Shown here piece by piece: positions 1 through 64,000 of a stretch of DNA of 64,000 nt. How positions within the stretch are numbered: the first letter of the stretch is position 1; the number at the start of each line of letters is the position of its first letter. The translations under genes were made by a program, and so were the position numbers. The notes below the pieces were generated by a model. It did no database searches, was not told the DNA's origin, and saw nothing but the letters and a program-made list of their open reading frames with translations. Source of the stretch: Fidelibacterota bacterium (GTDB lineage: Bacteria > Fidelibacterota > UBA8477 > JABMPR01); assembly GCA_018673925.1 (NCBI GenBank), contig JABHBL010000022.1:124001-188000 (forward strand), read 5' to 3'.

Positions 1-2
1 CC

Positions 3-443
3 AGAGTTTCACGAGCCAAACCCAAGATTGCAGATTATCCTTTTACTACATTGACGCCAAATCTTGGAATTGTGAAATCTGGAGCCTATTCCAGCTTTGT
101 TATGGCCGATATTCCTGGACTCATTGAAGGTGCTCACGAAGGAAAGGGTCTTGGAATCCAGTTCTTGAAGCATGTCGAACGTTGTAGTGTGTTGTTGTTT
201 CTGGTGGATGCCAACGATGAAGATCCTGCTGAATCATATAGACTCCTCTTCGAGGAAGTAAAGAAATATAGCCCTGGACTAATACAGCGGAAGCGGATGC
301 TGGCCGTTACCAAAATGGACTCCATTGTGGGTGTGCCTAAGATGGCAACCTTCGAACCTGTCGAACTGTTCCCCATTTCCTCCGTCTCAGGAGAGGGACT
401 TGAGGAATTGATCAAGGCGATTTCAACCAGTATAAGTGAATAA
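3..443 (+). CDS. obg: Obg/CgtA GTPase, C-terminal part (5' end outside window)
   Basis: The open frame enters from the window edge and reads through the Obg GTPase domain: KPKIADYPFTTL (G1/switch I region), DIPGLIEGAHEGKGLG (G3 with switch II), VTKMDS as the G4 motif (Thr in place of the usual Asn) and SSVSGEGLEEL as G5. The protein stops right after the G domain, so there is no OCT extension. Obg proteins bind the 50S subunit and act in ribosome assembly and stress signalling. The stop codon overlaps the dprA start by 8 bases, suggesting cotranscription. The N-terminal Obg fold is not visible here. Confidence 0.93.
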   Translation, partial: RVSRAKPKIADYPFTTLTPNLGIVKSGAYSSFVMADIPGLIEGAHEGKGLGIQFLKHVERCSVLLFLVDANDEDPAESYRLLFEEVKKYSPGLIQRKRMLAVTKMDSIVGVPKMATFEPVELFPISSVSGEGLEELIKAISTSISE

Positions 444-1533
444 AAAACTATTCAATATTATCCGGATGCTTAGCATCCCTGGAGTTGGTCCTCGAAAAAC
501 CTTAGACCTGATAACAGAATTTGGTTCGCTGGAAAATATCTTCTCAGTCGATTACAAGGAGCTGACAAGAATTCCCGGCATCAAGGACAAAATTGCCAGA
601 GCCATATTGGGCGATCCAGATGAGGAATTGATTGCTGGACAGAACAAACTCATTGATAAGTTCCAGGTTAAATTGGTCACACTCTGGGACGAATCTTATC
701 CTGAACAGTTAAAACAAATCTATGACCCACCCATTGCCTTGTTTTGTAGGGGAAATGTTGAGTTGCTGACTTCTGATAGTGTTGGGATTGTAGGCACTCG
801 AACTCCCAGCAGTTATGGCAAGGAGATCTCAAAGGAATTCAGTAGAGATCTGGCCCAAAGTGGGTTGACTGTAGTTTCAGGCGTCGCTAAGGGAATAGAC
901 ACGTCTGCTCATGAAGCTTGTTTGAAAGCGGGGGGACAAACCATCGCCGTTCTTGGAAATGGCGTGGATAGAGTATATCCAGCTGAAAATCGAGGGATAT
1001 ATGATGAATTATCTACAAAAGGGCTGCTGGTCTCAGAATTTCTAATGGGTAGCAAGCCAGATGCCCAAAATTTTCCTCGACGGAATAGAATTATCTCTGG
1101 ACTCACCATGGGTACCATTGTAGTAGAAGCTGCCGAACGAAGCGGCTCTCTTATCACGGCGTATTTTGCACTTGATCAAAACAGGGAAGTATTTTCTGTA
1201 CCAGGACCTGTGAAGAGCAGACAGAGTAAGGGTACCAATCTTTTGATCAAACAGGGGGCAAAACTGGTTGAAAATGTTGAAGATGTTCTGGAGGAACTGG
1301 GGGGGAAGTACACAATAGGAAACTCCCAGGGTCAACAAGAACTTCTCATTGCTACTGATCCAGTTGAAGTAGCAGTGCTTGAACATCTCTCAAGTACTGA
1401 GGATATTCATATCGATGAATTATCTATACTAGCCAAGCAGACTACCTTTGCACTTCTGGGGACCTTGCTACAACTTGAAATGAAGGGTCTCATCCAACAA
1501 TTACCTGGCAAATATTTTAAACGAAGATTTTGA
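436..1533 (+). CDS. dprA: DNA-processing protein DprA (Smf)
   Basis: 365 aa. DprA binds incoming single-stranded DNA during natural transformation and loads RecA on it. Visible parts are an N-terminal helix-hairpin-helix region (IPGVGPRKTLDL, IPGIKDKIARAI), a Rossmann core with GIVGTRTPSSYGKE and SGVAKGIDTSAHEA, the GNGVDRVYPAEN motif, and a C-terminal winged helix ending near PGKYFKRRF. The start is GTG inside the end of obg. recA and comEC occur further along the same strand, so much of a DNA uptake and recombination route is encoded in 13 kb. Confidence 0.95.
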   Translation: MNKKLFNIIRMLSIPGVGPRKTLDLITEFGSLENIFSVDYKELTRIPGIKDKIARAILGDPDEELIAGQNKLIDKFQVKLVTLWDESYPEQLKQIYDPPIALFCRGNVELLTSDSVGIVGTRTPSSYGKEISKEFSRDLAQSGLTVVSGVAKGIDTSAHEACLKAGGQTIAVLGNGVDRVYPAENRGIYDELSTKGLLVSEFLMGSKPDAQNFPRRNRIISGLTMGTIVVEAAERSGSLITAYFALDQNREVFSVPGPVKSRQSKGTNLLIKQGAKLVENVEDVLEELGGKYTIGNSQGQQELLIATDPVEVAVLEHLSSTEDIHIDELSILAKQTTFALLGTLLQLEMKGLIQQLPGKYFKRRF

Positions 1534-1550
1534 AATAAAGGGAACTCACC

Positions 1551-2849
1551 ATGATCACGAGCCTGATCGATTACTTAAATCAAAGCGTTACTGCCTACCA
1601 TGCTGTATTGAAAGCTGAAACCATCCTCAAATCAAATGGATTTATACAATTGGATGAGAAGGATGCCTGGGATCTAAAACCTAACCTGAAATATTATGTT
1701 ATTCGTAGTCAATCAGCTCTGGCGGCCTGGCAAATGGGCACTGGCAATGCACCTGGTGTACGTCTTGTAGGCGCTCACACCGATTCTCCAGGGCTCCATT
1801 TAAAACCTAAGGCTCAATATTCAAAGAGTGGATATATACAGCTTGGGGTTGAGGTCTATGGTGGACCACTTCTGACAAGTTGGACAGATCGTGATCTTTC
1901 CCTGGCCGGTCGAGTCATTCTAAAGCAGAACGGCAGACTCAAGGTGGTACCTTTCAAATCAGAGAGGGTTTTGCTCAGGGTTCCTCAACTGGCGATTCAC
2001 TTAAACAGAGAAGTGAATGAAAAAGGTCTGAAACTCAACAAACAAACCCATATGCCACCTATTCTGGCTCTTGAAAGTTCAGATGGATCCACGGTCGATA
2101 CAGGATTGATCGAAGGTCTTATTGCCGATGAATTGAACATAGGGCGAGATGAAATTGCTAGCTGGCAGTTGGAATGCTATGATACTCAATCTGCAAATCT
2201 TAGTGGGTTAAACGATGAGTTTGTAGTAAGTGGCCGGATTGACAATTTAACGATGTGTCACGCATCCATTCAGGCGCTGACCTCCAGGGCGTTTTCAGCT
2301 CCCCAAACCGCTATGGTAGCTTTATTCGACAATGAGGAAATCGGTAGTTCAACCGAGAATGGGGCAGCCTCAGCTTTTATCCGAGACATTATCACCCGTG
2401 TCGTGGAATCAGATGATTCTCATCACCCGACACAACGGGCTTTGGCTAATAGCGCTTGTATTTCAGCTGATGGAGCCCATGCCATCCACCCCAACTATGT
2501 CGAGTTTCATGATCCTCAACATGCGGTAAAAATGAATAGAGGACCGGTTATAAAGGTGAATGCAAATCACCGTTATGCAACCAGTGCCTTCACGTCGGCC
2601 ATCTTTGAACAATTGTGTAAGGATGTGGATGTTCCAGTTCAGCACTACGCACATAAAACTGATTTACCGTGTGGGTCTACGATTGGTCCCATAACGGCAA
2701 CTGGACTGGGTATACCCGTAGTTGATGTGGGGAATGCCATGCTTTCCATGCATTCGATTAGAGAAACTGCCGGGGTGAAAGATCACGAAATGATGATCAA
2801 AGTCCTGGAGAGGTTTTTTACGAAAACTGATTTAGTCTCGGTTTCATAG
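1551..2849 (+). CDS. apeB: M18 family aminopeptidase
   Basis: 432 aa, the usual length for M18 (aspartyl/DNPEP-type) metallo-aminopeptidases, which are cytosolic, two-metal, multimeric enzymes trimming peptides with acidic or other N-terminal residues. Family landmarks are VGAHTDSPGLHLKPK (first metal His-Thr-Asp), GRIDNLTMC, FDNEEIGSSTENGA (catalytic Glu pair) and a C-terminal SMHSIRETAG with the last metal His. The ATG is preceded by AGGGA at 7 bases. It follows dprA by 17 bases. Exact substrate preference cannot be read from the sequence. Confidence 0.93.
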   Translation: MITSLIDYLNQSVTAYHAVLKAETILKSNGFIQLDEKDAWDLKPNLKYYVIRSQSALAAWQMGTGNAPGVRLVGAHTDSPGLHLKPKAQYSKSGYIQLGVEVYGGPLLTSWTDRDLSLAGRVILKQNGRLKVVPFKSERVLLRVPQLAIHLNREVNEKGLKLNKQTHMPPILALESSDGSTVDTGLIEGLIADELNIGRDEIASWQLECYDTQSANLSGLNDEFVVSGRIDNLTMCHASIQALTSRAFSAPQTAMVALFDNEEIGSSTENGAASAFIRDIITRVVESDDSHHPTQRALANSACISADGAHAIHPNYVEFHDPQHAVKMNRGPVIKVNANHRYATSAFTSAIFEQLCKDVDVPVQHYAHKTDLPCGSTIGPITATGLGIPVVDVGNAMLSMHSIRETAGVKDHEMMIKVLERFFTKTDLVSVS

Positions 2850-2930
2850 AACTTGGCTATTGTTTCAACTTTTTCACTGAAATCTATATAGAATAATAAG
2901 ATCAAATCAGACTTCCTTCACCCCTGATAA

Positions 2931-2959
2931 TTGATACATTATTCTGCTTTTTTTATGAG
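2931..2959 (+). promoter_or_regulatory. Probable sigma70-type promoter of the SRP RNA
   Basis: TTGATA (2931-2936) and TATGAG (2954-2959) are separated by 17 bases and lie 14 bases upstream of the first paired base of the SRP RNA. The region 2850-2972 otherwise holds no gene. Confidence 0.4.
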
Positions 2960-2972
2960 TTTTAAACATCGT

Positions 2973-3109
2973 CTGATCTTAAAGATGCGTTGTGCTTTCA
3001 GGTCCTGCAATGAGAGCGAGCCGAACCCCGTCAGATCCGGAAGGAAGCAGCGGTAAGCATTGTAATCGTGTGTCGGAATTGCCTGAGGCACGCGCATCTT
3101 TGAGATCAG
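2973..3109 (+). ncRNA. ffs: Signal recognition particle RNA (4.5S type)
   Basis: The conserved SRP domain IV apical hairpin is present (CAGATCCGGAAGGAAGCAGC, 3032-3051, with the GGAA tetraloop that binds Ffh). The ends pair as a long helix: CTGATCT (2973-2979) with AGATCAG (3103-3109), then a U-G pair, then AAAGATGCG (2981-2989) with CGCATCTTT (3093-3101). This places the RNA at about 120-137 nt, the short Alu-less bacterial form. It lies directly before dnaX, a common bacterial neighbourhood. The exact ends are inferred from pairing. Confidence 0.9.
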
Positions 3110-3141
3110 CTATTATTCAACCAACTGGAAAGTCCAATATC

Positions 3142-4962
3142 GTGTCTGATCAAGAATCTGCATATATAGTTTCCTCGCTAAAATATCGTCCTCAAACATT
3201 CGAAGACGTAGTTGGCCAGGATCATGTTTCCAGAACATTGAGAAATGCACTTGTCAGGCATAGACTTGCCAATGGTTATATATTTACTGGACCCAGAGGC
3301 GTTGGTAAAACGACATGTGCTCGAATTCTAGCCAAGGCAATCAATTGTGAAAACCCCGATGACGGTAACCCTTGCAATACTTGCAACCATTGTATAGAAA
3401 TTACCGCAGGTCGAAGTCTTGATGTCCTGGAAGTTGATGGAGCATCAACGCGTGGAATTGATGCGATTCGAGAATTGCGCGAGGTTGTTAAATATCCACC
3501 CACAAATTCAAATTATCGGGTCTACATCATTGATGAAGTACACATGCTCACCAAAGAAGCGTTTAATGCACTTCTGAAAACCCTTGAAGAACCTCCACCT
3601 CAGGTACTTTTTATTTTCGCAACCACAGAACCGCAGAAAGTCCCGCTTACAATTCTTTCACGGTGTCAACGTTATGATTTTCGCATGATTTCTACTGAAA
3701 CCATGGTAGCTCGCTTAAAAATGATTAGCGACAAAGAAGGCATTTCAATCTCTGAAGAAGGATTGGCTCTTATTGCTCGCAAAGCTGCAGGAAGTCTTCG
3801 GGATTCTTTGAGTCTCCTTGACCAGGTTTCTGCATTTGCTGAAGATGAGGCTTCTATTGATCTTGTGAGAAGAGTACTGGGGGTTCTGGACGCCACAATT
3901 TATTTCGAGTTGATGCAAAATGTAGCCGCTCAATCTGCCGAGAACTTAATGAATCAGGCCAATTTGCTTTTCTCGAGAGGGATAAGCATTTCTGAATTTT
4001 TGCATGGTCTCAGTGAACATATCCGAAATCTTCTCATAGTGAAGGTCGCTGGAATCACAGACTATCTTGATGTTTCAGATACTGATGCAAAGGCACTCGA
4101 GGATCAATCTGCTTATCTTGAAGAACGGGATCTTCTGAGAATGCAAAATATTGTTCTGGAGACTACCAGGGAACAACGCTTTGTTAGTAATCAATTGGTT
4201 TCTGTCGAACTCATGTTGCTAAAATTGTCCAGAAGTACTCGAGCACTTGATTTGGATGCTATTCTCACAGGGAAAAGTGCTCCGGTAGCGAAGCCTCCAA
4301 AGGATACTCCAGCAAAATTAGTTACGCCACCCGAGGTCATCGATTCAGCCCCAAAAAAGGCAGAAACTCAACCCAAACCTGCACCCGTTCCAGACCCTCA
4401 ACCCGAACCTGAACCTGAACCTAAGATTACACCAAATACTCCTGAAGTCGTTGAACCTGTTGAGGAAGCAGTTAAGGAACCCGAGCAAGTACATCCAGCA
4501 GAACCGGAAGTTGTAGAAGAAATTATACCCGAACCCATTCCTGAGCCTATTCTGGAAGTCGAAGATGTCCTGGTAGTTGAAAGTAAACCACCAGAGGATG
4601 ACCACGCTGATGATTTGAAAATTGAAGTGCTCTTACCGCATTGGGAAAAATTTATTGAAAGTCTGGGAAAGATCAGTCGCTCCACCAGTGCTTTTATGAG
4701 TGAAGGGACACCAGCCAGCTATGAAAAGGGCTGTCTCACAGTTTCCTTTGCTCCTGAACAAAAATATCATATTCAGACATTAAGTAAGAATACCGACGAC
4801 ATTCACAAAATTGCCTCAGAAGTATTCGGAACAAAAATGACCATTCTGCTATTAGAAGAAAATGGTCGTAAACCAAAACAACGCAAAGAAGATGAAATTT
4901 TGGCTCATCCTACATCTCAACATCTCCTGGATATATTTGATGGTGAGATCATAGATGAGTAG
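3142..4962 (+). CDS. dnaX: DNA polymerase III subunits tau/gamma
   Basis: 606 aa from GTG at 3142. The frame stays open back to 2992, but that stretch is the SRP RNA. The start leads directly into the family N-terminus (LKYRPQTFEDVVGQDHV). Walker A is GPRGVGKT (residues 50-57); a four-Cys zinc site lies within CENPDDGNPCNTCNHC; IIDEVHML is Walker B; the sensor 1 and SRC regions follow. After domain III comes a Pro/Glu-rich linker (about residues 390-495, many EP repeats) and a tau-type C-terminal domain. Tau holds the clamp loader to polymerase and helicase. A slippery heptamer in the linker suggests that a shorter gamma form is also made. Confidence 0.95.
   Translation: MSDQESAYIVSSLKYRPQTFEDVVGQDHVSRTLRNALVRHRLANGYIFTGPRGVGKTTCARILAKAINCENPDDGNPCNTCNHCIEITAGRSLDVLEVDGASTRGIDAIRELREVVKYPPTNSNYRVYIIDEVHMLTKEAFNALLKTLEEPPPQVLFIFATTEPQKVPLTILSRCQRYDFRMISTETMVARLKMISDKEGISISEEGLALIARKAAGSLRDSLSLLDQVSAFAEDEASIDLVRRVLGVLDATIYFELMQNVAAQSAENLMNQANLLFSRGISISEFLHGLSEHIRNLLIVKVAGITDYLDVSDTDAKALEDQSAYLEERDLLRMQNIVLETTREQRFVSNQLVSVELMLLKLSRSTRALDLDAILTGKSAPVAKPPKDTPAKLVTPPEVIDSAPKKAETQPKPAPVPDPQPEPEPEPKITPNTPEVVEPVEEAVKEPEQVHPAEPEVVEEIIPEPIPEPILEVEDVLVVESKPPEDDHADDLKIEVLLPHWEKFIESLGKISRSTSAFMSEGTPASYEKGCLTVSFAPEQKYHIQTLSKNTDDIHKIASEVFGTKMTILLLEENGRKPKQRKEDEILAHPTSQHLLDIFDGEIIDE
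4353..4412 (+). promoter_or_regulatory. Putative -1 programmed frameshift site in dnaX
   Basis: A_AAA_AAG (4353-4359) lies in the zero frame as CCA AAA AAG, the heptamer used by E. coli dnaX. Slippage by -1 gives 17 further codons and then TGA at 4410-4412, for a 423-aa gamma-like protein. An internal SD-like sequence is poor (GAGG at 4333-4336, about 17 bases upstream) and the downstream pairing (GCAG/CTGC) is weak. Confidence 0.6.
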
Positions 4963-4992
4963 AAATTTGAACACGTATAGGAGAAAACTCCA

Positions 4993-5331
4993 ATGATGCC
5001 AAAAGGCGGAATGGGCAACCTTTTAAAACAAGCCCAAAAGATGCAAAAAGAAATGGAAATCGCTCAGAATGAGCTGACTGCCATTGAGGTAGAAGGTTCT
5101 GCCGGTGGTGGTATGGTTAACGTGAAGGCCAATGCCAAGATGCAAATATTATCAATCAAAATTGAGCCGGATGTGCTGGAAGATGATGTTGATATGGTTG
5201 AAGATCTTGTCCTTGCCGCCGTAAATCAAGCCCTGACAAATGCCCAGGATGCTGCCAACTCAAGAATGTCACAAGTTACTGGTGGTATGATGGGTGGAAT
5301 GGGTGGACTTAATATTCCCGGACTTGGATGA
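4993..5331 (+). CDS. ybaB: YbaB/EbfC family nucleoid-associated protein
   Basis: 112 aa. The YbaB/EbfC fold is recognisable from [20 protein letters not shown], then [17 protein letters not shown], then the helix with [20 protein letters not shown]. Family members are small dimeric DNA-binding proteins. The tail is Gly/Met-rich ([16 protein letters not shown]), typical of the family. It sits between dnaX and recR, the classical dnaX-ybaB-recR order, and overlaps recR by 4 bases. An ATG pair at 4993/4996 leaves the exact start open by one codon. Confidence 0.93.
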
Positions 5332-5924
5332 AAATTCTTCCTGATAGCCTGGAGCGCATCACCGAGCAGTTTTCTAGATTCCCTGGAATCGGCAAGAAAA
5401 CTGCGCAAAGAATGGCATTTCAACTCATTGAATGGAATACCGAAGATGTGCAACGTCTCGGAGATGTTATAATTCAGAGCAGTGAAAAATTGCGACAGTG
5501 TTCCATATGCAATTTGATAACAGAAGCCGATCCATGTCCTGTGTGTCTTGATACTCGGCGGGATGATTCTATGCTCTGTGTCGTAGAAGATTCAAAGGAT
5601 GTAGTCGCCATCGAAGAGACAAGTCGCTTTAGCGGGAAGTATCATATCCTGGGTGGTGTACTTTCACCTCTGGAAGGTGTGGGTCCTGATCAGTTGAATA
5701 TTAGGAATCTGCTGACTCGGTTAGATGATGTCATGGAGGTAGTGATAGCAATGAACCCCAGTGTGGAAGGGGAGACAACTTCATTGTATTTAGCTCGACT
5801 GTTGCAGGAAAAAGACATAAAAGTGACCCGCCTTGCAAGAGGAATTCCAAGCGGCGGTGATCTTGAGTATATTGATGGAGTAACATTAGGGAGAGCTCTG
5901 GACGACAGACATGAACTAACATGA
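5328..5924 (+). CDS. recR: Recombination mediator RecR
   Basis: 198 aa, standard length. It contains the helix-hairpin-helix [16 protein letters not shown], a four-Cys zinc finger ([16 protein letters not shown]), a Toprim domain starting at [15 protein letters not shown] with [16 protein letters not shown], and a C-terminal Walker-B-like region ([19 protein letters not shown]). RecR with RecO/RecF loads RecA at gaps and breaks. It overlaps ybaB by ATGA and pgsA by ATGA. Confidence 0.96.
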
Positions 5925-6514
5925 TACATAATTTACCAAATATTCTGACTATTTTTCGAATCGTAATTACACCACTCATTGTCTGGTTGCTCATAGGGTT
6001 TGATGGCCTGGCGCTTCACACGCTTGCTTTCGTATTATTTATTATAGCTTCGCTCACCGATCTCTTTGATGGGATAATTGCACGCAAACTCCAGGTAGTT
6101 AGTGAGTTTGGCAAATTTATGGATCCTCTCGCTGATAAAATATTGGTCAATAGCACCTTTATTACCCTCAATATCTTAGATGTAATACCAATCTGGATCA
6201 CAGCGGTCATTATACTCAGGGATGGTCTTGTTACTCTTTTACGTTGGGGAATGTTGGCCAACGGGGCTTCAATGAATACTAGCCGACTGGCAAAATTGAA
6301 AACAGTCTTTCAATACATTTCCATGTATGTGGGATTGATTTTTATTCTGCTGGGGCATTTTGAATCATTGGATTCCATCGTTGCGGTCATGGAAGAGTGG
6401 TTTGTCACTGAAACTATATTTACCCTCACTGGTCTGGTTACCGCTTATACAGGTTTCAATTATTTATGGATAAATCGCGCATTCCTGAAAACCCTCTTTT
6501 CGGAAAGCGAATGA
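5921..6514 (+). CDS. pgsA: CDP-diacylglycerol-glycerol-3-phosphate 3-phosphatidyltransferase
   Basis: 197 aa inner-membrane protein with several hydrophobic segments. The CDP-alcohol phosphotransferase motif D(x2)DG(x2)AR(x8)G(x3)D(x3)D is visible as DLFDGIIARK followed by GKFMDPLADK. The enzyme makes phosphatidylglycerophosphate from CDP-DAG and glycerol-3-phosphate. Its product is the substrate of the next gene, pgpA, which it overlaps by 4 bases, so two consecutive steps of phosphatidylglycerol synthesis are translationally coupled. Confidence 0.93.
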   Translation: MIHNLPNILTIFRIVITPLIVWLLIGFDGLALHTLAFVLFIIASLTDLFDGIIARKLQVVSEFGKFMDPLADKILVNSTFITLNILDVIPIWITAVIILRDGLVTLLRWGMLANGASMNTSRLAKLKTVFQYISMYVGLIFILLGHFESLDSIVAVMEEWFVTETIFTLTGLVTAYTGFNYLWINRAFLKTLFSESE

Positions 6515-6966
6515 TTCAAGTTTTACGTGGTTTTACCTCAGTTGGATATATAGGTCTTATACCCGGTGCTCCAGGTACATATGGGTCACTAGTCACCCTT
6601 CCAATTGCATATTATTGGGGTACACTGGTTACAGATAATCCATTTATTACCTTTGGTGTCATAGCCATCATCACATTGATGGGAGTATTCGCCTCAAACA
6701 AGGTCGGAGAATCTCTGGGTGTTGAAGATCCAGGAGAAATTGTGATTGATGAATTGGTGGGGCAATGGATAGCTGTTCTTGCCATCCCTGCACATTGGGG
6801 CTTCTGGCTAGCGGCATTCATCCTCTTCAGAGTGTTTGATATCTGGAAACCCTGGCTCATCGATAAATCGCAGCATTTACCAGGTGGAATCGGCGTTATG
6901 ATGGATGATGTCTTGGCCGGTTTGCTGGCTCTGGCGATTATTCAAGGGGTGGCCCTGGTTATATGA
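6511..6966 (+). CDS. pgpA: Phosphatidylglycerophosphatase A
   Basis: About 151 aa from ATG 6511 (ATGA overlap with pgsA); the frame is open back to 6466 but that would overlap pgsA by 49 bases. PgpA-family features are GLIPGAPGTYGSLVTLP, the acidic metal/active-site cluster EDPGEIVIDELVGQWIA, and FRVFDIWKPWLIDKSQ followed by GIGVMMDDVLAGL. It is a membrane-embedded phosphatase that dephosphorylates phosphatidylglycerophosphate to phosphatidylglycerol. It overlaps cinA by 4 bases. Confidence 0.93.
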   Translation: MIQVLRGFTSVGYIGLIPGAPGTYGSLVTLPIAYYWGTLVTDNPFITFGVIAIITLMGVFASNKVGESLGVEDPGEIVIDELVGQWIAVLAIPAHWGFWLAAFILFRVFDIWKPWLIDKSQHLPGGIGVMMDDVLAGLLALAIIQGVALVI

Positions 6967-8213
6967 AACATTTAAGTGCCATCACAATATCTATTGGCGA
7001 TGAATTACTATCCGGCAAGACCCTGGATTCAAATAATGCCTTTATTTCCCAGCAATTGGATATGATCGGCATTCCTGTCATCAAAAAAATCATTATCGGT
7101 GATATTGCTCAGGATATAAAGGATTCACTGGATTGGGCATTTGCACAGACAGATGTAGTGACACTGACTGGAGGTCTGGGACCTACCCACGACGATATCA
7201 CTAAATCTGTTCTTTGTGACTATTTTGATGTCGGACTGAAACTCTATCCAGATATACTGGAAGCTCTCAAGGAACGATTTGCTCGTAGAGGCTTCAAATT
7301 TTCAGAATCCAATGCCTCTCAAGCTGAATATCCACAAAATGCTGTGCTCCTGGAGAATCCACTTGGTACTGCACAGGGTATGTACATCAAGAACAAAGGA
7401 AAGCATCTGTTTGTAATGGCTGGTGTGCCTCGAGAAATGGAGATTGTTACTACAGAGCAAATAATTCCCATTCTATCGAAGTTAACTAGTGCGTCCATTT
7501 CCAAGGTTGATATTCATTCAATTGGTATTCCCGAATCTACGCTTTACGAGTTAAGCAAACCTATCCTTGATGAATATTCGGATCTTAAAATTGCATATCT
7601 GCCAAAACAGGGTATGGTCACCATACGAGTTTCATTCCCATCTAAATCCATGGATGAAGACCAGAAGGTTAAAGATGAGATATTTGGTAGAATTCGAGAT
7701 CTAAAACCCAAGAATATTTATGGTCGAGATGATGAAGTCCTTCCAATTCTCATCGGCAAGCTACTCAAGCGCAATCAGGCCACGGTCGTCACAGCAGAAT
7801 CATGTACAGGGGGTCTGGTTGCCAGTCTCATTACTGATATAAGTGGTAGCAGCGAATATTTTCAAACTGGTTACGTAACCTATGCAAATGAGACAAAAAT
7901 ATCGATGCTGGGAGTTCAAGAGCAGACCCTGGTTGACCATGGGGCGGTAAGTGAAGAAACCGTTTCTGAAATGCTCTCTGGAAGTTTGAGTAAAAGTGGT
8001 GCTGACTATGCAGTTGCTATATCAGGCGTGGCTGGACCCACAGGTGGTACCGAAGAAAAACCAGTTGGAACTGTATATATTGGTGTCTCTGATACGAGGC
8101 ATCAAAATATCAAACGATTCCAGTTTGGGAATAATCGGATTCTAAATAAGGAAATGAGCGCATTCTCAGCTCTAAATTTGTTGCGACTTCTGATTCAAGA
8201 AGGCAATCAATGA
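6963..8213 (+). CDS. cinA: CinA family nicotinamide-nucleotide amidase / competence-damage protein
   Basis: 416 aa, the full two-domain form. The N-terminal molybdopterin-binding-like domain (GDELLSGKTLDSNNAFIS, TGGLGPTHDDITK) has ADP-ribose pyrophosphatase activity in studied members. The C-terminal CinA domain (VVTAESCTGGLVASLITDIS, AISGVAGPTGGTEEKPVGTV) is the NMN deamidase. The protein salvages or repairs pyridine nucleotides. The gene sits directly upstream of thpR and recA; cinA-recA linkage is widely seen in competent bacteria. It overlaps both neighbours by 4 bases. Confidence 0.94.
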   Translation: MKHLSAITISIGDELLSGKTLDSNNAFISQQLDMIGIPVIKKIIIGDIAQDIKDSLDWAFAQTDVVTLTGGLGPTHDDITKSVLCDYFDVGLKLYPDILEALKERFARRGFKFSESNASQAEYPQNAVLLENPLGTAQGMYIKNKGKHLFVMAGVPREMEIVTTEQIIPILSKLTSASISKVDIHSIGIPESTLYELSKPILDEYSDLKIAYLPKQGMVTIRVSFPSKSMDEDQKVKDEIFGRIRDLKPKNIYGRDDEVLPILIGKLLKRNQATVVTAESCTGGLVASLITDISGSSEYFQTGYVTYANETKISMLGVQEQTLVDHGAVSEETVSEMLSGSLSKSGADYAVAISGVAGPTGGTEEKPVGTVYIGVSDTRHQNIKRFQFGNNRILNKEMSAFSALNLLRLLIQEGNQ

Positions 8214-8785
8214 GCGAAATAAGAACCTTCCTGGCATTTCCCATTCCCAAAGAAATGAAGGGCTATTTCAAAAATATGCTTGAACCTATCATCGATAGGC
8301 AGGATAAAATCAATTGGGTCAAACGAGAGAATATTCATATCACGCTGAATTATTTGGGTGAAACTGAGTCAGAAAATATTGAAGAACATGCCAGACAGAT
8401 AGAGTCGGTAGTCAATAAGTTTCCACCCTTTAAACTAGGAACGACTGATACTGGAATATTTCCACATGCCAATGAACCCCGGGTACTGTGGGTTGGATCT
8501 GCGCCATATGACACAACTCTAAGCTCGTTTAAGCAAAAATTGGACAGAGAATTAACTCATTTAGGATATAGACTTGATAATCGCCAATTTCAGCCTCATA
8601 TTACACTCGCTCGCGTCAAAACAATCTCACGCAAAAGCTCCTTTATCCATAAATTTCTGACTACAGAAGTGCGTGAATTCAATTTTGAAGTTGATACAGT
8701 AGTGTGGATGAAGAGTACATTGACATCGGCGGGTGCTGAGTATGAAGAATTGAAATCATTTAAATTTAATAGTGGAGGTCAGTGA
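8210..8785 (+). CDS. thpR: RNA 2',3'-cyclic phosphodiesterase (ThpR/LigT)
   Basis: 191 aa in the 2H phosphoesterase fold. The two HxTx motifs are HITLNYLGE and HITLARVK, spaced as in LigT/ThpR. The family opens 2',3'-cyclic phosphates at RNA ends. The N-terminus [14 protein letters not shown] matches the family. It is coupled to cinA (ATGA) and its stop shares one base with the recA start. Its biological role beside recA is unclear, although cinA-thpR-recA order is common. Confidence 0.92.
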
Positions 8786-9816
8786 TGAGTGCTGCTCAAG
8801 GAAAATCAAAAGACAAAGATAAAGCTATAGAATTAGCCGTCTCCCAGATTGAACGTCAATTTGGTGCAGGGGCAGTCATGAGACTCGGTGAAGAGCAAAT
8901 GAATCTGGAAGTAGAGGCCATCTCAACCGGTGCTCTGTCGCTGGATGCAGCTCTGGGAGTTGGTGGAGTACCCCGTGGAAGAATCATTGAAGTCTACGGA
9001 CCAGAGTCATCTGGTAAAACCACACTGGCCATTCATATAGTTGCTAATGCTCAGAAAAACGGGGGTTATGCTGCCTTCGTTGATGCCGAGCATGCACTTG
9101 ATCCAAAATATGCAGGTCAACTCGGTGTTGATGTCAAGAATCTACTCATTTCACAACCTGATTCTGGTGAACAGGCCTTGGAGATTACCGAAACGCTGGT
9201 TCGTAGTAATGCACTGGATGTCATTGTTATTGATTCAGTAGCTGCACTGGTTCCACGCGCTGAGTTGGAAGGTGAAATGGGGGACAGTCACATGGGTCTT
9301 CATGCTCGCCTCATGTCTCAGGCACTCAGGAAGCTAACAGGAGCAGTCTCAAAGTCTAACACCTCGGTTATCTTTATTAATCAGATCCGTGAGAAAATTG
9401 GCGTGATGTTTGGAAGTCCAGAAACGACTACAGGTGGTAGAGCTTTAAAATTTTATGCCTCTGTAAGAATGGATATTCGGCGAATTGGCTCATTGAAAGA
9501 TGGTCAGGACAATATTGGTAATCGTGTTCGTGTAAAAGTGGTCAAGAACAAGATGGCACCTCCCTTTCGAGAGACAGAGCTAGATATCATGTTTGGAAAG
9601 GGCTTCTCTTTTGAAGGTGATATCCTTGATCTGGCTTTGCAGGCCAATCTGGTGCAGAAAAGTGGCTCATGGTTCAGTTATGGTGAAGATCGTCTTGGCC
9701 AGGGTAAAGAAAATGTCAAAAACTTCTTTATCGATAATCCAGATCTTCTGGCAAAACTGGTTGGTGAAGTCCGCCAGTTTTTAGGAATGGACGTTGCTGA
9801 CGAAAAATCTGAATAA
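8785..9816 (+). CDS. recA: Recombinase RecA
   Basis: About 343 aa from ATG 8785; GGAGG at 8775-8779 is 5 bases before it, and GTG at 8782 is a possible alternative. Walker A is GPESSGKTT, Walker B is [10 protein letters not shown], and the MAW and L2 regions ([20 protein letters not shown]) are intact. RecA forms the ssDNA filament for strand exchange and LexA-type cleavage. There is no recA-private promoter space: the gene overlaps thpR, and I saw no LexA-box-like palindrome. A hairpin terminator follows before recX. Confidence 0.97.
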
Positions 9817-9838
9817 TCAAATGTAGATATTCAGCAAT

Positions 9839-9870
9839 AGGGCTTCTATTATAAATGGGAGCCCTTTTTA
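9839..9870 (+). terminator. Intrinsic terminator between recA and recX
   Basis: AGGGCTTC (9839-9846) pairs with GGAGCCCT (9858-9865, one G-U pair), followed by a T run (9865-9869). It probably attenuates recX relative to recA. Confidence 0.75.
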
Positions 9871-9875
9871 ATTTA

Positions 9876-10517
9876 ATGCCCAAAATTACCAAAATCACCC
9901 AACAGAAGAAACTTCGAGAAAGGTTTAACCTTTTTATCGATGGAAAATTTGAACTTGGTATTGATGGCTCGCTTATCGTTAAATATGACATCAAAGTTGG
10001 GGATGAGTATACCAATGAGCTCAAGCATGATCTCGAAAATGATGATCGCATCGAAATTGCCTATATCGGTTTGATCAACTTTATTGCCTTTCGGGAAAGG
10101 TGTGAGCAAGAAGTCAAAGAGTGGCTATTCAAAAAGAAGTATCATGATTTGGCAGACGAATTGATTACCAGACTGACTGAGCGAAATTATTTGAATAATG
10201 AAAGATTTGCCCGGTTATTCATTAAAGATCGCGTGAAGATTCAGGGTTGGGGTCCTATTAGACTCAGACACGAGTTGAATGCAAAGCGAATCTCCAAACA
10301 GATTATTGATTCTGAAATCGAAAACATCCGGGAAGATTGCAATTTTAATCAAATGGCTCATGATCTAGCTGAAAGAAAATTAAAGAATATAGAGAAACTC
10401 ACATACAAAGATAAAAAAAGGCTCTGGAGCCTCCTTCAGCGCCGCGGCTTTGAAGGTTCATCCATTACTTTTGCCCTACAGGGCTATACTTTTGTCAGTG
10501 ATGACAAATCCTCCTGA
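9876..10517 (+). CDS. recX: Regulatory protein RecX
   Basis: About 213 aa from ATG 9876. An in-frame ATG at 9855 is rejected because it lies inside the recA terminator hairpin. RecX proteins are alpha-helical three-helix repeat proteins that cap and limit RecA filaments. Family traits here are CEQEVKEWLFKKKYHDLADE, LNNERFARLFIKDRVKIQGWG and IRLRHELNAKRISKQIIDSEI. Position directly after recA supports the call. No good ribosome binding site precedes the start, so expression is probably low. Confidence 0.88.
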   Translation: MPKITKITQQKKLRERFNLFIDGKFELGIDGSLIVKYDIKVGDEYTNELKHDLENDDRIEIAYIGLINFIAFRERCEQEVKEWLFKKKYHDLADELITRLTERNYLNNERFARLFIKDRVKIQGWGPIRLRHELNAKRISKQIIDSEIENIREDCNFNQMAHDLAERKLKNIEKLTYKDKKRLWSLLQRRGFEGSSITFALQGYTFVSDDKSS

Positions 10518-10601
10518 TTTCCTCATAAACTAATTCATATTAATATTTGGTGAATTGGCTTTCACCTTCTATGTTTGGTCAACCCCAAACATGTAGGAAA
10601 G

Positions 10602-12977
10602 ATGTACAAAAGTATCATGAACTTCGTGATGCCGCGTCCAATGATATTGGTATCACTTCTATTTATTCTCGGAATTACAATTCAATCGAATCTAAATCTT
10701 CCCATTTGGTTCCTTTGTGTAATCGTGTGTGTTCTAATCACCATCGCCTTATACCACTGGCAATCAGGCGTATTGCTGATTTTAATCGTCTTATCTGGTT
10801 GTCTTAGGGTTGGTTTTGATGAGATGGTGCCATTAACCCACCTTTCAAAATTTATAGCCAGGGCAGATTCAGTATATGATGTTAGGGCAGTTGTCCTTGA
10901 AGTGGGTGAAACCCGAAAAGGCTCGCCAAGATATCATCTGAGACCTCAAACTATCAATCAGCAGATGATCTCAGATGGATCGATAATTCTCTACTCCAAG
11001 GATATTGTGCAGGCTGTAAATCCCGGTGATACCCTGATTGGACACTTACTATTGAATAAGCCACGTGATAAAAGAAACCCTCATGAATTCAATTATCGTG
11101 ATTATTTGAAGGGCAAGAATATTTTTTATGAAGCTTTTCTTGAGGATACTCACGATGTATTTATTCGTCCCAGGGCAGCCAGTTCCGTATCTCTATTATT
11201 ACTCGATATGCAGGATTTGATTTCCAGTCACTTTCACAAATATTTAACTCCAAGATCAGCCGGGATTCTATCAGCTTTAATTCTAGGTGAAAAGAGTGAG
11301 ATTGATGATTCGACCAGGACTAATTTTGCCAATACTGGGGTTATACATGTTTTGGCAGTAAGTGGACTCCATGTCGGTTATGTCTCGTTAATTCTGATAA
11401 CCATATTCGGGCTATTTCGCCTACCTCATCAGATCCAAATGGGCAGTGTGATAGCAGGATTGCTATTTTATGTTGGACTCACGGGAGCAGCACCCTCGGT
11501 CATGCGAGCATCCATAATGGCTTCGTTGATGATTATCGGGAGTCTACTTGAAAGAAAATCAGACATTCTCAACATGCTTGCCTCAGCTGCCTTCATCATA
11601 TTGCTTATTTCACCAGCACAACTTGACAACATCGGCTTCCAGCTCTCGTTTCTGGCAGTTTTGAGTATTGTGACTCTTTTCCCCATTTTTAAAAGGGTGG
11701 TGAGTGAGCTCCCACTTTCTAAATCGGGTTTTGTTGGAAAATTACTATTTCCAATCTTGGATCTCTTTCTGGTTTCACTGGCCGCACAGCTAGGGACCTT
11801 GGCTATAACCATTTTTTACTTTAATAAGATTCCTATTGTTAGCCTGCTTGCAAACCTGGTGGTGGTACCCTTGATAGGGGTGATCGTGGCTACTGGGATG
11901 AGCTTTCTTATCCTTGGGTCTCTATTTCCAATTCTGGCTACTCTCTGGGCTGCCACCATAGAAGGTGCTGTTGACTTCATGCTCTGGTTTGTTCAGCTAT
12001 GTGCCCAAGTCGACTGGGCATATGTCACGATGAGATCAATTCAGCATTTTGAATTAATCCTGCTTTTGATGGGAATCTTTGCTATAACTGTCATGCAGAT
12101 TCGAAAAGTCATCAAGCTATGGATAATCCTCCTATTGCTTTGGTTGGCTATTCTAACCTGGCAAGCATTACTGAAACCTCAAAATCTTGAACTTATTATG
12201 CTAGATGTGGGTCAGGGGGATGCAATTCTTATTCACTCACCAAATGGCAAAACGATGCTCATTGATAGTGGTTTAAGATTTGGAGGTAAGGACATGGGAA
12301 AGGATGTCATTATTCCCTATCTGAATTCTCGAAATTGGCCCAAGATCGACATTCTCGTGCTTACACATCCCCACAATGATCATATTGGAGGCGCACAGTA
12401 TCTGATCGAAAATGGTGATGTAGGGAAGGTATTGATGCCTGATATTGAATACGAATCATATGGCTACAATATGTTGTGTCAGACAATTCATTCGAACAAA
12501 ATTCCTACTTCACCAGTATTTACTGGCTACATCGATTCAACACTTAATCCAATATATTTCAGGGTAACAGGACCTAAACGGTATGATCATAAGTCACGCC
12601 CATCCAACATCAATAATACATCAATTACGATCCAATTATTCTATGATGAATCAAGTGTATTGCTCACCGGTGATGGAGAAGAATCCATGGAGCACGACCA
12701 GCTTCATCTGGGTAGCTTGCTAAAAAGTGATATGATCAAAGCTCCTCATCATGGCTCAAAAACGAGCTCAAGTCAGGAATATATTGAGCTCATCAAGCCC
12801 CGGGTTTGTCTGATTAGTTTGGGTAAGAAGAACAAATTCAGACATCCATCAAAAATTACACTGGAGAAATACACGCAGCTTGGGACAGAGATACATAGAA
12901 CTGATCTAGAAGGGGCCCAGGTTTATACAAGTGATGGAAAAGTCTGGCATCGAGTTGAATGGAAGGATGATAATTAA
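10602..12977 (+). CDS. comEC: ComEC/Rec2 family DNA-uptake channel with metallo-beta-lactamase domain
   Basis: About 790 aa. An N-terminal membrane segment and OB-like region (DUF4131 type) lead into the competence domain with many helices (AVSGLHVGYVSLILI, then GAAPSVMRASIMA), and the C-terminal MBL domain starts at LIMLDVGQGDAILIH with the metal motif THPHNDHIGG and APHHGSKTS. This is the full three-part ComEC layout. The protein forms the inner-membrane channel for single-stranded DNA. The start is uncertain: ATG 10602 has AGGAAAG almost touching it, ATG 10617 is 15 bases from it. dprA and recA are in the same window. Confidence 0.93.
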   Translation: MYKSIMNFVMPRPMILVSLLFILGITIQSNLNLPIWFLCVIVCVLITIALYHWQSGVLLILIVLSGCLRVGFDEMVPLTHLSKFIARADSVYDVRAVVLEVGETRKGSPRYHLRPQTINQQMISDGSIILYSKDIVQAVNPGDTLIGHLLLNKPRDKRNPHEFNYRDYLKGKNIFYEAFLEDTHDVFIRPRAASSVSLLLLDMQDLISSHFHKYLTPRSAGILSALILGEKSEIDDSTRTNFANTGVIHVLAVSGLHVGYVSLILITIFGLFRLPHQIQMGSVIAGLLFYVGLTGAAPSVMRASIMASLMIIGSLLERKSDILNMLASAAFIILLISPAQLDNIGFQLSFLAVLSIVTLFPIFKRVVSELPLSKSGFVGKLLFPILDLFLVSLAAQLGTLAITIFYFNKIPIVSLLANLVVVPLIGVIVATGMSFLILGSLFPILATLWAATIEGAVDFMLWFVQLCAQVDWAYVTMRSIQHFELILLLMGIFAITVMQIRKVIKLWIILLLLWLAILTWQALLKPQNLELIMLDVGQGDAILIHSPNGKTMLIDSGLRFGGKDMGKDVIIPYLNSRNWPKIDILVLTHPHNDHIGGAQYLIENGDVGKVLMPDIEYESYGYNMLCQTIHSNKIPTSPVFTGYIDSTLNPIYFRVTGPKRYDHKSRPSNINNTSITIQLFYDESSVLLTGDGEESMEHDQLHLGSLLKSDMIKAPHHGSKTSSSQEYIELIKPRVCLISLGKKNKFRHPSKITLEKYTQLGTEIHRTDLEGAQVYTSDGKVWHRVEWKDDN

Positions 12978-13050
12978 TTGATAAACGGTTTCGATATAGG
13001 GGACATTGTACGATATTGAAGGCCAACAATTTCATTAAATGGAGCAATAG

Positions 13051-14367
13051 ATGTCTTTCCCAATTCTCATTAAAAATGCCAGATGTGTCTCTTCCACAGG
13101 TATCATTAAACAGGACGTTCTTCTTAGAGATGGAAAAATTGCTCAGTTGGGTGAAGTGAATGCGTCTGCCGCTGAACAGCTTATAGATGGAACACATCTC
13201 TATTTGTTGCCGGGTGCTCTTGATCCTCAAGTTCATTTCCGTGATCCAGGGCTTACTCATAAAGAAGATCTTAGAACCGGCTCCATGGCTGCTGCCTCAG
13301 GCGGTGTCACCAGCTTTTTTGACATGCCCAATACCAAACCATCTACTATCACGATTGAAGGCATGGCGGAACGAAAACGAAATGCTGCTGAAAAATGCGT
13401 GGTGAACTACAACTTTTTTATTGGGGCTACCAATACCAATCTTGACGCTCTTAATGATGTAGAGAATGTACCTGGAATAAAAATATTTATGGGCTCTTCA
13501 ACTGGTGATTTGCTAGTTAGTGATACCAAAGACCTGGATAATATTTTTGGGAATGGTTCTCGTCTCATCGCGGTGCACGCAGAGGATGATGATATTATCA
13601 ATGCTGCTCAGGAAATTTACAAAAACTCAACCGATTTTAACCACCATCAATTTGTCAGACCTGCCGATGCCGCTTTAAAGGCCACCACACTGGCTGTTGA
13701 GCTCTCAATCAAATATCAGCGCCGTCTACATATTCTGCATCTGACGACCCTTGATGAGGTGAGGTATCTCGAAATTCAGAAATCCAAAGCTCCCATATCC
13801 GCAGAGGTCTGTCCCCAGCATTTTCTTTTGAGCGCACCCCATGTTTATCAGAAATTAGGTGCATATGCTCAAATGAATCCTCCAATCAGAGATCTCCAAC
13901 ATGGTGAAGCCCTCTGGGATGGTCTGGTAAATGGAGTGATCGACTGTATAGCCACCGATCATGCGCCACATACCCATGAAGAGAAAGCCAAACCCTTTGG
14001 GCAGGCACCATCAGGTATGCCTGGTGTAGAGACCTCTTTGCCCATGTTACTTGACCGAACGAATCGCGGGTTGTGTAAAATTGAGGACGTAGTGAAGTGG
14101 ATGTGTGAAATGCCGGTGGAGCTTTACAAAGTCAAGAACAAGGGTTACATCAAAGAAGGTTACGACGCTGACCTAGTGTTGGTTGATATGGGTAAAAAGC
14201 GAACTGTCGAGAATGGGAAGCTTTGGACAAAGGTCAACTGGAGTCCCTATGATGGCTGGACCACTCAGGGATGGCCAGTCACTACCATCGTAAATGGCCA
14301 TGTGGTTTTTCGGGATGGTGAAATCGATGAGAGCGTCAAGGGTAGGGAAGTATTAATCGACGCATAA
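13051..14367 (+). CDS. pyrC: Dihydroorotase (class I)
   Basis: 438 aa. It catalyses reversible cyclisation of carbamoyl-aspartate to dihydroorotate in pyrimidine synthesis. The amidohydrolase metal motif is DPQVHFRDPG (His-x-His replaced in layout by VHFRDPG, as in class I). LHILHLTTLDE, SAEVCPQHFLLS and ATDHAPHTHEEK supply later metal and catalytic residues. Length and the C-terminal DADLVLVDM segment fit class I monofunctional enzymes. A ribosome binding site (GGAG) precedes the ATG. It ends 2 bases before the convergent SGNH hydrolase gene. Confidence 0.92.
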   Translation: MSFPILIKNARCVSSTGIIKQDVLLRDGKIAQLGEVNASAAEQLIDGTHLYLLPGALDPQVHFRDPGLTHKEDLRTGSMAAASGGVTSFFDMPNTKPSTITIEGMAERKRNAAEKCVVNYNFFIGATNTNLDALNDVENVPGIKIFMGSSTGDLLVSDTKDLDNIFGNGSRLIAVHAEDDDIINAAQEIYKNSTDFNHHQFVRPADAALKATTLAVELSIKYQRRLHILHLTTLDEVRYLEIQKSKAPISAEVCPQHFLLSAPHVYQKLGAYAQMNPPIRDLQHGEALWDGLVNGVIDCIATDHAPHTHEEKAKPFGQAPSGMPGVETSLPMLLDRTNRGLCKIEDVVKWMCEMPVELYKVKNKGYIKEGYDADLVLVDMGKKRTVENGKLWTKVNWSPYDGWTTQGWPVTTIVNGHVVFRDGEIDESVKGREVLIDA

Positions 14368-14369
14368 TT

Positions 14370-14987
14370 CTAGGTAATCTGGTCTTTTAAAAATGCAAAT
14401 GCAGCGCTGGCAATGAGGGAATGACCCTCATGTTGGGGGTGTATCTGATCTTCAGCCCATTCTCGGGCAGGTCTTTGTTTTACAGCAGTGTCAAAAACAG
14501 ATTGAACGTCAAGTACTGGAATTGTACGTTTTTGTCCCTGCGATTTGACTACTTCGCAATATTCATTCATTCTCAAATAAAATGGCTCAGAACTTGAATC
14601 TGAAATCAGGTAGGGAGTAAAGAGGAATAATTGAGCCAATGGGAGGTCAGTGCCCAAGATATGGATAAGTCTATCTAGATCAGTTACATACTTCCTAATA
14701 TGATTACCTCCACCTCCAGAGATGAAATCATTGTATGCATCATTAATTCCAATCTTTATGACTACGGCATCTGGCTTATGATCCAGGACATCCGCCTGGT
14801 AGCGTTTGAGTAAGTCTCCAACCATGTGTCCATTGATACCAGAGTTGACAAACTGGATCCCACCAAGGTCACTATTTGTGGAAAACAAATCCTTCAATAT
14901 TGAAACATAGCCATCACCAAGAGGATTGTGGACAGTTCGATATGCCGCGGTGATACTATCACCAAAGAAGACGATTTTAGAAATCAT
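14370..14987 (-). CDS. SGNH/GDSL-family hydrolase
   Basis: 205 aa, cytosolic (no signal peptide). The four SGNH blocks are readable: FFGDSITAAYR (Ser), VNSGINGHMVGD (Gly), KIGINDAYND (Asn) and DQIHPQHEGH (Asp/His). It is an esterase, acylhydrolase or carbohydrate deacetylase of unknown substrate. It starts 8 bases after the nitroreductase stop on the same strand, so the two are probably one transcript, and it converges with pyrC. Confidence 0.85.
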   Translation of the reverse strand: MISKIVFFGDSITAAYRTVHNPLGDGYVSILKDLFSTNSDLGGIQFVNSGINGHMVGDLLKRYQADVLDHKPDAVVIKIGINDAYNDFISGGGGNHIRKYVTDLDRLIHILGTDLPLAQLFLFTPYLISDSSSEPFYLRMNEYCEVVKSQGQKRTIPVLDVQSVFDTAVKQRPAREWAEDQIHPQHEGHSLIASAAFAFLKDQIT

Positions 14988-14995
14988 TTTAGCGC

Positions 14996-15661
14996 CTAGA
15001 AATGACTTGAGATGTCAGTGAGTTTTTTTTTGTCAATATTTGGTACCTCGACACCTTCTGCTGGGTAACCCACAACCAGGAGAAGGAAAGGTTTTTCACC
15101 CTCCGGTCGCTTCAATATTTTCGTCAGAAAGTTCATAGGACTTGGAGTATGGGTAAGTGTAGCAAGTCCAACATTATGGAGTGCAGAAATAAGTACACCA
15201 GTTGCTATTCCAACCGACTCTTTAGCATAGTAGTGCTTGACCTTATCACCCTGATCATTGAGGGTATATTTTTGCTCAAAGATAGCAATGAGTATAGGTG
15301 CTTTTTCCAGAAATGGTTTATCTGCGTCCGTACCCAGGGGTTCTAGCGCTTCCAGCCAGGTATCACCAGCGCGTCCAGCGTAAAAATTTCTTTCTTCCTC
15401 TTCAGCAGCTTCACGAATTTGCGCTTTTATCGAGGAGTCTCGAATGATGACAAAATGCCAGGGTTGCTGATTGGCACCACTTGGTGCTGTGCCTGCAGTC
15501 TTGAGACAATTATCAATAACCTCTTGTGAAACTTCCTCAGTTGAAAATTCACGTATAGTTCTTCTAGATTTCATGAATTCATAAAACTCTGCAGATCGCT
15601 GGAGCATTTCTGTGTGAGTTAGATCGATAGCTTTATTAAATGGAATGAACTTTTTTGTCAT
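14996..15661 (-). CDS. Nitroreductase-family flavoprotein
   Basis: 221 aa from ATG 15661 (AGGG 6 bases upstream; an in-frame GTG lies two codons earlier). FMN-binding nitroreductase features are SRRTIREFSTEEV near the N-terminus, TAGTAPSGANQQPWHFV, a central dimer region and LLLVVGYPAEGVEVP near the end. The arrangement resembles the iodotyrosine-deiodinase/BluB-like branch rather than NfsB. Family members reduce quinones, nitro compounds or halogenated substrates; the natural substrate here is unknown. Confidence 0.85.
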   Translation of the reverse strand: MTKKFIPFNKAIDLTHTEMLQRSAEFYEFMKSRRTIREFSTEEVSQEVIDNCLKTAGTAPSGANQQPWHFVIIRDSSIKAQIREAAEEEERNFYAGRAGDTWLEALEPLGTDADKPFLEKAPILIAIFEQKYTLNDQGDKVKHYYAKESVGIATGVLISALHNVGLATLTHTPSPMNFLTKILKRPEGEKPFLLLVVGYPAEGVEVPNIDKKKLTDISSHF

Positions 15662-15800
15662 AAGCACCCTATACTGTGATTTAATTATTCAAATAAAGTA
15701 ATCAGATGCAGCAGAGGCATCCATAGCCAATTTAGGATTCAGAATGAAATGTTGAGGTTGCTCGCTTACTTTGATGAAGAATGTTTTCACGCTAATGAAA

Positions 15801-15812
15801 AGCGAAGTCGAG
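15801..15812 (+). repeat. 12-bp direct repeat, copy 1 (beside GIY-YIG gene)
   Basis: AGCGAAGTCGAG, identical to 16192-16203. The two copies flank the GIY-YIG gene. Confidence 0.6.
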
Positions 15813-15841
15813 CTTGCACTTCCGTAGTTCCAAGAACGTGG

Positions 15842-16081
15842 TCACAATCTTTTTTTTGCAAATGCCCTTCCTGAGGGAGTTTTTAGATATTTCTCAAAGG
15901 TAATGGCTTGCTCCTTGGAATGGAATGCAAGGTAGATTTCGAGTAACCACGGTTTGTATCTAGATGAGTATTCATTTTCGTGACGATTATGTTCCGCCAA
16001 CCTGCGCATAACATCTGAAGTTCTGCCTGCATAGATCCTATTTCGACATGATACAGATTGAAGGATATAAACATAATGCAT
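15842..16081 (-). CDS. GIY-YIG nuclease family mini-protein
   Basis: 79 aa from ATG 16081, with GGAG 6 bases before it (a GTG two codons earlier is possible). It is a single GIY-YIG domain of the YhbQ/UPF0213 type: HYVYILQSV holds the first motif (YVY in place of GIY), YAGRTSDVMRRLAEHN the second motif and catalytic Arg, and FHSKEQAITFEKYLKTPSGR the Glu. No DNA-binding domain is attached. The gene lies between two 12-bp direct repeats, and the second repeat touches the tRNA-Leu 3' end, suggesting a small mobile unit. Confidence 0.85.
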   Translation of the reverse strand: MHYVYILQSVSCRNRIYAGRTSDVMRRLAEHNRHENEYSSRYKPWLLEIYLAFHSKEQAITFEKYLKTPSGRAFAKKRL

Positions 16082-16191
16082 GTTCACTCCTTGTGCCTGC
16101 TGCGACGTAGCTCAAATATTTTATTGGATAATTTGTTCCCGTCTTCGCTTCATGTTAATCAGCTACGACGAGGTCGCCTTCACTCTTATAG

Positions 16192-16203
16192 AGCGAAGTC
16201 GAG
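16192..16203 (+). repeat. 12-bp direct repeat, copy 2 (abuts tRNA-Leu)
   Basis: Identical to 15801-15812. Its last base is next to the discriminator base of tRNA-Leu at 16204. Confidence 0.6.
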
Positions 16204-16287
16204 TACCAGGGGGGGGAGTCGAACCCCCACAGTGTTGCCACCGGTGGATTTTGAGTCCACTGCGTCTACCAATTCCGCCACCCTGGC
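16204..16287 (-). tRNA. tRNA-Leu (anticodon CAA)
   Basis: 84 nt without an encoded CCA. The acceptor is GCCAGGG paired with CCCTGGT, the anticodon arm is GTGGA-CTCAAAA-TCCAC, and there is a long variable arm typical of tRNA-Leu. The T arm is GGGGG-TTCGACT-CCCCC. Confidence 0.95.
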
Positions 16288-16305
16288 TGTTTCTAAAAGC
16301 GCGCC

Positions 16306-16334
16306 ATGATACATTCTGTCAGCGTATGTGTCAA
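16306..16334 (-). promoter_or_regulatory. Sigma70 promoter of tRNA-Leu
   Basis: On the minus strand TTGACA (16334-16329) and TATCAT (16311-16306) are 17 bases apart. The -10 is followed by the GC-rich discriminator GGCGCGCTTTTAG, and the tRNA starts 18 bases after the -10. Confidence 0.75.
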
Positions 16335-16410
16335 TAAAATGCTGTGCTTTTAAAAGAAAATGTTTATCATTGAGGAAACTGAAAAAAAACCCCAAGAAGG
16401 AGGAGCTGTC

Positions 16411-18198
16411 GTGGAATTCAAGACGATTGCAGAAATGTTTCTTAATGTCACAAAAAGCCATGCTGAAGCAGAATTATTTACTGAAAAAGTCGATGGTGAA
16501 TGGGTGGGAGATAAAGGTAAAGATATATATGAAATGGTTAAGAATGCATCTTACGGTATGGCATCCCTGGGGATCCAGCCAAAAGATAATGTAGCAATTC
16601 TTTCTACGAACTGTCGACGTTGGGCTTATTCAGATTATGCCATCGCCACCAGAGGTGCCACTTCTGTAACAGTTTATCCTACCTTGATTGCGAGTCAGGT
16701 TCAATACATTGTCGCTCACTCCGATTCAAAACTCATCTTTGCTCAGGATGCCAGCCAGATGGATAAGGTGCTTCAAATTAAGGCAGACTGTCCTGAATTG
16801 AAGTCTGTCATCTATTTCGATGAATCACTGTCATATGATGATCCAGATGTTATGTCCTTTAACGAACTTATGGAAAAGGGCAAAACATTCTCTTCATCTG
16901 ATGGAGCCTATGACTATGAAGCTCAGGCTCTTAGCGTCCAACCTGATGATATCTTGACTCTCATTTATACCAGTGGTACTACGGGAAACCCCAAAGGTGT
17001 GATGTTAAAACATAGCAATCTTGTAAGTAATATCCTTTCTGCCAATGCTCGCCTGGGAATTAGTGATGAGGATAAATTCTTATCCTTCCTACCGCTGAGT
17101 CATAGTTTTGAACGACTAGGTGATTATGTAGGTACACACGTGGGTGCAAATATCACTTATGCTGAATCGATGGAGCAGGTTATTTCTAACCTGTCAGAAG
17201 TCAATCCTACTGTAGCCATGTCAGTTCCCAGACTTTACGAAAAGATGTACGCTGGGGTCCAGGCCAAGTTTGCGGCTGGTTCTTTTATCAAGCGTAAAAT
17301 TGCTGGTTGGGCTGTCAAGACAGGTTTTGAGTATGTTGATGCTCGTAATGCTGGAACCATTTCACCTAAATTAGCCAAGAAGAAAAAACGTGCAGATAAA
17401 CTTGTATTTGGCAAGGTTCAAGCGCTTCTGGGAACACAGTTTAAATTGTTTGCCAGTGGTGGTGCACCACTCGGCGCTGATATCGGTAGATTTTTTGATG
17501 CTGCTGGTATTACCATTCTTGAAGGCTATGGCCTTTCCGAAACATCACCAGTTATCACATTGAACCCACCCCATGATTTTCGTTTTGGTACTGTGGGCCC
17601 AACCATAGATGGTGTAGAAGTCAAGATTGCGGATGATGGTGAGATTCTATCACGTGGTCCACATATCATGAAGGGTTATTACAAGGATGAAGCAGGAACC
17701 AGAGAAGCAATCAATGAAGAAGGTTGGTTCCATACCGGTGATATAGGAATAGTCGAGGATGGATATCTAAGAATTACAGATCGTAAGAAGAACATCATCG
17801 TCACGGCTGGTGGTAAGAATATTGCCCCCGCTCCAATTGAAGGTGCAATCTGCATGAGCAAGTTCTTCGAACAGGCTCTGGTTCATGGTGATCGTAGGAA
17901 GTTCGTTTCTGCTATTCTCGTTCCAAATTTCACTGAAGTAGGTGAATGGGCTGCGGATAATGAGATCACAGATGTGACTCCTGAAGCACTATGCGAAAAT
18001 CCAAAAGTATATGAAATGCTTATGACTGAGGTTGCTGGCATTATGGAGAACTTCAGCGGCTATGAAGCAGTTAAAGAGGCTATCATACTGCCCCAGGAAT
18101 TCAGTGTCGAAGATGGTACACTTACTCCCACACTGAAAATCAAGAAACGGGTAGTTGAAGAACGCTACAAGGCAAAGCTGGACGCCCTTTACGAATAG
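16411..18198 (+). CDS. fadD: Long-chain acyl-CoA synthetase (AMP-forming)
   Basis: 595 aa from GTG 16411, chosen because AAGGAGGAG (16397-16405) is ideally placed; an ATG at 16360 has no such site. The ANL-superfamily P-loop is YTSGTTGNPKGVM, A4/A5 regions are LFASGGAPLG and EGYGLSETSPVITL, and GWFHTGDIG plus DRKKNIIVTAGGKNI form the hinge. It matches the bacterial long-chain ligases with an inserted SFIKRKIAGWAVKTG helix region. It activates fatty acids to acyl-CoA at the inner membrane. A terminator follows. Confidence 0.9.
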   Translation: MEFKTIAEMFLNVTKSHAEAELFTEKVDGEWVGDKGKDIYEMVKNASYGMASLGIQPKDNVAILSTNCRRWAYSDYAIATRGATSVTVYPTLIASQVQYIVAHSDSKLIFAQDASQMDKVLQIKADCPELKSVIYFDESLSYDDPDVMSFNELMEKGKTFSSSDGAYDYEAQALSVQPDDILTLIYTSGTTGNPKGVMLKHSNLVSNILSANARLGISDEDKFLSFLPLSHSFERLGDYVGTHVGANITYAESMEQVISNLSEVNPTVAMSVPRLYEKMYAGVQAKFAAGSFIKRKIAGWAVKTGFEYVDARNAGTISPKLAKKKKRADKLVFGKVQALLGTQFKLFASGGAPLGADIGRFFDAAGITILEGYGLSETSPVITLNPPHDFRFGTVGPTIDGVEVKIADDGEILSRGPHIMKGYYKDEAGTREAINEEGWFHTGDIGIVEDGYLRITDRKKNIIVTAGGKNIAPAPIEGAICMSKFFEQALVHGDRRKFVSAILVPNFTEVGEWAADNEITDVTPEALCENPKVYEMLMTEVAGIMENFSGYEAVKEAIILPQEFSVEDGTLTPTLKIKKRVVEERYKAKLDALYE

Positions 18199-18220
18199 AT
18201 AAGATAATGCTATAAAATAT

Positions 18221-18257
18221 AAAGAGCTCCTGGTCATGATCAGGGGCTCTTTATTTT
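18221..18257 (+). terminator. Intrinsic terminator after the acyl-CoA synthetase
   Basis: AAAGAGCTCCTG (18221-18232) pairs with CAGGGGCTCTTT (18241-18252), followed by a T-rich tail. Confidence 0.8.
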
Positions 18258-18274
18258 AGAACAGGATTTATTCC

Positions 18275-19285
18275 ATGAAAGTTGCAGTCGTAGGATCTGG
18301 TAGCTGGGGTATGACTCTAGCGATGCATTTACTCAAAAAAGGCCATGATGTTGATGTTTGGTTTTATCTTGAGAGAGATTTTAAACAAGCTCAGGAGACA
18401 CGAGAACTTCCCGATTATCTGCCAGGAGTCTCCCTTCCTTCTGAATTGCGTTTTACCATGGATATGGAAGCCTGTATCCGCGATAAAGAGATTATTCTGG
18501 TAGCTATTCCTTCACATACTGTGGGGATTACTCTTTCAAAATTGTCCAGCTCAATAGCAAGCGAATCCATCATTGTGAATGTGGCCAAGGGTATTGAAAA
18601 TGATTCATTGAGAACAATGAGCCAGGTAATTGCACACGCACTTCCAGACCACCCTGTTGGCAACATTTCCACCTTATATGGTCCAACACATGCTGAAGAA
18701 GTCGTTCAGGAAATGCCTTCAACCATCGTTGCAGCCTGTACAGATGAATCGTCAGGAAAGATTGTACAGAAGGCTTTTATGTCGGATACGCTACGAGTAT
18801 ACACCAATGTGGATATCCTTGGAGTAGAGTTTGGTGGATCATTAAAGAATGTTATAGCTATTGCAGCTGGAATCCTGGCTGGAATGGGGTATGGGGACAA
18901 TACTTTAGCAGCTTTACTCACCCGTGGCCTTTTTGAAATGACTCGTCTTGGTGTATTTCTAGGAGCTAAGGAACAGACATTTGCCGGTCTAAGCGGAATG
19001 GGCGATCTTATTGTAACCTGTCTCAGCACACATAGCCGGAATAGACATGTTGGTTATGAACTAGGAAAAGGTCGAAAGTTGAAAGAAATTCTCGAAGAAA
19101 TGAAAATGGTTGCTGAGGGTATCAATACTGCAAGATCTGTCCATCAGCTTATTGCTAAAACAGGTGTCGAGATGCCTATCTCAGAACAAATATTTCAAGT
19201 ATTATTTGAGGATAAAGATCCATCCCTTGCGGTGGAAGAATTGATGGGGCGTGCTCCTAGAAGGGAGCGGCACTCACTCAGTTAG
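18275..19285 (+). CDS. gpsA: Glycerol-3-phosphate dehydrogenase [NAD(P)+]
   Basis: 336 aa. It reduces dihydroxyacetone phosphate to sn-glycerol-3-phosphate for phospholipid synthesis. The N-terminal nucleotide fold is VVGSGSWGMTLAMHL, VNVAKGIE and GPTHAEEV are conserved, and GVEFGGSLKNVIAIAAGI contains the catalytic Lys, followed by GLSGMGDLIVTC. AGGA lies 10 bases before the ATG. The 274-bp stretch after it (19286-19559) is AT-rich with no readable gene or clear terminator. Confidence 0.96.
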   Translation: MKVAVVGSGSWGMTLAMHLLKKGHDVDVWFYLERDFKQAQETRELPDYLPGVSLPSELRFTMDMEACIRDKEIILVAIPSHTVGITLSKLSSSIASESIIVNVAKGIENDSLRTMSQVIAHALPDHPVGNISTLYGPTHAEEVVQEMPSTIVAACTDESSGKIVQKAFMSDTLRVYTNVDILGVEFGGSLKNVIAIAAGILAGMGYGDNTLAALLTRGLFEMTRLGVFLGAKEQTFAGLSGMGDLIVTCLSTHSRNRHVGYELGKGRKLKEILEEMKMVAEGINTARSVHQLIAKTGVEMPISEQIFQVLFEDKDPSLAVEELMGRAPRRERHSLS

Positions 19286-19559
19286 CTTGAGATCATTCTA
19301 CAATTTTTATTTTCGGCCGATCATTGCTGTAATGCGAACAATTTCCAGCCATTACTCATCCCATATTTCTGACCATAATACAATCTGAAAACTACCTAAA
19401 CATCCCAATTTATATCATGTTTGCAAAAGCTTGGTTTTTATTGATCTGATTCCTGAATCGTTTGTATCTGGTAGGTTAACGAATATATTCAATGTTTCGG
19501 ATTCGAGGGTAATTCGATGAAGTGAAATTGAAGATATTTTTAGAGGTATTTTTACATAA

Positions 19560-20591
19560 ATGAGTCTTGATAGAACTGGGGAGCTAAGAAACTGGGAAGT
19601 CCTACGGACTTTGCTGGTTGATAATGATAAATTTGTATTCTCCACGCATCTACAACCAGATGCAGATGGAGTTGGATCTGAGTTAGCCTTAGCCCGGTAT
19701 TTAACATCGATTGGTAAGACGGTTCACATCCTGAATCCATCACCTCTACGCGTCAACCTTGAATTTCTACCCACGCCAGGCGAAATTCACGTTTATGATA
19801 CGGCTCAACATGCAGAACTCATTGCAGATTCTGATATATTCATCGCCTTTGATATTGGTCATTATGATCGCCTGATGGAACTGGGAAAAAATCTCCAATC
19901 GATGGATATTACGAAGGTGAGTATTGATCACCATCCAGGTGATAAATCCCAGTTTGATGTACAATACGATTTTCCCACTGCCAGCTCAACTGGTGTGCTT
20001 ATCTATGATCTTATTAATTCCATGGATGAACAGGCAAATTCTCGCACGGAGATTGCTATCCCCATTTATTCAGCCATGATGAGCGATACTGGAAATTTCA
20101 GATTTAATAATACAGATCCTGAAACCCTATTGGCTGCAGCCAGTTTGGTATCAGCCGGTGTAAAACCCTATGAGCTATATGTCTATCTATATGAAGATTT
20201 GAATACGCCTGGTAGACTTCAGGTCATTCAAAAGCTTCTCAGCGAGTTGAAGTACGAATGCGAGGGGCGATTGGCCTGGTCCATCATTGATTTTGACGAT
20301 ATTGCTTCTCTGGGAGCTGCTCCTGATGACATGAACTCACTTTCGGACTTTATTCGATCCATCAAGGGAGTTGAGGTTGGAATATCTATCACCAAAATGT
20401 CAGGTCAAAAGGTTGATGTGAGTTTTAGATCCAAGGGCAAAATCCCCATTAATACAGTCGCCCAATCTTTTGGCGGAGGTGGACATGCCTTTGCTGCAGG
20501 CTGTCATGTAGAAGGAACTTTGGAAGAGGCAGCTGTTTCAATAGTCAAGAAAACCATCGAAACGATCAACCTTTGGGACGAAAATGTCTGA
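19560..20591 (+). CDS. nrnA: DHH-family nanoRNase / pAp phosphatase (NrnA type)
   Basis: 343 aa. DHH motifs are THLQPDADGVGSELAL (motif I), FDIGHYDR (motif II), SIDHHPGD (motif III, the DHH itself) and MMSDTGNFRFNNTD (motif IV). The DHHA1 domain near the C-terminus ends in FGGGGHAFAAGC. NrnA degrades 2-5 nt RNAs and pAp, standing in for oligoribonuclease. The AGAGG ribosome binding site is 13 bases from the ATG, a little far. It overlaps ispH by 8 bases. Confidence 0.88.
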   Translation: MSLDRTGELRNWEVLRTLLVDNDKFVFSTHLQPDADGVGSELALARYLTSIGKTVHILNPSPLRVNLEFLPTPGEIHVYDTAQHAELIADSDIFIAFDIGHYDRLMELGKNLQSMDITKVSIDHHPGDKSQFDVQYDFPTASSTGVLIYDLINSMDEQANSRTEIAIPIYSAMMSDTGNFRFNNTDPETLLAAASLVSAGVKPYELYVYLYEDLNTPGRLQVIQKLLSELKYECEGRLAWSIIDFDDIASLGAAPDDMNSLSDFIRSIKGVEVGISITKMSGQKVDVSFRSKGKIPINTVAQSFGGGGHAFAAGCHVEGTLEEAAVSIVKKTIETINLWDENV

Positions 20592-21441
20592 TCATTTGAA
20601 AATTAGAGTCGCTAAGGATGCTGGCTTTTGCTTCGGTGTAAGAGACGCTATTGAAAAAGCTCGTGAAGTGGCTCAGGAACATGGCAAAGTTTATATGTTG
20701 GGGGATATTGTTCATAATGAACGTGTGGTGAAAGACCTGGCCCAAGAAAATGTGAAAGTAGTTGACTCACTTGCTGAAGTAAAGAATGCTCCAGTCCTTT
20801 TTAGGGCACATGGCACCATTCCAGAATTATGGGTTGAAGCCGGCAGGAAGGATCTCACTATTGTAGACGCTACCTGTCCCTTGGTGCATGAGATTCATGA
20901 CGAGATTAAAAAGCTCGATGTAGAAGGCAGAAAGCTGATCATTATTGGTGATCACGGGCACGATGAAGTGGTTGCCATCAGGGCTCAAGTCACAGAAGCG
21001 ATCATCATAGCCTCAATCGCAGAGGCAGAGGCCCTCCCAAGGATGAAGAAGGCTGGTGTTGTTTCACAATCCACTCAGATGATAGAGAATGTCCAGGAAA
21101 TTATTGGCATCCTCTCTATGAAAATTTTTGATTTAAGATTTGTAAATACCGTTTGTTTCCCCACCAGAAGAAATCAGGGGCAGATCAAAGAAATTGCACC
21201 CATTTCAGATGTAATGATCATAGTAGGCTCCTTTACAAGTGCCAACACAAAACGATTGCATGAAGTATCACTTTCTTTAAATCCACGGTCATATATGGTT
21301 GAAAATGCCAATGATATTCAGGAAAGCTGGTTTGATATGGCAGAATCAGTAGGAGTATCAGCAGGTGCCTCCTCACCAGATGATCTTATTGAAGAAGTCG
21401 TTGAACATTTGAATAACTTACACGTGGAATCACGTGTGTAA
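20584..21441 (+). CDS. ispH: 4-hydroxy-3-methylbut-2-enyl diphosphate reductase
   Basis: 285 aa. It is the last enzyme of the MEP isoprenoid route, an iron-sulfur protein. The three cluster cysteines are in AGFCFGVRDAI, DATCPLVHE and VNTVCFPTRRNQ; FRAHGTIPELW and SAGASSPDDLIEEV are also typical. dxs, the first enzyme of the route, lies 1.5 kb downstream in the same gene series. It overlaps nrnA by 8 bases. Confidence 0.95.
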   Translation: MSDHLKIRVAKDAGFCFGVRDAIEKAREVAQEHGKVYMLGDIVHNERVVKDLAQENVKVVDSLAEVKNAPVLFRAHGTIPELWVEAGRKDLTIVDATCPLVHEIHDEIKKLDVEGRKLIIIGDHGHDEVVAIRAQVTEAIIIASIAEAEALPRMKKAGVVSQSTQMIENVQEIIGILSMKIFDLRFVNTVCFPTRRNQGQIKEIAPISDVMIIVGSFTSANTKRLHEVSLSLNPRSYMVENANDIQESWFDMAESVGVSAGASSPDDLIEEVVEHLNNLHVESRV

Positions 21442-21474
21442 TATTGACATTATTAGTTTTTGGAGATTATGAAA

Positions 21475-22356
21475 ATGACAAATGAACTGTTTGAAGTAAA
21501 AACAGGGTTAGCTGAAATGCTCAAGGGTGGCGTGATTATGGATGTCACCACACCTGAGCAGGCAAAAATTGCAGAACAAGCAGGAGCAGTGGCCGTGATG
21601 GCACTAGAGAGAATTCCAGCCGATATCCGCAGGGATGGGGGAATCGCACGAGCTTCTGATCCAAAAATGATAAAAGAAATTCAGCAGGCTGTTTCTATAC
21701 CCGTTATGGCCAAATGTCGTATTGGTCATTTTGCTGAGGCTCAGATTCTTGAAGCACTTGAAATCGATTATATCGATGAAAGTGAAGTATTGACTCCCGC
21801 TGATGAAGCTAATCATATCTGGAAGCATGACTTTAAAACTCCTTTTGTCTGTGGAGCCACAAATCTTGCGGAAGCTTTACGTCGAATTGGAGAGGGTGCT
21901 GCCCTAATCAGAACCAAAGGTGAACCTGGCACAGGAAATATTGTTGAAGCGGTTCGTCACATGCGTACCATTACAACTGAGATGGCCAACTTGAGCATAT
22001 TGAGAACTGATGAACTTATGGCAGCCGCTAAAAATATGGGCGCACCTTACCATCTAGTAGCTCAAGTCGCCAAGACCGGCAAACTACCTGTACCAAATTT
22101 TTCAGCCGGTGGTATCGCAACACCAGCCGATGCTTCCCTTATGATGCAGCTTGGTGCTGAAACAATTTTTGTGGGATCAGGCATCTTTAAATCTGAGGAC
22201 TCAGAAGCCATGGCAAAGGCTATCGTTCAAGCTGCAACATTTTATGATAAACCCGAAAAACTGGCAGAGATTTCCGAAGGTCTTGGAAAGGCCATGAAGG
22301 GCCTAGATATGATTGAAATCAATCCAGAAGATAGAATGCAAGATAGAGGTTGGTAG
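21475..22356 (+). CDS. pdxS: Pyridoxal 5'-phosphate synthase, lyase subunit
   Basis: About 293 aa from ATG 21475 (GGAG 9 bases before). The sequence is highly conserved: [35 protein letters not shown], the Schiff-base region [14 protein letters not shown] and [10 protein letters not shown]. PdxS with PdxT makes PLP from ribose 5-phosphate, glyceraldehyde 3-phosphate and glutamine-derived ammonia. This DXP-independent route does not use DXP, so the nearby dxs serves isoprenoids and/or thiamine. Confidence 0.97.
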
Positions 22357-22365
22357 GGACCCATT

Positions 22366-22968
22366 TTGACTGTTCGACCTGAATATGATGAGTTAACGAT
22401 TGGTGTTGTAGCCTTACAGGGCAGCTTCGCCAAGCATGCATTCAGTATGGGCAAGCTAGGTATTAAGTGTCGAGCCGTTCGTGAACCTGAAGATCTGAAG
22501 CTCATTGATGCATTGATTCTCCCTGGTGGAGAATCCACCACCATGACCCTGCTTCTTGAAGAAGAGGGTTTGTGGGAACCTATGAATGTGGTTTTGGAAA
22601 CAATGCCCGTGTTTGGGACTTGCGCTGGGGCAATACTTCTGGGTCAACAGGTAGATGATGAGAGAGTTCATTGTTTTAATAAGATTGATTATAAGGCTGA
22701 ACGTAATGCTTATGGACGTCAAATTGAATCATTCAAAACATCCCTGATAATCCCCACTATGTTGGATCACGATTTTGAGGCGATTTTTATTCGCGCTCCT
22801 AAATTTCGTGAAATCAAACCCACTGTGCAGTCATTGGCTGTTTTTGGGGCTGATCCTGTGCTTATGCGACAGGACAATGTGTTGGTTGCATCTTTTCATC
22901 CTGAGCTGACGGAAGACTCAGGCATTCATAAATATTTTGTGGATGAAATCGTTTTAAAATCGAGGTAA
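22366..22968 (+). CDS. pdxT: Pyridoxal 5'-phosphate synthase, glutaminase subunit
   Basis: 200 aa starting at TTG 22366. This class I glutamine amidotransferase supplies ammonia to PdxS. Motifs are VVALQGSFAKHA, LPGGESTTMTLLLEE, FGTCAGAILLG (nucleophile Cys) and ASFHPELTEDSGIHKYF (His/Glu of the triad). It follows pdxS by 9 bases, the usual pdxST order. Confidence 0.95.
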   Translation: MTVRPEYDELTIGVVALQGSFAKHAFSMGKLGIKCRAVREPEDLKLIDALILPGGESTTMTLLLEEEGLWEPMNVVLETMPVFGTCAGAILLGQQVDDERVHCFNKIDYKAERNAYGRQIESFKTSLIIPTMLDHDFEAIFIRAPKFREIKPTVQSLAVFGADPVLMRQDNVLVASFHPELTEDSGIHKYFVDEIVLKSR

Positions 22969-22975
22969 CCTATCC

Positions 22976-24853
22976 ATGTCGGATAAATATAAATTACTGA
23001 AAACCATAGATTCTCCAGCCGATGTTAAATCACTATCTGAAGAAAATTTGGTACAGTTGTGCCAGGAAGTTCGCGATTACACCATTGAGGTGGTTTCGGA
23101 AACAGGTGGTCATCTAGCACCAACCCTAGGCGTTGTTGAGCTTTCTGTGGCTCTCCATAAAGTATTTGATTCACCAAATGACAAGATCATATGGGATGTA
23201 GGTCATCAGGCATATGCTCATAAAATTTTAACGGGGCGTAGAGAAGCCCTGAAAACCATCCGCCAATATGGTGGCATCTCTGGTTTCTGTAAGCCCCTGG
23301 AAAGTGACCATGATATTTATGGTGCAGGGCATGCATCAACATCCATTTCTGCAGGTGTTGGTTTTGCTATCGCTCGAGATATAAAGGGTGAAAATCATCA
23401 GGTTGTATCTGTGATTGGTGATGGAGCACTGACAGGTGGATTGTCATTTGAAGGATTAAATAATTTGGGGCATCTGAGAACCCGGATGATGATCATTCTC
23501 AATGACAATGAAATGTCCATTTCACCTAATGTTGGAGCAATGTCCAAATACCTCTCAAAAATTACAACCAATCCATTGTACAACCGTGTCAGAGACGAGC
23601 TTTGGAATGTTACTGGCAAACTACCCATCGGAAAAAATACCATTAGAACGGGAATGAAGAAGGTTGAGGAAAGTCTCAAGAATCTGTTGGTCCCTGGTGT
23701 TATTTTTGACGAAATGGGAATTCGATATTTTGGTCCCATTGATGGTAATGATTTACCCCTGCTAATTTCTACCCTGGAAAATATTAAAGATATTAATACT
23801 CCAATTTTATTGCATATCATCACCAAAAAGGGTCTAGGCTTTGCTCAGGCAGAAGAAAATCCTGTAAAATTCCATGGTATTGGTCCAGCTGCAAAACCAG
23901 GTCAGTCGAGTGCCAAGAAAGAAGTGCCACCTTTTCTGAATGTGTTTGGAGATGAACTCACAGCGCTGGCAAAAAAGGATAAACGTATTGTGGCAGTCAC
24001 GGCAGCCATGAGAGAAGGTACTGGATTATCAGGTTTTTCAGATGCGCATCCTGATCGATTCTACGATGTAGGAATCGCCGAAGGCCATGCAGTAACGTTT
24101 GCAGCCGCATTGGCTGCGCGTGGGTTAAAGCCTTTTGTGGCGATTTACTCTACATTTCTGCAACGGGCATATGACATGTTAGTGCATGATATTGCAGTTC
24201 AGAAATTACCCGTCATATTTATGCTGGATCGTGCAGGACTTGTAGGTGAAGATGGTCCCACGCATCACGGTGTCCTGGATTTATCATATCTCTCCAGTAT
24301 TCCAGGTGTAGTCGTGGCTGCTCCTCGCAATGGAGAAGAGTTGCGCCACGTCATGCAAACAGCCCTTGAGCACGAGGACGGCCCTTTCTTTATCCGCTAT
24401 CCAAAAGCCTCAGCAGTGATAAATAGAAAATCAATTAAAAGTAAGGCGGTAGAAATCGGGAAATGGGAGTTGCTCTCAGAAGGCAAGGACATCGCAATTG
24501 TCGCAGTAGGTTCCATGAATCCTGTAGCTGATAAAGCAGTCAAAATACTTGATGCTGAGGGTGTGAAGGCCAGCTATATCGATGCCAAGTTTATCAAACC
24601 TTTTGACGAGGATATGCTTTTATCTCTCATGACTTCCAACAAGCACATTGTTGTCATTGAAGAGAACAATTATCCGGGGAGCCTTGCACAGACCATAAAA
24701 GCATATGCCGAACCCGTTGAAAATTGTGCCAGGATACATGCGCACACCTTACCAGATAGATTTGTGACCCATGGATCACGGGCGCAATTATTAGCCGAAG
24801 TGAAGCTGACATCTGAAGAAGTTGCAGCTTCAATTCTTGAATTGACTAGATAA
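22976..24853 (+). CDS. dxs: 1-deoxy-D-xylulose-5-phosphate synthase
   Basis: 625 aa, normal length. It is a thiamine diphosphate enzyme joining pyruvate and glyceraldehyde 3-phosphate, the first step of the MEP pathway. Visible are GGHLAPTLGVVELSVALH, DVGHQAYAHKILTGR, the ThDP motif GDGALTGGLSFEGLNN with NDNEMSISPNVGAM, the transketolase pyrimidine-binding DVGIAEGHAVTFAAALA and DRAGLVGEDGPTHHGVLDLS. It lies 7 bases after pdxT. Confidence 0.96.
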   Translation: MSDKYKLLKTIDSPADVKSLSEENLVQLCQEVRDYTIEVVSETGGHLAPTLGVVELSVALHKVFDSPNDKIIWDVGHQAYAHKILTGRREALKTIRQYGGISGFCKPLESDHDIYGAGHASTSISAGVGFAIARDIKGENHQVVSVIGDGALTGGLSFEGLNNLGHLRTRMMIILNDNEMSISPNVGAMSKYLSKITTNPLYNRVRDELWNVTGKLPIGKNTIRTGMKKVEESLKNLLVPGVIFDEMGIRYFGPIDGNDLPLLISTLENIKDINTPILLHIITKKGLGFAQAEENPVKFHGIGPAAKPGQSSAKKEVPPFLNVFGDELTALAKKDKRIVAVTAAMREGTGLSGFSDAHPDRFYDVGIAEGHAVTFAAALAARGLKPFVAIYSTFLQRAYDMLVHDIAVQKLPVIFMLDRAGLVGEDGPTHHGVLDLSYLSSIPGVVVAAPRNGEELRHVMQTALEHEDGPFFIRYPKASAVINRKSIKSKAVEIGKWELLSEGKDIAIVAVGSMNPVADKAVKILDAEGVKASYIDAKFIKPFDEDMLLSLMTSNKHIVVIEENNYPGSLAQTIKAYAEPVENCARIHAHTLPDRFVTHGSRAQLLAEVKLTSEEVAASILELTR

Positions 24854-24874
24854 TTATCAGAAGTGGGTTCAACT

Positions 24875-26536
24875 ATGCCAGATCAATCCTACCAGGATAG
24901 CCTGAAACGTTGGAAACAGAAAGTTTCTGAATCCAAAGAGCGTGAATATGACTACGATACGGTTTCAGGATTATCCAATGATTTATTATATCTACCAGAT
25001 GAAGAGAATCAGAATTTAGATCAATATAACGAGAAGATTGGATTCCCTGGTGAATACCCTTTCACAAGAGGTGTTCATCCAAATATGTATCGAGGTCGTT
25101 TATGGACCATGAGACAGTTTGCCGGTTTTGGAACTCCTGAGGATACCAATAAAAGATTCAAATTTCTGTTGGAGCAAGGCCAAACTGGACTGAGTGTCGC
25201 ATTTGATATGCCCACGCTCATGGGTTATGATTCAGATCATGCGCTTTCACTTGGTGAAGTTGGGCATTGCGGTGTTTCAATCAACTCCATTGACGATATG
25301 ATGACTCTGTTTGATGGAATTCCACTTGACCAGGTTTCAACTTCCATGACCATCAATGGTCCGGCTATCATTCTACTTGCCATGTACGTGGTTGTTGGAG
25401 AGCGACAGGGTGTTTCATCTGATAAACTGCATGGCACACTGCAGAATGATATTCTCAAGGAATATATAGCTCAAAAAGAATTCATTTTTCCACCTGAGCC
25501 ATCCATGCATATCATCACCGATATGATTGAATGGTGTACTGATCACATGCCAGCGTACAATACGATTTCCATATCCGGATACCATATCCGTGAAGCTGGA
25601 TCAACTGCTGCGCAGGAGTTGGCATTTACCCTCGCTGATGGATTTGCCTATGTAGAGGCTGCCATCGAGAGGGGATTGGATGTAGACAAGTTTGCCAGAC
25701 GTCTGAGTTTCTTTTTTAATTCACATATAGATTTCTTTGAGGAAATCGGAAAATTTCGTGCCGCTAGACGAATTTATGCCAAACGTATGAAGGAAAAATA
25801 TGGTGCCAAGGATCCACGATCCTGGATGCTCCGTTTCCATACACAAACTGCTGGGCATAGTCTGACTGCACCACAACCTGAGAATAACATCGTCAGGACC
25901 GCCTATGAGGCACTTGCTGGCGTTTTGGGTGGTACACAGTCGCTCCATACCAACTCTATGGATGAAGTCCTTGCATTACCAACTGAGAAAAGTGTTGAGA
26001 TTGCTCTCAGGACGCAACAAGTCATTGCCTATGAAACTGGCGTTGGATCTACCATCGATCCTCTGGGTGGCTCGTATTATGTAGAAGCCATGACGGATAA
26101 GATGGAAGCTGAAGCAGAGAAATATTTTGATACCATAGATGAATTGGGTGGTGTCGTTGCAGCCATCGAAGTAGGCTATTTCCAGCGTGAAATTGGGAAA
26201 GCCGCCTATGATGTGGCTCGTAAGTACGACGAGAAAAAACGACTTATCGTTGGTGTTAACGCATTTATTCGTGAAAATGAGACAATTGATATCCCAGTTC
26301 TCAAAATTGATAAATCAGTCGAAGAAAATCAGGTATCCAAGGTTAAATCGCTCAGGTCTACCAGAACTCAATCCAGTACAGATAAAGCACTCGCTGATCT
26401 TACTCGGGCATGTGAATCTGGAACCAATGTGATGCCACCTCTCCTTGAAGCCGTACGCCAGTCAGCAACGCTTGGTGAGATGGTTGATGCGATGAAAGTT
26501 GTTTACGGAACCTATACTGAAACCCCAGTTTTCTAA
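24875..26536 (+). CDS. Methylmalonyl-CoA mutase-type large subunit (no B12-binding domain)
   Basis: About 553 aa from ATG 24875 (GTG 24863 is an alternative). The mutase barrel is well conserved: [69 protein letters not shown] and [12 protein letters not shown]. The C-terminal cobalamin-binding domain (DxHxxG) is absent, so this is the split-subunit type needing a separate B12-binding partner, which is not in the window. It may act as methylmalonyl-, ethylmalonyl- or isobutyryl-CoA mutase. Confidence 0.88.
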
Positions 26537-26545
26537 GAGGTCTTT

Positions 26546-27349
26546 ATTCCCAAGATTATAGATATTCACAATCACATGCTTCCAGCAGTAGATGATGGTG
26601 CCAAAAATGACGACATGGCACTATCTATGCTAAAAGAGGCAGTGAGGCAGGGTGTTGAACATCTCGTTCTAACCCCGCATTTATATGAAGCTGATATTAT
26701 CAAGGGGACCGGAGAGTGGAAAGCTAAGATTGAAAAGGGCACGCAAACGGTTATGGAGCTTATCAAAGCCCATGAACTTCCCATTGAGATCACCATTGCT
26801 GCAGAAGTTCGATACCAGGATATGCTGCCCATCATTCTTGATGAACTTGATGTCCTTATTGGCGGCAAATATCTCCTGCTTGAATTCTCATTTCATTCAG
26901 TACCAAATAATCTTGAGCGAATCATTTATGAGATCACCCGCAAGGGTGTTATACCCATCATTGCCCATCCAGAACGTATTAAACCCTGGCAAAGGGATCC
27001 GAAAAGGTTGGAAGAGTTGATCAATATGGGATGCCCAACCCAATTAGATATTGGATCATTTATGGGCAGCCTGGGACCGAGCAGTGAGAAACTGGCAAAT
27101 TTTCTGTTTGATAAAGATGCAGTGCATTTGGTTGGAAGTGATAGTCACAATTTACAAGCCAGAGCGCTTTACTCAAAACCTGGATATGACTGGTTATCAG
27201 AGAGATACGGCGTTGAGTATGCAGATTTACTGCTCAAAGACAATCCAGGAAAGATACTCAGGGGTGAACACATCGAAGTCTATCCAGTGCATCTTGAGCC
27301 ACATCCATTGTCCTGGAAAGAAAAAATTATGAATATGTTTAAATCATAA
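26546..27349 (+). CDS. PHP-domain tyrosine phosphatase, CpsB/YwqE type, apparent AUU start
   Basis: About 267 aa if started at ATT 26546. PHP metal ligands appear as DIHNHMLPAVDDGA near the N-terminus, then LVLTPHLYE, PIIAHPERIKPWQ and HLVGSDSHNLQAR. CpsB-type enzymes dephosphorylate bacterial tyrosine kinases controlling polysaccharide export. No ATG, GTG or TTG exists between the upstream stop (26534-26536) and ATG 26576, yet the H-x-H lies before that ATG. AGAGG (26536-26540) is 5 bases from ATT 26546. Confidence 0.82.
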   Translation: MPKIIDIHNHMLPAVDDGAKNDDMALSMLKEAVRQGVEHLVLTPHLYEADIIKGTGEWKAKIEKGTQTVMELIKAHELPIEITIAAEVRYQDMLPIILDELDVLIGGKYLLLEFSFHSVPNNLERIIYEITRKGVIPIIAHPERIKPWQRDPKRLEELINMGCPTQLDIGSFMGSLGPSSEKLANFLFDKDAVHLVGSDSHNLQARALYSKPGYDWLSERYGVEYADLLLKDNPGKILRGEHIEVYPVHLEPHPLSWKEKIMNMFKS

Positions 27350-27365
27350 ATAGGAGTTACATCCA

Positions 27366-27785
27366 TTGAATAGTAAGAAACTTAAATTTGTAATAGGCTC
27401 ACTAGTCATCATCGTCGCAGTGATTGTGCTGGCAATTCAGGGTATGAAAGAAGACACTACGATGTCATACTCAAAGAGTGTGAGTGAGGTTCAGATGTTG
27501 GGATCACGGGCTCATTCTTTGACGCTCAAGGTCAATGGTGATTTAAAGAAAGGCAGTATCGTTCGAAATAATCTTGACCTTGATTTCGTCATCGTTGAAG
27601 GAAATTCTGAACTGCAGATTCATTATATAGGTAAGGATCCAATTCCAGATACTTTTAACAATGATATGGATGCCGAAGTTATTGTTTCAGGCAAACTGCA
27701 ACAAGATGGTGTGTTCAATGCTGAACGTATCCAGGCAAAATGTGCTTCTAAGTATGAAGCCGATTATTCTTCCCCCGAGATTTAA
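27366..27785 (+). CDS. ccmE: Cytochrome c maturation haem chaperone CcmE, Cys variant
   Basis: 139 aa from TTG 27366. One N-terminal membrane helix (about residues 7-25) precedes the periplasmic OB-fold domain (GDLKKGSIVRNNLDLDFVI, EVIVSGKLQQDGVFNAERI). The haem-attachment motif, HxxxY in E. coli CcmE, reads CASKY here with Cys at about residue 126, and the tail SSPEI matches the usual TPPEV. CxxxY CcmE is the mark of the 'System I*' branch described from Desulfovibrio and archaea. It heads the ccm operon, 16 bases after the PHP gene. Confidence 0.92.
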   Translation: MNSKKLKFVIGSLVIIVAVIVLAIQGMKEDTTMSYSKSVSEVQMLGSRAHSLTLKVNGDLKKGSIVRNNLDLDFVIVEGNSELQIHYIGKDPIPDTFNNDMDAEVIVSGKLQQDGVFNAERIQAKCASKYEADYSSPEI

Positions 27786-27810
27786 ACACATATAGTTAGG
27801 ATTTAGTTAA

Positions 27811-29793
27811 ATGGCTGATTTAGGAAATATCCTTTTATTTTTTCTGTTCCCGGTAAGCGTATTTACCGCACTCACCGCCCTGGCGGCAGGAGTGACCAAG
27901 CGTAGAGGGCTTTTAGAAGCTGCCAGGAGAGGCGCCTATGCCGCTTTTGCAGTAACAACACTTGCTGTGCTTGCTCTTGAATATCTGTTGGTTACCAGTG
28001 ACTTCTCCATTGAGTATGTCGCCAGCAACACAAATTTTGCATTGCCCATGTTTTATAAGATTGTGGCATTATGGGCTGGTCATAACGGCTCATTACTACT
28101 GTGGACCTGGATAGTAACCATATTCACCGCTATTGTCGCATATCAGCATCGCCATAAGAATAATGATCTTATGCCATATGTTCTCTTTGCAATGGCAAGT
28201 AACATGATCTTCTTCTCAATATTGAGTGTCTTCATTTCAAATCCATTCCAGACACTTTACCAGGAATTTGGAAACACCCTTCAGGAGTTTACTGCTCGTG
28301 ATGGTCATGGTTTAAATCCATTACTCCAACATCCTGCAATGATTATCCATCCACCAGTTCTGTTTATTGGGTATGTCGGTTCTGTTGTCCCATTTGCCTT
28401 TGCAATTGCAGCTCTGATTACTGGTAAGCTTGGAGCAGGGTGGATTCATACCACCAGACGCTGGGCGCTTACAACCTGGGGATTTCTGGCTGTTGGAATC
28501 GTGCTGGGCGGAAAATGGGCCTATGTTGAGCTCGGTTGGGGTGGTTATTGGGCCTGGGATCCTGTGGAGAACGCTTCCTTATTACCCTGGTTGACATCTA
28601 CTGCCTACCTGCACTCTGTGATGATTCAAGAGCGCAAGGGCATGCTAAAAGTATGGAACATGGCTCTGGTGATTGCCACATATTTGCTTGCTATTTTTGG
28701 AACCTTCCTCACTCGTAGTGGTATTGTGAGTTCTGTTCACGCATTTGCCAACTCCGGTTTAGGACCAGCCTTCGCAATCTTTTTAGGCATGGGATTAATT
28801 TTCAGTGTCACACTACTATTGTATCGCCGCAAGGATTTAAAACCGGATGAAGAGATGGAATCATTGGTTTCCAGAGAAAGTGGATTCCTATTTAACAATT
28901 TGTTATTCCTTCTAGCTACCATTGCAGTCTTGTGGGGAACTATGTTCCCTGTCATTAGCGAACTATTTACTGGTGATCAGATTACAGTAGGACCTCCCTG
29001 GTTCAACAATATCATGATTCCTATCGGTCTTGCACTTCTGTTGCTAACAGGTGTTGGTCCACTATTAGCGTGGCGACATACCTCTGTGGAAACCCTCAAG
29101 CGCAGTTTCGGGTGGCCCATATTAGGTAGCGTTATTCTGGTTGTTGTGTTGCTTGCCCTTGGTGTGCGCGATGGCTGGGCTCTGGGTTCCTTTGCCATTT
29201 CCTTTTTTGTGATGTGGACCATTGTTGTGGAATTTGTAAAGGGTGCTAACATTCGGAGAAAAAATTCAAGTGAGAATTTCTTCCAGGCCATGTATATGCT
29301 CTCTCGGAAAAATACACGTAGATATGGTGGTTATTTGATCCATGCTGCCATGGTGGTCATGTTCATAGGTTTTACTGGAAATGCTTTTAACTCTGAGACA
29401 CGGGCTGAAGTAGGTGAGGGAGACTCGTTTGATTTGGGTCCTTATACCTTTAATGCCATCAAAATAACTGAAGATCAGAATGAGAACTACTCATCCCAAA
29501 CCCTTGAGTTGGAAATGTACAGAAATGATCGACTTATTGATGTTATTAATCCTGAGAAAAGATTCTATTTCGCTTCAGATCAACCCTCAACGGAAGTAGA
29601 TATCTATTCAACATTCCGCGAGGATATCTATGCTGTACTCTCAGGTATGAGCAATGATGGAACAAAAGTCATCGTTCAGGTTTATAGAAATCCATTTGTT
29701 AGCATGGTTTGGATCGGTGCATTTATTCTGGGTATAGGAACTTTATTCGCCATGCTTCCAAATCTGCGTGAGTCGAAGGGGGGAGCCCAATAA
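27811..29793 (+). CDS. ccmF: Haem lyase CcmF
   Basis: 660 aa polytopic inner-membrane protein. The tryptophan-rich haem-binding WWD domain is WGGYWAWDPVENASLLPWL, preceded by HNGSLLLWTWI and PAMIIHPPVLFIGYVG with conserved His residues, and followed by GTFLTRSGIVSSVHAF. CcmF transfers haem from holo-CcmE to apocytochrome CxxCH sites in the periplasm. The C-terminal region carries a periplasmic domain and a final membrane helix. It shares its last base with the next gene (TAATG). Confidence 0.94.
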   Translation: MADLGNILLFFLFPVSVFTALTALAAGVTKRRGLLEAARRGAYAAFAVTTLAVLALEYLLVTSDFSIEYVASNTNFALPMFYKIVALWAGHNGSLLLWTWIVTIFTAIVAYQHRHKNNDLMPYVLFAMASNMIFFSILSVFISNPFQTLYQEFGNTLQEFTARDGHGLNPLLQHPAMIIHPPVLFIGYVGSVVPFAFAIAALITGKLGAGWIHTTRRWALTTWGFLAVGIVLGGKWAYVELGWGGYWAWDPVENASLLPWLTSTAYLHSVMIQERKGMLKVWNMALVIATYLLAIFGTFLTRSGIVSSVHAFANSGLGPAFAIFLGMGLIFSVTLLLYRRKDLKPDEEMESLVSRESGFLFNNLLFLLATIAVLWGTMFPVISELFTGDQITVGPPWFNNIMIPIGLALLLLTGVGPLLAWRHTSVETLKRSFGWPILGSVILVVVLLALGVRDGWALGSFAISFFVMWTIVVEFVKGANIRRKNSSENFFQAMYMLSRKNTRRYGGYLIHAAMVVMFIGFTGNAFNSETRAEVGEGDSFDLGPYTFNAIKITEDQNENYSSQTLELEMYRNDRLIDVINPEKRFYFASDQPSTEVDIYSTFREDIYAVLSGMSNDGTKVIVQVYRNPFVSMVWIGAFILGIGTLFAMLPNLRESKGGAQ

Positions 29794-30224
29794 TGAGTTA
29801 TTTAGCTTATCTCACAGGGCTTGCCTTTCTTGTGTGGATTGTCATGCCTCTATTCAAAAAAGACAGTACCTGGGTTTCACTCCATATGGAAGTTGAAGAG
29901 CTGGCAGAAAGAAAGCAGCGAGTTTATGGTAATATTGCAGATCTTGAATTTGATTTTGCCATGGGACGTTTGAGTGAAAAAGATTTTAAAACTATTCGGA
30001 CTTCATTTCTCAGTGAAGCAGGTCGGGTTATGGAGAAACTGGAAAACCAAAAATCCAGTAAACTCATGGATCGTATACAGAACGATATAGAACATTTAGG
30101 CAAAAAGAAGAAAAAGAATAAAAAGGGGTCGAAAACCCAGACCGCTATTTTTTGCACTGAATGTGGTGCGGAGAACCTTTCCGAGGCCAAATTCTGCATG
30201 AAATGCGGAAAGGGGTTGTCATGA
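29793..30224 (+). CDS. Membrane-anchored coiled-coil protein with C-terminal zinc ribbon, in ccm operon
   Basis: 143 aa. There is one N-terminal membrane helix (residues 2-21), then a helical stretch ERKQRVYGNIADLEFDFAMG with RLSEKDFKTIRTSFLSEAG resembling the N-terminal helices of CcmI/CycH-like proteins, a Lys-rich linker (KKKKKNKKGSK) and a two-CxxC zinc ribbon (CTECGAENLSEAKFCMKCG). I do not know its function. Its place between ccmF and ccmA, where CcmH/I genes often sit, suggests a cytochrome c maturation role. It overlaps the next gene by ATGA. Confidence 0.8.
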   Translation: MSYLAYLTGLAFLVWIVMPLFKKDSTWVSLHMEVEELAERKQRVYGNIADLEFDFAMGRLSEKDFKTIRTSFLSEAGRVMEKLENQKSSKLMDRIQNDIEHLGKKKKKNKKGSKTQTAIFCTECGAENLSEAKFCMKCGKGLS

Positions 30225-31384
30225 AGTCGCGATTAATTCTGCAACTCCTTATATTGCAACTGGTGATGGGTTTAGGCTTGGCCGGTGATCTCCGTGTTAA
30301 TATTATTAATGGAACAAAAAACGAATCTGGTAATGCTGACCGTGTTGCTCTCATTGATCTTACTGCAGGTATGGCTGAGGTTGCTTCGGCTTCAAATGTA
30401 TCTAAATCAACTACTTTCAGTGATGTAGCCTCCAGTAGTCAGAGTCAATACCTGGTACGTGCAACCCTGGGTGGTGTTAACTATTCTGCCATGTTTGTAC
30501 CTACCCCTGGCGTAACTGCCTGGGAAACATCTTTGACAGTTTATGAAACCAGCGAAACAATCCATGATGTGAATGTATCAGTGCCATTTTTTGTTATATA
30601 TGGATTTGAAGATAAGCTGTACATCCAGAAACGTATTATACTTGAAAATATGTCAGCACCTCCCGTGACTTTTTCGGCATCTCCCGGTTTAGCAAAAGTG
30701 CACGTTCCAGAAAATGTTACTGAGTTAGAAAATTTGACATTTAAAAGTGGTACTATGCCAGTGAGGACGGGCCCCATAGATTCTGATAATGGTCAGGTAC
30801 TACCAAACCCCATTAAACCGGGCATTTCTGAAATAGATGCGTCATACTATACAGCATATGATCCAAATGGAACCTCTCTCACTGAATTGGTTGGCTATGA
30901 TATTGAACATTTTCATGTCTATACCATGCCTCTGGATCTATCCATTTCAGCTCCTGGGCTTTCACGTGAAGGCACCGACAGCGAAAATGGTCTTGCTATC
31001 TATGCAATCGAGGGTGTCAAAGCTGGAACCATGTTAGAGTTTGAGGTTTCAGGTCATGGCATGTCCGAATCTGGTACAGATGATCACAATCATTCAGAGC
31101 AGCAAAATACCGGGAAAATAGTCATCGAGAATAGAATTGATACCAATGTTGAACTGGCCATTGCTGGCGTTCTTATTATGGCAATTCTAATTTCTCTATT
31201 TGTCTCTGTGACTCAACAAAGCGAGGACTTGAAACACGAATCCATAGAGATGTTGAAAAAACAGAAATCTGAGCTTCTGAAACAATATGCAAAGCTAGGG
31301 GACTCTTCAGTAGATGCAGAAGACAAGGAGAAACTTCTCTACCGTCTTGTCTCTGTATACAAAACATTGGATCGGATCAAATAA
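30221..31384 (+). CDS. Exported, C-terminally anchored protein of unknown function in ccm operon
   Basis: 387 aa from ATG 30221 (ATGA overlap). A signal peptide (residues 1-21, ending LGLAG) precedes about 300 residues of beta-rich exported sequence with repeated Ig-like strands (VNIINGTKNESGNADRVAL, DVNVSVPFFVIYGFEDK). A membrane helix lies near residues 309-328 (LAIAGVLIMAILISLF), followed by a cytosolic helical tail (KKQKSELLKQYAKLG, KEKLLYRLVSVYKTL). There is no CxxC or haem motif. I cannot name a family; operon position implies a cytochrome c assembly accessory. Confidence 0.75.
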   Translation: MKSRLILQLLILQLVMGLGLAGDLRVNIINGTKNESGNADRVALIDLTAGMAEVASASNVSKSTTFSDVASSSQSQYLVRATLGGVNYSAMFVPTPGVTAWETSLTVYETSETIHDVNVSVPFFVIYGFEDKLYIQKRIILENMSAPPVTFSASPGLAKVHVPENVTELENLTFKSGTMPVRTGPIDSDNGQVLPNPIKPGISEIDASYYTAYDPNGTSLTELVGYDIEHFHVYTMPLDLSISAPGLSREGTDSENGLAIYAIEGVKAGTMLEFEVSGHGMSESGTDDHNHSEQQNTGKIVIENRIDTNVELAIAGVLIMAILISLFVSVTQQSEDLKHESIEMLKKQKSELLKQYAKLGDSSVDAEDKEKLLYRLVSVYKTLDRIK

Positions 31385-31385
31385 T

Positions 31386-32102
31386 TTGAGCGTACCCGCT
31401 CTAGAAGTCCTAGCTATATCCAAAGATTTTGGGCGTATTATTGCGCTCAGGGGTGTTTCATTCTCTGTTCAATCTGGAGAGTTTGTAAGCATTCTTGGTC
31501 GCAATGGTGCTGGTAAAACAACACTCCTCAATATTATCAGCGGGATTTCAAGACCCAGCGAGGGTGAAGTAAAACTCTTTGGGACAGATCCCAGCGATCG
31601 TGAGAACAAGGCAAAACTCGCTGTCATATCTCATGAGATGTTTCTTTATGGCAATTTGACTGCCATTGAAAACCTTGAGTATTATAGTCGCATCTACAAT
31701 ATACCTAATGCAAAACAGCGTGTTGAGACAGTCCTCAATGATGTTGAACTCACACACCGTCGTTTCGATCTCGTAGCGACCTACAGTAGGGGCATGACCC
31801 AACGCCTGACCATTGCCAGGGCTTTGTTGCATGAACCATCCCTACTGCTCCTGGATGAGCCATTTACAGGTCTTGATCAACATGCCATTGGCATGCTCAT
31901 TACCTTGTTAAAAAAGCAAAAGGAAATGGGTCGTACCATATTGTTGACAACTCATGACCTCCATACGGCAACTGAACTCTCAGATCGATATGTTGTAATT
32001 TCAAAGCATAAGATTGTCAAGGATGGCTTGATAGCCGATACAAATCCAGATGCCATTCGAGAGAAATTCTTCAGTGCAGATACTGGAGGCATAGATTTAT
32101 GA
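31386..32102 (+). CDS. ccmA: CcmA-type ABC transporter ATPase
   Basis: About 238 aa from TTG 31386, immediately after the previous stop; no good ribosome binding site, so coupling is likely. Walker A is GRNGAGKTT, signature is YSRGMTQRLTIARAL, Walker B is LLLLDEPFTGLD, H-loop LTTHDLHTA. With CcmB, CcmC and CcmD it forms the complex that releases holo-CcmE. It overlaps ccmB by 4 bases. Confidence 0.9.
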   Translation: MSVPALEVLAISKDFGRIIALRGVSFSVQSGEFVSILGRNGAGKTTLLNIISGISRPSEGEVKLFGTDPSDRENKAKLAVISHEMFLYGNLTAIENLEYYSRIYNIPNAKQRVETVLNDVELTHRRFDLVATYSRGMTQRLTIARALLHEPSLLLLDEPFTGLDQHAIGMLITLLKKQKEMGRTILLTTHDLHTATELSDRYVVISKHKIVKDGLIADTNPDAIREKFFSADTGGIDL

Positions 32103-32770
32103 TGCGTACTGCGATATCAATTCTGAAAAAAGATCTGCGGATGGAGTTCAGATCAAAAGAGAGTATTCTGGCTATGTGGATATTCTCCTTGCTGATTTTT
32201 GTCATCTTTAATTTTACTTTTGAAGTATCCAGGCTGGTCATGCTTGAAATCGCTCCAGGACTCCTCTGGGTGGCATTTGTCTTTTCAGGTATGTTTGGTC
32301 TGAACCAGTCCTTTGCTCTGGAGAAGGAAAACGGAAACCTCCGCGCAATGGCCCTTATGCCCGTTGATGGCGGACAGATATATGTCGGGAAATTTTTTAG
32401 TGTTACCATCATCATGCTCATGTTTGAGGCATTGATCTTTCCCATTTTCATCATCTTCTACGATCTGCAACTTTCATTAGGGATGTTCAGACTTATACCG
32501 GTTTTATTGGCTGGGACAATAGGGTTTACTAGTCTGGGAACCATTCTATCCGCTGTAGCGGTACATACCAGGAATCAACAGATTCTGCTGTCACTCTTGC
32601 TATGGCCGCTGGTTTCACCCATCATCATTTGGTCGGTTACCTTGACAGGTATGGTCTTGAGTGGTGAAGTGACAGAAGCTTTTTACCCACTTCTTTTGAG
32701 GGTAGGGGCATTTGATGTCATATTTTTTACCCTTTCCTATATGCTATTTGATTTCATTCTTGAAGATTAG
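32099..32770 (+). CDS. ccmB: CcmB haem exporter permease
   Basis: 223 aa with six hydrophobic segments, the CcmB size. FKSKE-type opening (LRMEFRSKESILAMWIF), FSGMFGLNQSFALEKENG and LAGTIGFTSLGTILSAVAV match the family. It pairs with CcmA as the ABC permease of the CcmABCD complex. It overlaps ccmA by ATGA. Confidence 0.9.
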   Translation: MMRTAISILKKDLRMEFRSKESILAMWIFSLLIFVIFNFTFEVSRLVMLEIAPGLLWVAFVFSGMFGLNQSFALEKENGNLRAMALMPVDGGQIYVGKFFSVTIIMLMFEALIFPIFIIFYDLQLSLGMFRLIPVLLAGTIGFTSLGTILSAVAVHTRNQQILLSLLLWPLVSPIIIWSVTLTGMVLSGEVTEAFYPLLLRVGAFDVIFFTLSYMLFDFILED

Positions 32771-32806
32771 GATGAACAACCCAAGTCAAAATACTAAAGG
32801 CAATTC

Positions 32807-33499
32807 ATGAGATCCAAAATTGATAAAATATTACTCATTATTCTACTCATCGCTTTTTCAGTAAGCATCTATTTAATATTTCAGTGGGTGCCTCAGATAA
32901 AGGCTTCCAATCCCGCGGAGCAGATTGCTCAAAGGATATTCTATTTCCATGTTCCAAGCGCCTGGCTTGGTTTCCTGGCGTTCTTTGTCGTTTTCTGTGG
33001 GAGTGTCGCCTATCTGGCAACCAGGAATCGTAAATACGAACTCATTTCAGTCGCATCAGCTGAAATTGGTGTCCTCTTCATCTCTCTGGTTTTGATTACA
33101 GGTCCCATCTGGGCCAAACCGGTGTGGGGAATCTGGTGGACCTGGGATGTGCGTCTGACATCATCATTGATATTGTGGCTCATCTATGTCGCTTTTCTCA
33201 TGTTGCGTCGCTATCTGCCCGATGGGAGCAAACGAGCAAACCTTTCTGCCGTGGTAGGAATTATCGGGTTCACTGATGTTCCTATTGTCTATTATTCAAT
33301 TCGCTGGTGGGAAACGCAACATCCTAAGGCTGTCATGGCCAGTAGTGAAGGCAGTTTGGCTGCTCCAATGTTTTTCGCATTTATGTTTTCACTGGCAACA
33401 TTTACACTCCTGTATGTGTATTTGATTCGCAAACGATATCAATTATTGACGCTTGAAGACACTTTAAATAAGCAGTTCAAAGAAATGGAGATTTTATAA
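32807..33499 (+). CDS. ccmC: Haem-handling protein CcmC
   Basis: 230 aa with six membrane helices. The WWD motif is WGIWWTWDVRLTSSLILWL; the flanking His residues lie in FYFHVPSAWLGF and the later loop. CcmC loads haem onto CcmE in the periplasm. AAGG precedes the ATG, and the stop is directly followed by ccmD. Confidence 0.94.
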   Translation: MRSKIDKILLIILLIAFSVSIYLIFQWVPQIKASNPAEQIAQRIFYFHVPSAWLGFLAFFVVFCGSVAYLATRNRKYELISVASAEIGVLFISLVLITGPIWAKPVWGIWWTWDVRLTSSLILWLIYVAFLMLRRYLPDGSKRANLSAVVGIIGFTDVPIVYYSIRWWETQHPKAVMASSEGSLAAPMFFAFMFSLATFTLLYVYLIRKRYQLLTLEDTLNKQFKEMEIL

Positions 33500-33643
33500 A
33501 TGGACGCCTTTGTATATTTGTTTCTAGCATATGGTTTTATATGGCTAGGGATCTTTGGTTTCATCTGGTATATGAATAAAAAAGTGGATCATTTAAATCA
33601 GGAGATGACACTCCTAAAAGAGCTTATTGACCAAAAAAAGTAG
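33500..33643 (+). CDS. ccmD: CcmD-like small membrane protein
   Basis: 47 aa, starting on the base after the ccmC stop. There is one membrane helix (YLFLAYGFIWLGIFGFIWYM), then a charged helical tail (KKVDHLNQEMTLLKELIDQK). CcmD proteins are poorly conserved, 40-70 aa, single-helix partners of CcmABC, and this position right after ccmC is the usual one. The call rests on size, topology and location. Confidence 0.8.
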   Translation: MDAFVYLFLAYGFIWLGIFGFIWYMNKKVDHLNQEMTLLKELIDQKK

Positions 33644-33655
33644 GGGAAGTTCGAA

Positions 33656-34729
33656 ATGTCTAAGAAAATTGTACACGTTGTAGGTACGGGCACAATTGGT
33701 GAGCCACTCATTGGATTATTGTCTGACTATAAAGCGAGTCTCGGGATTGATGAAATTACTTTTCACAAACGAACTCCACTTAAGAGCGAACACGCCAAGG
33801 TCCTTCGCTTACTTAAACGTGGGGCACGTCTGGTAACTGATCAGGAAGCATTTGAAGGCTTTCAGGATATTGGTTTAGCACCTGCCTTTTCTACAGTTGA
33901 AGCGATTGATAGAGCAGCAGTAGTCATTGATTGTACTCCCAAAGGTGTTGGTCATAAAAATAAAGTCAAGTACTACCATAATTTTGATCACAACACCCTG
34001 GGATTTATCGCACAGGGTAGTGAAACTGGCTTTGGTAAACCATATGCACGTGGAGTCAATGATGAGGCCCTTGTTCATGGAGAAGATCGCTTCCTTCAGG
34101 TCGTATCGTGCAATACCCACAATCTCTCATCCCTGGTAAAAACCATTGGGATGCACAATGGTGATCCAGAAAACCTGATGGATGGACGTTTTGTGATGAT
34201 TCGTAGGGCAAATGACTTAAGTCAAGCCAACGATTTTATACCAGCTCCAGAAGTTGGTCATCACAGCTCAGAGCGATACGGTACACATCATGCCAAGGAT
34301 GCAGCTAACCTGTTTAAAACGTTAGGTTATGATGTGAATATATTCTCATCTGCCATGAAACTGAATACACAATATATGCACATTGTGCACTTCAATATTA
34401 AGATGAAAGAAGCCATGACCATGAGCCAGGTTATGGAAATATTTGAAAAGAACCCTCTGGTAGCGATAACCGAGAAGAAACTATCTAGTCAGGTCTTTTC
34501 TTTTGGACGTGATCATGGACATTATGGTCGCATTTTGAATCAAACAGTAGTTTCTGCCCCAAGTCTCCAGCTTATCGATGGCGGTAAGGAATTGGTTGGA
34601 TTCTGTTTCACTCCGCAAGATGGAAACTCACTTCTGAGTTCAATTTCTGCAGCAACATGGTTTATGTATCCAAATTCCTATGAGCAGAAAATTCAATCCT
34701 TAGGTGATTGGTTCTTTGACGAGGTATAA
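33656..34729 (+). CDS. gap: Type II (archaeal-type) glyceraldehyde-3-phosphate dehydrogenase
   Basis: 357 aa, close to the 340 aa of archaeal phosphorylating GAPDH, and unlike ordinary bacterial GapA. The nucleotide fold starts VHVVGTGTIGEPLIGLL; VIDCTPKGVGHKNKVKYY and QVVSCNTHNLSSLVKTIG carry the type II core with catalytic Cys in SCNT. RFVMIRRANDLSQAND and LNTQYMHIVHFNIKMK match the catalytic-domain sheet. AGGGGAAG precedes the ATG by 6 bases. It starts 12 bases after ccmD, so it may be cotranscribed with the ccm genes. A terminator follows. Confidence 0.78.
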   Translation: MSKKIVHVVGTGTIGEPLIGLLSDYKASLGIDEITFHKRTPLKSEHAKVLRLLKRGARLVTDQEAFEGFQDIGLAPAFSTVEAIDRAAVVIDCTPKGVGHKNKVKYYHNFDHNTLGFIAQGSETGFGKPYARGVNDEALVHGEDRFLQVVSCNTHNLSSLVKTIGMHNGDPENLMDGRFVMIRRANDLSQANDFIPAPEVGHHSSERYGTHHAKDAANLFKTLGYDVNIFSSAMKLNTQYMHIVHFNIKMKEAMTMSQVMEIFEKNPLVAITEKKLSSQVFSFGRDHGHYGRILNQTVVSAPSLQLIDGGKELVGFCFTPQDGNSLLSSISAATWFMYPNSYEQKIQSLGDWFFDEV

Positions 34730-34755
34730 TCATCTCACAAAATATGAATGAAAAC

Positions 34756-34793
34756 AAAGCGACACTATTGATCTGAATAGGGTCGCTTTTTTA
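34756..34793 (+). terminator. Intrinsic terminator after the GAPDH gene
   Basis: AAAGCGAC (34756-34763) pairs with GTCGCTTT (34782-34789), extended inward by CTATT/AATAG, and followed by a T tract ending 3 bases before the tilS ATG. Confidence 0.85.
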
Positions 34794-34795
34794 TT

Positions 34796-36178
34796 ATGCT
34801 AAGCAAAACAGTATTTCGTAAGTATTGCTATTCATCTGACTGGTATAGACCCAATCTCAAGGTCTTGGTCGCCTGTTCAGGGGGTGTTGATTCAACAGTT
34901 CTCCTACATCTACTCACCCAAATCAAAAATCTCGAAATCAGCGTCGTCCATTTTGATCATCAGCTTCGCGGTGTAGAAAGTGATACAGATAGGGAATTTA
35001 TTGAGCAAGTGGGTACAGATCTTGGTTATCCAGTACATTTAGTAACTGAAGACATTGAGGCATATGCAAAACAAAATGCCCTGAGCCTGGAAGAAGCTGG
35101 CAGCGTTAGACGTCGATCCGCTTTTATGAGTCTCAAGGACCAACTTGCCTATGACTTCGTAGCTACAGGTCAGCATTTTGATGATCAGATTGAAACCATC
35201 CTGATGAATATCTATCAAGGAAGCGGTATTCAAGGATTATCAGGAATCAGCGAGTGCAATGGTGGTTATATCCGACCTCTGTTGCGATACACACGCGATG
35301 AGATCGATGCCTATTCGAAAACTCATGAGCTTGAATATCGAACTGACCAATCAAATGAAGATATCTCCTTTTTAAGAAATAATATCAGGGCAAATGTAAT
35401 TCCTGCTCTCAGCATAGATATTGATCACCGTCTAAGAACATCCGTAGAGGGAATATTGCGTGAGGGTCAGACCATAAATGGTTTGATAGAAACAAGTATA
35501 GAAGATGTTGATATAAAAGGGTTTAGATCAGATTATGCTCCGAAAATAGCATTAGGATTGGGTAAGCTCCCCGACTATTTTTCGCCGATTCAAAAGGCGA
35601 TTTTTGACAGAGCTTTTCAATTAATTTCTATGATGCCACAAGGAATCTCATCCAATCATTTCAATGCTTTGAAATCGTTGTATGGAGATGAAGCAATTGG
35701 TAAGGAAATTCAGCTTCCGACTTCGGTGACGGCCTACCGGGATAGAGGGGGAATAACGCTATTTAAAAGATCTGATTATCAATGGTCCAAAACATCACTG
35801 TCAATCAACAGTGAGAACAGGTTTCCATTCTTTCATTTTGAATTTAGCACCTCACTCCTTAATGATCATATTCACGATCCAGCGTATTTATGGGTTGAGC
35901 ACAACTCTGAATCATATCGTACTCGTGTAGTTGAGTCTGGCGATAAAATGGTGGTGGATGCCACAGGAAGATTGGTTTCTGTGTTCAAAATTCTGCAATC
36001 AAGTCGAGTTGCTCCTCATCTGAAAGAGTATTATCCAATTGTTGAGCGAGATGGTGAACTTGTTTGGATACCTGGTATTCGTACGGCCCATTCCGCATTA
36101 ATTTCTGAAGAAGTAATCAAAGAAAATAGATTAAAGCACTGTATAAAGTTTCAATTTCAAAAGGGAACGTTTGAATGA
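34796..36178 (+). CDS. tilS: tRNA(Ile)-lysidine synthetase
   Basis: 460 aa. It converts C34 of tRNA-Ile(CAU) to lysidine. The PP-loop is VACSGGVDSTVLLHLL, with FDHQLRGVESDTDREF, GQHFDDQIETILMN and RPLLRYTRDEID. The longer form with a C-terminal TilS domain is present. The ATG abuts the upstream terminator T tract and has no visible ribosome binding site; transcription must begin upstream of or within the hairpin, or the true start is a later codon. It overlaps hpt by 4 bases, a common pairing. Confidence 0.92.
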   Translation: MLSKTVFRKYCYSSDWYRPNLKVLVACSGGVDSTVLLHLLTQIKNLEISVVHFDHQLRGVESDTDREFIEQVGTDLGYPVHLVTEDIEAYAKQNALSLEEAGSVRRRSAFMSLKDQLAYDFVATGQHFDDQIETILMNIYQGSGIQGLSGISECNGGYIRPLLRYTRDEIDAYSKTHELEYRTDQSNEDISFLRNNIRANVIPALSIDIDHRLRTSVEGILREGQTINGLIETSIEDVDIKGFRSDYAPKIALGLGKLPDYFSPIQKAIFDRAFQLISMMPQGISSNHFNALKSLYGDEAIGKEIQLPTSVTAYRDRGGITLFKRSDYQWSKTSLSINSENRFPFFHFEFSTSLLNDHIHDPAYLWVEHNSESYRTRVVESGDKMVVDATGRLVSVFKILQSSRVAPHLKEYYPIVERDGELVWIPGIRTAHSALISEEVIKENRLKHCIKFQFQKGTFE

Positions 36179-36744
36179 ATACGCGAGTAGTGGAAAATAT
36201 GGGTAAATATACCGGCCAGGTATTAGAAGAAATCTTTTCAAAAGATGTTATCGAGAAGAGAGTTGATGAACTAGCCAAACAAATATCCACTGAATACGCT
36301 GGTAAAGTACCGATCCTTATCGGTGTCTTGAATGGCTCTGTCTTCTTCTTAGCAGATCTGGCCAAAAGACTTGATATTGATTGTGAAATCGATTTTATCA
36401 AGGTCTCCTCATATCATTCTGGAACCCAATCCTCAGGGACAGTTCGACTTCTAAAAGATATTAGCTGTATTATCACTGACAGAGATGTGATTATAGTTGA
36501 AGATATCATTGACAGCGGATTGACAGCCCGATTTTTGAAACATAGAATTCTAGAAAACCAACCAGCCTCTGTTGCCTTTGCCTCTCTGCTATTTAAACCT
36601 GAATGTCTCAAGCTCGAATTTGAAGCTGAGTATGTGGGTTTTGAAGTTGCAGACAGGTTTCTTGTAGGCTACGGATTGGATCTAGACCAAAAATTCAGGA
36701 ACCTACCTTCAATCTGGGCATTTCCTGTAAATATGAATTTGTAA
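36175..36744 (+). CDS. hpt: Hypoxanthine phosphoribosyltransferase
   Basis: 189 aa. It is a purine salvage enzyme making IMP/GMP from PRPP. The PRPP-binding motif is DVIIVEDIIDSGLTARFL; the substrate loops are GVLNGSVFFLADLAKRL and FEVADRFLVGYGLD. A start at ATG 36199 is also possible, but ATG 36175 gives ATGA coupling to tilS. The tilS-hpt-ftsH order is widespread in bacteria. Confidence 0.95.
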   Translation: MNTRVVENMGKYTGQVLEEIFSKDVIEKRVDELAKQISTEYAGKVPILIGVLNGSVFFLADLAKRLDIDCEIDFIKVSSYHSGTQSSGTVRLLKDISCIITDRDVIIVEDIIDSGLTARFLKHRILENQPASVAFASLLFKPECLKLEFEAEYVGFEVADRFLVGYGLDLDQKFRNLPSIWAFPVNMNL

Positions 36745-36753
36745 AAGGATACC

Positions 36754-39327
36754 ATGAACGCAGACAATCAATCAAATAAGAATCAGGAGAGACGTCCTCG
36801 AAATCAGGATAATTCTCCTCGTCGTAACGATAAAAACTCAAATCAACGTCGTAGACCGCCAAGAAAACCCTACAATAAAGCAGATAGTCGCAATCAACGT
36901 GACAATAGGGACAACCGAGACAACCGTGGGAATAGGGACAATCGAGGTAACAGAGACAAAAGAGATCAAAGAGATTCAAGACACAAAAACACTCGTAAAC
37001 CTGAATCTAAACCAGTAAAAAAATCCACGAATATTAAGATTACTCGTCCAACTGAGGGAAATGAGAACTGGCAAAAGGGTTTGAAAACAACTCTGCTGTG
37101 GGTCGTGATCCTCATGTCTGTATTTATCTTCGCCCAGGTTTTAAAAACTGATACTGAACACATTCAAAAGTTGGGTTATACCGAATACAGGGCCTTGCTC
37201 ATAGACGGAAAAATTGAAACCGCCGTATTAAAGAAGAATCAATTTCATGGAACACTGAAAATTCCTGAAACCACTGTTATAAATGGTGTTAGTAAGGATT
37301 ACATGAAATTCTGGGTCGTACTATCTCCAACTATTGATAGTGATGTCACTGCAGAATGGGATGCCATGGGGATTGTTTATGAATTTCAGGATGAGACCCG
37401 CGACTGGGTAGACTATCTCTTTCAGATATTACCCTGGTTCCTGATCATCTTTTTCTGGTTCTTCCTCATGCGCCGTATGCAATCTGGCGGTGGCGGAACA
37501 AAAGGTATATTTTCCTTTGGCAAAAGTCGGGCAAAAATCATTGATCAAGAAAAACCAGCAACCACTTTTAGAGATGTGGCTGGTTGTGAAGAAGCCAAAG
37601 ATGAGCTTAGAGAAATTGTTCAATATCTGAAGCATCCCAATCGTTTCCAGAAACTTGGTGGCAAGATTCCTAAGGGCGCACTTTTAGTAGGACCCCCAGG
37701 AACTGGAAAAACCCTATTGGCTAGAGCTGTTGCTGGTGAAGCTGGAGTTCCTTTCTATAGCCTAAGTGGTGCTGACTTTGTTGAGATGTTTGTTGGTGTA
37801 GGTGCTAGTCGTGTTCGTGATTTATTCGAACAGAGCAAGAAAAATTCACCATGTATCATTTTTATTGATGAGTTGGATGCCGTTGGTCGCCAACGAGGCG
37901 CTGGTTTGGGTGGCGGTCATGATGAAAGAGAGCAAACTTTGAATGCCCTCCTCGTCGAAATGGACGGCTTTGAAACAACGGACAATATTATTCTACTTGC
38001 TGCCACAAACCGACCTGATGTCTTGGATTCAGCCCTTCTGAGACCTGGCCGTTTTGATAGGCAGATTTCAGTGGATAATCCTGATGTTCGGGGACGTGAG
38101 GCCATTTTGAAGGTTCACTCCAAAAACATTCCTTTGGCCAAAAATGTCCGTCTGGATATCATAGCTAAAGGTACTCCAGGAATGTCTGGAGCAGATTTAG
38201 CAAACCTGATCAATGAAGCCGCACTCCTTGCATCCAAACACAGAAAACAACGTGTGGAGATGGTTGATATTGAGCATGCTAAAGATAAAGTGATGATGGG
38301 TTCAGAACGTCGCAGCATGGTCATTAACGAAAAAGAGAAGAGAACTACCGCTGTCCACGAAGCCGGACATGCTCTGGTGGCTCGAATGACTGCTGGGACT
38401 GATCCAGTACATAAAGTTACTATCATTCCTCGTGGTCGTGCTCTGGGTCTCACTGCACAATTACCAGAAGATGATCGCTACAATTTTTCCAGAGATTATA
38501 TGGAAGGCATGCTGGCCATCCTTATGGGTGGGCGCGTGGCCGAGGAAGTTGTACTTAACCAGATGACTACAGGGGCTGGAAATGATATTGAACGTGCCAC
38601 GTCTCTTGCCAGAAAAATGGTTACTGAGTGGGGCATGAGTGAAAAAATGGGCCCCATGACCTACGGTCAGAAGAAAGAAGAAATCTTTATAGGTCGCGAT
38701 TTAGGAATGCATCGTGACTTTAGCGAAGATATGGCAAAAAAGATTGATGCCGAAGTTCGGAAGATTATCGATACTGCTTATAAGAAGGCTAGAGACATTA
38801 TTTCTAAAAATCAGGACAAATTAGAAAAGATTACGAATTTACTCCTGGATAAAGAAAGCATAGATGGTCGTCAGCTTGATAGAATATTAGGGATGAAGCA
38901 CGAAGGTTCTAGTCAAGTCAAGAAAAATGAAAATCCACAACGTGGACGAAATAGATCCAACAACCCCAGGCAGCGCTCTGAGAATCCACGACAGAAGCAG
39001 GAAAAAGTTACCCCAAAGGGTGAAAATAAACCTGCAACTCCTGCAGAGATAGTGGCTCCAAAGACTGAGGATAAACCTGTAGCTACTGATGAGTCAGTTG
39101 ATCCAAAGGTTGCAAGTAAACCTGCAATTGTTACTGAGCCAGCTATTCCAGAAAAAGAGGCTGAGGTTAAGGATACACCCAAAAAAGCTGAGGAAAAGGT
39201 GAAGAAACCCGTCCCAGTTAAGAAAAAGGCTCCTGTTAGAAGAAGACCTGCAAAATCCAAGAAAGCAACTGAGAGTGAGGGTTCAGCAGAATCCACACAA
39301 AAAGAGCCAGAAGAGCCAAAAGAGTAA
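36754..39327 (+). CDS. ftsH: ATP-dependent zinc metalloprotease FtsH
   Basis: 857 aa, about 200 longer than typical. The N-terminus (residues 1-105) is an unusual Arg/Asn/Asp-rich tract with tandem RDN/RGN units. Membrane helices are near 111-130 and 227-240, flanking the periplasmic part. The AAA module has Walker A GPPGTGKT (313-320), Walker [12 protein letters not shown] and [11 protein letters not shown]; the zinc site is HEAGH (535-539). From about 725 the tail is a low-complexity Lys/Pro/Glu region. FtsH degrades membrane and regulatory proteins as a hexamer. Confidence 0.96.
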
Positions 39328-39343
39328 ATTACAATCATTTCCT

Positions 39344-40216
39344 ATGACTGAGGATAGAGCCTCATATGAATTAGGTCAAAATATTTGGTTGATTAGGGGT
39401 CAGGAGTTACATCTAGATACACCACTCATAATGGGTATTCTAAATGTGACTCCTGATTCATTTAGTGATGGTGGTCAATTCATTGATCCTTCAAAAGCTA
39501 TTGCCCGAGCACATGCAATGTTGAGTGAGGGTGCAGACATAATTGATGTGGGAGGGGAGTCTACTCGGCCAGGGTCACTTCCAGTAGATGCGATAGAGGA
39601 AATATCACGCGTAGTTCCTGTCATTGAAGAATTGACCTCACACGCCGATGTTATCATATCTATTGATACACAGAAGTCCAGTGTCGCCAAAGCTGCTCTT
39701 GATGCAGGAGCCCATATTGTAAATGATGTATCCGCAGGTGGGGGTGACCATGAAATGTTTGAACTCGTGAGCGCAAGTGGGGCTGGGTATATCCTCATGC
39801 ATATGCAGGGTAAACCAGAAACCATGCAGGATGCTCCTGCCTATGGTGATGTCCTTGAGGAAGTTAATGAATACTTCTTTGAGAGACTACAGGCCGCAAC
39901 AAAAGCCGGAATTGCTGGCAGACAGATTGTGTTTGACCCAGGTATAGGCTTTGGAAAAACTTTATCAGACAATCTAAAATTGATAGGCAATATCCATAGC
40001 ATGACAGAATTAATGAGACCAATAATGCTAGGTGCATCTCGTAAATCATTTATAGGCCTGATTGACAATTCACCTATTGATAAGCGTTTGGGCGGCTCCT
40101 TGGCCGCTGTGATCTCAGCACACCAACAAGGTGTTAGATTATTCAGGGTTCATGATGTTGCTGAAACACGTCAAGTTCTTGATATCTTCACTGCCATTCA
40201 AAAACATTCGGATTAA
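39344..40216 (+). CDS. folP: Dihydropteroate synthase
   Basis: 290 aa from ATG 39344; the frame is open to 39275 but that would run into ftsH. It condenses 6-hydroxymethyl-dihydropterin diphosphate with p-aminobenzoate in folate synthesis and is the sulfonamide target. The motifs are MGILNVTPDSFSDGG, DVGGESTRPGS, ISIDTQKSSVAKAALDAGA and FDPGIGFGKTLSDNLKLIG. It is followed by cdaA after 8 bases, as in many FCB genomes. Confidence 0.96.
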   Translation: MTEDRASYELGQNIWLIRGQELHLDTPLIMGILNVTPDSFSDGGQFIDPSKAIARAHAMLSEGADIIDVGGESTRPGSLPVDAIEEISRVVPVIEELTSHADVIISIDTQKSSVAKAALDAGAHIVNDVSAGGGDHEMFELVSASGAGYILMHMQGKPETMQDAPAYGDVLEEVNEYFFERLQAATKAGIAGRQIVFDPGIGFGKTLSDNLKLIGNIHSMTELMRPIMLGASRKSFIGLIDNSPIDKRLGGSLAAVISAHQQGVRLFRVHDVAETRQVLDIFTAIQKHSD

Positions 40217-40224
40217 ATTGTACA

Positions 40225-41061
40225 GTGCCTGACAAAAAAAATATTCTCTTTATCATACTTGGACTCCTGGTTGCGATCGTCACTGTCTACTTCTGGCGAT
40301 ATGAATTATTTTCACTCGCATTTCTCTCAGTAAGAGTCTACGATGTGGTAGATATTCTCGCTGTTTCCTTTGTACTGTATTCATTGTACAAAATTTTCAA
40401 GGGGACCCGAGCAGCCCAATTGCTTTCGGGAATCCTTATCCTGATTCTTTTGTCAGTCATTGTACGCTGGGCAGAATTACACGGTATGTCCTGGCTCCTG
40501 TCCAATCTTTCCACAGTCTGGGTTATTGCCGTGGTTATTCTTTTTCAGCCAGAGCTGAGACGTATTCTAATTTACCTCGGGCAGATTCCCGTTGTACGCT
40601 ATCTGTTTCGAGTGAAGAATCTCGCGATGGTGGGCGAAATATCTGAGGCTGTGGTAATCTGTCAGGAACGGAAATGGGGTATGTTGATAGTTATGGAAGG
40701 AGAAGTTGGACTAAAGCACATCAAAGAAAAATCTGCTTCAATTAATGCCAGAGTTTCAGCCGAACTCCTCGTATCTATTTTCAATCCCACATCACCTCTA
40801 CATGATGGAGCGGTCATCATCAGCCACGAAGTGATTGAGTCTGCCAAATGTATTCTTCCTCTATCCGAGGAGCCTCAGGGGGCCAGAATGAAGCTGGGAA
40901 CACGACATCTCGCCGCATTAGGACTCTCTGAAGAGAGCGATGCTCATATTCTGGTGGTATCTGAAGAGACGGGTACACTTTCACATGTTCATAATGGGGT
41001 AATGAAACGTGGCCTAGATGAGATTCAATTGCGTAAAGTGCTAAATAACCTGATTATCTGA
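40225..41061 (+). CDS. cdaA: Diadenylate cyclase, CdaA type
   Basis: 278 aa from GTG 40225. Three N-terminal membrane helices are followed by a DAC domain that makes c-di-AMP from two ATP. The DGA motif is intact (LHDGAVIIS). The RHR motif reads GTRHLAALGLSE, with Leu in place of the third-position Arg. Gly/Pro residues around FNPTSPLHDGA are conserved. It sits between folP and the PorU gene. Activity is likely but the motif change should be noted. Confidence 0.9.
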   Translation: MPDKKNILFIILGLLVAIVTVYFWRYELFSLAFLSVRVYDVVDILAVSFVLYSLYKIFKGTRAAQLLSGILILILLSVIVRWAELHGMSWLLSNLSTVWVIAVVILFQPELRRILIYLGQIPVVRYLFRVKNLAMVGEISEAVVICQERKWGMLIVMEGEVGLKHIKEKSASINARVSAELLVSIFNPTSPLHDGAVIISHEVIESAKCILPLSEEPQGARMKLGTRHLAALGLSEESDAHILVVSEETGTLSHVHNGVMKRGLDEIQLRKVLNNLII

Positions 41062-41062
41062 T

Positions 41063-44000
41063 ATGCGACAAACGCTGATATGGGTTCTTATTCTGGGATC
41101 CTTTCTTTCAGCAGACTCTGTACAGCGAACAGCCTCTACAGGGAATGCAAACTCTCAATTTGAAATTATCTGGTCTATCGATATACCAAATATCGATGAT
41201 ATTGGTATTGCAACAGATGGTCTTGAATATTCGGGATGGAATCAGACTGTTCTCGAGAATGGGTTTCGAATTCCCGTAAAATCAAAAATGGTTTTCACAC
41301 TTACCGGACCTCCGATTATTGATTTTGACCTGGGTATTACCAGATCACTTCCTATGCCTGTACTTCAACTTGCTCAGATGGACCAAGCAAAGGGGATGGA
41401 ACTACATACCGCTCCATCCTATCCATTGAGTAACGACATGGTAAGTCTTAAGCATATTAAGAACACAGGTGGGTATCAATTGTGGGCTGTGAATGTTAGG
41501 GGTGCCCAGTTTAATGATGTTAATGACCAACTGATCATTCCACAGCACATCACTGTAAATATCATGACGGATATATCAACGCCAAATCAGCCTCAAAATG
41601 AAGAGCTCTATCTTAATCACTATTCGCATACTTCTAATCGGATACTTTCTGGGACTATTTCTGGGTTGGGGCACGGAAAGCTCAAACTGCATGTTCTCAA
41701 GGATGGAATTTACCGCATTTACTACGATTCCCTCTCCCAAATGGACGATTTTCCAGCTGACCAAATTGGCAGTCGATCTTTGATCCTAAAAGAACAGGGC
41801 GAAGAGCAGGCGATTCACGTCAATGATCATGGTGACGACATCTTCAACGCAGGTGACTATTTTGATTTTATTGGCAGACAAAAATATTTTGACGGTGAAA
41901 GCCAATATTACGATGCTTTTTCAGATATAAATGTCTACTGGCTTGATTGGGGCGGTTCAGATGGTTTACGTTTTGTTGAAGAATCAGGGGCCCTGGTTGA
42001 TTTAAGTCCCGTGAGACCAACTACCTTTTGGGACAGGATCCATATCGAAGAGGATAATGATTTTGAAAGGTTGGGCCAGGTTGATACTGATATGCCCAGT
42101 ATTACCCGAGATCATTATTTCTGGGAATCTGTGAATTCTGGTGTCACCAAAGAGGTGAATTATTTTCTACCCAATCCCTTTCGTGGATCCAGTGAAAATC
42201 TACAAGTATCTCTTGGTCTTCATGGTCTTACCTATAGTGAAACGGCAGGTGAGGTAAAAAGTCATACACTCTATGCCTTTATGAATGATTACTCTATTGG
42301 TGATGGAAGCTGGACACAGCAAGAAGAGTACGTTCTCACTTCGCCATCAGCACTGAACCTTTCACACAACATCCTCGCTGCAAACGGCGACAACACGCTT
42401 GCTATATTTGCTCCGGTCAGTACTGAGCCAGGGAACTATGATAAGATTGTGTTGAATTGGATTGAAATTGGCTATGAGCATCTTTTAAATGCACATGAAA
42501 ACCAGCTTAGATTTAGAAAATCATTCATCAATCCATCTACCAATCTTGAATATGAAATCCAGGGATTTCAATCTCATGAATTGGTTCTCTATAAAGAGGG
42601 ATTGTCCAAAATTACAGGCTTTACTATTCGGGAAAATTGGGATGCCGATGAGCCTGAATACAGTCTGGTATTCCAGGATGAGGCTAGCGATGCCACACCT
42701 GATTATTGGGCGGCCAGTCAAGAAGGGATATTGCAGCCTCTCAAATCAATAATAGACACGACAGCTCTGTTGCGAGAGCAAGATGCTGATATGATCGTCA
42801 TCACTATACCCCAATTTATGGAAGACATGGAACCATATCTGGAATTCAAGCGGAGTGAAGGCTGGAATCCCATTGCGGTCTCTGTGGCAGATATTTATGA
42901 TGAGTTTAACTGGGGTATTCACTCACCTCTGGCCATCAAATCCTTTTTACGTTACGCGAACAACCATTGGTCATCACACCCAGAATATGCAGTATTGTTT
43001 GGTGATGCCATATCAAACCCTCAACAGACTAAGCGAGACACACGAATCCAGAATATTCCTACTTTCTATATGCAGACTTATGGATGGGGTGCGGCTGAGG
43101 CAGATTATTGGTACAGCCTCATAAATGGTGATGATTATCTTCCAGATATTCACATTGGCAGGATTCCTTGTAATAACATAGAAGATCTTAATACCTCCAT
43201 TACCAAACTAATAAACTATGGTTCAGGAGAGAATTTTGGAACCTGGCAGAACGAACTCATCACTATTGCAGGATTTGATGCAACCTTCAAAACCCAGAGC
43301 CAGTCGATACTGAGGAATACTGTACCAAAGGCATATATGCCTTCCAGGATATTCATCGATCGAGATTCAGAGGGACAAATTTTCTGGGGTGATACTGATT
43401 CATTGATCGAGCACTGGAACCACGGCAAGCTTCTCATCAATTTTCTGGGACATGGTGGTGGTGCAGTCTGGGCTGATAGATCACTATTTGTGAGAGATGA
43501 TATTAATTATCTGGATGAAGATACACCCCCAGCATTCGTGACCAGCATGACCTGTTTTACCGCGTCGTTTGCTCAAACCAGAGGTTTGGGCGAGGTTGTG
43601 GTCTCGGAATCGCCAGCAGGGGCTATTGGATGGTTTGGTTCATCAGGGGTTGGCTGGATAATTAACGACTATCTCATGATTCAACCTCTCATGCGGCGAC
43701 TACTCGAGGACGACAAAACCGTTGGGGAAATCATCAACATTGCTCGGATGGAATACTTCCTGGCAAACAGTGGGTACGATTATTTAAAACCATCCATGCT
43801 TTTCCAGTACAATTATCTTGGGGATCCAACTACACGCTTACTTCGTCCAGAGATGCATGTCTCTCTGGTATCAGAGAAGTCAATTTACGAGCCCACAGAA
43901 CAGTTAAACCTCACTTACGTGGGAAACATATCTGGAGACATCAATCTGTTGCCGATAAATGCGAATAATCAACCCTGGTGGTCTCTGCCCCAGTCATATC

Positions 44001-45709
44001 CTACCCAACCAAACTCAAATTTTATTATTTCCCAGGAAGCATCTGCGCAAGCGGGAATGGGGAGGACAATCTTTACCCTGGATAGGGGAGAAAGTGAATC
44101 TTCTGTTCAGGGGTATGCTGCCTATTCCATATCTTCGGATTGGTTTGAACATCAATCGCCCTCAGCAGAGGTCTTGTCCCAATCTCCAATCATACCCATT
44201 CGCGTGAAATTTCACAGCTCAACAGTTGAAGCTGATAGCATACTCCTCATACTTTCCGGATCAAATCAGGGTCGTATTGAACTCACCAGAGATGGTGAAT
44301 GGTGGGAACTTGCAGATACCACCCGCTTAAGTGCAGGAACCACCACCACATACTACTCTTTTTCTGCTTTCACAGCGGGAGCTCACATTCAAACATCAAA
44401 TACTTTTACACTCTATCTGCCTAGAGATATCACTCTGAGTATCAGTGACTTAAGAGTTGGAGCTAAAGACGGTCTTATAGGTGTATTTTTAGATTATTCA
44501 ATGAGTGGTCTGGATACGACAACCGCTGCCCTGCATGTCGAAGCAGCCTTATCTGGGGGTGCTGAAATAACAGATAAAACGGTTGAGATTCATGAAGGTA
44601 ATAATTCAGTCTTTCATCCAGTAATATTCGGGGCTGATACCGTTGAGGTGGTGGCTTCATTGATCATCCTAAACGATGGTGAACTCACCGACAATGACAT
44701 AACGAGGGTGTTGACCACTGAATATTATCAGATTCTTCCTGGAATAGGTATCACCTTCGATGGGCATTCAGCAGACACACTCGGGCTTTGGTCGAGTGGA
44801 AACATCTCAATTGATCAAGCTGATACATCATGGGTGAGAATAAGACCCTTTAATGAAACTATTTCTGCATTACCAGGTGTAACACTATACCAGGGTTCAA
44901 TGATATACTTGTTTGAACCTTCGAATCGAGATCTCACCTTTCGCGTTAAATCTAATAAACAGCTCTTTCGGATGGATCTCAATCTCTCAGCCTGGGAATA
45001 CATTGAGCAAGTTCAAGCAAATACCTATTTATTAAATGGAGCAGGTTTGATAGCCATGGGTCAAAAGCAAGATTATACTGGCCCTGAAGTTTCCATGATG
45101 ATTGAAGGACAACTGTTCTTTGATGGTGATTACTTGTTGGAATCCAGTCACCTTAATCTTTTAGCGGAAGATGAGAATGGGTTTTCCTGGACCCCAGAGG
45201 ATGTAAAAGTCAGTGTAGATGGAAGCCCTCTGGAGCCACAATTGGGCGATACGACTCTGTCTGGTCAAATCTTGAGTGCCACAGTTGCTCTTGAACTTGA
45301 AGTGGGAGAGCATGAAATTTCATATCAAATGAGTGATGCACTGGGAAACTGGTCAGAAGAGATATCTATTTCTGGCGTCGTTGCGGGTGAAGCTGCCATC
45401 TATGATTATGGAAATTTTCCCAACCCCTTTGAAGGTGAGACACTTATCATCTATGAGCTTACCCAGCCTCTTGATGATGTGGCTATAGAAATATTTACAC
45501 TCTCCGGATATAAGCTTCACACCATTGATTTGTTTAGTGCTCGCGTGAGCATAGACCTGGGAGCTATTGGATATCATGAAGTACCCTGGAATGGACGTGA
45601 TCGTTCCGATGATTTTGTAGCAAACGGTGTCTACTTCTATCGTATCAAAGGCCGATTGGGTGATGAAGAGATTCTAGGTCCAGTTGGGAAGATGGTGAAA
45701 AACCGATGA
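41063..45709 (+). CDS. porU: PorU-like type IX secretion C25 (gingipain-family) protease
   Basis: 1548 aa. A signal peptide (residues 1-18) precedes a long beta-rich N-terminal region; the peptidase C25 domain spans about residues 570-950. The catalytic His is in NFLGHGGGAVW (His797) and the catalytic Cys in TSMTCFTASF (Cys831). After Ig-like domains the C-terminus is FlgD/T9SS-CTD-like (NFPNPFEGETLIIYEL to GVYFYRIKGRLGDEE). PorU is the cell-surface sortase that removes cargo CTDs in type IX secretion. A PorV-like barrel gene overlaps it by 4 bases, strengthening the call. Confidence 0.85.
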   Translation: MRQTLIWVLILGSFLSADSVQRTASTGNANSQFEIIWSIDIPNIDDIGIATDGLEYSGWNQTVLENGFRIPVKSKMVFTLTGPPIIDFDLGITRSLPMPVLQLAQMDQAKGMELHTAPSYPLSNDMVSLKHIKNTGGYQLWAVNVRGAQFNDVNDQLIIPQHITVNIMTDISTPNQPQNEELYLNHYSHTSNRILSGTISGLGHGKLKLHVLKDGIYRIYYDSLSQMDDFPADQIGSRSLILKEQGEEQAIHVNDHGDDIFNAGDYFDFIGRQKYFDGESQYYDAFSDINVYWLDWGGSDGLRFVEESGALVDLSPVRPTTFWDRIHIEEDNDFERLGQVDTDMPSITRDHYFWESVNSGVTKEVNYFLPNPFRGSSENLQVSLGLHGLTYSETAGEVKSHTLYAFMNDYSIGDGSWTQQEEYVLTSPSALNLSHNILAANGDNTLAIFAPVSTEPGNYDKIVLNWIEIGYEHLLNAHENQLRFRKSFINPSTNLEYEIQGFQSHELVLYKEGLSKITGFTIRENWDADEPEYSLVFQDEASDATPDYWAASQEGILQPLKSIIDTTALLREQDADMIVITIPQFMEDMEPYLEFKRSEGWNPIAVSVADIYDEFNWGIHSPLAIKSFLRYANNHWSSHPEYAVLFGDAISNPQQTKRDTRIQNIPTFYMQTYGWGAAEADYWYSLINGDDYLPDIHIGRIPCNNIEDLNTSITKLINYGSGENFGTWQNELITIAGFDATFKTQSQSILRNTVPKAYMPSRIFIDRDSEGQIFWGDTDSLIEHWNHGKLLINFLGHGGGAVWADRSLFVRDDINYLDEDTPPAFVTSMTCFTASFAQTRGLGEVVVSESPAGAIGWFGSSGVGWIINDYLMIQPLMRRLLEDDKTVGEIINIARMEYFLANSGYDYLKPSMLFQYNYLGDPTTRLLRPEMHVSLVSEKSIYEPTEQLNLTYVGNISGDINLLPINANNQPWWSLPQSYPTQPNSNFIISQEASAQAGMGRTIFTLDRGESESSVQGYAAYSISSDWFEHQSPSAEVLSQSPIIPIRVKFHSSTVEADSILLILSGSNQGRIELTRDGEWWELADTTRLSAGTTTTYYSFSAFTAGAHIQTSNTFTLYLPRDITLSISDLRVGAKDGLIGVFLDYSMSGLDTTTAALHVEAALSGGAEITDKTVEIHEGNNSVFHPVIFGADTVEVVASLIILNDGELTDNDITRVLTTEYYQILPGIGITFDGHSADTLGLWSSGNISIDQADTSWVRIRPFNETISALPGVTLYQGSMIYLFEPSNRDLTFRVKSNKQLFRMDLNLSAWEYIEQVQANTYLLNGAGLIAMGQKQDYTGPEVSMMIEGQLFFDGDYLLESSHLNLLAEDENGFSWTPEDVKVSVDGSPLEPQLGDTTLSGQILSATVALELEVGEHEISYQMSDALGNWSEEISISGVVAGEAAIYDYGNFPNPFEGETLIIYELTQPLDDVAIEIFTLSGYKLHTIDLFSARVSIDLGAIGYHEVPWNGRDRSDDFVANGVYFYRIKGRLGDEEILGPVGKMVKNR

Positions 45710-46701
45710 GAGCTGTTCGGAAATCCATTATTTTGATTCTCCTTGGGTCACAGATCTTGTTAGCAGGAGAATATGCAGATGCTTTCCTGCTGGCCAGTCA
45801 GCATCCACAGGTTCAATCACTAGGTTATAGTTCAGTAGCTACTAGAGTAGGATCAGGTCACGCTTTGAATAATCCAGCTGGATTCGCTGTAGGTGAGAGG
45901 ACTCAACACGTGAGTCTGGTATATCAGGGATTTCAAGGTCTCTCCAATAATCTTGCAATAGAAGGGAAGTATAACCTGGGTGATTCGTATGTTCTGGGTG
46001 TGACTGTAATTCATAGCTCGGTTGATGACCTTTTCTCAAGACCAAACTTGTCAGCTTTAACGCCTGCGGATCGTCGAGATTCTGTGTTGGCCCTGGGTAA
46101 CATTCAAGGCTCACTTATAGATTACCGGGAAGATGGCGCATTTATAAGTCTCGCGCGACAGTTTGAGTTTGAGTTTAATCTGGGGTGGAAATTCTTCAAA
46201 ATACCCTGCCGACTACCCATTGGAGCCTCAGCGAAGTACATTGATAAAGTACTGGTGGACAATAGAGGGTTGGGATTTGGTATAGATATTGGGAGTCAAC
46301 TTTTCTTCAATCTTGCAGGCATGAGCAAGATATTTAGTCGGACTGAGTTTGGATTAGGTTTGTTTCTAAGTGATATTCTAAATACACCTGTTTATTGGAC
46401 AACAAAACATCAGGATGCCATTAAGCGGAGCCTGGTCGGAGGTTTTTCAATAACCCAAAATCTTCCTAAATATGCCTCTCAACTAACAATTTCCAGTTCT
46501 GTCCAGAGTAGGTATACAAACGTTAGGCAATATGGTATTGCGATCAAAGTAAAAGACACTGTTTTCCTCAGAGGAGGCTACGATGGATACACGCCTTCCT
46601 TAGGTCTTGGCATTGGCTTAAAAAAGTTTATTATTGATTACTCGTTTAGCCAGCATGAGTTGGCAAACATGCAAAAAATTGGAATTAATTACCATTTTTA
46701 A
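45706..46701 (+). CDS. porV: PorV/LptO-like outer-membrane beta-barrel protein
   Basis: 331 aa with a signal peptide (ending about LLAGEYADA). The UPF0164/PorV features are a start with PQVQSLGYSSVATRVGSGHALNNPAGFA and alternating amphipathic strands to the C-terminal barrel end KIGINYHF. (The first stretch runs positions 29-56 in the protein.) PorV is the outer-membrane shuttle partner of PorU in type IX secretion. It follows porU with ATGA coupling. It is somewhat shorter than the 390 aa Porphyromonas protein. Confidence 0.78.
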   Translation: MRAVRKSIILILLGSQILLAGEYADAFLLASQHPQVQSLGYSSVATRVGSGHALNNPAGFAVGERTQHVSLVYQGFQGLSNNLAIEGKYNLGDSYVLGVTVIHSSVDDLFSRPNLSALTPADRRDSVLALGNIQGSLIDYREDGAFISLARQFEFEFNLGWKFFKIPCRLPIGASAKYIDKVLVDNRGLGFGIDIGSQLFFNLAGMSKIFSRTEFGLGLFLSDILNTPVYWTTKHQDAIKRSLVGGFSITQNLPKYASQLTISSSVQSRYTNVRQYGIAIKVKDTVFLRGGYDGYTPSLGLGIGLKKFIIDYSFSQHELANMQKIGINYHF

Positions 46702-46717
46702 TGGTGTTGAGAGAAAT

Positions 46718-47209
46718 ATGGGGCAAAGCGTGCAAAAAAGAATACTATTAATACTAACTATGTTGTTTCTGGTGCAAGTTTCATGGGCTCAAAACAAAGA
46801 TCAGAGTCAGGCCGATCCGCGGTATATTATTGATCCTGAGACCGGCAAATTGAGTATGTCAATTCGTATCTGGGGTGAGGTGAAGGTACCAGGGGTAAAA
46901 CTGGTTCCTAGTGATGCTGATCTAATCTCAATTCTCAGCTATGTAGGTGGTCCTACCGATAAGGCAAAACTTTCCAATATCAGGATACTTCGATTTAATG
47001 AAACAGAGGGTGAACCACGAGTGATCGTGGCCAATGTTGAAAAATTTCTTGAAACAGGGAATAGTGAGCATATTCCAAAGATATATCCTAATGATACTAT
47101 TATAGTCAAAGGTACTATTTGGAAAATCCTCAGTACTGCAACTCCCTACATCAATCTGATGGTAACTCTGATAAATGGTTATTATCTCTATACCAGGACA
47201 ACAGTTTAA
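46718..47209 (+). CDS. Small exported SLBB-domain protein (polysaccharide-export-like)
   Basis: 163 aa from ATG 46718, which exposes a clear signal peptide (QKRILLILTMLFLVQVSWAQ). A single SLBB-like domain follows (WGEVKVPGVKLVPSDADLI, then SYVGGPTDKAKLSNIRI), and a hydrophobic C-terminal segment (INLMVTLINGYYLYTRT). Such domains occur in Wza-type exporters. No Poly_export domain is present, so it may be an accessory periplasmic ligand-binding protein. It lies between porV and prfB, with the stop touching the prfB start. Confidence 0.7.
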   Translation: MGQSVQKRILLILTMLFLVQVSWAQNKDQSQADPRYIIDPETGKLSMSIRIWGEVKVPGVKLVPSDADLISILSYVGGPTDKAKLSNIRILRFNETEGEPRVIVANVEKFLETGNSEHIPKIYPNDTIIVKGTIWKILSTATPYINLMVTLINGYYLYTRTTV

Positions 47210-48317
47210 GTGTTTGAAGAAATCAGAGATGAAATGGGTGGGCTCAAGCAGCGTCTAGATACGCTGAGGGGGCATCTTTGACCTCTCTGAGGTTCAAACA
47301 GAACTAGACGAGTTAAAGCAAAAATCCCTTAAAGATGATTTCTGGAATGATCAGTCTTCAGCTCAGGAAACTCTCAAAAAGATAAATCTATTAGAATCAC
47401 AGATCACTGATTGGGAGAACGTCGTCAATCATGAAGAAGATCTTGATATTCTTGTGGAACTTGCTCTCGAGGATCAAGATGAGAGCTTGACTCCTGATTT
47501 AGCAAAATCTCTACGAAAATTCCGTAAGACCCTGGAAGACTATGAGTTACGCCAACTCCTTTCAAGTGAGGATGATGCTTTGAATTGCATTGTAACCATT
47601 CATCCTGGAGCTGGAGGAACAGAATCACAAGACTGGGCTGAGATGCTTTATCGCATGTACACACGCATGTTTGACAATCGCGGATGGAGCTGGAAGGCGT
47701 TGGATTATCTCCCAGGCGATGAAGCCGGTCTCAAAGATGCAACAATTGAAGTAAAAGGTGCTTTTGCTTTTGGATATTTAAAGGCTGAGAATGGAATACA
47801 CCGACTGGTTCGTATCAGTCCCTTTGACTCAAACTCCCGTCGTCATACATCCTTTGCTTCAGTCTACGTTTATCCGCTCTATGAGACTGAAATCGAGATT
47901 ACTATAGATATGAGTGAGGTGCGAGTGGATACATATCGTGCCAGCGGTGCCGGTGGACAACATATTAACAAGACTGACTCTGCAGTGAGACTGACACATG
48001 GTCCTACTGGAATCGTTGTGCAGTGTCAAAATGAAAGATCCCAGCACAAGAATAAAGAAACAGCCATGAAAATGCTCAAAGCTCGACTTCATCAGCTTGA
48101 GAAAGAAAAGGAACAGGCCAAAATGGATCAATTGGCCTCCTCCAAAACTGAAATTGGCTGGGGGAACCAGATCAGATCCTATGTGTTTCATCCATATACC
48201 ATGGTCAAAGACCATCGTACAAAACATGAAACAGGAAACATACAGGCCGTCATGAATGGTGAAATAGACGGCTTTATCAAAGCATTTTTATTGAATCAAA
48301 TGGGAAAAGAATCCTAA
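47210..48317 (+). CDS. prfB: Peptide chain release factor 2 (programmed +1 frameshift)
   Basis: 368 aa across a frameshift. GTG 47210 opens a 23-codon frame ending CTT TGA; shifting +1 continues as GAC CTC TCT (from 47280) to TAA 48315-48317. RF2 landmarks are DDFWNDQSS, the GGQ loop GAGGQHINKTDSAVR, RISPFDSNSRRHTSFA with the SPF stop-recognition motif, and VVQCQNERSQHKNKE. RF2 releases peptides at UGA and UAA. The lysS start overlaps the stop (TAATG). Confidence 0.95.
47267..47282 (+). promoter_or_regulatory. prfB autoregulatory +1 frameshift site
   Basis: AGGGGG (47267-47272) is an internal SD-like element 3 bases before CTT_TGA_C (47276-47282), the canonical RF2 arrangement. Low RF2 increases shifting at the UGA. 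Confidence 0.93.
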
Positions 48318-49810
48318 TGAGTGAACGAACTTTAAATGAGATCATCGACCAACGTAAAGAAAAAATCAAGACGCTGGTAGCTGATGGTATTAATCCATAT
48401 CCACATAATTTTGACCGAAGTCATCTGATAACTGAAGCCCTCGAGTCATTTGATGATCTTTTTGAGAAAAAAGGAACTCGACTGGCTGGCAGACTCATGT
48501 CCAGACGTGTTATGGGCAAAGCAAGTTTTGCTAATATCATGGATGGTAGTGGAAAATTACAATTATACATCGGCCGCGATGATATTGGTGTTGACACCTA
48601 CATGATGTTCAAACAATTGGATATCGGCGATTTTATAGGTGTGAGCGGTGAACTCATGACAACACGCACTGGTGAAAAGACCCTGAAAGTTCATGAGCTC
48701 ACGCTGTTGAGTAAGAACATTAGACCCTTGCCAAACGTGAAGGAAAAGGATGGTCAGTTATTTGATGGTTTTGAGGATAAAGAGCAGCGTTATCGAAAAC
48801 GCTACCTTGATCTTATCGTTAATCCAGATGTAAAGGAAACCTTTGTCAAGCGGGCAAAAATTTATCGAAGTATTAGAACCTTCTTTGATAATTCAGACTA
48901 TCTGGAAGTAGAAACACCGATTCTCCAACCTCTCTATGGCGGTGCCTCCGCTCGTCCCTTCAAAACGCATCATAACGCTCTGGATATTGATCTGTTCTTG
49001 CGTATTGCTGATGAACTTTATCTAAAACGTTTGATTATCGGCGGCTTTGAAAAGGTCTTCGAATTTTCCCGGAATTTCAGAAATGAAGGCATGGATCGTA
49101 CCCACAATCCTGAATTCACTGCCATTGAATGGTATGAGGCCTATGTCGATTACTTTTATCTCATGGATCAAGTAGAGTCCCTCTTCAAACACTTAGCCAC
49201 AGATCTGAATCAAAGCATATTTGCATTCAATGACCACGAAATTGATCTGACCAAACCATTTGACCGGGCAACCATGGCTGAACTTGTACAAAAACATGCC
49301 AATATTGATTTGTCCAAGGCTGATGCTGCAGAATTGCTCAAAGTCTGTCGTGAACATAAAATCGATGCTGCTAGTGATGCAAATTATGGTCAACTTCTGG
49401 ATGCGCTCTTTGATGAATTGGTGCAGCCACATCTCATTCACCCCACTTTTGTAACTGAATACCCAAAAGCCATATCACCATTGGCAAAACACAAGCGTGA
49501 TAGTGATGGGACTTTTGTTGAGAGATTTGAGCTATTTATTGCAGGAAACGAATTTGCCAATGCATTCACTGAGTTAAATGATCCCATTGATCAACGCGAA
49601 AGATTAGAAGCCCAATCTGCTCTACGTGCAGCGGGAGATGAGGAAGCTCAAACCTTGGATGAAGACTTTCTACAGGCTATGGAATACGGAATGCCCCCAA
49701 CAGGAGGTGTTGGTATAGGTCTTGATAGATTGGTCATGTTACTTACAGGTAATAGGTCCATTCGGGATGTCTTGTTGTTCCCACAGATGCGTCCTGAATC
49801 AAAAGGATAG
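48317..49810 (+). CDS. lysS: Lysyl-tRNA synthetase, class II
   Basis: 497 aa. An N-terminal OB-fold anticodon-binding domain (GRLMSRRVMGKASFANI) is followed by the class II core: motif 1 near YLEVETPILQPLYGGASARP, motif 2 FEFSRNFRNEGMDRTHNPEF, motif 3 GGVGIGLDRLVMLLTG. It charges tRNA-Lys. It is coupled to prfB, as in E. coli. Confidence 0.96.
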   Translation: MSERTLNEIIDQRKEKIKTLVADGINPYPHNFDRSHLITEALESFDDLFEKKGTRLAGRLMSRRVMGKASFANIMDGSGKLQLYIGRDDIGVDTYMMFKQLDIGDFIGVSGELMTTRTGEKTLKVHELTLLSKNIRPLPNVKEKDGQLFDGFEDKEQRYRKRYLDLIVNPDVKETFVKRAKIYRSIRTFFDNSDYLEVETPILQPLYGGASARPFKTHHNALDIDLFLRIADELYLKRLIIGGFEKVFEFSRNFRNEGMDRTHNPEFTAIEWYEAYVDYFYLMDQVESLFKHLATDLNQSIFAFNDHEIDLTKPFDRATMAELVQKHANIDLSKADAAELLKVCREHKIDAASDANYGQLLDALFDELVQPHLIHPTFVTEYPKAISPLAKHKRDSDGTFVERFELFIAGNEFANAFTELNDPIDQRERLEAQSALRAAGDEEAQTLDEDFLQAMEYGMPPTGGVGIGLDRLVMLLTGNRSIRDVLLFPQMRPESKG

Positions 49811-49826
49811 GATAAAAACCTTAGAA

Positions 49827-51029
49827 GTGTCCTACACTGGCTATCTCGCGACACGATATCTTTTCGGTAAGCACCGGGTTCCCTTTATAGCATTTATCTC
49901 TCGCACCACAATGGTCGGGATGGCATTAGGTGTTGCCACTTTGGTGCTAGCCCTGGGAGTGATGCGCGGTTTTGAATCTGTTGTCACTGATAAGATCATC
50001 GGTTTTGATACTCATATTCGCATCGAGAAACTTTTTGATTCTGGGTTTGACCTGGATGATGAGGAAATCTCAGAAATCTCTGAGATAGATGGTGTGGAGC
50101 AAATATTCAGGATCAAAAAAGCTGAAGTTATGCTCAAAGCCAATAGTATCACTGAAGGTGCCCTACTGGAAGTCATGCCCGAATCTGCATTAAGTCAGCT
50201 ATACTCAGTTAGTGCTAATTATACCTCTGATGAGAGTAGCCAATCAGGTTTGATTATCGGTGCGGCATTGGCAGACCAACTTGAAGTGACTGTTGCAGAT
50301 CAAATTCTGGCCTATGATCTTGGTTCATTTACAGATCAGATGGGGCTGCCGTCAATTGCTGCCACACAGGTACAGGCCATCTATGAATCAGGAATGATTG
50401 ATTACGATAAGAGTTATCTCTATTGTTCACCCCAGACCATGGAGGCGCTCTTCCCAGACAGTCCCGACACCGACGATTTTGGTGTTTTCCTTACGGACAT
50501 TTCCCTTACTAATGATGTAATGAATCAGATCGATCAAATTCTGCCTTACTCTCATTTATCTATTTCCTGGCGAGATCGTCATCAAACCCTTTTCAACTGG
50601 ATGAAAACCCAACAGCTTCCCATTTTTATCATCTTTAGTTTGATAATAATTGTAGCCCTGGTCAATATCGCCAGCACACTCATTTTGATCATCATGGAGA
50701 AAAGGACCGAAATCGGAACATTGCGAGCTCTGGGTACCAGCCGAAAACGCATTCGTCGTATTTTTGCCTTGGAAGGTCTCATGATGGGTCTTCTGGGGAC
50801 AATGGCTGGCATCATCCTATCTGTAATTCTAGCTTGGCTCCAAACCACTTTTGGTCTTATTTCACTTCCAAGTGATGTCTATTTCATGGACAAGGTCTCA
50901 ATTCTGATTGGCATAGAAGATGTAATTGGAATTTCGGGCGGTGTAATCGTGCTCGCAATCTTATCATCACTCATACCAGCCATGCAGGCCAGTCGTCTAC
51001 AACCTGCTGATACTTTGAGGGATGAATGA
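49827..51029 (+). CDS. lolC: LolC/LolE-family lipoprotein-releasing permease (first)
   Basis: 400 aa from GTG 49827; the frame is open upstream into lysS. There is one N-terminal membrane helix (MVGMALGVATLVLALGVMRG), a large periplasmic domain (about residues 50-265) and three C-terminal helices with IIMEKRTEIGTLRALGTSRK, the MacB/FtsX motif contacting the ATPase. The following permease and LolD form the exporter that releases outer-membrane-bound lipoproteins. It is coupled to the next gene by ATGA. Confidence 0.87.
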   Translation: MSYTGYLATRYLFGKHRVPFIAFISRTTMVGMALGVATLVLALGVMRGFESVVTDKIIGFDTHIRIEKLFDSGFDLDDEEISEISEIDGVEQIFRIKKAEVMLKANSITEGALLEVMPESALSQLYSVSANYTSDESSQSGLIIGAALADQLEVTVADQILAYDLGSFTDQMGLPSIAATQVQAIYESGMIDYDKSYLYCSPQTMEALFPDSPDTDDFGVFLTDISLTNDVMNQIDQILPYSHLSISWRDRHQTLFNWMKTQQLPIFIIFSLIIIVALVNIASTLILIIMEKRTEIGTLRALGTSRKRIRRIFALEGLMMGLLGTMAGIILSVILAWLQTTFGLISLPSDVYFMDKVSILIGIEDVIGISGGVIVLAILSSLIPAMQASRLQPADTLRDE

Positions 51030-52225
51030 GCCAACTGAATTGGTATATGGCTCGTCGGTACTTTTTTGCCAAGAGAAGCAACCGCTTTATCAGCCTGGTA
51101 GGGGGCATATCCATTATTGGTATTGCTCTCGGTGTCATCGCCTTGATCATCACCATGGCCATTTTAAATGGTTTTGAAGGTGAAGTGACAAGGCGCATAG
51201 CCAACTTTATTCCACACGTTGTGCTTTCCTCGGATGCAGATATTGAGCAGGTCCAAAACTTAGTTCCAGAAGCAAAAGCCATATATGCCAGTACGGAACG
51301 CAAAGCAGTTCTCCAGGTACTTGATGATAAAATGGTCTTAAATATTCATGCAATTGATCAAGATCATTGGGAATACTTCTTAACTGGATCACCTAAGGAG
51401 GAAAACACATCAGGAAGACTAAAACGAAACGATTTCGAACTACCGGGTATTGTCATCGGGGCTGGAATTGCTGATAAATTCTTCCTCACTACTGGAGATA
51501 CAGTGGCAATTCAGAGTCCACTGGATATCCGCTCCGGGTTATTTCGCATTCCTCAGAGGCATTTTGTAGTCACAGGTGTGTTTAGATCCGACATCTTTGA
51601 TTTTGATCGAAATCTTGCCATCATTGATTATGTCGAAGGTCGCAGGATGTTCAAATCTGCCGGAAAAGAAGTTCTACACCTACAACTGGATGATTTTAAC
51701 GATGCCAAGCAGGTCAAAGCTCAATTAAAACAGGAATTGCCAGAGATAAAGGTTGAAACCTGGTATGATCAGCACAAAACGCTATTTGATGCCATGCGCA
51801 TGGAAAAGTGGGGAAGCTTTATCGGTCTCAACATGATCATATTGATTGCTGTATTTAATATTGTCAGCTCGTTGATGATGATGGTACTGGAGAAGACCGG
51901 AGATATCGGTATTTTGCGAGTCATGGGTGCCCATGCTTCAGATATAAAGAAAATATTTAACCTCCAGGGGCTTATAGTTGCTTTCCTTGGCGTAGTGTTG
52001 GGCGTAGTATTGGGAACCCTGCTGGTTTTGAGTCAATCACTTTGGGGTTGGATCACATTACCAGATGAAATTTATCTCATACCTGTTTTACCCGTGGAAT
52101 TGTATTGGAATGAAGTTGTAATAGTTGGTATCGTGGCATTTGCCATTGTTCAGCTATCTATTCGTTACCCATCAAAAAAAGCTGCTAAGTTGTTGCCTCT
52201 TGATGCAATAAATTATAAAAGATAG
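51026..52225 (+). CDS. lolE: LolC/LolE-family lipoprotein-releasing permease (second)
   Basis: 399 aa with the same topology as its neighbour: SLVGGISIIGIALGVIALI as the first helix, a periplasmic domain, and MVLEKTGDIGILRVMGAHAS in the coupling region before the last helices. The C-terminus YPSKKAAKLLPLDAI is the family ending. Two different permeases before lolD indicate a LolCE heterodimer; which is C and which E cannot be told from sequence. Confidence 0.87.
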   Translation: MSQLNWYMARRYFFAKRSNRFISLVGGISIIGIALGVIALIITMAILNGFEGEVTRRIANFIPHVVLSSDADIEQVQNLVPEAKAIYASTERKAVLQVLDDKMVLNIHAIDQDHWEYFLTGSPKEENTSGRLKRNDFELPGIVIGAGIADKFFLTTGDTVAIQSPLDIRSGLFRIPQRHFVVTGVFRSDIFDFDRNLAIIDYVEGRRMFKSAGKEVLHLQLDDFNDAKQVKAQLKQELPEIKVETWYDQHKTLFDAMRMEKWGSFIGLNMIILIAVFNIVSSLMMMVLEKTGDIGILRVMGAHASDIKKIFNLQGLIVAFLGVVLGVVLGTLLVLSQSLWGWITLPDEIYLIPVLPVELYWNEVVIVGIVAFAIVQLSIRYPSKKAAKLLPLDAINYKR

Positions 52226-52236
52226 AGAAACCTGAT

Positions 52237-52893
52237 ATGAATACCATCCTTCAAGTCATTGATATCAACAAGAGCTACACTGCAGTAGGTGAGCGACTTG
52301 ACGTGCTTAAAAGTGTCAGTCTCAGTATGGTTCGAGGGGAGGTTGTTGCAATCAATGGCCCTTCAGGTATAGGAAAAACCACGCTGCTTAATATCATTGG
52401 TACACTTGATACAGCCGATTCAGGCGAATTGATCATTTCTGGCAAATCACCTATTAACATGAACGATGAGGCTTTGAGTACCTTTCGGGCTGAAAATTTA
52501 GGCTATATTTTTCAATTTCATTATTTACTGCCTGAGTTTACTGCCCAGGAAAATGTGCTTATCCCAGCAAAGATTGTTGATCTTGGTAAAGAAATAGCCA
52601 ACGAGAGAGCAAAAAGCCTCCTGGAAGCGGTTGGCGTCTATGAGAGACGTCATCATAAGCCTTCGCAACTATCAGGCGGTGAGAGGCAACGTGTGGCTGT
52701 AGCTAGAGCACTCATGAATCGACCTGAACTGGTACTGGCAGACGAACCGACTGGGAATCTAGATCCGGACAACGGCAAACGTCTTGTTGATTTAATCCAT
52801 TCAGTAAGAAAGGAATTTGACCAATCTTTTCTTATTGCTACCCATAGTCGATCACTTTCAGCAGCTTGCGATAGAGTCATCTCCCTGACATAA
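52237..52893 (+). CDS. lolD: LolD-type ABC ATPase
   Basis: 218 aa. Walker A is GPSGIGKTT, signature LSGGERQRVAVARAL, Walker B LVLADEPTGNLD, H-loop IATHSRSL. The MacB/LolD subfamily is indicated by FQFHYLLPEFTAQENVLIP. It follows the two permeases by 11 bases and completes the exporter. Confidence 0.92.
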   Translation: MNTILQVIDINKSYTAVGERLDVLKSVSLSMVRGEVVAINGPSGIGKTTLLNIIGTLDTADSGELIISGKSPINMNDEALSTFRAENLGYIFQFHYLLPEFTAQENVLIPAKIVDLGKEIANERAKSLLEAVGVYERRHHKPSQLSGGERQRVAVARALMNRPELVLADEPTGNLDPDNGKRLVDLIHSVRKEFDQSFLIATHSRSLSAACDRVISLT

Positions 52894-52983
52894 ACGAATT
52901 CTAATACACACATTGTTTTATTCTAAGGTGTTCACGGCCTATATTGGCACCTGTTGAAACATGAATAATATTGAGGTTATAAA

Positions 52984-55455
52984 TTGAAAGCAAATTTCCA
53001 TAAAAAACTCCAGGCTGTAATACAGCTCTCTAAAGAAGAAGCCATTAGACTGGGGCACGCATATATCGGTTCTGAACATTTGTTGTTGGGAATCTTTAGA
53101 CAGGGTGACAATAAAGTCATCGATATCCTCCAGTCCTTAAATATTGATCCAGCTGAGATTAAGAATCACATTGAAGAACAAATCCGGACTTCAGGGGGAA
53201 CCATGATTCTGGGCACGCTCCCTTTTACCAAGCGGGCTGAACGAATTCTGAAAAATACGTATCAGGAAGCACGAGATCTCAATGCTGATGTTGTCGATGT
53301 TGAGCATTTACTCCTGGCAATACTCCGAGAACAGGAAGGTATTGCAGCCGATATGCTGGCTCAATTCAGCATTGATTATGAAATCGTCCGTGATGAAATG
53401 GAGTTTTCACCTGAGGGAGGTGGTCGTGAGGCTGACCCGGGTAAGGGGAAGCCACAGAGTAAAACCCCTGCATTGGATCATTTCGGTAGAGATATGACTG
53501 CGCTGGCTAGAAGCGGAAAACTTGATCCTGTTATTGGTAGAGATAAAGAGATAGAAAGAGTTGCTCAAATTCTTTCTCGGAGAAAAAAGAACAATCCTGT
53601 GCTTATTGGTGAGCCAGGTGTGGGTAAAACTGCTATTGCTGAGGGCTTAGCCCTGCGGATTATTGGCAAGAAAGTTCCACGGATTCTGTTGAGTAAGCGT
53701 TTGGTCTCGCTTGATCTTGCAGCACTAATAGCTGGCACTAAGTATCGAGGCCAGTTTGAAGAACGAATGAAGGCAGTTACTGCAGAACTTGAAAAGAACG
53801 ATGATATCATCCTGTTCATAGATGAACTCCACACTATTGTGGGTGCCGGTGCAGCCAGCGGATCAATGGATGCCAGTAATATGTTCAAGCCTGCCCTGGC
53901 TAGGGGAGATTTGCAGTGCATTGGTGCTACCACACTGGATGAGTTTAGAAAATATGTGGAAAAAGATGGAGCCCTGGAGCGTCGCTTCCAGAAAGTCATG
54001 GTAGAACCACCTTCAAGAAAAGAAACTCTACAAATTCTACACGGTTTAAAAGACCGCTATGAAGCTCACCACAATGTTCAATATACTGATGAAGCTCTGG
54101 AATCAGCCGTCTCTTACTCGAGTCGCTATATTCAGGATAAGTTTCATCCGGATAAAGCCATTGATGTTATGGATGAAGCAGGTGCCAGAGTGCATCTGGC
54201 TAATGTAGATATCCCTGACAATATTGTGCAGTTAGAGGCAGATCTGGACAATCTTCGTATCAGAAAAGAAGATGTGGTTCGCAACCAGGAATTTGAACTT
54301 GCTGCATCTCTAAGAGATGATGAAAGAAATCTTACTAAACAATTGGAAGAGGCCAACGAAGAATGGAACACGGCCATGAAAATTGATCCTCCAGTTGTGA
54401 AAATTGTTGATATCGCTGCGGTTGTGTCCCTCATGACCAGCATTCCTATCCAGGATGTGGCTGAAAGTGAGGCTGAACGGCTTCTGAAGCTTGAGGCTGA
54501 AATGACCAAGCATCTGGTTGGGCAGGAGCACGTCATTAAGGCTATGGCCAAAGCACTTCGACGCGCTCGAAGTGGATTTCGTGATCCCCGCAGACCTATT
54601 GGTTCATTTCTCTTCCTGGGACCTACTGGCGTTGGCAAGACTGAGTTGGCCAAGGTATTGGCCAAGTATATCTATCAGAATGAGAAAGCGCTCATCAAAA
54701 TGGATATGTCTGAATATTCTGAACGTTTTAATGTCAGTCGCCTGATTGGAGCACCTCCCGGTTACGTTGGATACGAAGAAGGTGGTACGCTCACTGAGGC
54801 AGTACGTCGGAACCCTTATAGCGTCGTACTTTTTGATGAAATTGAGAAAGCACATCCTGAAGTCTACAACATGTTATTACAGATCATGGATGAGGGCCAA
54901 CTGACAGATAGTTTGGGTCATACTGTTGATTTTAAAAATTGTATCATGATTATGACTTCAAACCTGGGTATTAAGAACCTTACTCAGCCAGGAATTGGCT
55001 TCAATCGAAAAGATCATAAAACCGTACTTGATGATCAGCGTTCTAAGATCAACAAAGAGATGAAAGAGACTTTCAAACCAGAGTTTATCAATCGTTTAAC
55101 TGATTCTTTTGTGTTTAACTCACTGATACGTAAGGATTTGATTCAAATCGTTGATTTAATTCTCGAAGATGTAAGCAATTATGCCAACGAGAAGAACGTC
55201 AAGATTAAGCTAAGTCCTGCGGCGAAGGCATTGATCGTTGATCAAGAGATTGAGGCTGAATATGGTGCTCGTCCCTTGAGACGAATAATCCAAAACCTGA
55301 TTGAGGACAAAATTGCTGAAATGACCCTCAGGGGTGAGGTGAAAACGGATTCAACCGTGGCTGTCTCAGTAAAGAATAAGGTACTCGCCTTTAAAGTGTC
55401 TAAATCACCTAGAAAGAAATCGTCCAAACCTGAGGCTTCACTAAACCACGAGTGA
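52984..55455 (+). CDS. clpC: ATP-dependent Clp protease ATPase, ClpC type
   Basis: 823 aa from TTG 52984. It has an N-terminal Clp repeat domain ([20 protein letters not shown]), AAA-1 with Walker A GEPGVGKT, a middle region with a UVR motif ([20 protein letters not shown]), and AAA-2 with Walker A GPTGVGKT. The UVR motif distinguishes ClpC from ClpA and ClpB. It unfolds substrates for ClpP, usually with an adaptor. The 90-bp gap upstream may hold a promoter. It ends in GTGA overlap with the next gene. Confidence 0.94.
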
Positions 55456-56135
55456 GATCAAGTTTGACCAAATTGAATCCAGTCATTATAATCCCGGTCT
55501 ATAACGGCCGGGATTCTGTTTTAAAATTGGTTCACCAGATAAAAGGGATCGTGGACTATTCCATCATTGTAATTGACGATGGTTCTACCGATGGGACTGG
55601 CCCTGAAGATTTTGTAGATGTGGCCTATTTGAAACATCCAGAAAACAAGGGCAAGGGTGCTGCTTTGAAAACCGGACTAAAGCTGGCTAAAGAAGCGGGG
55701 TTCGACAGCGCGATTACTTTGGATGCAGATGGACAGCATGATCCCAGTGAAATACATAATTTTATATCCAGGGTCGAGGAACGTCCAGGTTCTCTGGTGG
55801 TTGGTATGCGCAATTTGATTGCTGAGAGCATGCCCGTTCATCGAATGCTCTCAAACAACATCACCAGTTTGATGTTGTCGTTAAGAATATCTCAGCGGGT
55901 CCGAGATAGTCAGGTTGGATATCGCTGTTATCCTCTGAATGATAGTAGATTATGGGATTCTATTGAAGATGGCTTCATGTTTGAATCAGCTGTCTTTTTT
56001 AACCTTGCGAAGCTAAATATCCCCTTAATATGGCAACCGATTCCGGTTATATATGGGACCGAGGAGAGTCACATTAATCCCCTCATGGATACATTGCGAT
56101 TCATTAGAACCTTTTTAAGGAGTTTTAAGTGGTAG
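55452..56135 (+). CDS. Family 2 glycosyltransferase, DPM/DPG-synthase-like
   Basis: 227 aa from GTG 55452 (GTGA overlap with clpC). The GT-A fold is readable as VIIIPVYNGRDSVLKLV, IVIDDGSTDGTGPED and LDADGQHDPSEIHNF (DxD metal site). There is no membrane helix, and the size fits the polyprenyl-phosphate mannose/glucose synthase-like subgroup. Substrate unknown. It overlaps the next gene by 7 bases. Confidence 0.85.
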   Translation: MRSSLTKLNPVIIIPVYNGRDSVLKLVHQIKGIVDYSIIVIDDGSTDGTGPEDFVDVAYLKHPENKGKGAALKTGLKLAKEAGFDSAITLDADGQHDPSEIHNFISRVEERPGSLVVGMRNLIAESMPVHRMLSNNITSLMLSLRISQRVRDSQVGYRCYPLNDSRLWDSIEDGFMFESAVFFNLAKLNIPLIWQPIPVIYGTEESHINPLMDTLRFIRTFLRSFKW

Positions 56136-56623
56136 ATTCAGTTCTTCATTTCTTTCAGGAGTTTATACAAGATCCCCGTTGGATTACCTTTCTATTGGCT
56201 ATGACACCAATAGGTGAACTTAGAGTGGCATTACCCTGGGGCATTACTTTTGGCAATATGTTATGGTATGATGCCTATTTGTGGGCTGTAGCTGGAAATT
56301 TTGTGATTTCCATTCCAATTGTCCTACTATTAGGTCCAATTTCTAAATTTTTAATGCGTTGGACACTTGGTGAAAAGTTTTTTAGTTGGTTGTTTGCAAG
56401 AACACGTCGCAAAGGGAAGATGATAGAAACCTGGGAATTTCTGGGTTTGGTGATCTTTGTAGGAATACCATTGCCTGTAACTGGTGCCTGGACGGGTGCT
56501 GCTGCGGCCTTTCTCTTTGGCCTTTCATACAGGAAATCCTTTGTTGCAATATTTGCAGGTCTCATTATGAGTGCGACGATTGTTACGATTATCACCACAA
56601 CTGGCGTGAAACTATTCGGATAG
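56129..56623 (+). CDS. Small multidrug export family membrane protein (COG2426 type)
   Basis: 164 aa from GTG 56129 with AAGGAG 7 bases upstream. It has four to five membrane helices, with the family pattern MTPIGELRVALPWGITFGN and GIPLPVTGAWTGAAAAFLFG. The family is named for presumed small-molecule export but is poorly characterised. No partner gene is obvious. Confidence 0.8.
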   Translation: MVDSVLHFFQEFIQDPRWITFLLAMTPIGELRVALPWGITFGNMLWYDAYLWAVAGNFVISIPIVLLLGPISKFLMRWTLGEKFFSWLFARTRRKGKMIETWEFLGLVIFVGIPLPVTGAWTGAAAAFLFGLSYRKSFVAIFAGLIMSATIVTIITTTGVKLFG

Positions 56624-56655
56624 ACCCATCCCGCTGGATATCCACAATTATCCTT

Positions 56656-56684
56656 TTGCTAACAGGGTTTGAGAATGATATACT
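56656..56684 (+). promoter_or_regulatory. Sigma70 promoter of tRNA-Pro
   Basis: TTGCTA (56656-56661), 17 bases, TATACT (56679-56684), then the discriminator ATCGCGCTTTTAG. The tRNA begins 20 bases after the -10. Confidence 0.75.
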
Positions 56685-56704
56685 ATCGCGCTTTTAGGGC
56701 ATTT

Positions 56705-56778
<74 letters not shown>

Positions 56779-56795
56779 CAGGTGAAATTTTGTAG

Positions 56796-56821
56796 CGCGG
56801 ATTTGAGTCCGCGTTTTTTAT
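56796..56821 (+). terminator. Intrinsic terminator after tRNA-Pro
   Basis: CGCGGA (56796-56801) pairs with TCCGCG (56808-56813), followed by six T. leuS starts 17 bases on. Confidence 0.8.
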
Positions 56822-56837
56822 TTAAAAGAGGTAGAGC

Positions 56838-59282
56838 ATGGCTGAACGGTATCCATTTGATCAGATAGAAGCGAAGTGGCAGAAACATTGGGATGAGAAT
56901 AAGACCTTTAAAGCGCTTGATCATCACACTGACAAACCCAAATACTATATTTTAGATATGTTTCCTTATCCGTCAGGTGCTGGCCTCCATGTCGGTCACC
57001 CTGAAGGATATACAGCCACAGATATCCTTGCCAGATATAAGCGAATGCGGGGCTTTAATGTGCTGCACCCAATGGGATGGGATGCATTTGGCTTACCAGC
57101 AGAACAATACGCTATTGAGACTGGAACGCCTCCTGCGATAAAAACAGCTGAGAATATTGCAACATTCAAGCGGCAGATTCAATCCCTGGGTTTTTCATAT
57201 GATTGGGATCGAGAGGTAAACACCACTGATGAAGCCTACTATAAGTGGACTCAGTGGATATTTCTCCAGTTGTACAAAAAGGGATTGGCCTACGAGGCAG
57301 AAGTAGCTGTTAACTGGTGTCCGGAACTGGGAACCGTCCTCGCAAACGAGGAAGTTATTAATGGCAAATCTGAACGAGGAGGTCATCCTGTCGTTCGCAA
57401 GCCCATGCGCCAGTGGATGTTAAAGATCACAGAGTACGCTGAACGTCTACTCACTGATCTGGATGATCTGGATTGGTCAGAATCAATCAAAGATATGCAG
57501 CGTAATTGGATTGGTAAGAGTGAGGGTGCAGAAGTTGAATTTCCATTAGATGGTCACAATCTGTCCTTGAAAGTATTTACCACACGTCCAGATACCCTGT
57601 TTGGCGCCACGTATATGGTTATGGCACCTGAACATCCCTATGTAAAACAAATCACCATCTCAGAACAACTGGATGAGGTGGAAGCTTATGCAGTTAATGC
57701 AGGTTATAAAAGTGATCTAGATAGAACTGAGCTGGCAAAGGAGAAATCGGGAGTGTTTACAGGGGCATATGCTGTGAATCCCGTCAATGATGAGCTTATA
57801 CCGATTTGGGTTAGTGACTATGTGTTAATGAGTTATGGGACTGGAGCCATTATGGCTGTACCAGCTCATGATGCTCGAGATTATGAATTTGCCACAACCT
57901 TTGACCTGCCTATTCGGGAGGTCGTCTCAGGTGGAGATATCAGCACCGAAGCATTTACTCAAATAGAAGATGGATTCATGATCAATTCCGCCACATCAGA
58001 TGGAAGTTTCTCCATTAATGATCTTAAACCCTCAGAGGCAATCACCAAAACTGGTGAATGGCTGGAGTCCACGGGCAAGGGTCATGTAACCGTTAACTAT
58101 AAGCTAAGAGATTGGCTCTTTTCCAGACAGAGATATTGGGGAGAACCCATCCCAATTCTACATGATGACAATGATGTTATCCCGCTATCAGACAGTGACT
58201 TACCGTTAACACTTCCTGTCCTCGAACGCATCAAACCCTCCGGAACAGGGGAGAGTCCTTTAGCCAATGCCAAGGAGTGGTTAAACGTCGTTGACCCGTC
58301 ATCCGGAAAGGTATATGTGAGAGAAACCAACACCATGCCTCAATGGGCGGGATCGTGCTGGTACTATTTACGATTCATCGATCCACACAACGATGATCAA
58401 GCCTGGGATTTAGAGAAAGAAAAATACTGGATGCCAGTGGATCTATATGTTGGTGGAGCCGAACATGCTGTGCTGCACTTATTGTACGCAAGGTTTTGGC
58501 ATAAGGTATTATTCGATTTAGGCTATGTTTCAACCCGGGAACCATTTCAGAAATTGGTGAATCAGGGGATGATTCTTGGGATGGATGGGGAGAAAATGTC
58601 CAAATCCCGCGGGAATGTGATCAACCCAGATGAAGTAGTGGCCCAATATGGCGCGGATACTATGCGTTTATATGAAATGTTTATGGGTCCGTTAGAGCGC
58701 TCTAAACCCTGGAATACCAGTGGGATAGAAGGAGTATACCGATTCTTAAACCGATTATGGAGACATTTTATTGATGATGAAGGACAAATCATTGAATTAA
58801 GTGATTCTCAGCCATCAAGTGAGACCTTGACCCTTATGCATGCCAGTATTAAAAAGGTTGGTAATGACCTTGAGGGCCTGGCTTTTAACACAGGAATATC
58901 ACAATTAATGGTATTCTCTAACCATTTACGGGCCTTAGATGACGTGCCTAAGGTAGCTTTAGAGGTATTTCTCATGCTCTTAAATCCTTTTTCACCCCAT
59001 GTTGCGGAAGAAATGTGGGAACTATTGGGTCAAAGGAATGAACTAGCCTACACGAAGTGGCCAGAATATGATGAGCAACTCCTGGTAAAAGATATGGTAA
59101 GGCTGGCTGTCCAGGTAAATGGAAAGGTAAGAGCACAGATAGAAGTAGAAGTGGATTCTGATAAGGAAGACATCCTAAAGCTGGCGCACAATCAAAATTC
59201 AGTGCAGCAACATACCGCAGGAAAGACAATTATTAAGGAAATAGTGGTTCCAAACAGGATTGTAAATATCGTTGTGAAGTAA
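56838..59282 (+). CDS. leuS: Leucyl-tRNA synthetase
   Basis: 814 aa, bacterial type. Class I motifs are HVGH within [18 protein letters not shown] and MSKS within [16 protein letters not shown]. The CP1 editing domain is present ([36 protein letters not shown]). The C-terminus ends in a small domain ([14 protein letters not shown]). GAGG precedes the ATG by 8 bases. A hairpin terminator follows. Confidence 0.97.
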
Positions 59283-59301
59283 CTGAATATTATGGATTAA
59301 C

Positions 59302-59329
59302 GTAAGAGGGGTAGGAATACCCTTTTTAC
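59302..59329 (+). terminator. Terminator-like hairpin after leuS
   Basis: Twelve base pairs with three G-U pairs: GTAAGAGGGGTA with TACCCTTTTTAC, GGAA loop. The T run lies in the 3' arm, and the A-rich 5' arm could also serve the convergent cutA transcript. Confidence 0.55.
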
Positions 59330-59368
59330 ATAAAACTATCACTCGACATAATATATATTAACACGCTA

Positions 59369-59701
59369 TTATGATAAATCTTGATTTACAGCGGTCTCTA
59401 CCCATTTCTGGTAATTTAGATCAACCCCATCGATTTTGGTCATGATGATTTCAGGTGTGTCATAACTGTGGGATTTTTTTATGTACTGCATCAATTTCTC
59501 TGCACACTGTTCTGTGGTCTTAAATTGAAGTAGCAATTCCTGAGACATTTCAATTTTATCCTGCCACTGAAAATAGCTGGTGACACCGGGAATAATTTGA
59601 ACACAAGCCGACAGATGGGCTTCAATAACCGACTCTGCAAGTGCCCTCGCAATTTTTACATCGTCAATAGTTGTTGTAACCACACAAAATGATTCGCTCA
59701 T
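59369..59701 (-). CDS. cutA: CutA1 divalent-ion tolerance protein
   Basis: 110 aa from the ATG at 59701 (GGAG 8 bases before it); an upstream in-frame extension to 59794 has no family match. The CutA1 fold is seen in ARALAESVIEAHLSACVQI, VTSYFQWQDKIEMSQELLLQ and SHSYDTPEIIMTKIDG. CutA1 is a trimeric, ferredoxin-like protein linked to copper tolerance; its exact role is unsettled. It is convergent with leuS. Confidence 0.93.
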   Translation of the reverse strand: MSESFCVVTTTIDDVKIARALAESVIEAHLSACVQIIPGVTSYFQWQDKIEMSQELLLQFKTTEQCAEKLMQYIKKSHSYDTPEIIMTKIDGVDLNYQKWVETAVNQDLS

Positions 59702-59813
59702 ATATATTTCTCCATGTATTGCATTAGTTGTGTAAGTTCTGCTTTTCCAAGATGCCATGTTGGAGTTCAATCCATTCAAGCAAAACAATGCCATTTGATA
59801 TGGGAATATAATA

Positions 59814-59842
59814 TTGCTATGACTTAGGCCGCTGTTTATATT
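59814..59842 (+). promoter_or_regulatory. Sigma70 promoter of the tRNA-Gln/Glu/Arg array
   Basis: TTGCTA (59814-59819), 17 bases, TATATT (59837-59842), then CGCCGCGCTTTAAG. tRNA-Gln starts 19 bases after the -10. Confidence 0.7.
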
Positions 59843-59861
59843 CGCCGCGCTTTAAGCTTTT

Positions 59862-59935
59862 TGCCGGGTGGTGAAATGGTATCACTAAGGTCTCTGGTTC
59901 CTTCATTGGGGGTTCGAATCCTCCCCCGGCAACCA
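59862..59935 (+). tRNA. tRNA-Gln (anticodon CTG)
   Basis: 74 nt including an encoded CCA. The acceptor TGCCGGG pairs with CCCGGCA, with U1:A72 as expected for Gln. The anticodon loop CTCTGGT gives CTG; the stem AAGGT/TCCTT has one T-T mismatch next to the loop. The T arm is GGGGG-TTCGAAT-CCTCC. Confidence 0.88.
59917..59933 (+). repeat. 17-bp direct repeat, copy 1 (tRNA-Gln 3' end)
   Basis: AATCCTCCCCCGGCAAC, identical to 60056-60072. It covers the 3' T arm, acceptor strand and first C of CCA. Confidence 0.8.
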
Positions 59936-60055
59936 TTTGACATTTGTTGAAGAATGATTGGTAATTCACTTGTAAAGTGTATATCAGAGTTCGAAACGCA
60001 GTCTCGCAAGGCGGGACGGAGTAAGGCGAGGGAACGCGGAGCGTGACGCTCAGCC
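59936..60055 (+). other. Structured non-coding spacer between the two tRNA-end repeats
   Basis: 120 bases with no supported gene. The right half is GC-rich and contains two hairpins: GTCTCGC-aag-GCGGGAC (60001-60017) and GAGCGT-g-ACGCTC (60040-60052). It may be a remnant of an element inserted at tRNA-Gln or a processed tRNA-array spacer. Confidence 0.5.
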
Positions 60056-60072
60056 AATCCTCCCCCGGCAAC
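60056..60072 (+). repeat. 17-bp direct repeat, copy 2
   Basis: Exact copy of the tRNA-Gln 3' end at 59917-59933, 139 bases downstream, without a tRNA body in front of it. Confidence 0.8.
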
Positions 60073-60167
60073 GTTATTTGAATGTTTGTAGATTCCATTT
60101 TAACAGTGAGAATAGTGGAATCTCACGTATCGATTGTAAGTGCATACTCGATATAAAAGCATAATTT

Positions 60168-60240
60168 GGCGCGTTCGTCTAGTGGTCTAGGACGCTGGCC
60201 TCTCACGCCGGTAACAGGGGTTCGACTCCCCTACGCGCTA
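60168..60240 (+). tRNA. tRNA-Glu (anticodon CTC)
   Basis: 73 nt, no encoded CCA. The acceptor is GGCGCGT with ACGCGCT (G1-U72 wobble), anticodon arm CTGGC-CTCTCAC-GCCGG, T arm AGGGG-TTCGACT-CCCCT. Confidence 0.93.
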
Positions 60241-60272
60241 CGATTGTAAAGATCTTGATCTTTATTTGACAT

Positions 60273-60346
60273 GCACCGGTAGCTCAATTGGATAGAGCGT
60301 TTGGCTACGGACCAGAAGGTTCCGGGTTCGACTCCTGGCCGGTGTA
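60273..60346 (+). tRNA. tRNA-Arg (anticodon ACG)
   Basis: 74 nt, no encoded CCA. The acceptor is GCACCGG with CCGGTGT, anticodon arm TTTGG-CTACGGA-CCAGA giving ACG (A34 to be deaminated to inosine), T arm CCGGG-TTCGACT-CCTGG. Last member of the array. Confidence 0.94.
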
Positions 60347-60350
60347 CATA

Positions 60351-60380
60351 AGACCCCTGTAATCCAGGGGTCTTTTTTTT
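60351..60380 (+). terminator. Intrinsic terminator of the tRNA array
   Basis: AGACCCCTG (60351-60359) pairs with CAGGGGTCT (60365-60373), followed by seven more T. Confidence 0.9.
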
Positions 60381-60512
60381 CCTGATTTTCCTAATCGAAC
60401 TTTATTATACTCCTTTTTCCACAAAAGATTTTTCCAGTTTCATTCCCTACTTTTTATATGGCTTCTTGCACTTTACATTAACACAACTATTTATCTAAGT
60501 TGAGGTTACATC

Positions 60513-61553
60513 ATGTTTAAGAAAACCACGGCGGGACTTTACATAACACTGACATTGATTCAATGCTCAAACCCAAAAGCAGACAACATCGATGCATTGT
60601 TCTCTGAATACCAAAACGAGGCGCCAGGAGCCGCAATCATGGTCATTCATAAGGGTGAGATATTGCTTGAGAGATATTATGGCCTTGCGGATATGAGCAC
60701 AAAAACCAAAGTGGCAAAAACATCGAATTTTAGATTAGCTTCAGTTTCAAAGCAATTTACTGCAATGGCTATATTGCAACTCATGGATCAGGGCATAATT
60801 AGTTTTTCTACAGGCTTAAGAGAGCTATTCCCAGAATTTCCGAGTTATGCCGAAGCGATTAATTATGGACAGCTACTACACCATACTTCAGGTCTTCTTG
60901 ATTATGAAGATCTGATCCCAGATTCAGCAACTGTCCCAGTGAGGGATGCTGAAGTCTTAGAATTATTGCTCCACCAGGATAGCACTTACTTCCCTCCTGG
61001 TTCCAATTATAGTTATAGCAATAGCGGCTATGCCTTGCTGGCTCTCACGGTTGAACGATTGTCTGGATTAACTTTTTCAGAGTATCTTGAAGAATATCTT
61101 TTCAGACCACTTGAAATGGATGAGTCAGTAGCCTTTGTCGATGGAATCAACACCATCCCGAATCGTGCATTTGGTTACCATGTTGACAATGGGAATACAC
61201 AATATAGTGATCAGAGCATGACCTCTTCTGTCTTAGGTGACGGCGGTATCTATTCCTCTGTGTCAGATTTATACAAATGGGATCAAGCTTTATTCAATTT
61301 TGAACTCGTTTCGGAAGATTTATTAGATTCCGCTTTTACTCCATGGCTGGAGAATTATGGCTGTGGGTGGCGAATTGAGGACTATAAGGGATTGAAACGT
61401 ATCAGTCACACGGGTAGTACCATTGGTTTTCGTACAGATTATCAGCGATTCCCTGAGATGGAGTTTTCTATAATTATTTTGACAAATCGTCGTGAACCAG
61501 GTGTTCAGTATCTTGCAGAGGCACTGACGGATATTTATCTGCTCAAAGAATGA
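60513..61553 (+). CDS. Serine hydrolase, class C beta-lactamase/PBP-like, probable lipoprotein
   Basis: 346 aa. The N-terminus (KKTTAGLYITLTLIQC) looks like a lipoprotein signal with Cys18, although Gln at -1 is unusual. The SxxK motif is SVSK (Ser77, Lys80), YxN is YSN (168-170), and HTGS near residue 294 takes the place of KTG. The family includes DD-peptidases, esterases and beta-lactamases; substrate unknown. It is monocistronic, with the array terminator upstream and a convergent gene 2 bases after its stop. Confidence 0.88.
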   Translation: MFKKTTAGLYITLTLIQCSNPKADNIDALFSEYQNEAPGAAIMVIHKGEILLERYYGLADMSTKTKVAKTSNFRLASVSKQFTAMAILQLMDQGIISFSTGLRELFPEFPSYAEAINYGQLLHHTSGLLDYEDLIPDSATVPVRDAEVLELLLHQDSTYFPPGSNYSYSNSGYALLALTVERLSGLTFSEYLEEYLFRPLEMDESVAFVDGINTIPNRAFGYHVDNGNTQYSDQSMTSSVLGDGGIYSSVSDLYKWDQALFNFELVSEDLLDSAFTPWLENYGCGWRIEDYKGLKRISHTGSTIGFRTDYQRFPEMEFSIIILTNRREPGVQYLAEALTDIYLLKE

Positions 61554-61555
61554 GA

Positions 61556-62101
61556 TTATTCCTCGCCAAACCGTTGCTCTAATTCCACTCCCAAACCATC
61601 AGCCATCCGGTTGACAAAACCAAAATAAGCCGTTATCGCACAAACATCATGAATACCACGATCATCCAAACCCTGGGAGCGGAGCTGGTTGACATCCTCC
61701 TCGGTCATATTTGATGGAGTTTGCGTTAATTTGACCGCATATGTTAGTATGGCTTTATCAATATTTTGAAGAACATGATGATCTCCCCCACTAACAAGTG
61801 CATCGATTAATGCATCATGATCGTCCGTGGAAATGTGCTTGGATGCCAGAAGTCTGCGGAGCCCAGCCCCGTGATGTTCAATTCAGTAGTGACACTCATT
61901 GATTGCTGATACCGCAACAGCTATCATCTCTCGCTGAATGCGAGTCAAGGGTCCTTTGCCGTACATCAACTCCTTATATAAGGTAAAGTGATGTTGCATG
62001 ATTTCACTGTGAACCCCATGGATGCGGAGAATGTGATCGGTATCGTTGACTCGATGTGCTTCAGGTATGTCATTTGGATCTACATATTTTATATATGCCA
62101 T
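61556..62101 (-). CDS. AhpD-like peroxidase-related selenoprotein (in-frame UGA read as Sec)
   Basis: 181 aa when UGA 61885-61883 is read through. Before it the frame gives MAYIKYVDPNDIPEAHR and EMIAVAVSAINECHY; after it IEHHGAGLRRLLASK, DALIDALVSGGDHH and ITAYFGFVNRMADGLG, ending at TAA 61558-61556. Together these form a complete carboxymuconolactone-decarboxylase/AhpD domain, with the UGA exactly at the second Cys of the CxxC redox pair (ECHY-Sec-IEHH, Sec73). Selenocysteine AhpD-like proteins are known. A SECIS-like hairpin follows the UGA. Likely a thiol/selenol peroxidase or reductase. Confidence 0.85.
61857..61871 (-). promoter_or_regulatory. Bacterial SECIS-like hairpin
   Basis: On the minus strand CGGGGC-UGG-GCUCCG forms six pairs (one G-U). 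The loop starts 17 nt after the UGA and has G at its second position, within the known bacterial SECIS spacing of about 16-37 nt. Confidence 0.6.
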
Positions 62102-62245
62102 GAGAGCTCCAGTTTTTATCTCAATGTATTAAGAATTCAGATTCAGTATAGTGTGTACCGCAAAAGAAAGCAACATGAGTCAGACAATATTTTTTGAATA
62201 CAGCTACTGCGTCCACAATATTGAGCCCTTTTATTAGAAGAAGGA

Positions 62246-63184
62246 TTAGCTGTTATCCCCACTGAATATCCCTGAAGTGTTCATAGCCAGCATGATATAT
62301 GGAGCAGGTTGAGACCCATCAGGGAAACCATTGGATGAGGACCATGCAATAAGGGGCCAGGCTACCCTTATTTTGACATTTTCCCAATATGGTTTTGATA
62401 CCACCATATCTATACCTGCCACTATTGAACCCAGTACACGTGTTTCTCGTGTACCAGTCCAAATGGATGGTGGCGCAATCAATTGTTCAGCCTTCAATTG
62501 AGCGAATGGAGCCAGGAAAAAGGGGTACCAGGTGTGTATTGCAGATGACACGTGAAGCAATGATCGATGATCACTAAGAATATTATCTCGCTTCATCGTG
62601 TTTTTCTGATAAAGCCAGCTCAGAGAAAGAGCACTTAAAAAATCAGGATTATATTTTACCCACGGCATTGGATTGGTGTACAGCAGTAGAGCACTCCACG
62701 ATATCCCTTCCTCAGAATCAAAGGGAAAATCTTGATTGAAATACTCAACTTGGCTTGGTAGATTCAGCATAAACTGAGCAAAAGATCGACCACGATTTCC
62801 TAATTCAATTCTCAATCCAGTTGCAAAACCACCTGAATAGGAAATAGTTGAGCTTTTAAGGTAGGTTACCCTTTCCTCAAGGGAGCCGACTCCTCCATAC
62901 CCGCTTACAAACAACACCTTTCTGGGACCAAGGGAGTGTGAGATTTCGATAAATATATTCATCGCTGGCCCATTTTTAATGTTTCCAGCAGGACCTCTAT
63001 GAGTCACCTGGACATCAGACATCCAATGCCAATTATTATCACCCATCAATTTATTTGGCCAATGAGCGACCCAGTTATTCATTGAGGCACCCCCACCTGC
63101 CTGACCACTACCCACCGGCGAACAGCACACCTGGCCAAATCCATGGCTAAATGATAAAATGCCTATGAATAAGATATATCTCAT
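62246..63184 (-). CDS. Exported protein of unknown function, probable outer-membrane beta-barrel
   Basis: 312 aa. A signal peptide (residues 1-17, ending HGFG) is followed by CCSPVGSGQAGGG and by a series of amphipathic strands (MNIFIEISHSLGPRKVLFVS, FATGLRIELGNRGRSFAQFM, VLGSIVAGIDMVVSKP). I do not recognise a family. The Cys pair right after the cleavage site is odd for a barrel and could bind metal or be lipidated. It overlaps the DUF3179 gene by ATGA, so the two are made together. Confidence 0.7.
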   Translation of the reverse strand: MRYILFIGILSFSHGFGQVCCSPVGSGQAGGGASMNNWVAHWPNKLMGDNNWHWMSDVQVTHRGPAGNIKNGPAMNIFIEISHSLGPRKVLFVSGYGGVGSLEERVTYLKSSTISYSGGFATGLRIELGNRGRSFAQFMLNLPSQVEYFNQDFPFDSEEGISWSALLLYTNPMPWVKYNPDFLSALSLSWLYQKNTMKRDNILSDHRSLLHVSSAIHTWYPFFLAPFAQLKAEQLIAPPSIWTGTRETRVLGSIVAGIDMVVSKPYWENVKIRVAWPLIAWSSSNGFPDGSQPAPYIMLAMNTSGIFSGDNS

Positions 63185-64000
63185 GGGGAAATTAATTCAA
63201 CATCTGGATAAAAAGCTGCTACTGAAAACCAGTATGCAATATAAGCGTTTGCGGCGACAAGGCGCTCAGCTGGTACCGGATTAGCTATCAACTGACCTGT
63301 AATATCCCATTCATTCTCTGTATCAGCTTGATTAAGAGTTATCTCACCTGCAGAAATATCCCAACTTGATATACTGATTGCGCGGGACGTTTCAAAGGCT
63401 ACAGCAATATTGTCGCGCCCGGAGATCACAACTTGGTATTGTGCATTTCCTACATTTACACCAAATATTTGAGGTTCGGGATAAGAATTAATGTCAATGG
63501 CCTTCACTTCATCCCCATTGATGATGGTCAGGACACGATTCTTGGCTGGCAGGCGCTCATCCTCATTGGCTACTGGAAAATATATATAATCACCGCAAGC
63601 TAGAGAGTTGCATGTACGATAGCTACCGTATGGATAGCGAGTGTAGTTGCGAGAGTAATTCGTTTCCGAATTCACAACCTTGGTTTCTGGAAAGAGTGTT
63701 TTCCAATTACTCCAGGTAGTCTCCACAAGATTTTTTAAGTGGAATATACTACCTGAACGATCACCTGCAGCAGATCGCAATAACATTTGTGGCCAATAAC
63801 TGTCTGTCTCGCGGTCATACATAATGAGATTGCTATTAAATAGTAAACCTGAAACACCATATTCCACGGATGTTGTCAAGTGGATCGCACTTCCTGTTAA
63901 TGGACAGTATGAAATACTGTAACCAGACTCATTAACTATTTCATGCCAATCAAGGATGGCATGTGGGTAGGCTACATGTTCTGTTCCATTCCATATGCCC
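63181..64000 (-). CDS. DUF3179-family protein (5' end outside window)
   Basis: The frame runs from the window edge (first full codon at 63999) to TGA 63183-63181, at least 272 aa. DUF3179 hallmarks are YPHAILDWHEIVNE, YCPLTGSAIHL, YGVSGLLFNSNLIMYDRET and SYWPQMLLRSA. The family motif is usually CPLCG (in some members CPL-Sec-G); here the second Cys is Thr. It is a putative exported protein of unknown function, often linked to transport and barrel genes. It is coupled to the following hypothetical gene. Confidence 0.88.
   Translation of the reverse strand, partial: GIWNGTEHVAYPHAILDWHEIVNESGYSISYCPLTGSAIHLTTSVEYGVSGLLFNSNLIMYDRETDSYWPQMLLRSAAGDRSGSIFHLKNLVETTWSNWKTLFPETKVVNSETNYSRNYTRYPYGSYRTCNSLACGDYIYFPVANEDERLPAKNRVLTIINGDEVKAIDINSYPEPQIFGVNVGNAQYQVVISGRDNIAVAFETSRAISISSWDISAGEITLNQADTENEWDITGQLIANPVPAERLVAANAYIAYWFSVAAFYPDVELISP

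Follow-up and report, generated by a model that had tools for sequence, protein, structure and literature searches.

An AhpD-like selenoprotein gene, interrupted by an in-frame TGA at codon 73, was found at positions 61556-62101 of the window, that is, the whole stretch of 64,000 nucleotides of a marine bacterium that was analysed. Judging from the sequence and its homologues, this TGA is very probably read as selenocysteine (Sec). The initial annotation had described an AhpD-like selenoprotein hidden by an in-frame UGA, and this interpretation of the sequence is supported, with the family assignment (TIGR01926), the exchange between TGA and Cys codons among homologues and the Sec genes of the genome in agreement. 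A conserved redox enzyme is lost from a plain ORF list at this place. As the family itself is already in print, the finding is of value mainly for annotating the gene correctly and for hinting at a redox pair in which both members use Sec.

Gene and reading frame

A single frame of 181 codons runs on the minus strand from 62101 to 61556 and contains only one TGA, at codon 73. Coordinates and TGA were as the initial annotation gave them, and the frame ends in TAA. The features of the gene are the following:

61556..62101, minus strand: coding sequence of the AhpD-like (TIGR01926) selenoprotein, 181 aa including U73, stop TAA
62107..62110, minus strand: GGAG, probable ribosome-binding site judged from the sequence, 5 nt 5' of the ATG
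61928..61930, minus strand: Glu58, start of the AhpD proton relay (E in 73/73 aligned rows; its spacing matches PA0269 and AhpD of M. tuberculosis)
61892..61894, minus strand: Cys70, first residue of CxxU (C in 73/73 rows)
61883..61885, minus strand: in-frame TGA, codon 73, predicted Sec and second residue of the pair in CHYU (sequence and homologue alignment)
61871..61873, minus strand: His77, proton relay residue (H in 73/73 rows; spacing as in the reference proteins)
61857..61871, minus strand: SECIS-like hairpin CGGGGC-UGG-GCUCCG, six pairs, loop 17 nt past the TGA (folding)

In the standard ORF list, a 72-aa ORF was the only entry in the selenoprotein frame, which is exactly the fragment that an ordinary gene caller had been expected to report. 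The two halves joined scored 49.2 bits with the Pfam CMD profile (cut-off 23), versus 28.2 bits for the first half alone, and the second half alone matched no family at E 0.001. The domain is completed jointly by both halves, in line with the original claim. The read-through protein also scored 116.5 bits with NCBIfam TIGR01926 (peroxidase-related, AhpD-like; cut-off 81.8) and 46.2 bits with the AhpD core domain (cut-off 27.8). Read-through frames with at least 25 aa on either side of a TGA numbered 98 in the 64-kb window, so an open frame around a TGA is by itself common by chance; it is the protein family match that makes this frame stand out from the others. The gene is real, and a plain gene finder truncates it at the TGA.

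Codon 73 among homologues

A search of the phylum yielded 82 matches in 70 of 245 genomes. Seventy-six of them fall in 75 loci (L026-L100), 73 of which were aligned. Outside the alignment are L099 (split in G089 into two pieces, of which one has the TGA), L100 (G077, with no tblastn match) and six weak or partial matches (G082, G116, G064, G071, G106:C14 and G059). The aligned codon 73 was TGA in 62 homologues, TGT in six and TGC in five, a count that may be biased by the Sec-type query used and that includes non-independent rows, among them the near-copies L055/L056, L054/L057, L083/L085 and L076/L080. Since TGA in 62 of the 73 rows is accompanied by Cys in the rest and by no other codon, the conservation goes beyond chance. 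It was proposed initially that the TGA occupies the second Cys position of a CxxC motif, to be checked against members with Cys at residue 73; the alignment bears this out, with CHYU in the window protein and a Cys codon at that place in all 11 homologues without TGA. No aligned row had a second in-frame TGA. Glu58, Cys70, Tyr72 and His77 were invariant, so that with Sec or Cys at residue 73 the proton-relay set (E58, C70, Y72, U73, H77) is complete in 73/73 rows.

Within the family of the window organism, a homologue was present in 10 of 20 genomes. The protein was 61-77% identical to those of three Candidatus Neomarinimicrobiota records, from which the phylum of the window organism is inferred. 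By the residues that follow the site, the TGA genes could be split into set A (n = 39), to which the window gene belongs, and set B (n = 23). In a tree with the codon-73 site masked and L080 left out, the 11 Cys genes formed two separate clades; two state changes are needed, or perhaps one, and several deep forks are weak.

Some further observations were made on the distribution of the gene. The AhpD-like proteins of G088 (L076) and G168 (L080), which belong to different families, are identical over their common part and lie on draft contigs; a misbinned contig is perhaps the cause. No relative was found in a scan of viral contigs. Relatives occurred in 396 plasmid records, all at less than 60% identity, and 14 of 25 among the matches listed were annotated as 'peroxidase-related enzyme'.

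The same set of genes bears on the possibility that the gene is a pseudogene, or that its TGA is due to an assembly or base error, in what would otherwise be an AhpD-like gene of the ordinary CxxC type. Two observations are in its favour. The copy in G006 (L024/L028) has, in addition to the TGA, a TAG in codon 139, which is either decay or an error, and the codons that follow the TGA evolve faster than those that precede it. Among the 11 nearest genes the median dN/dS was 0.15 after the TGA (21 pairs with dS <3) and 0.06 before it (17 pairs), values that are rough, with dS near saturation. Compared with L027, 38 synonymous and 34 nonsynonymous changes were counted in the 107 codons after the TGA, and 18 and five in the 72 codons before it. 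However, a dN/dS of about 0.15 after the TGA speaks against a pseudogene, as does the fact that 62 of the 73 homologues, spread over many families of the phylum, share the TGA at this codon. All 10 homologues of the organism's own family have the TGA, and therefore a base-call error, named at the outset as a finding that would overturn the reading, is very unlikely. Taken together, this alternative is highly improbable. General reading of TGA as a sense codon, e.g. Trp, would also account for a TGA in the frame of a conserved protein, but it is still less credible, as TGA is the stop of 10 of the 40 non-overlapping ORFs of at least 200 aa in the window and the aligned residue is Cys, in 11/11 homologues without TGA.

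Selenocysteine machinery in the genome and the phylum

A Sec reading of codon 73 led the initial annotation to predict that the organism decodes Sec and that selA, selB, selC and selD are located elsewhere in the genome. In the genome search it had proposed, all four genes were found over cut-off, which disposes of the objection that the machinery might be absent. The selC match reached 72 bits (cut-off 47) and was identified by ARAGORN as tRNA-SeC with the anticodon tca, while selA, selB and selD scored 524, 348 and 370 bits, respectively. On contig C10, a distance of 1.6 kb separates selA from selB. The organism's own selD (match at G000:C26:43075-43998) itself has an in-frame TGA, Sec28 in AAGUAGK, with a 7-bp hairpin past it (loop GGA, -11.6 kcal/mol). 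In 14 control genomes, matches over cut-off were obtained for selC in five, selA in one, selB in two and selD in two; weaker selC and selB matches occurred in all 14, and for this reason only matches over cut-off were counted.

The use of Sec looks common in the phylum, in which 166 of 245 genomes have a selB match over cut-off. The gene was present in 48 of the 53 TGA-form genomes versus six of the 11 Cys-form genomes (Fisher p 0.0097), according to a hand tally of E-values that imply the selB cut-off. As the Cys clades are separate, this association between Cys form and Sec genes partly reflects shared ancestry. The five Cys-form genomes without selB also had no selA match, and one of them, G022, is a single contig. 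Five TGA-form genomes were likewise without selB. One of these, G081, has selA, and the remaining four, G003, G203, G085 and G113, had neither selA nor selB over cut-off (completeness 86, 85, 91 and 93%, respectively); missing contigs are the simplest reason.

In family f5 (G022-G040), the selB-like matches of all 19 genomes had E-values of 1e-58 or worse, taken as under cut-off, and the four aligned AhpD-like genes all have Cys. Selenocysteine may have been lost in this one lineage. Three SAR406 single-cell genomes are mentioned among the organisms with an orphan SelD (PMC5029168), which may be due to the incompleteness of those genomes. No paper on selenoproteins of the phylum (Marinimicrobia/SAR406/Neomarinimicrobiota) was found by title, by the start of the abstract or by passages in the open-licence literature.

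Hairpin after the UGA

The published geometry of bSECIS elements comprises a loop of 3-9 nt, a stem of 4-16 bp, a G among the two leading loop bases and a distance of 16-37 nt from the UGA, with an energy of -7.5 kcal/mol or better (PMC13188914). The window hairpin fits the geometry (loop UGG, 6 bp, 17 nt). Its energy reached the limit with 6-nt flanks (-8.4 kcal/mol) and missed it as the bare 15-mer (-7.3 kcal/mol). Dinucleotide shuffles folded as well in one of 200 cases for the 15-mer, 40 of 200 for 38 nt and 81 of 200 for 42 nt, and 13% of synonymous recodings of the gene equalled its hairpin. By itself the hairpin of the window gene is ordinary and not statistically striking. Of what had been claimed for it, the six pairs, the UGG loop and the allowed distance stand; as evidence taken by itself, it is weaker than it was made to sound.

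A different picture was obtained from the pooled homologues. A stem of at least five pairs with a G at loop position 1 or 2 was found in 37 of 39 genes of set A, 23 of 23 of set B and one of 11 Cys rows, in a scan that allowed a spacing of 14-37 nt; the energy scan used the published 16-37 nt and left out L060, which contains an N. In the register of the window hairpin, a run of at least four pairs was present in 97% of 38 distinct A sequences, 62% of 21 distinct B sequences and none of the 11 Cys sequences. Stem-loops of -7.5 kcal/mol or lower occurred in 18 of 38 A, six of 23 B and none of 11 Cys rows, versus 7%, 5% and 1% of the synonymous recodings; in this scoring, 20 A rows and 17 B rows missed the limit. 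The mean folding z relative to synonymous recoding was -1.11 in A (39 genes), -1.26 in B (23) and +0.10 in the Cys genes (11), and elsewhere in the A genes, at 16 positions, it ranged from -0.50 to +0.05. In the sister genes L039 and L041 of set A, the G-C pair at 16/28 is replaced by C-G. Synonymous variation in the hairpin codons was not significantly lower (seven versus 60 positions, p 0.14, 11 nearest genes). A hairpin better than chance is therefore supported for the pooled TGA homologues alone and is hardly present in the Cys genes, with the reservation that the rows are related by descent and the pooled figures overstate their independence. A search of positions 61400-62300 against Rfam gave only two matches, both far under the gathering score and to implausible families.

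During translation, the hairpin just past the UGA would guide SelB, which would bring Sec-tRNA to codon 73 and thus give the active site Cys70-His-Tyr-Sec73.

Gene neighbourhood

The neighbours of the selenoprotein gene in the window are the following:

63181-63999, minus strand: DUF3179 gene, upstream and on the same strand as the selenoprotein gene, cut by the window end
62246-63184, minus strand: gene without a Pfam family, 312 aa, CCSP motif, upstream of the selenoprotein gene
60513-61553, convergent: PF00144 beta-lactamase-family gene, downstream of the selenoprotein gene

The gap of about 144 bases upstream suggests that the selenoprotein gene has its own, putative promoter. The 312-aa gene was found at the same place in six of the 19 loci compared, and relatives of the PF00144 gene lay downstream in six of the 19; both counts include the window locus, and some flanks were short. 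In several relatives, the DUF3179 and 312-aa genes stay together upstream of the selenoprotein gene.

Proposed activity

By analogy with its relatives, the protein probably plays a role in peroxide defence, either directly or by feeding a peroxiredoxin. In the mechanism of AhpD, Cys133 is the attacking residue. From the family, Sec73 is expected to replace this second Cys of the AhpD CxxC (M. tuberculosis numbering) and to be activated by Glu58, Tyr72 and His77. Following the AhpD mechanism, Sec73 would then attack peroxide or the disulfide of a partner and Cys70 would resolve the intermediate, after which a dithiol donor, e.g. a lipoyl protein, might re-reduce the active site as in the family. 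AhpD passes electrons from lipoamide proteins to AhpC, and loss of the AhpD-like protein made a D. radiodurans mutant more sensitive to H2O2 (PMC8945050).

A main function other than that of a peroxide enzyme or reductase, such as a Bmp8-like reductive dehalogenase or a general thiol oxidoreductase, was also considered. No substrate is known for the subfamily, and the debrominase Bmp8 (6ohi, 6ohj) was listed in the fold search (TM 0.63, E 0.004-0.006). That search was run with the best of five structure models, which alone was used (based on three sequences, with a mean pLDDT of 79; 43-56 for the other four). Nevertheless, the best matches in both sequence and fold were peroxidase-related proteins, and together with the H2O2 sensitivity of the D. 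radiodurans mutant they make such a function unlikely. Literature searches combining AhpD with lipoamide and proton relay, or AhpD with Bmp8 or debrominase, found nothing.

A possible partner for a role in peroxide defence is a Prx-like UxxC selenoprotein. The gene in the organism's own genome (L109, match at G000:C107:4912-5421) has one TGA, in RGGWUPYC, and the best hairpin past this TGA, at -6.2 kcal/mol, does not reach the published limit. Among the 20 genomes of the family, both genes were present in eight, the AhpD-like gene only in two, the Prx-like gene only in two and neither in eight (Fisher p 0.023, uncorrected for kinship; Prx-like at E 1e-10 or better). In G004 and G015 (L025, L034) the Prx-like UxxC gene lies directly beside the AhpD-like gene in divergent orientation. 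The Prx-like copy at L025 has two TGA codons, and its frame seems broken upstream of the active site. In G201 the two genes are in tandem, both without TGA and with about 150 bases between the matches. A single read with Prx-like 1 adjoining AhpD-like 2 has been reported (PMC2398784). In the window organism the two genes lie on different contigs (C34 for the AhpD-like and C107 for the Prx-like gene). Outside the family, eight genomes have a Prx-like match at E 1e-10, and of the 54 with a TGA- or Cys-type AhpD-like gene only two (G103, G201) have such a match, which makes the link at best a local one. It is tentatively suggested, as a rather doubtful proposal, that the two proteins could form a redox pair, both with Sec, in which the AhpD-like partner would maintain the Prx-like one in its reduced state; if true, this would be a selenium version of the AhpD-AhpC couple. 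The co-occurrence and the neighbourhood hint at a selenoprotein pair without demonstrating one.

Comparison with known systems

The window protein is an AhpD-like CxxU selenoprotein of COG2128/TIGR01926, a new member of a kind already known, as the initial annotation had rightly stated. Such proteins have been in print since 2005, when 27 sequences were reported in a Sargasso Sea survey (PMC1088965); an 'AhpD-like 1' selenoprotein family was named in PMC2398784, and AhpD-like selenoproteins are listed in PMC13188914 and PMC9312934. It resembles the known family in the profile score over cut-off, the CxxU motif, the SECIS-type hairpin past the UGA and the Cys homologues at the same place. Nothing essential sets it apart, the host being a Neomarinimicrobiota genome. 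The TGA form is commoner here (62 of 73, with a Sec-type query) than in ocean samples, in which 299 Sec and 902 Cys forms were reported (PMC2398784).

The peroxidase-related AhpD-like proteins 3c1l, 2pfx, 2oyo and 6k40 are similar in sequence (E 2e-22 to 3e-17) and, according to the predicted model, in fold (TM 0.64-0.69). The spacing of E, C, C and H was identical to that of 3c1l, 2pfx and 2oyo in the three alignments compared. All four proteins have CxxC, whereas the window protein has a predicted Sec at the second position.

The proton relay consists of Glu36, Cys48, Tyr50 and His55 in PA0269, with Cys51 at the place of residue 73, and of Glu118, Cys130, His132 and His137 in M. tuberculosis AhpD, with Cys133 at that place (PMC3141380). 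Residues 118/130/132/133/137 of the latter (1knc, 1gu9) correspond to 58/70/72/73/77 here, with the same spacing, although Tyr72 stands in place of His132. The fold match of the predicted model to M. tuberculosis AhpD was weak (E 0.12-0.21), and with 23.2 bits against a cut-off of 191.95 the protein is not a member of TIGR00777 (AhpD proper). It shares an AhpD core with CxxU with the AhpD-related CFYUT selenoproteins (NF041238), but at 57.7 bits (cut-off 175) it does not belong to them either.
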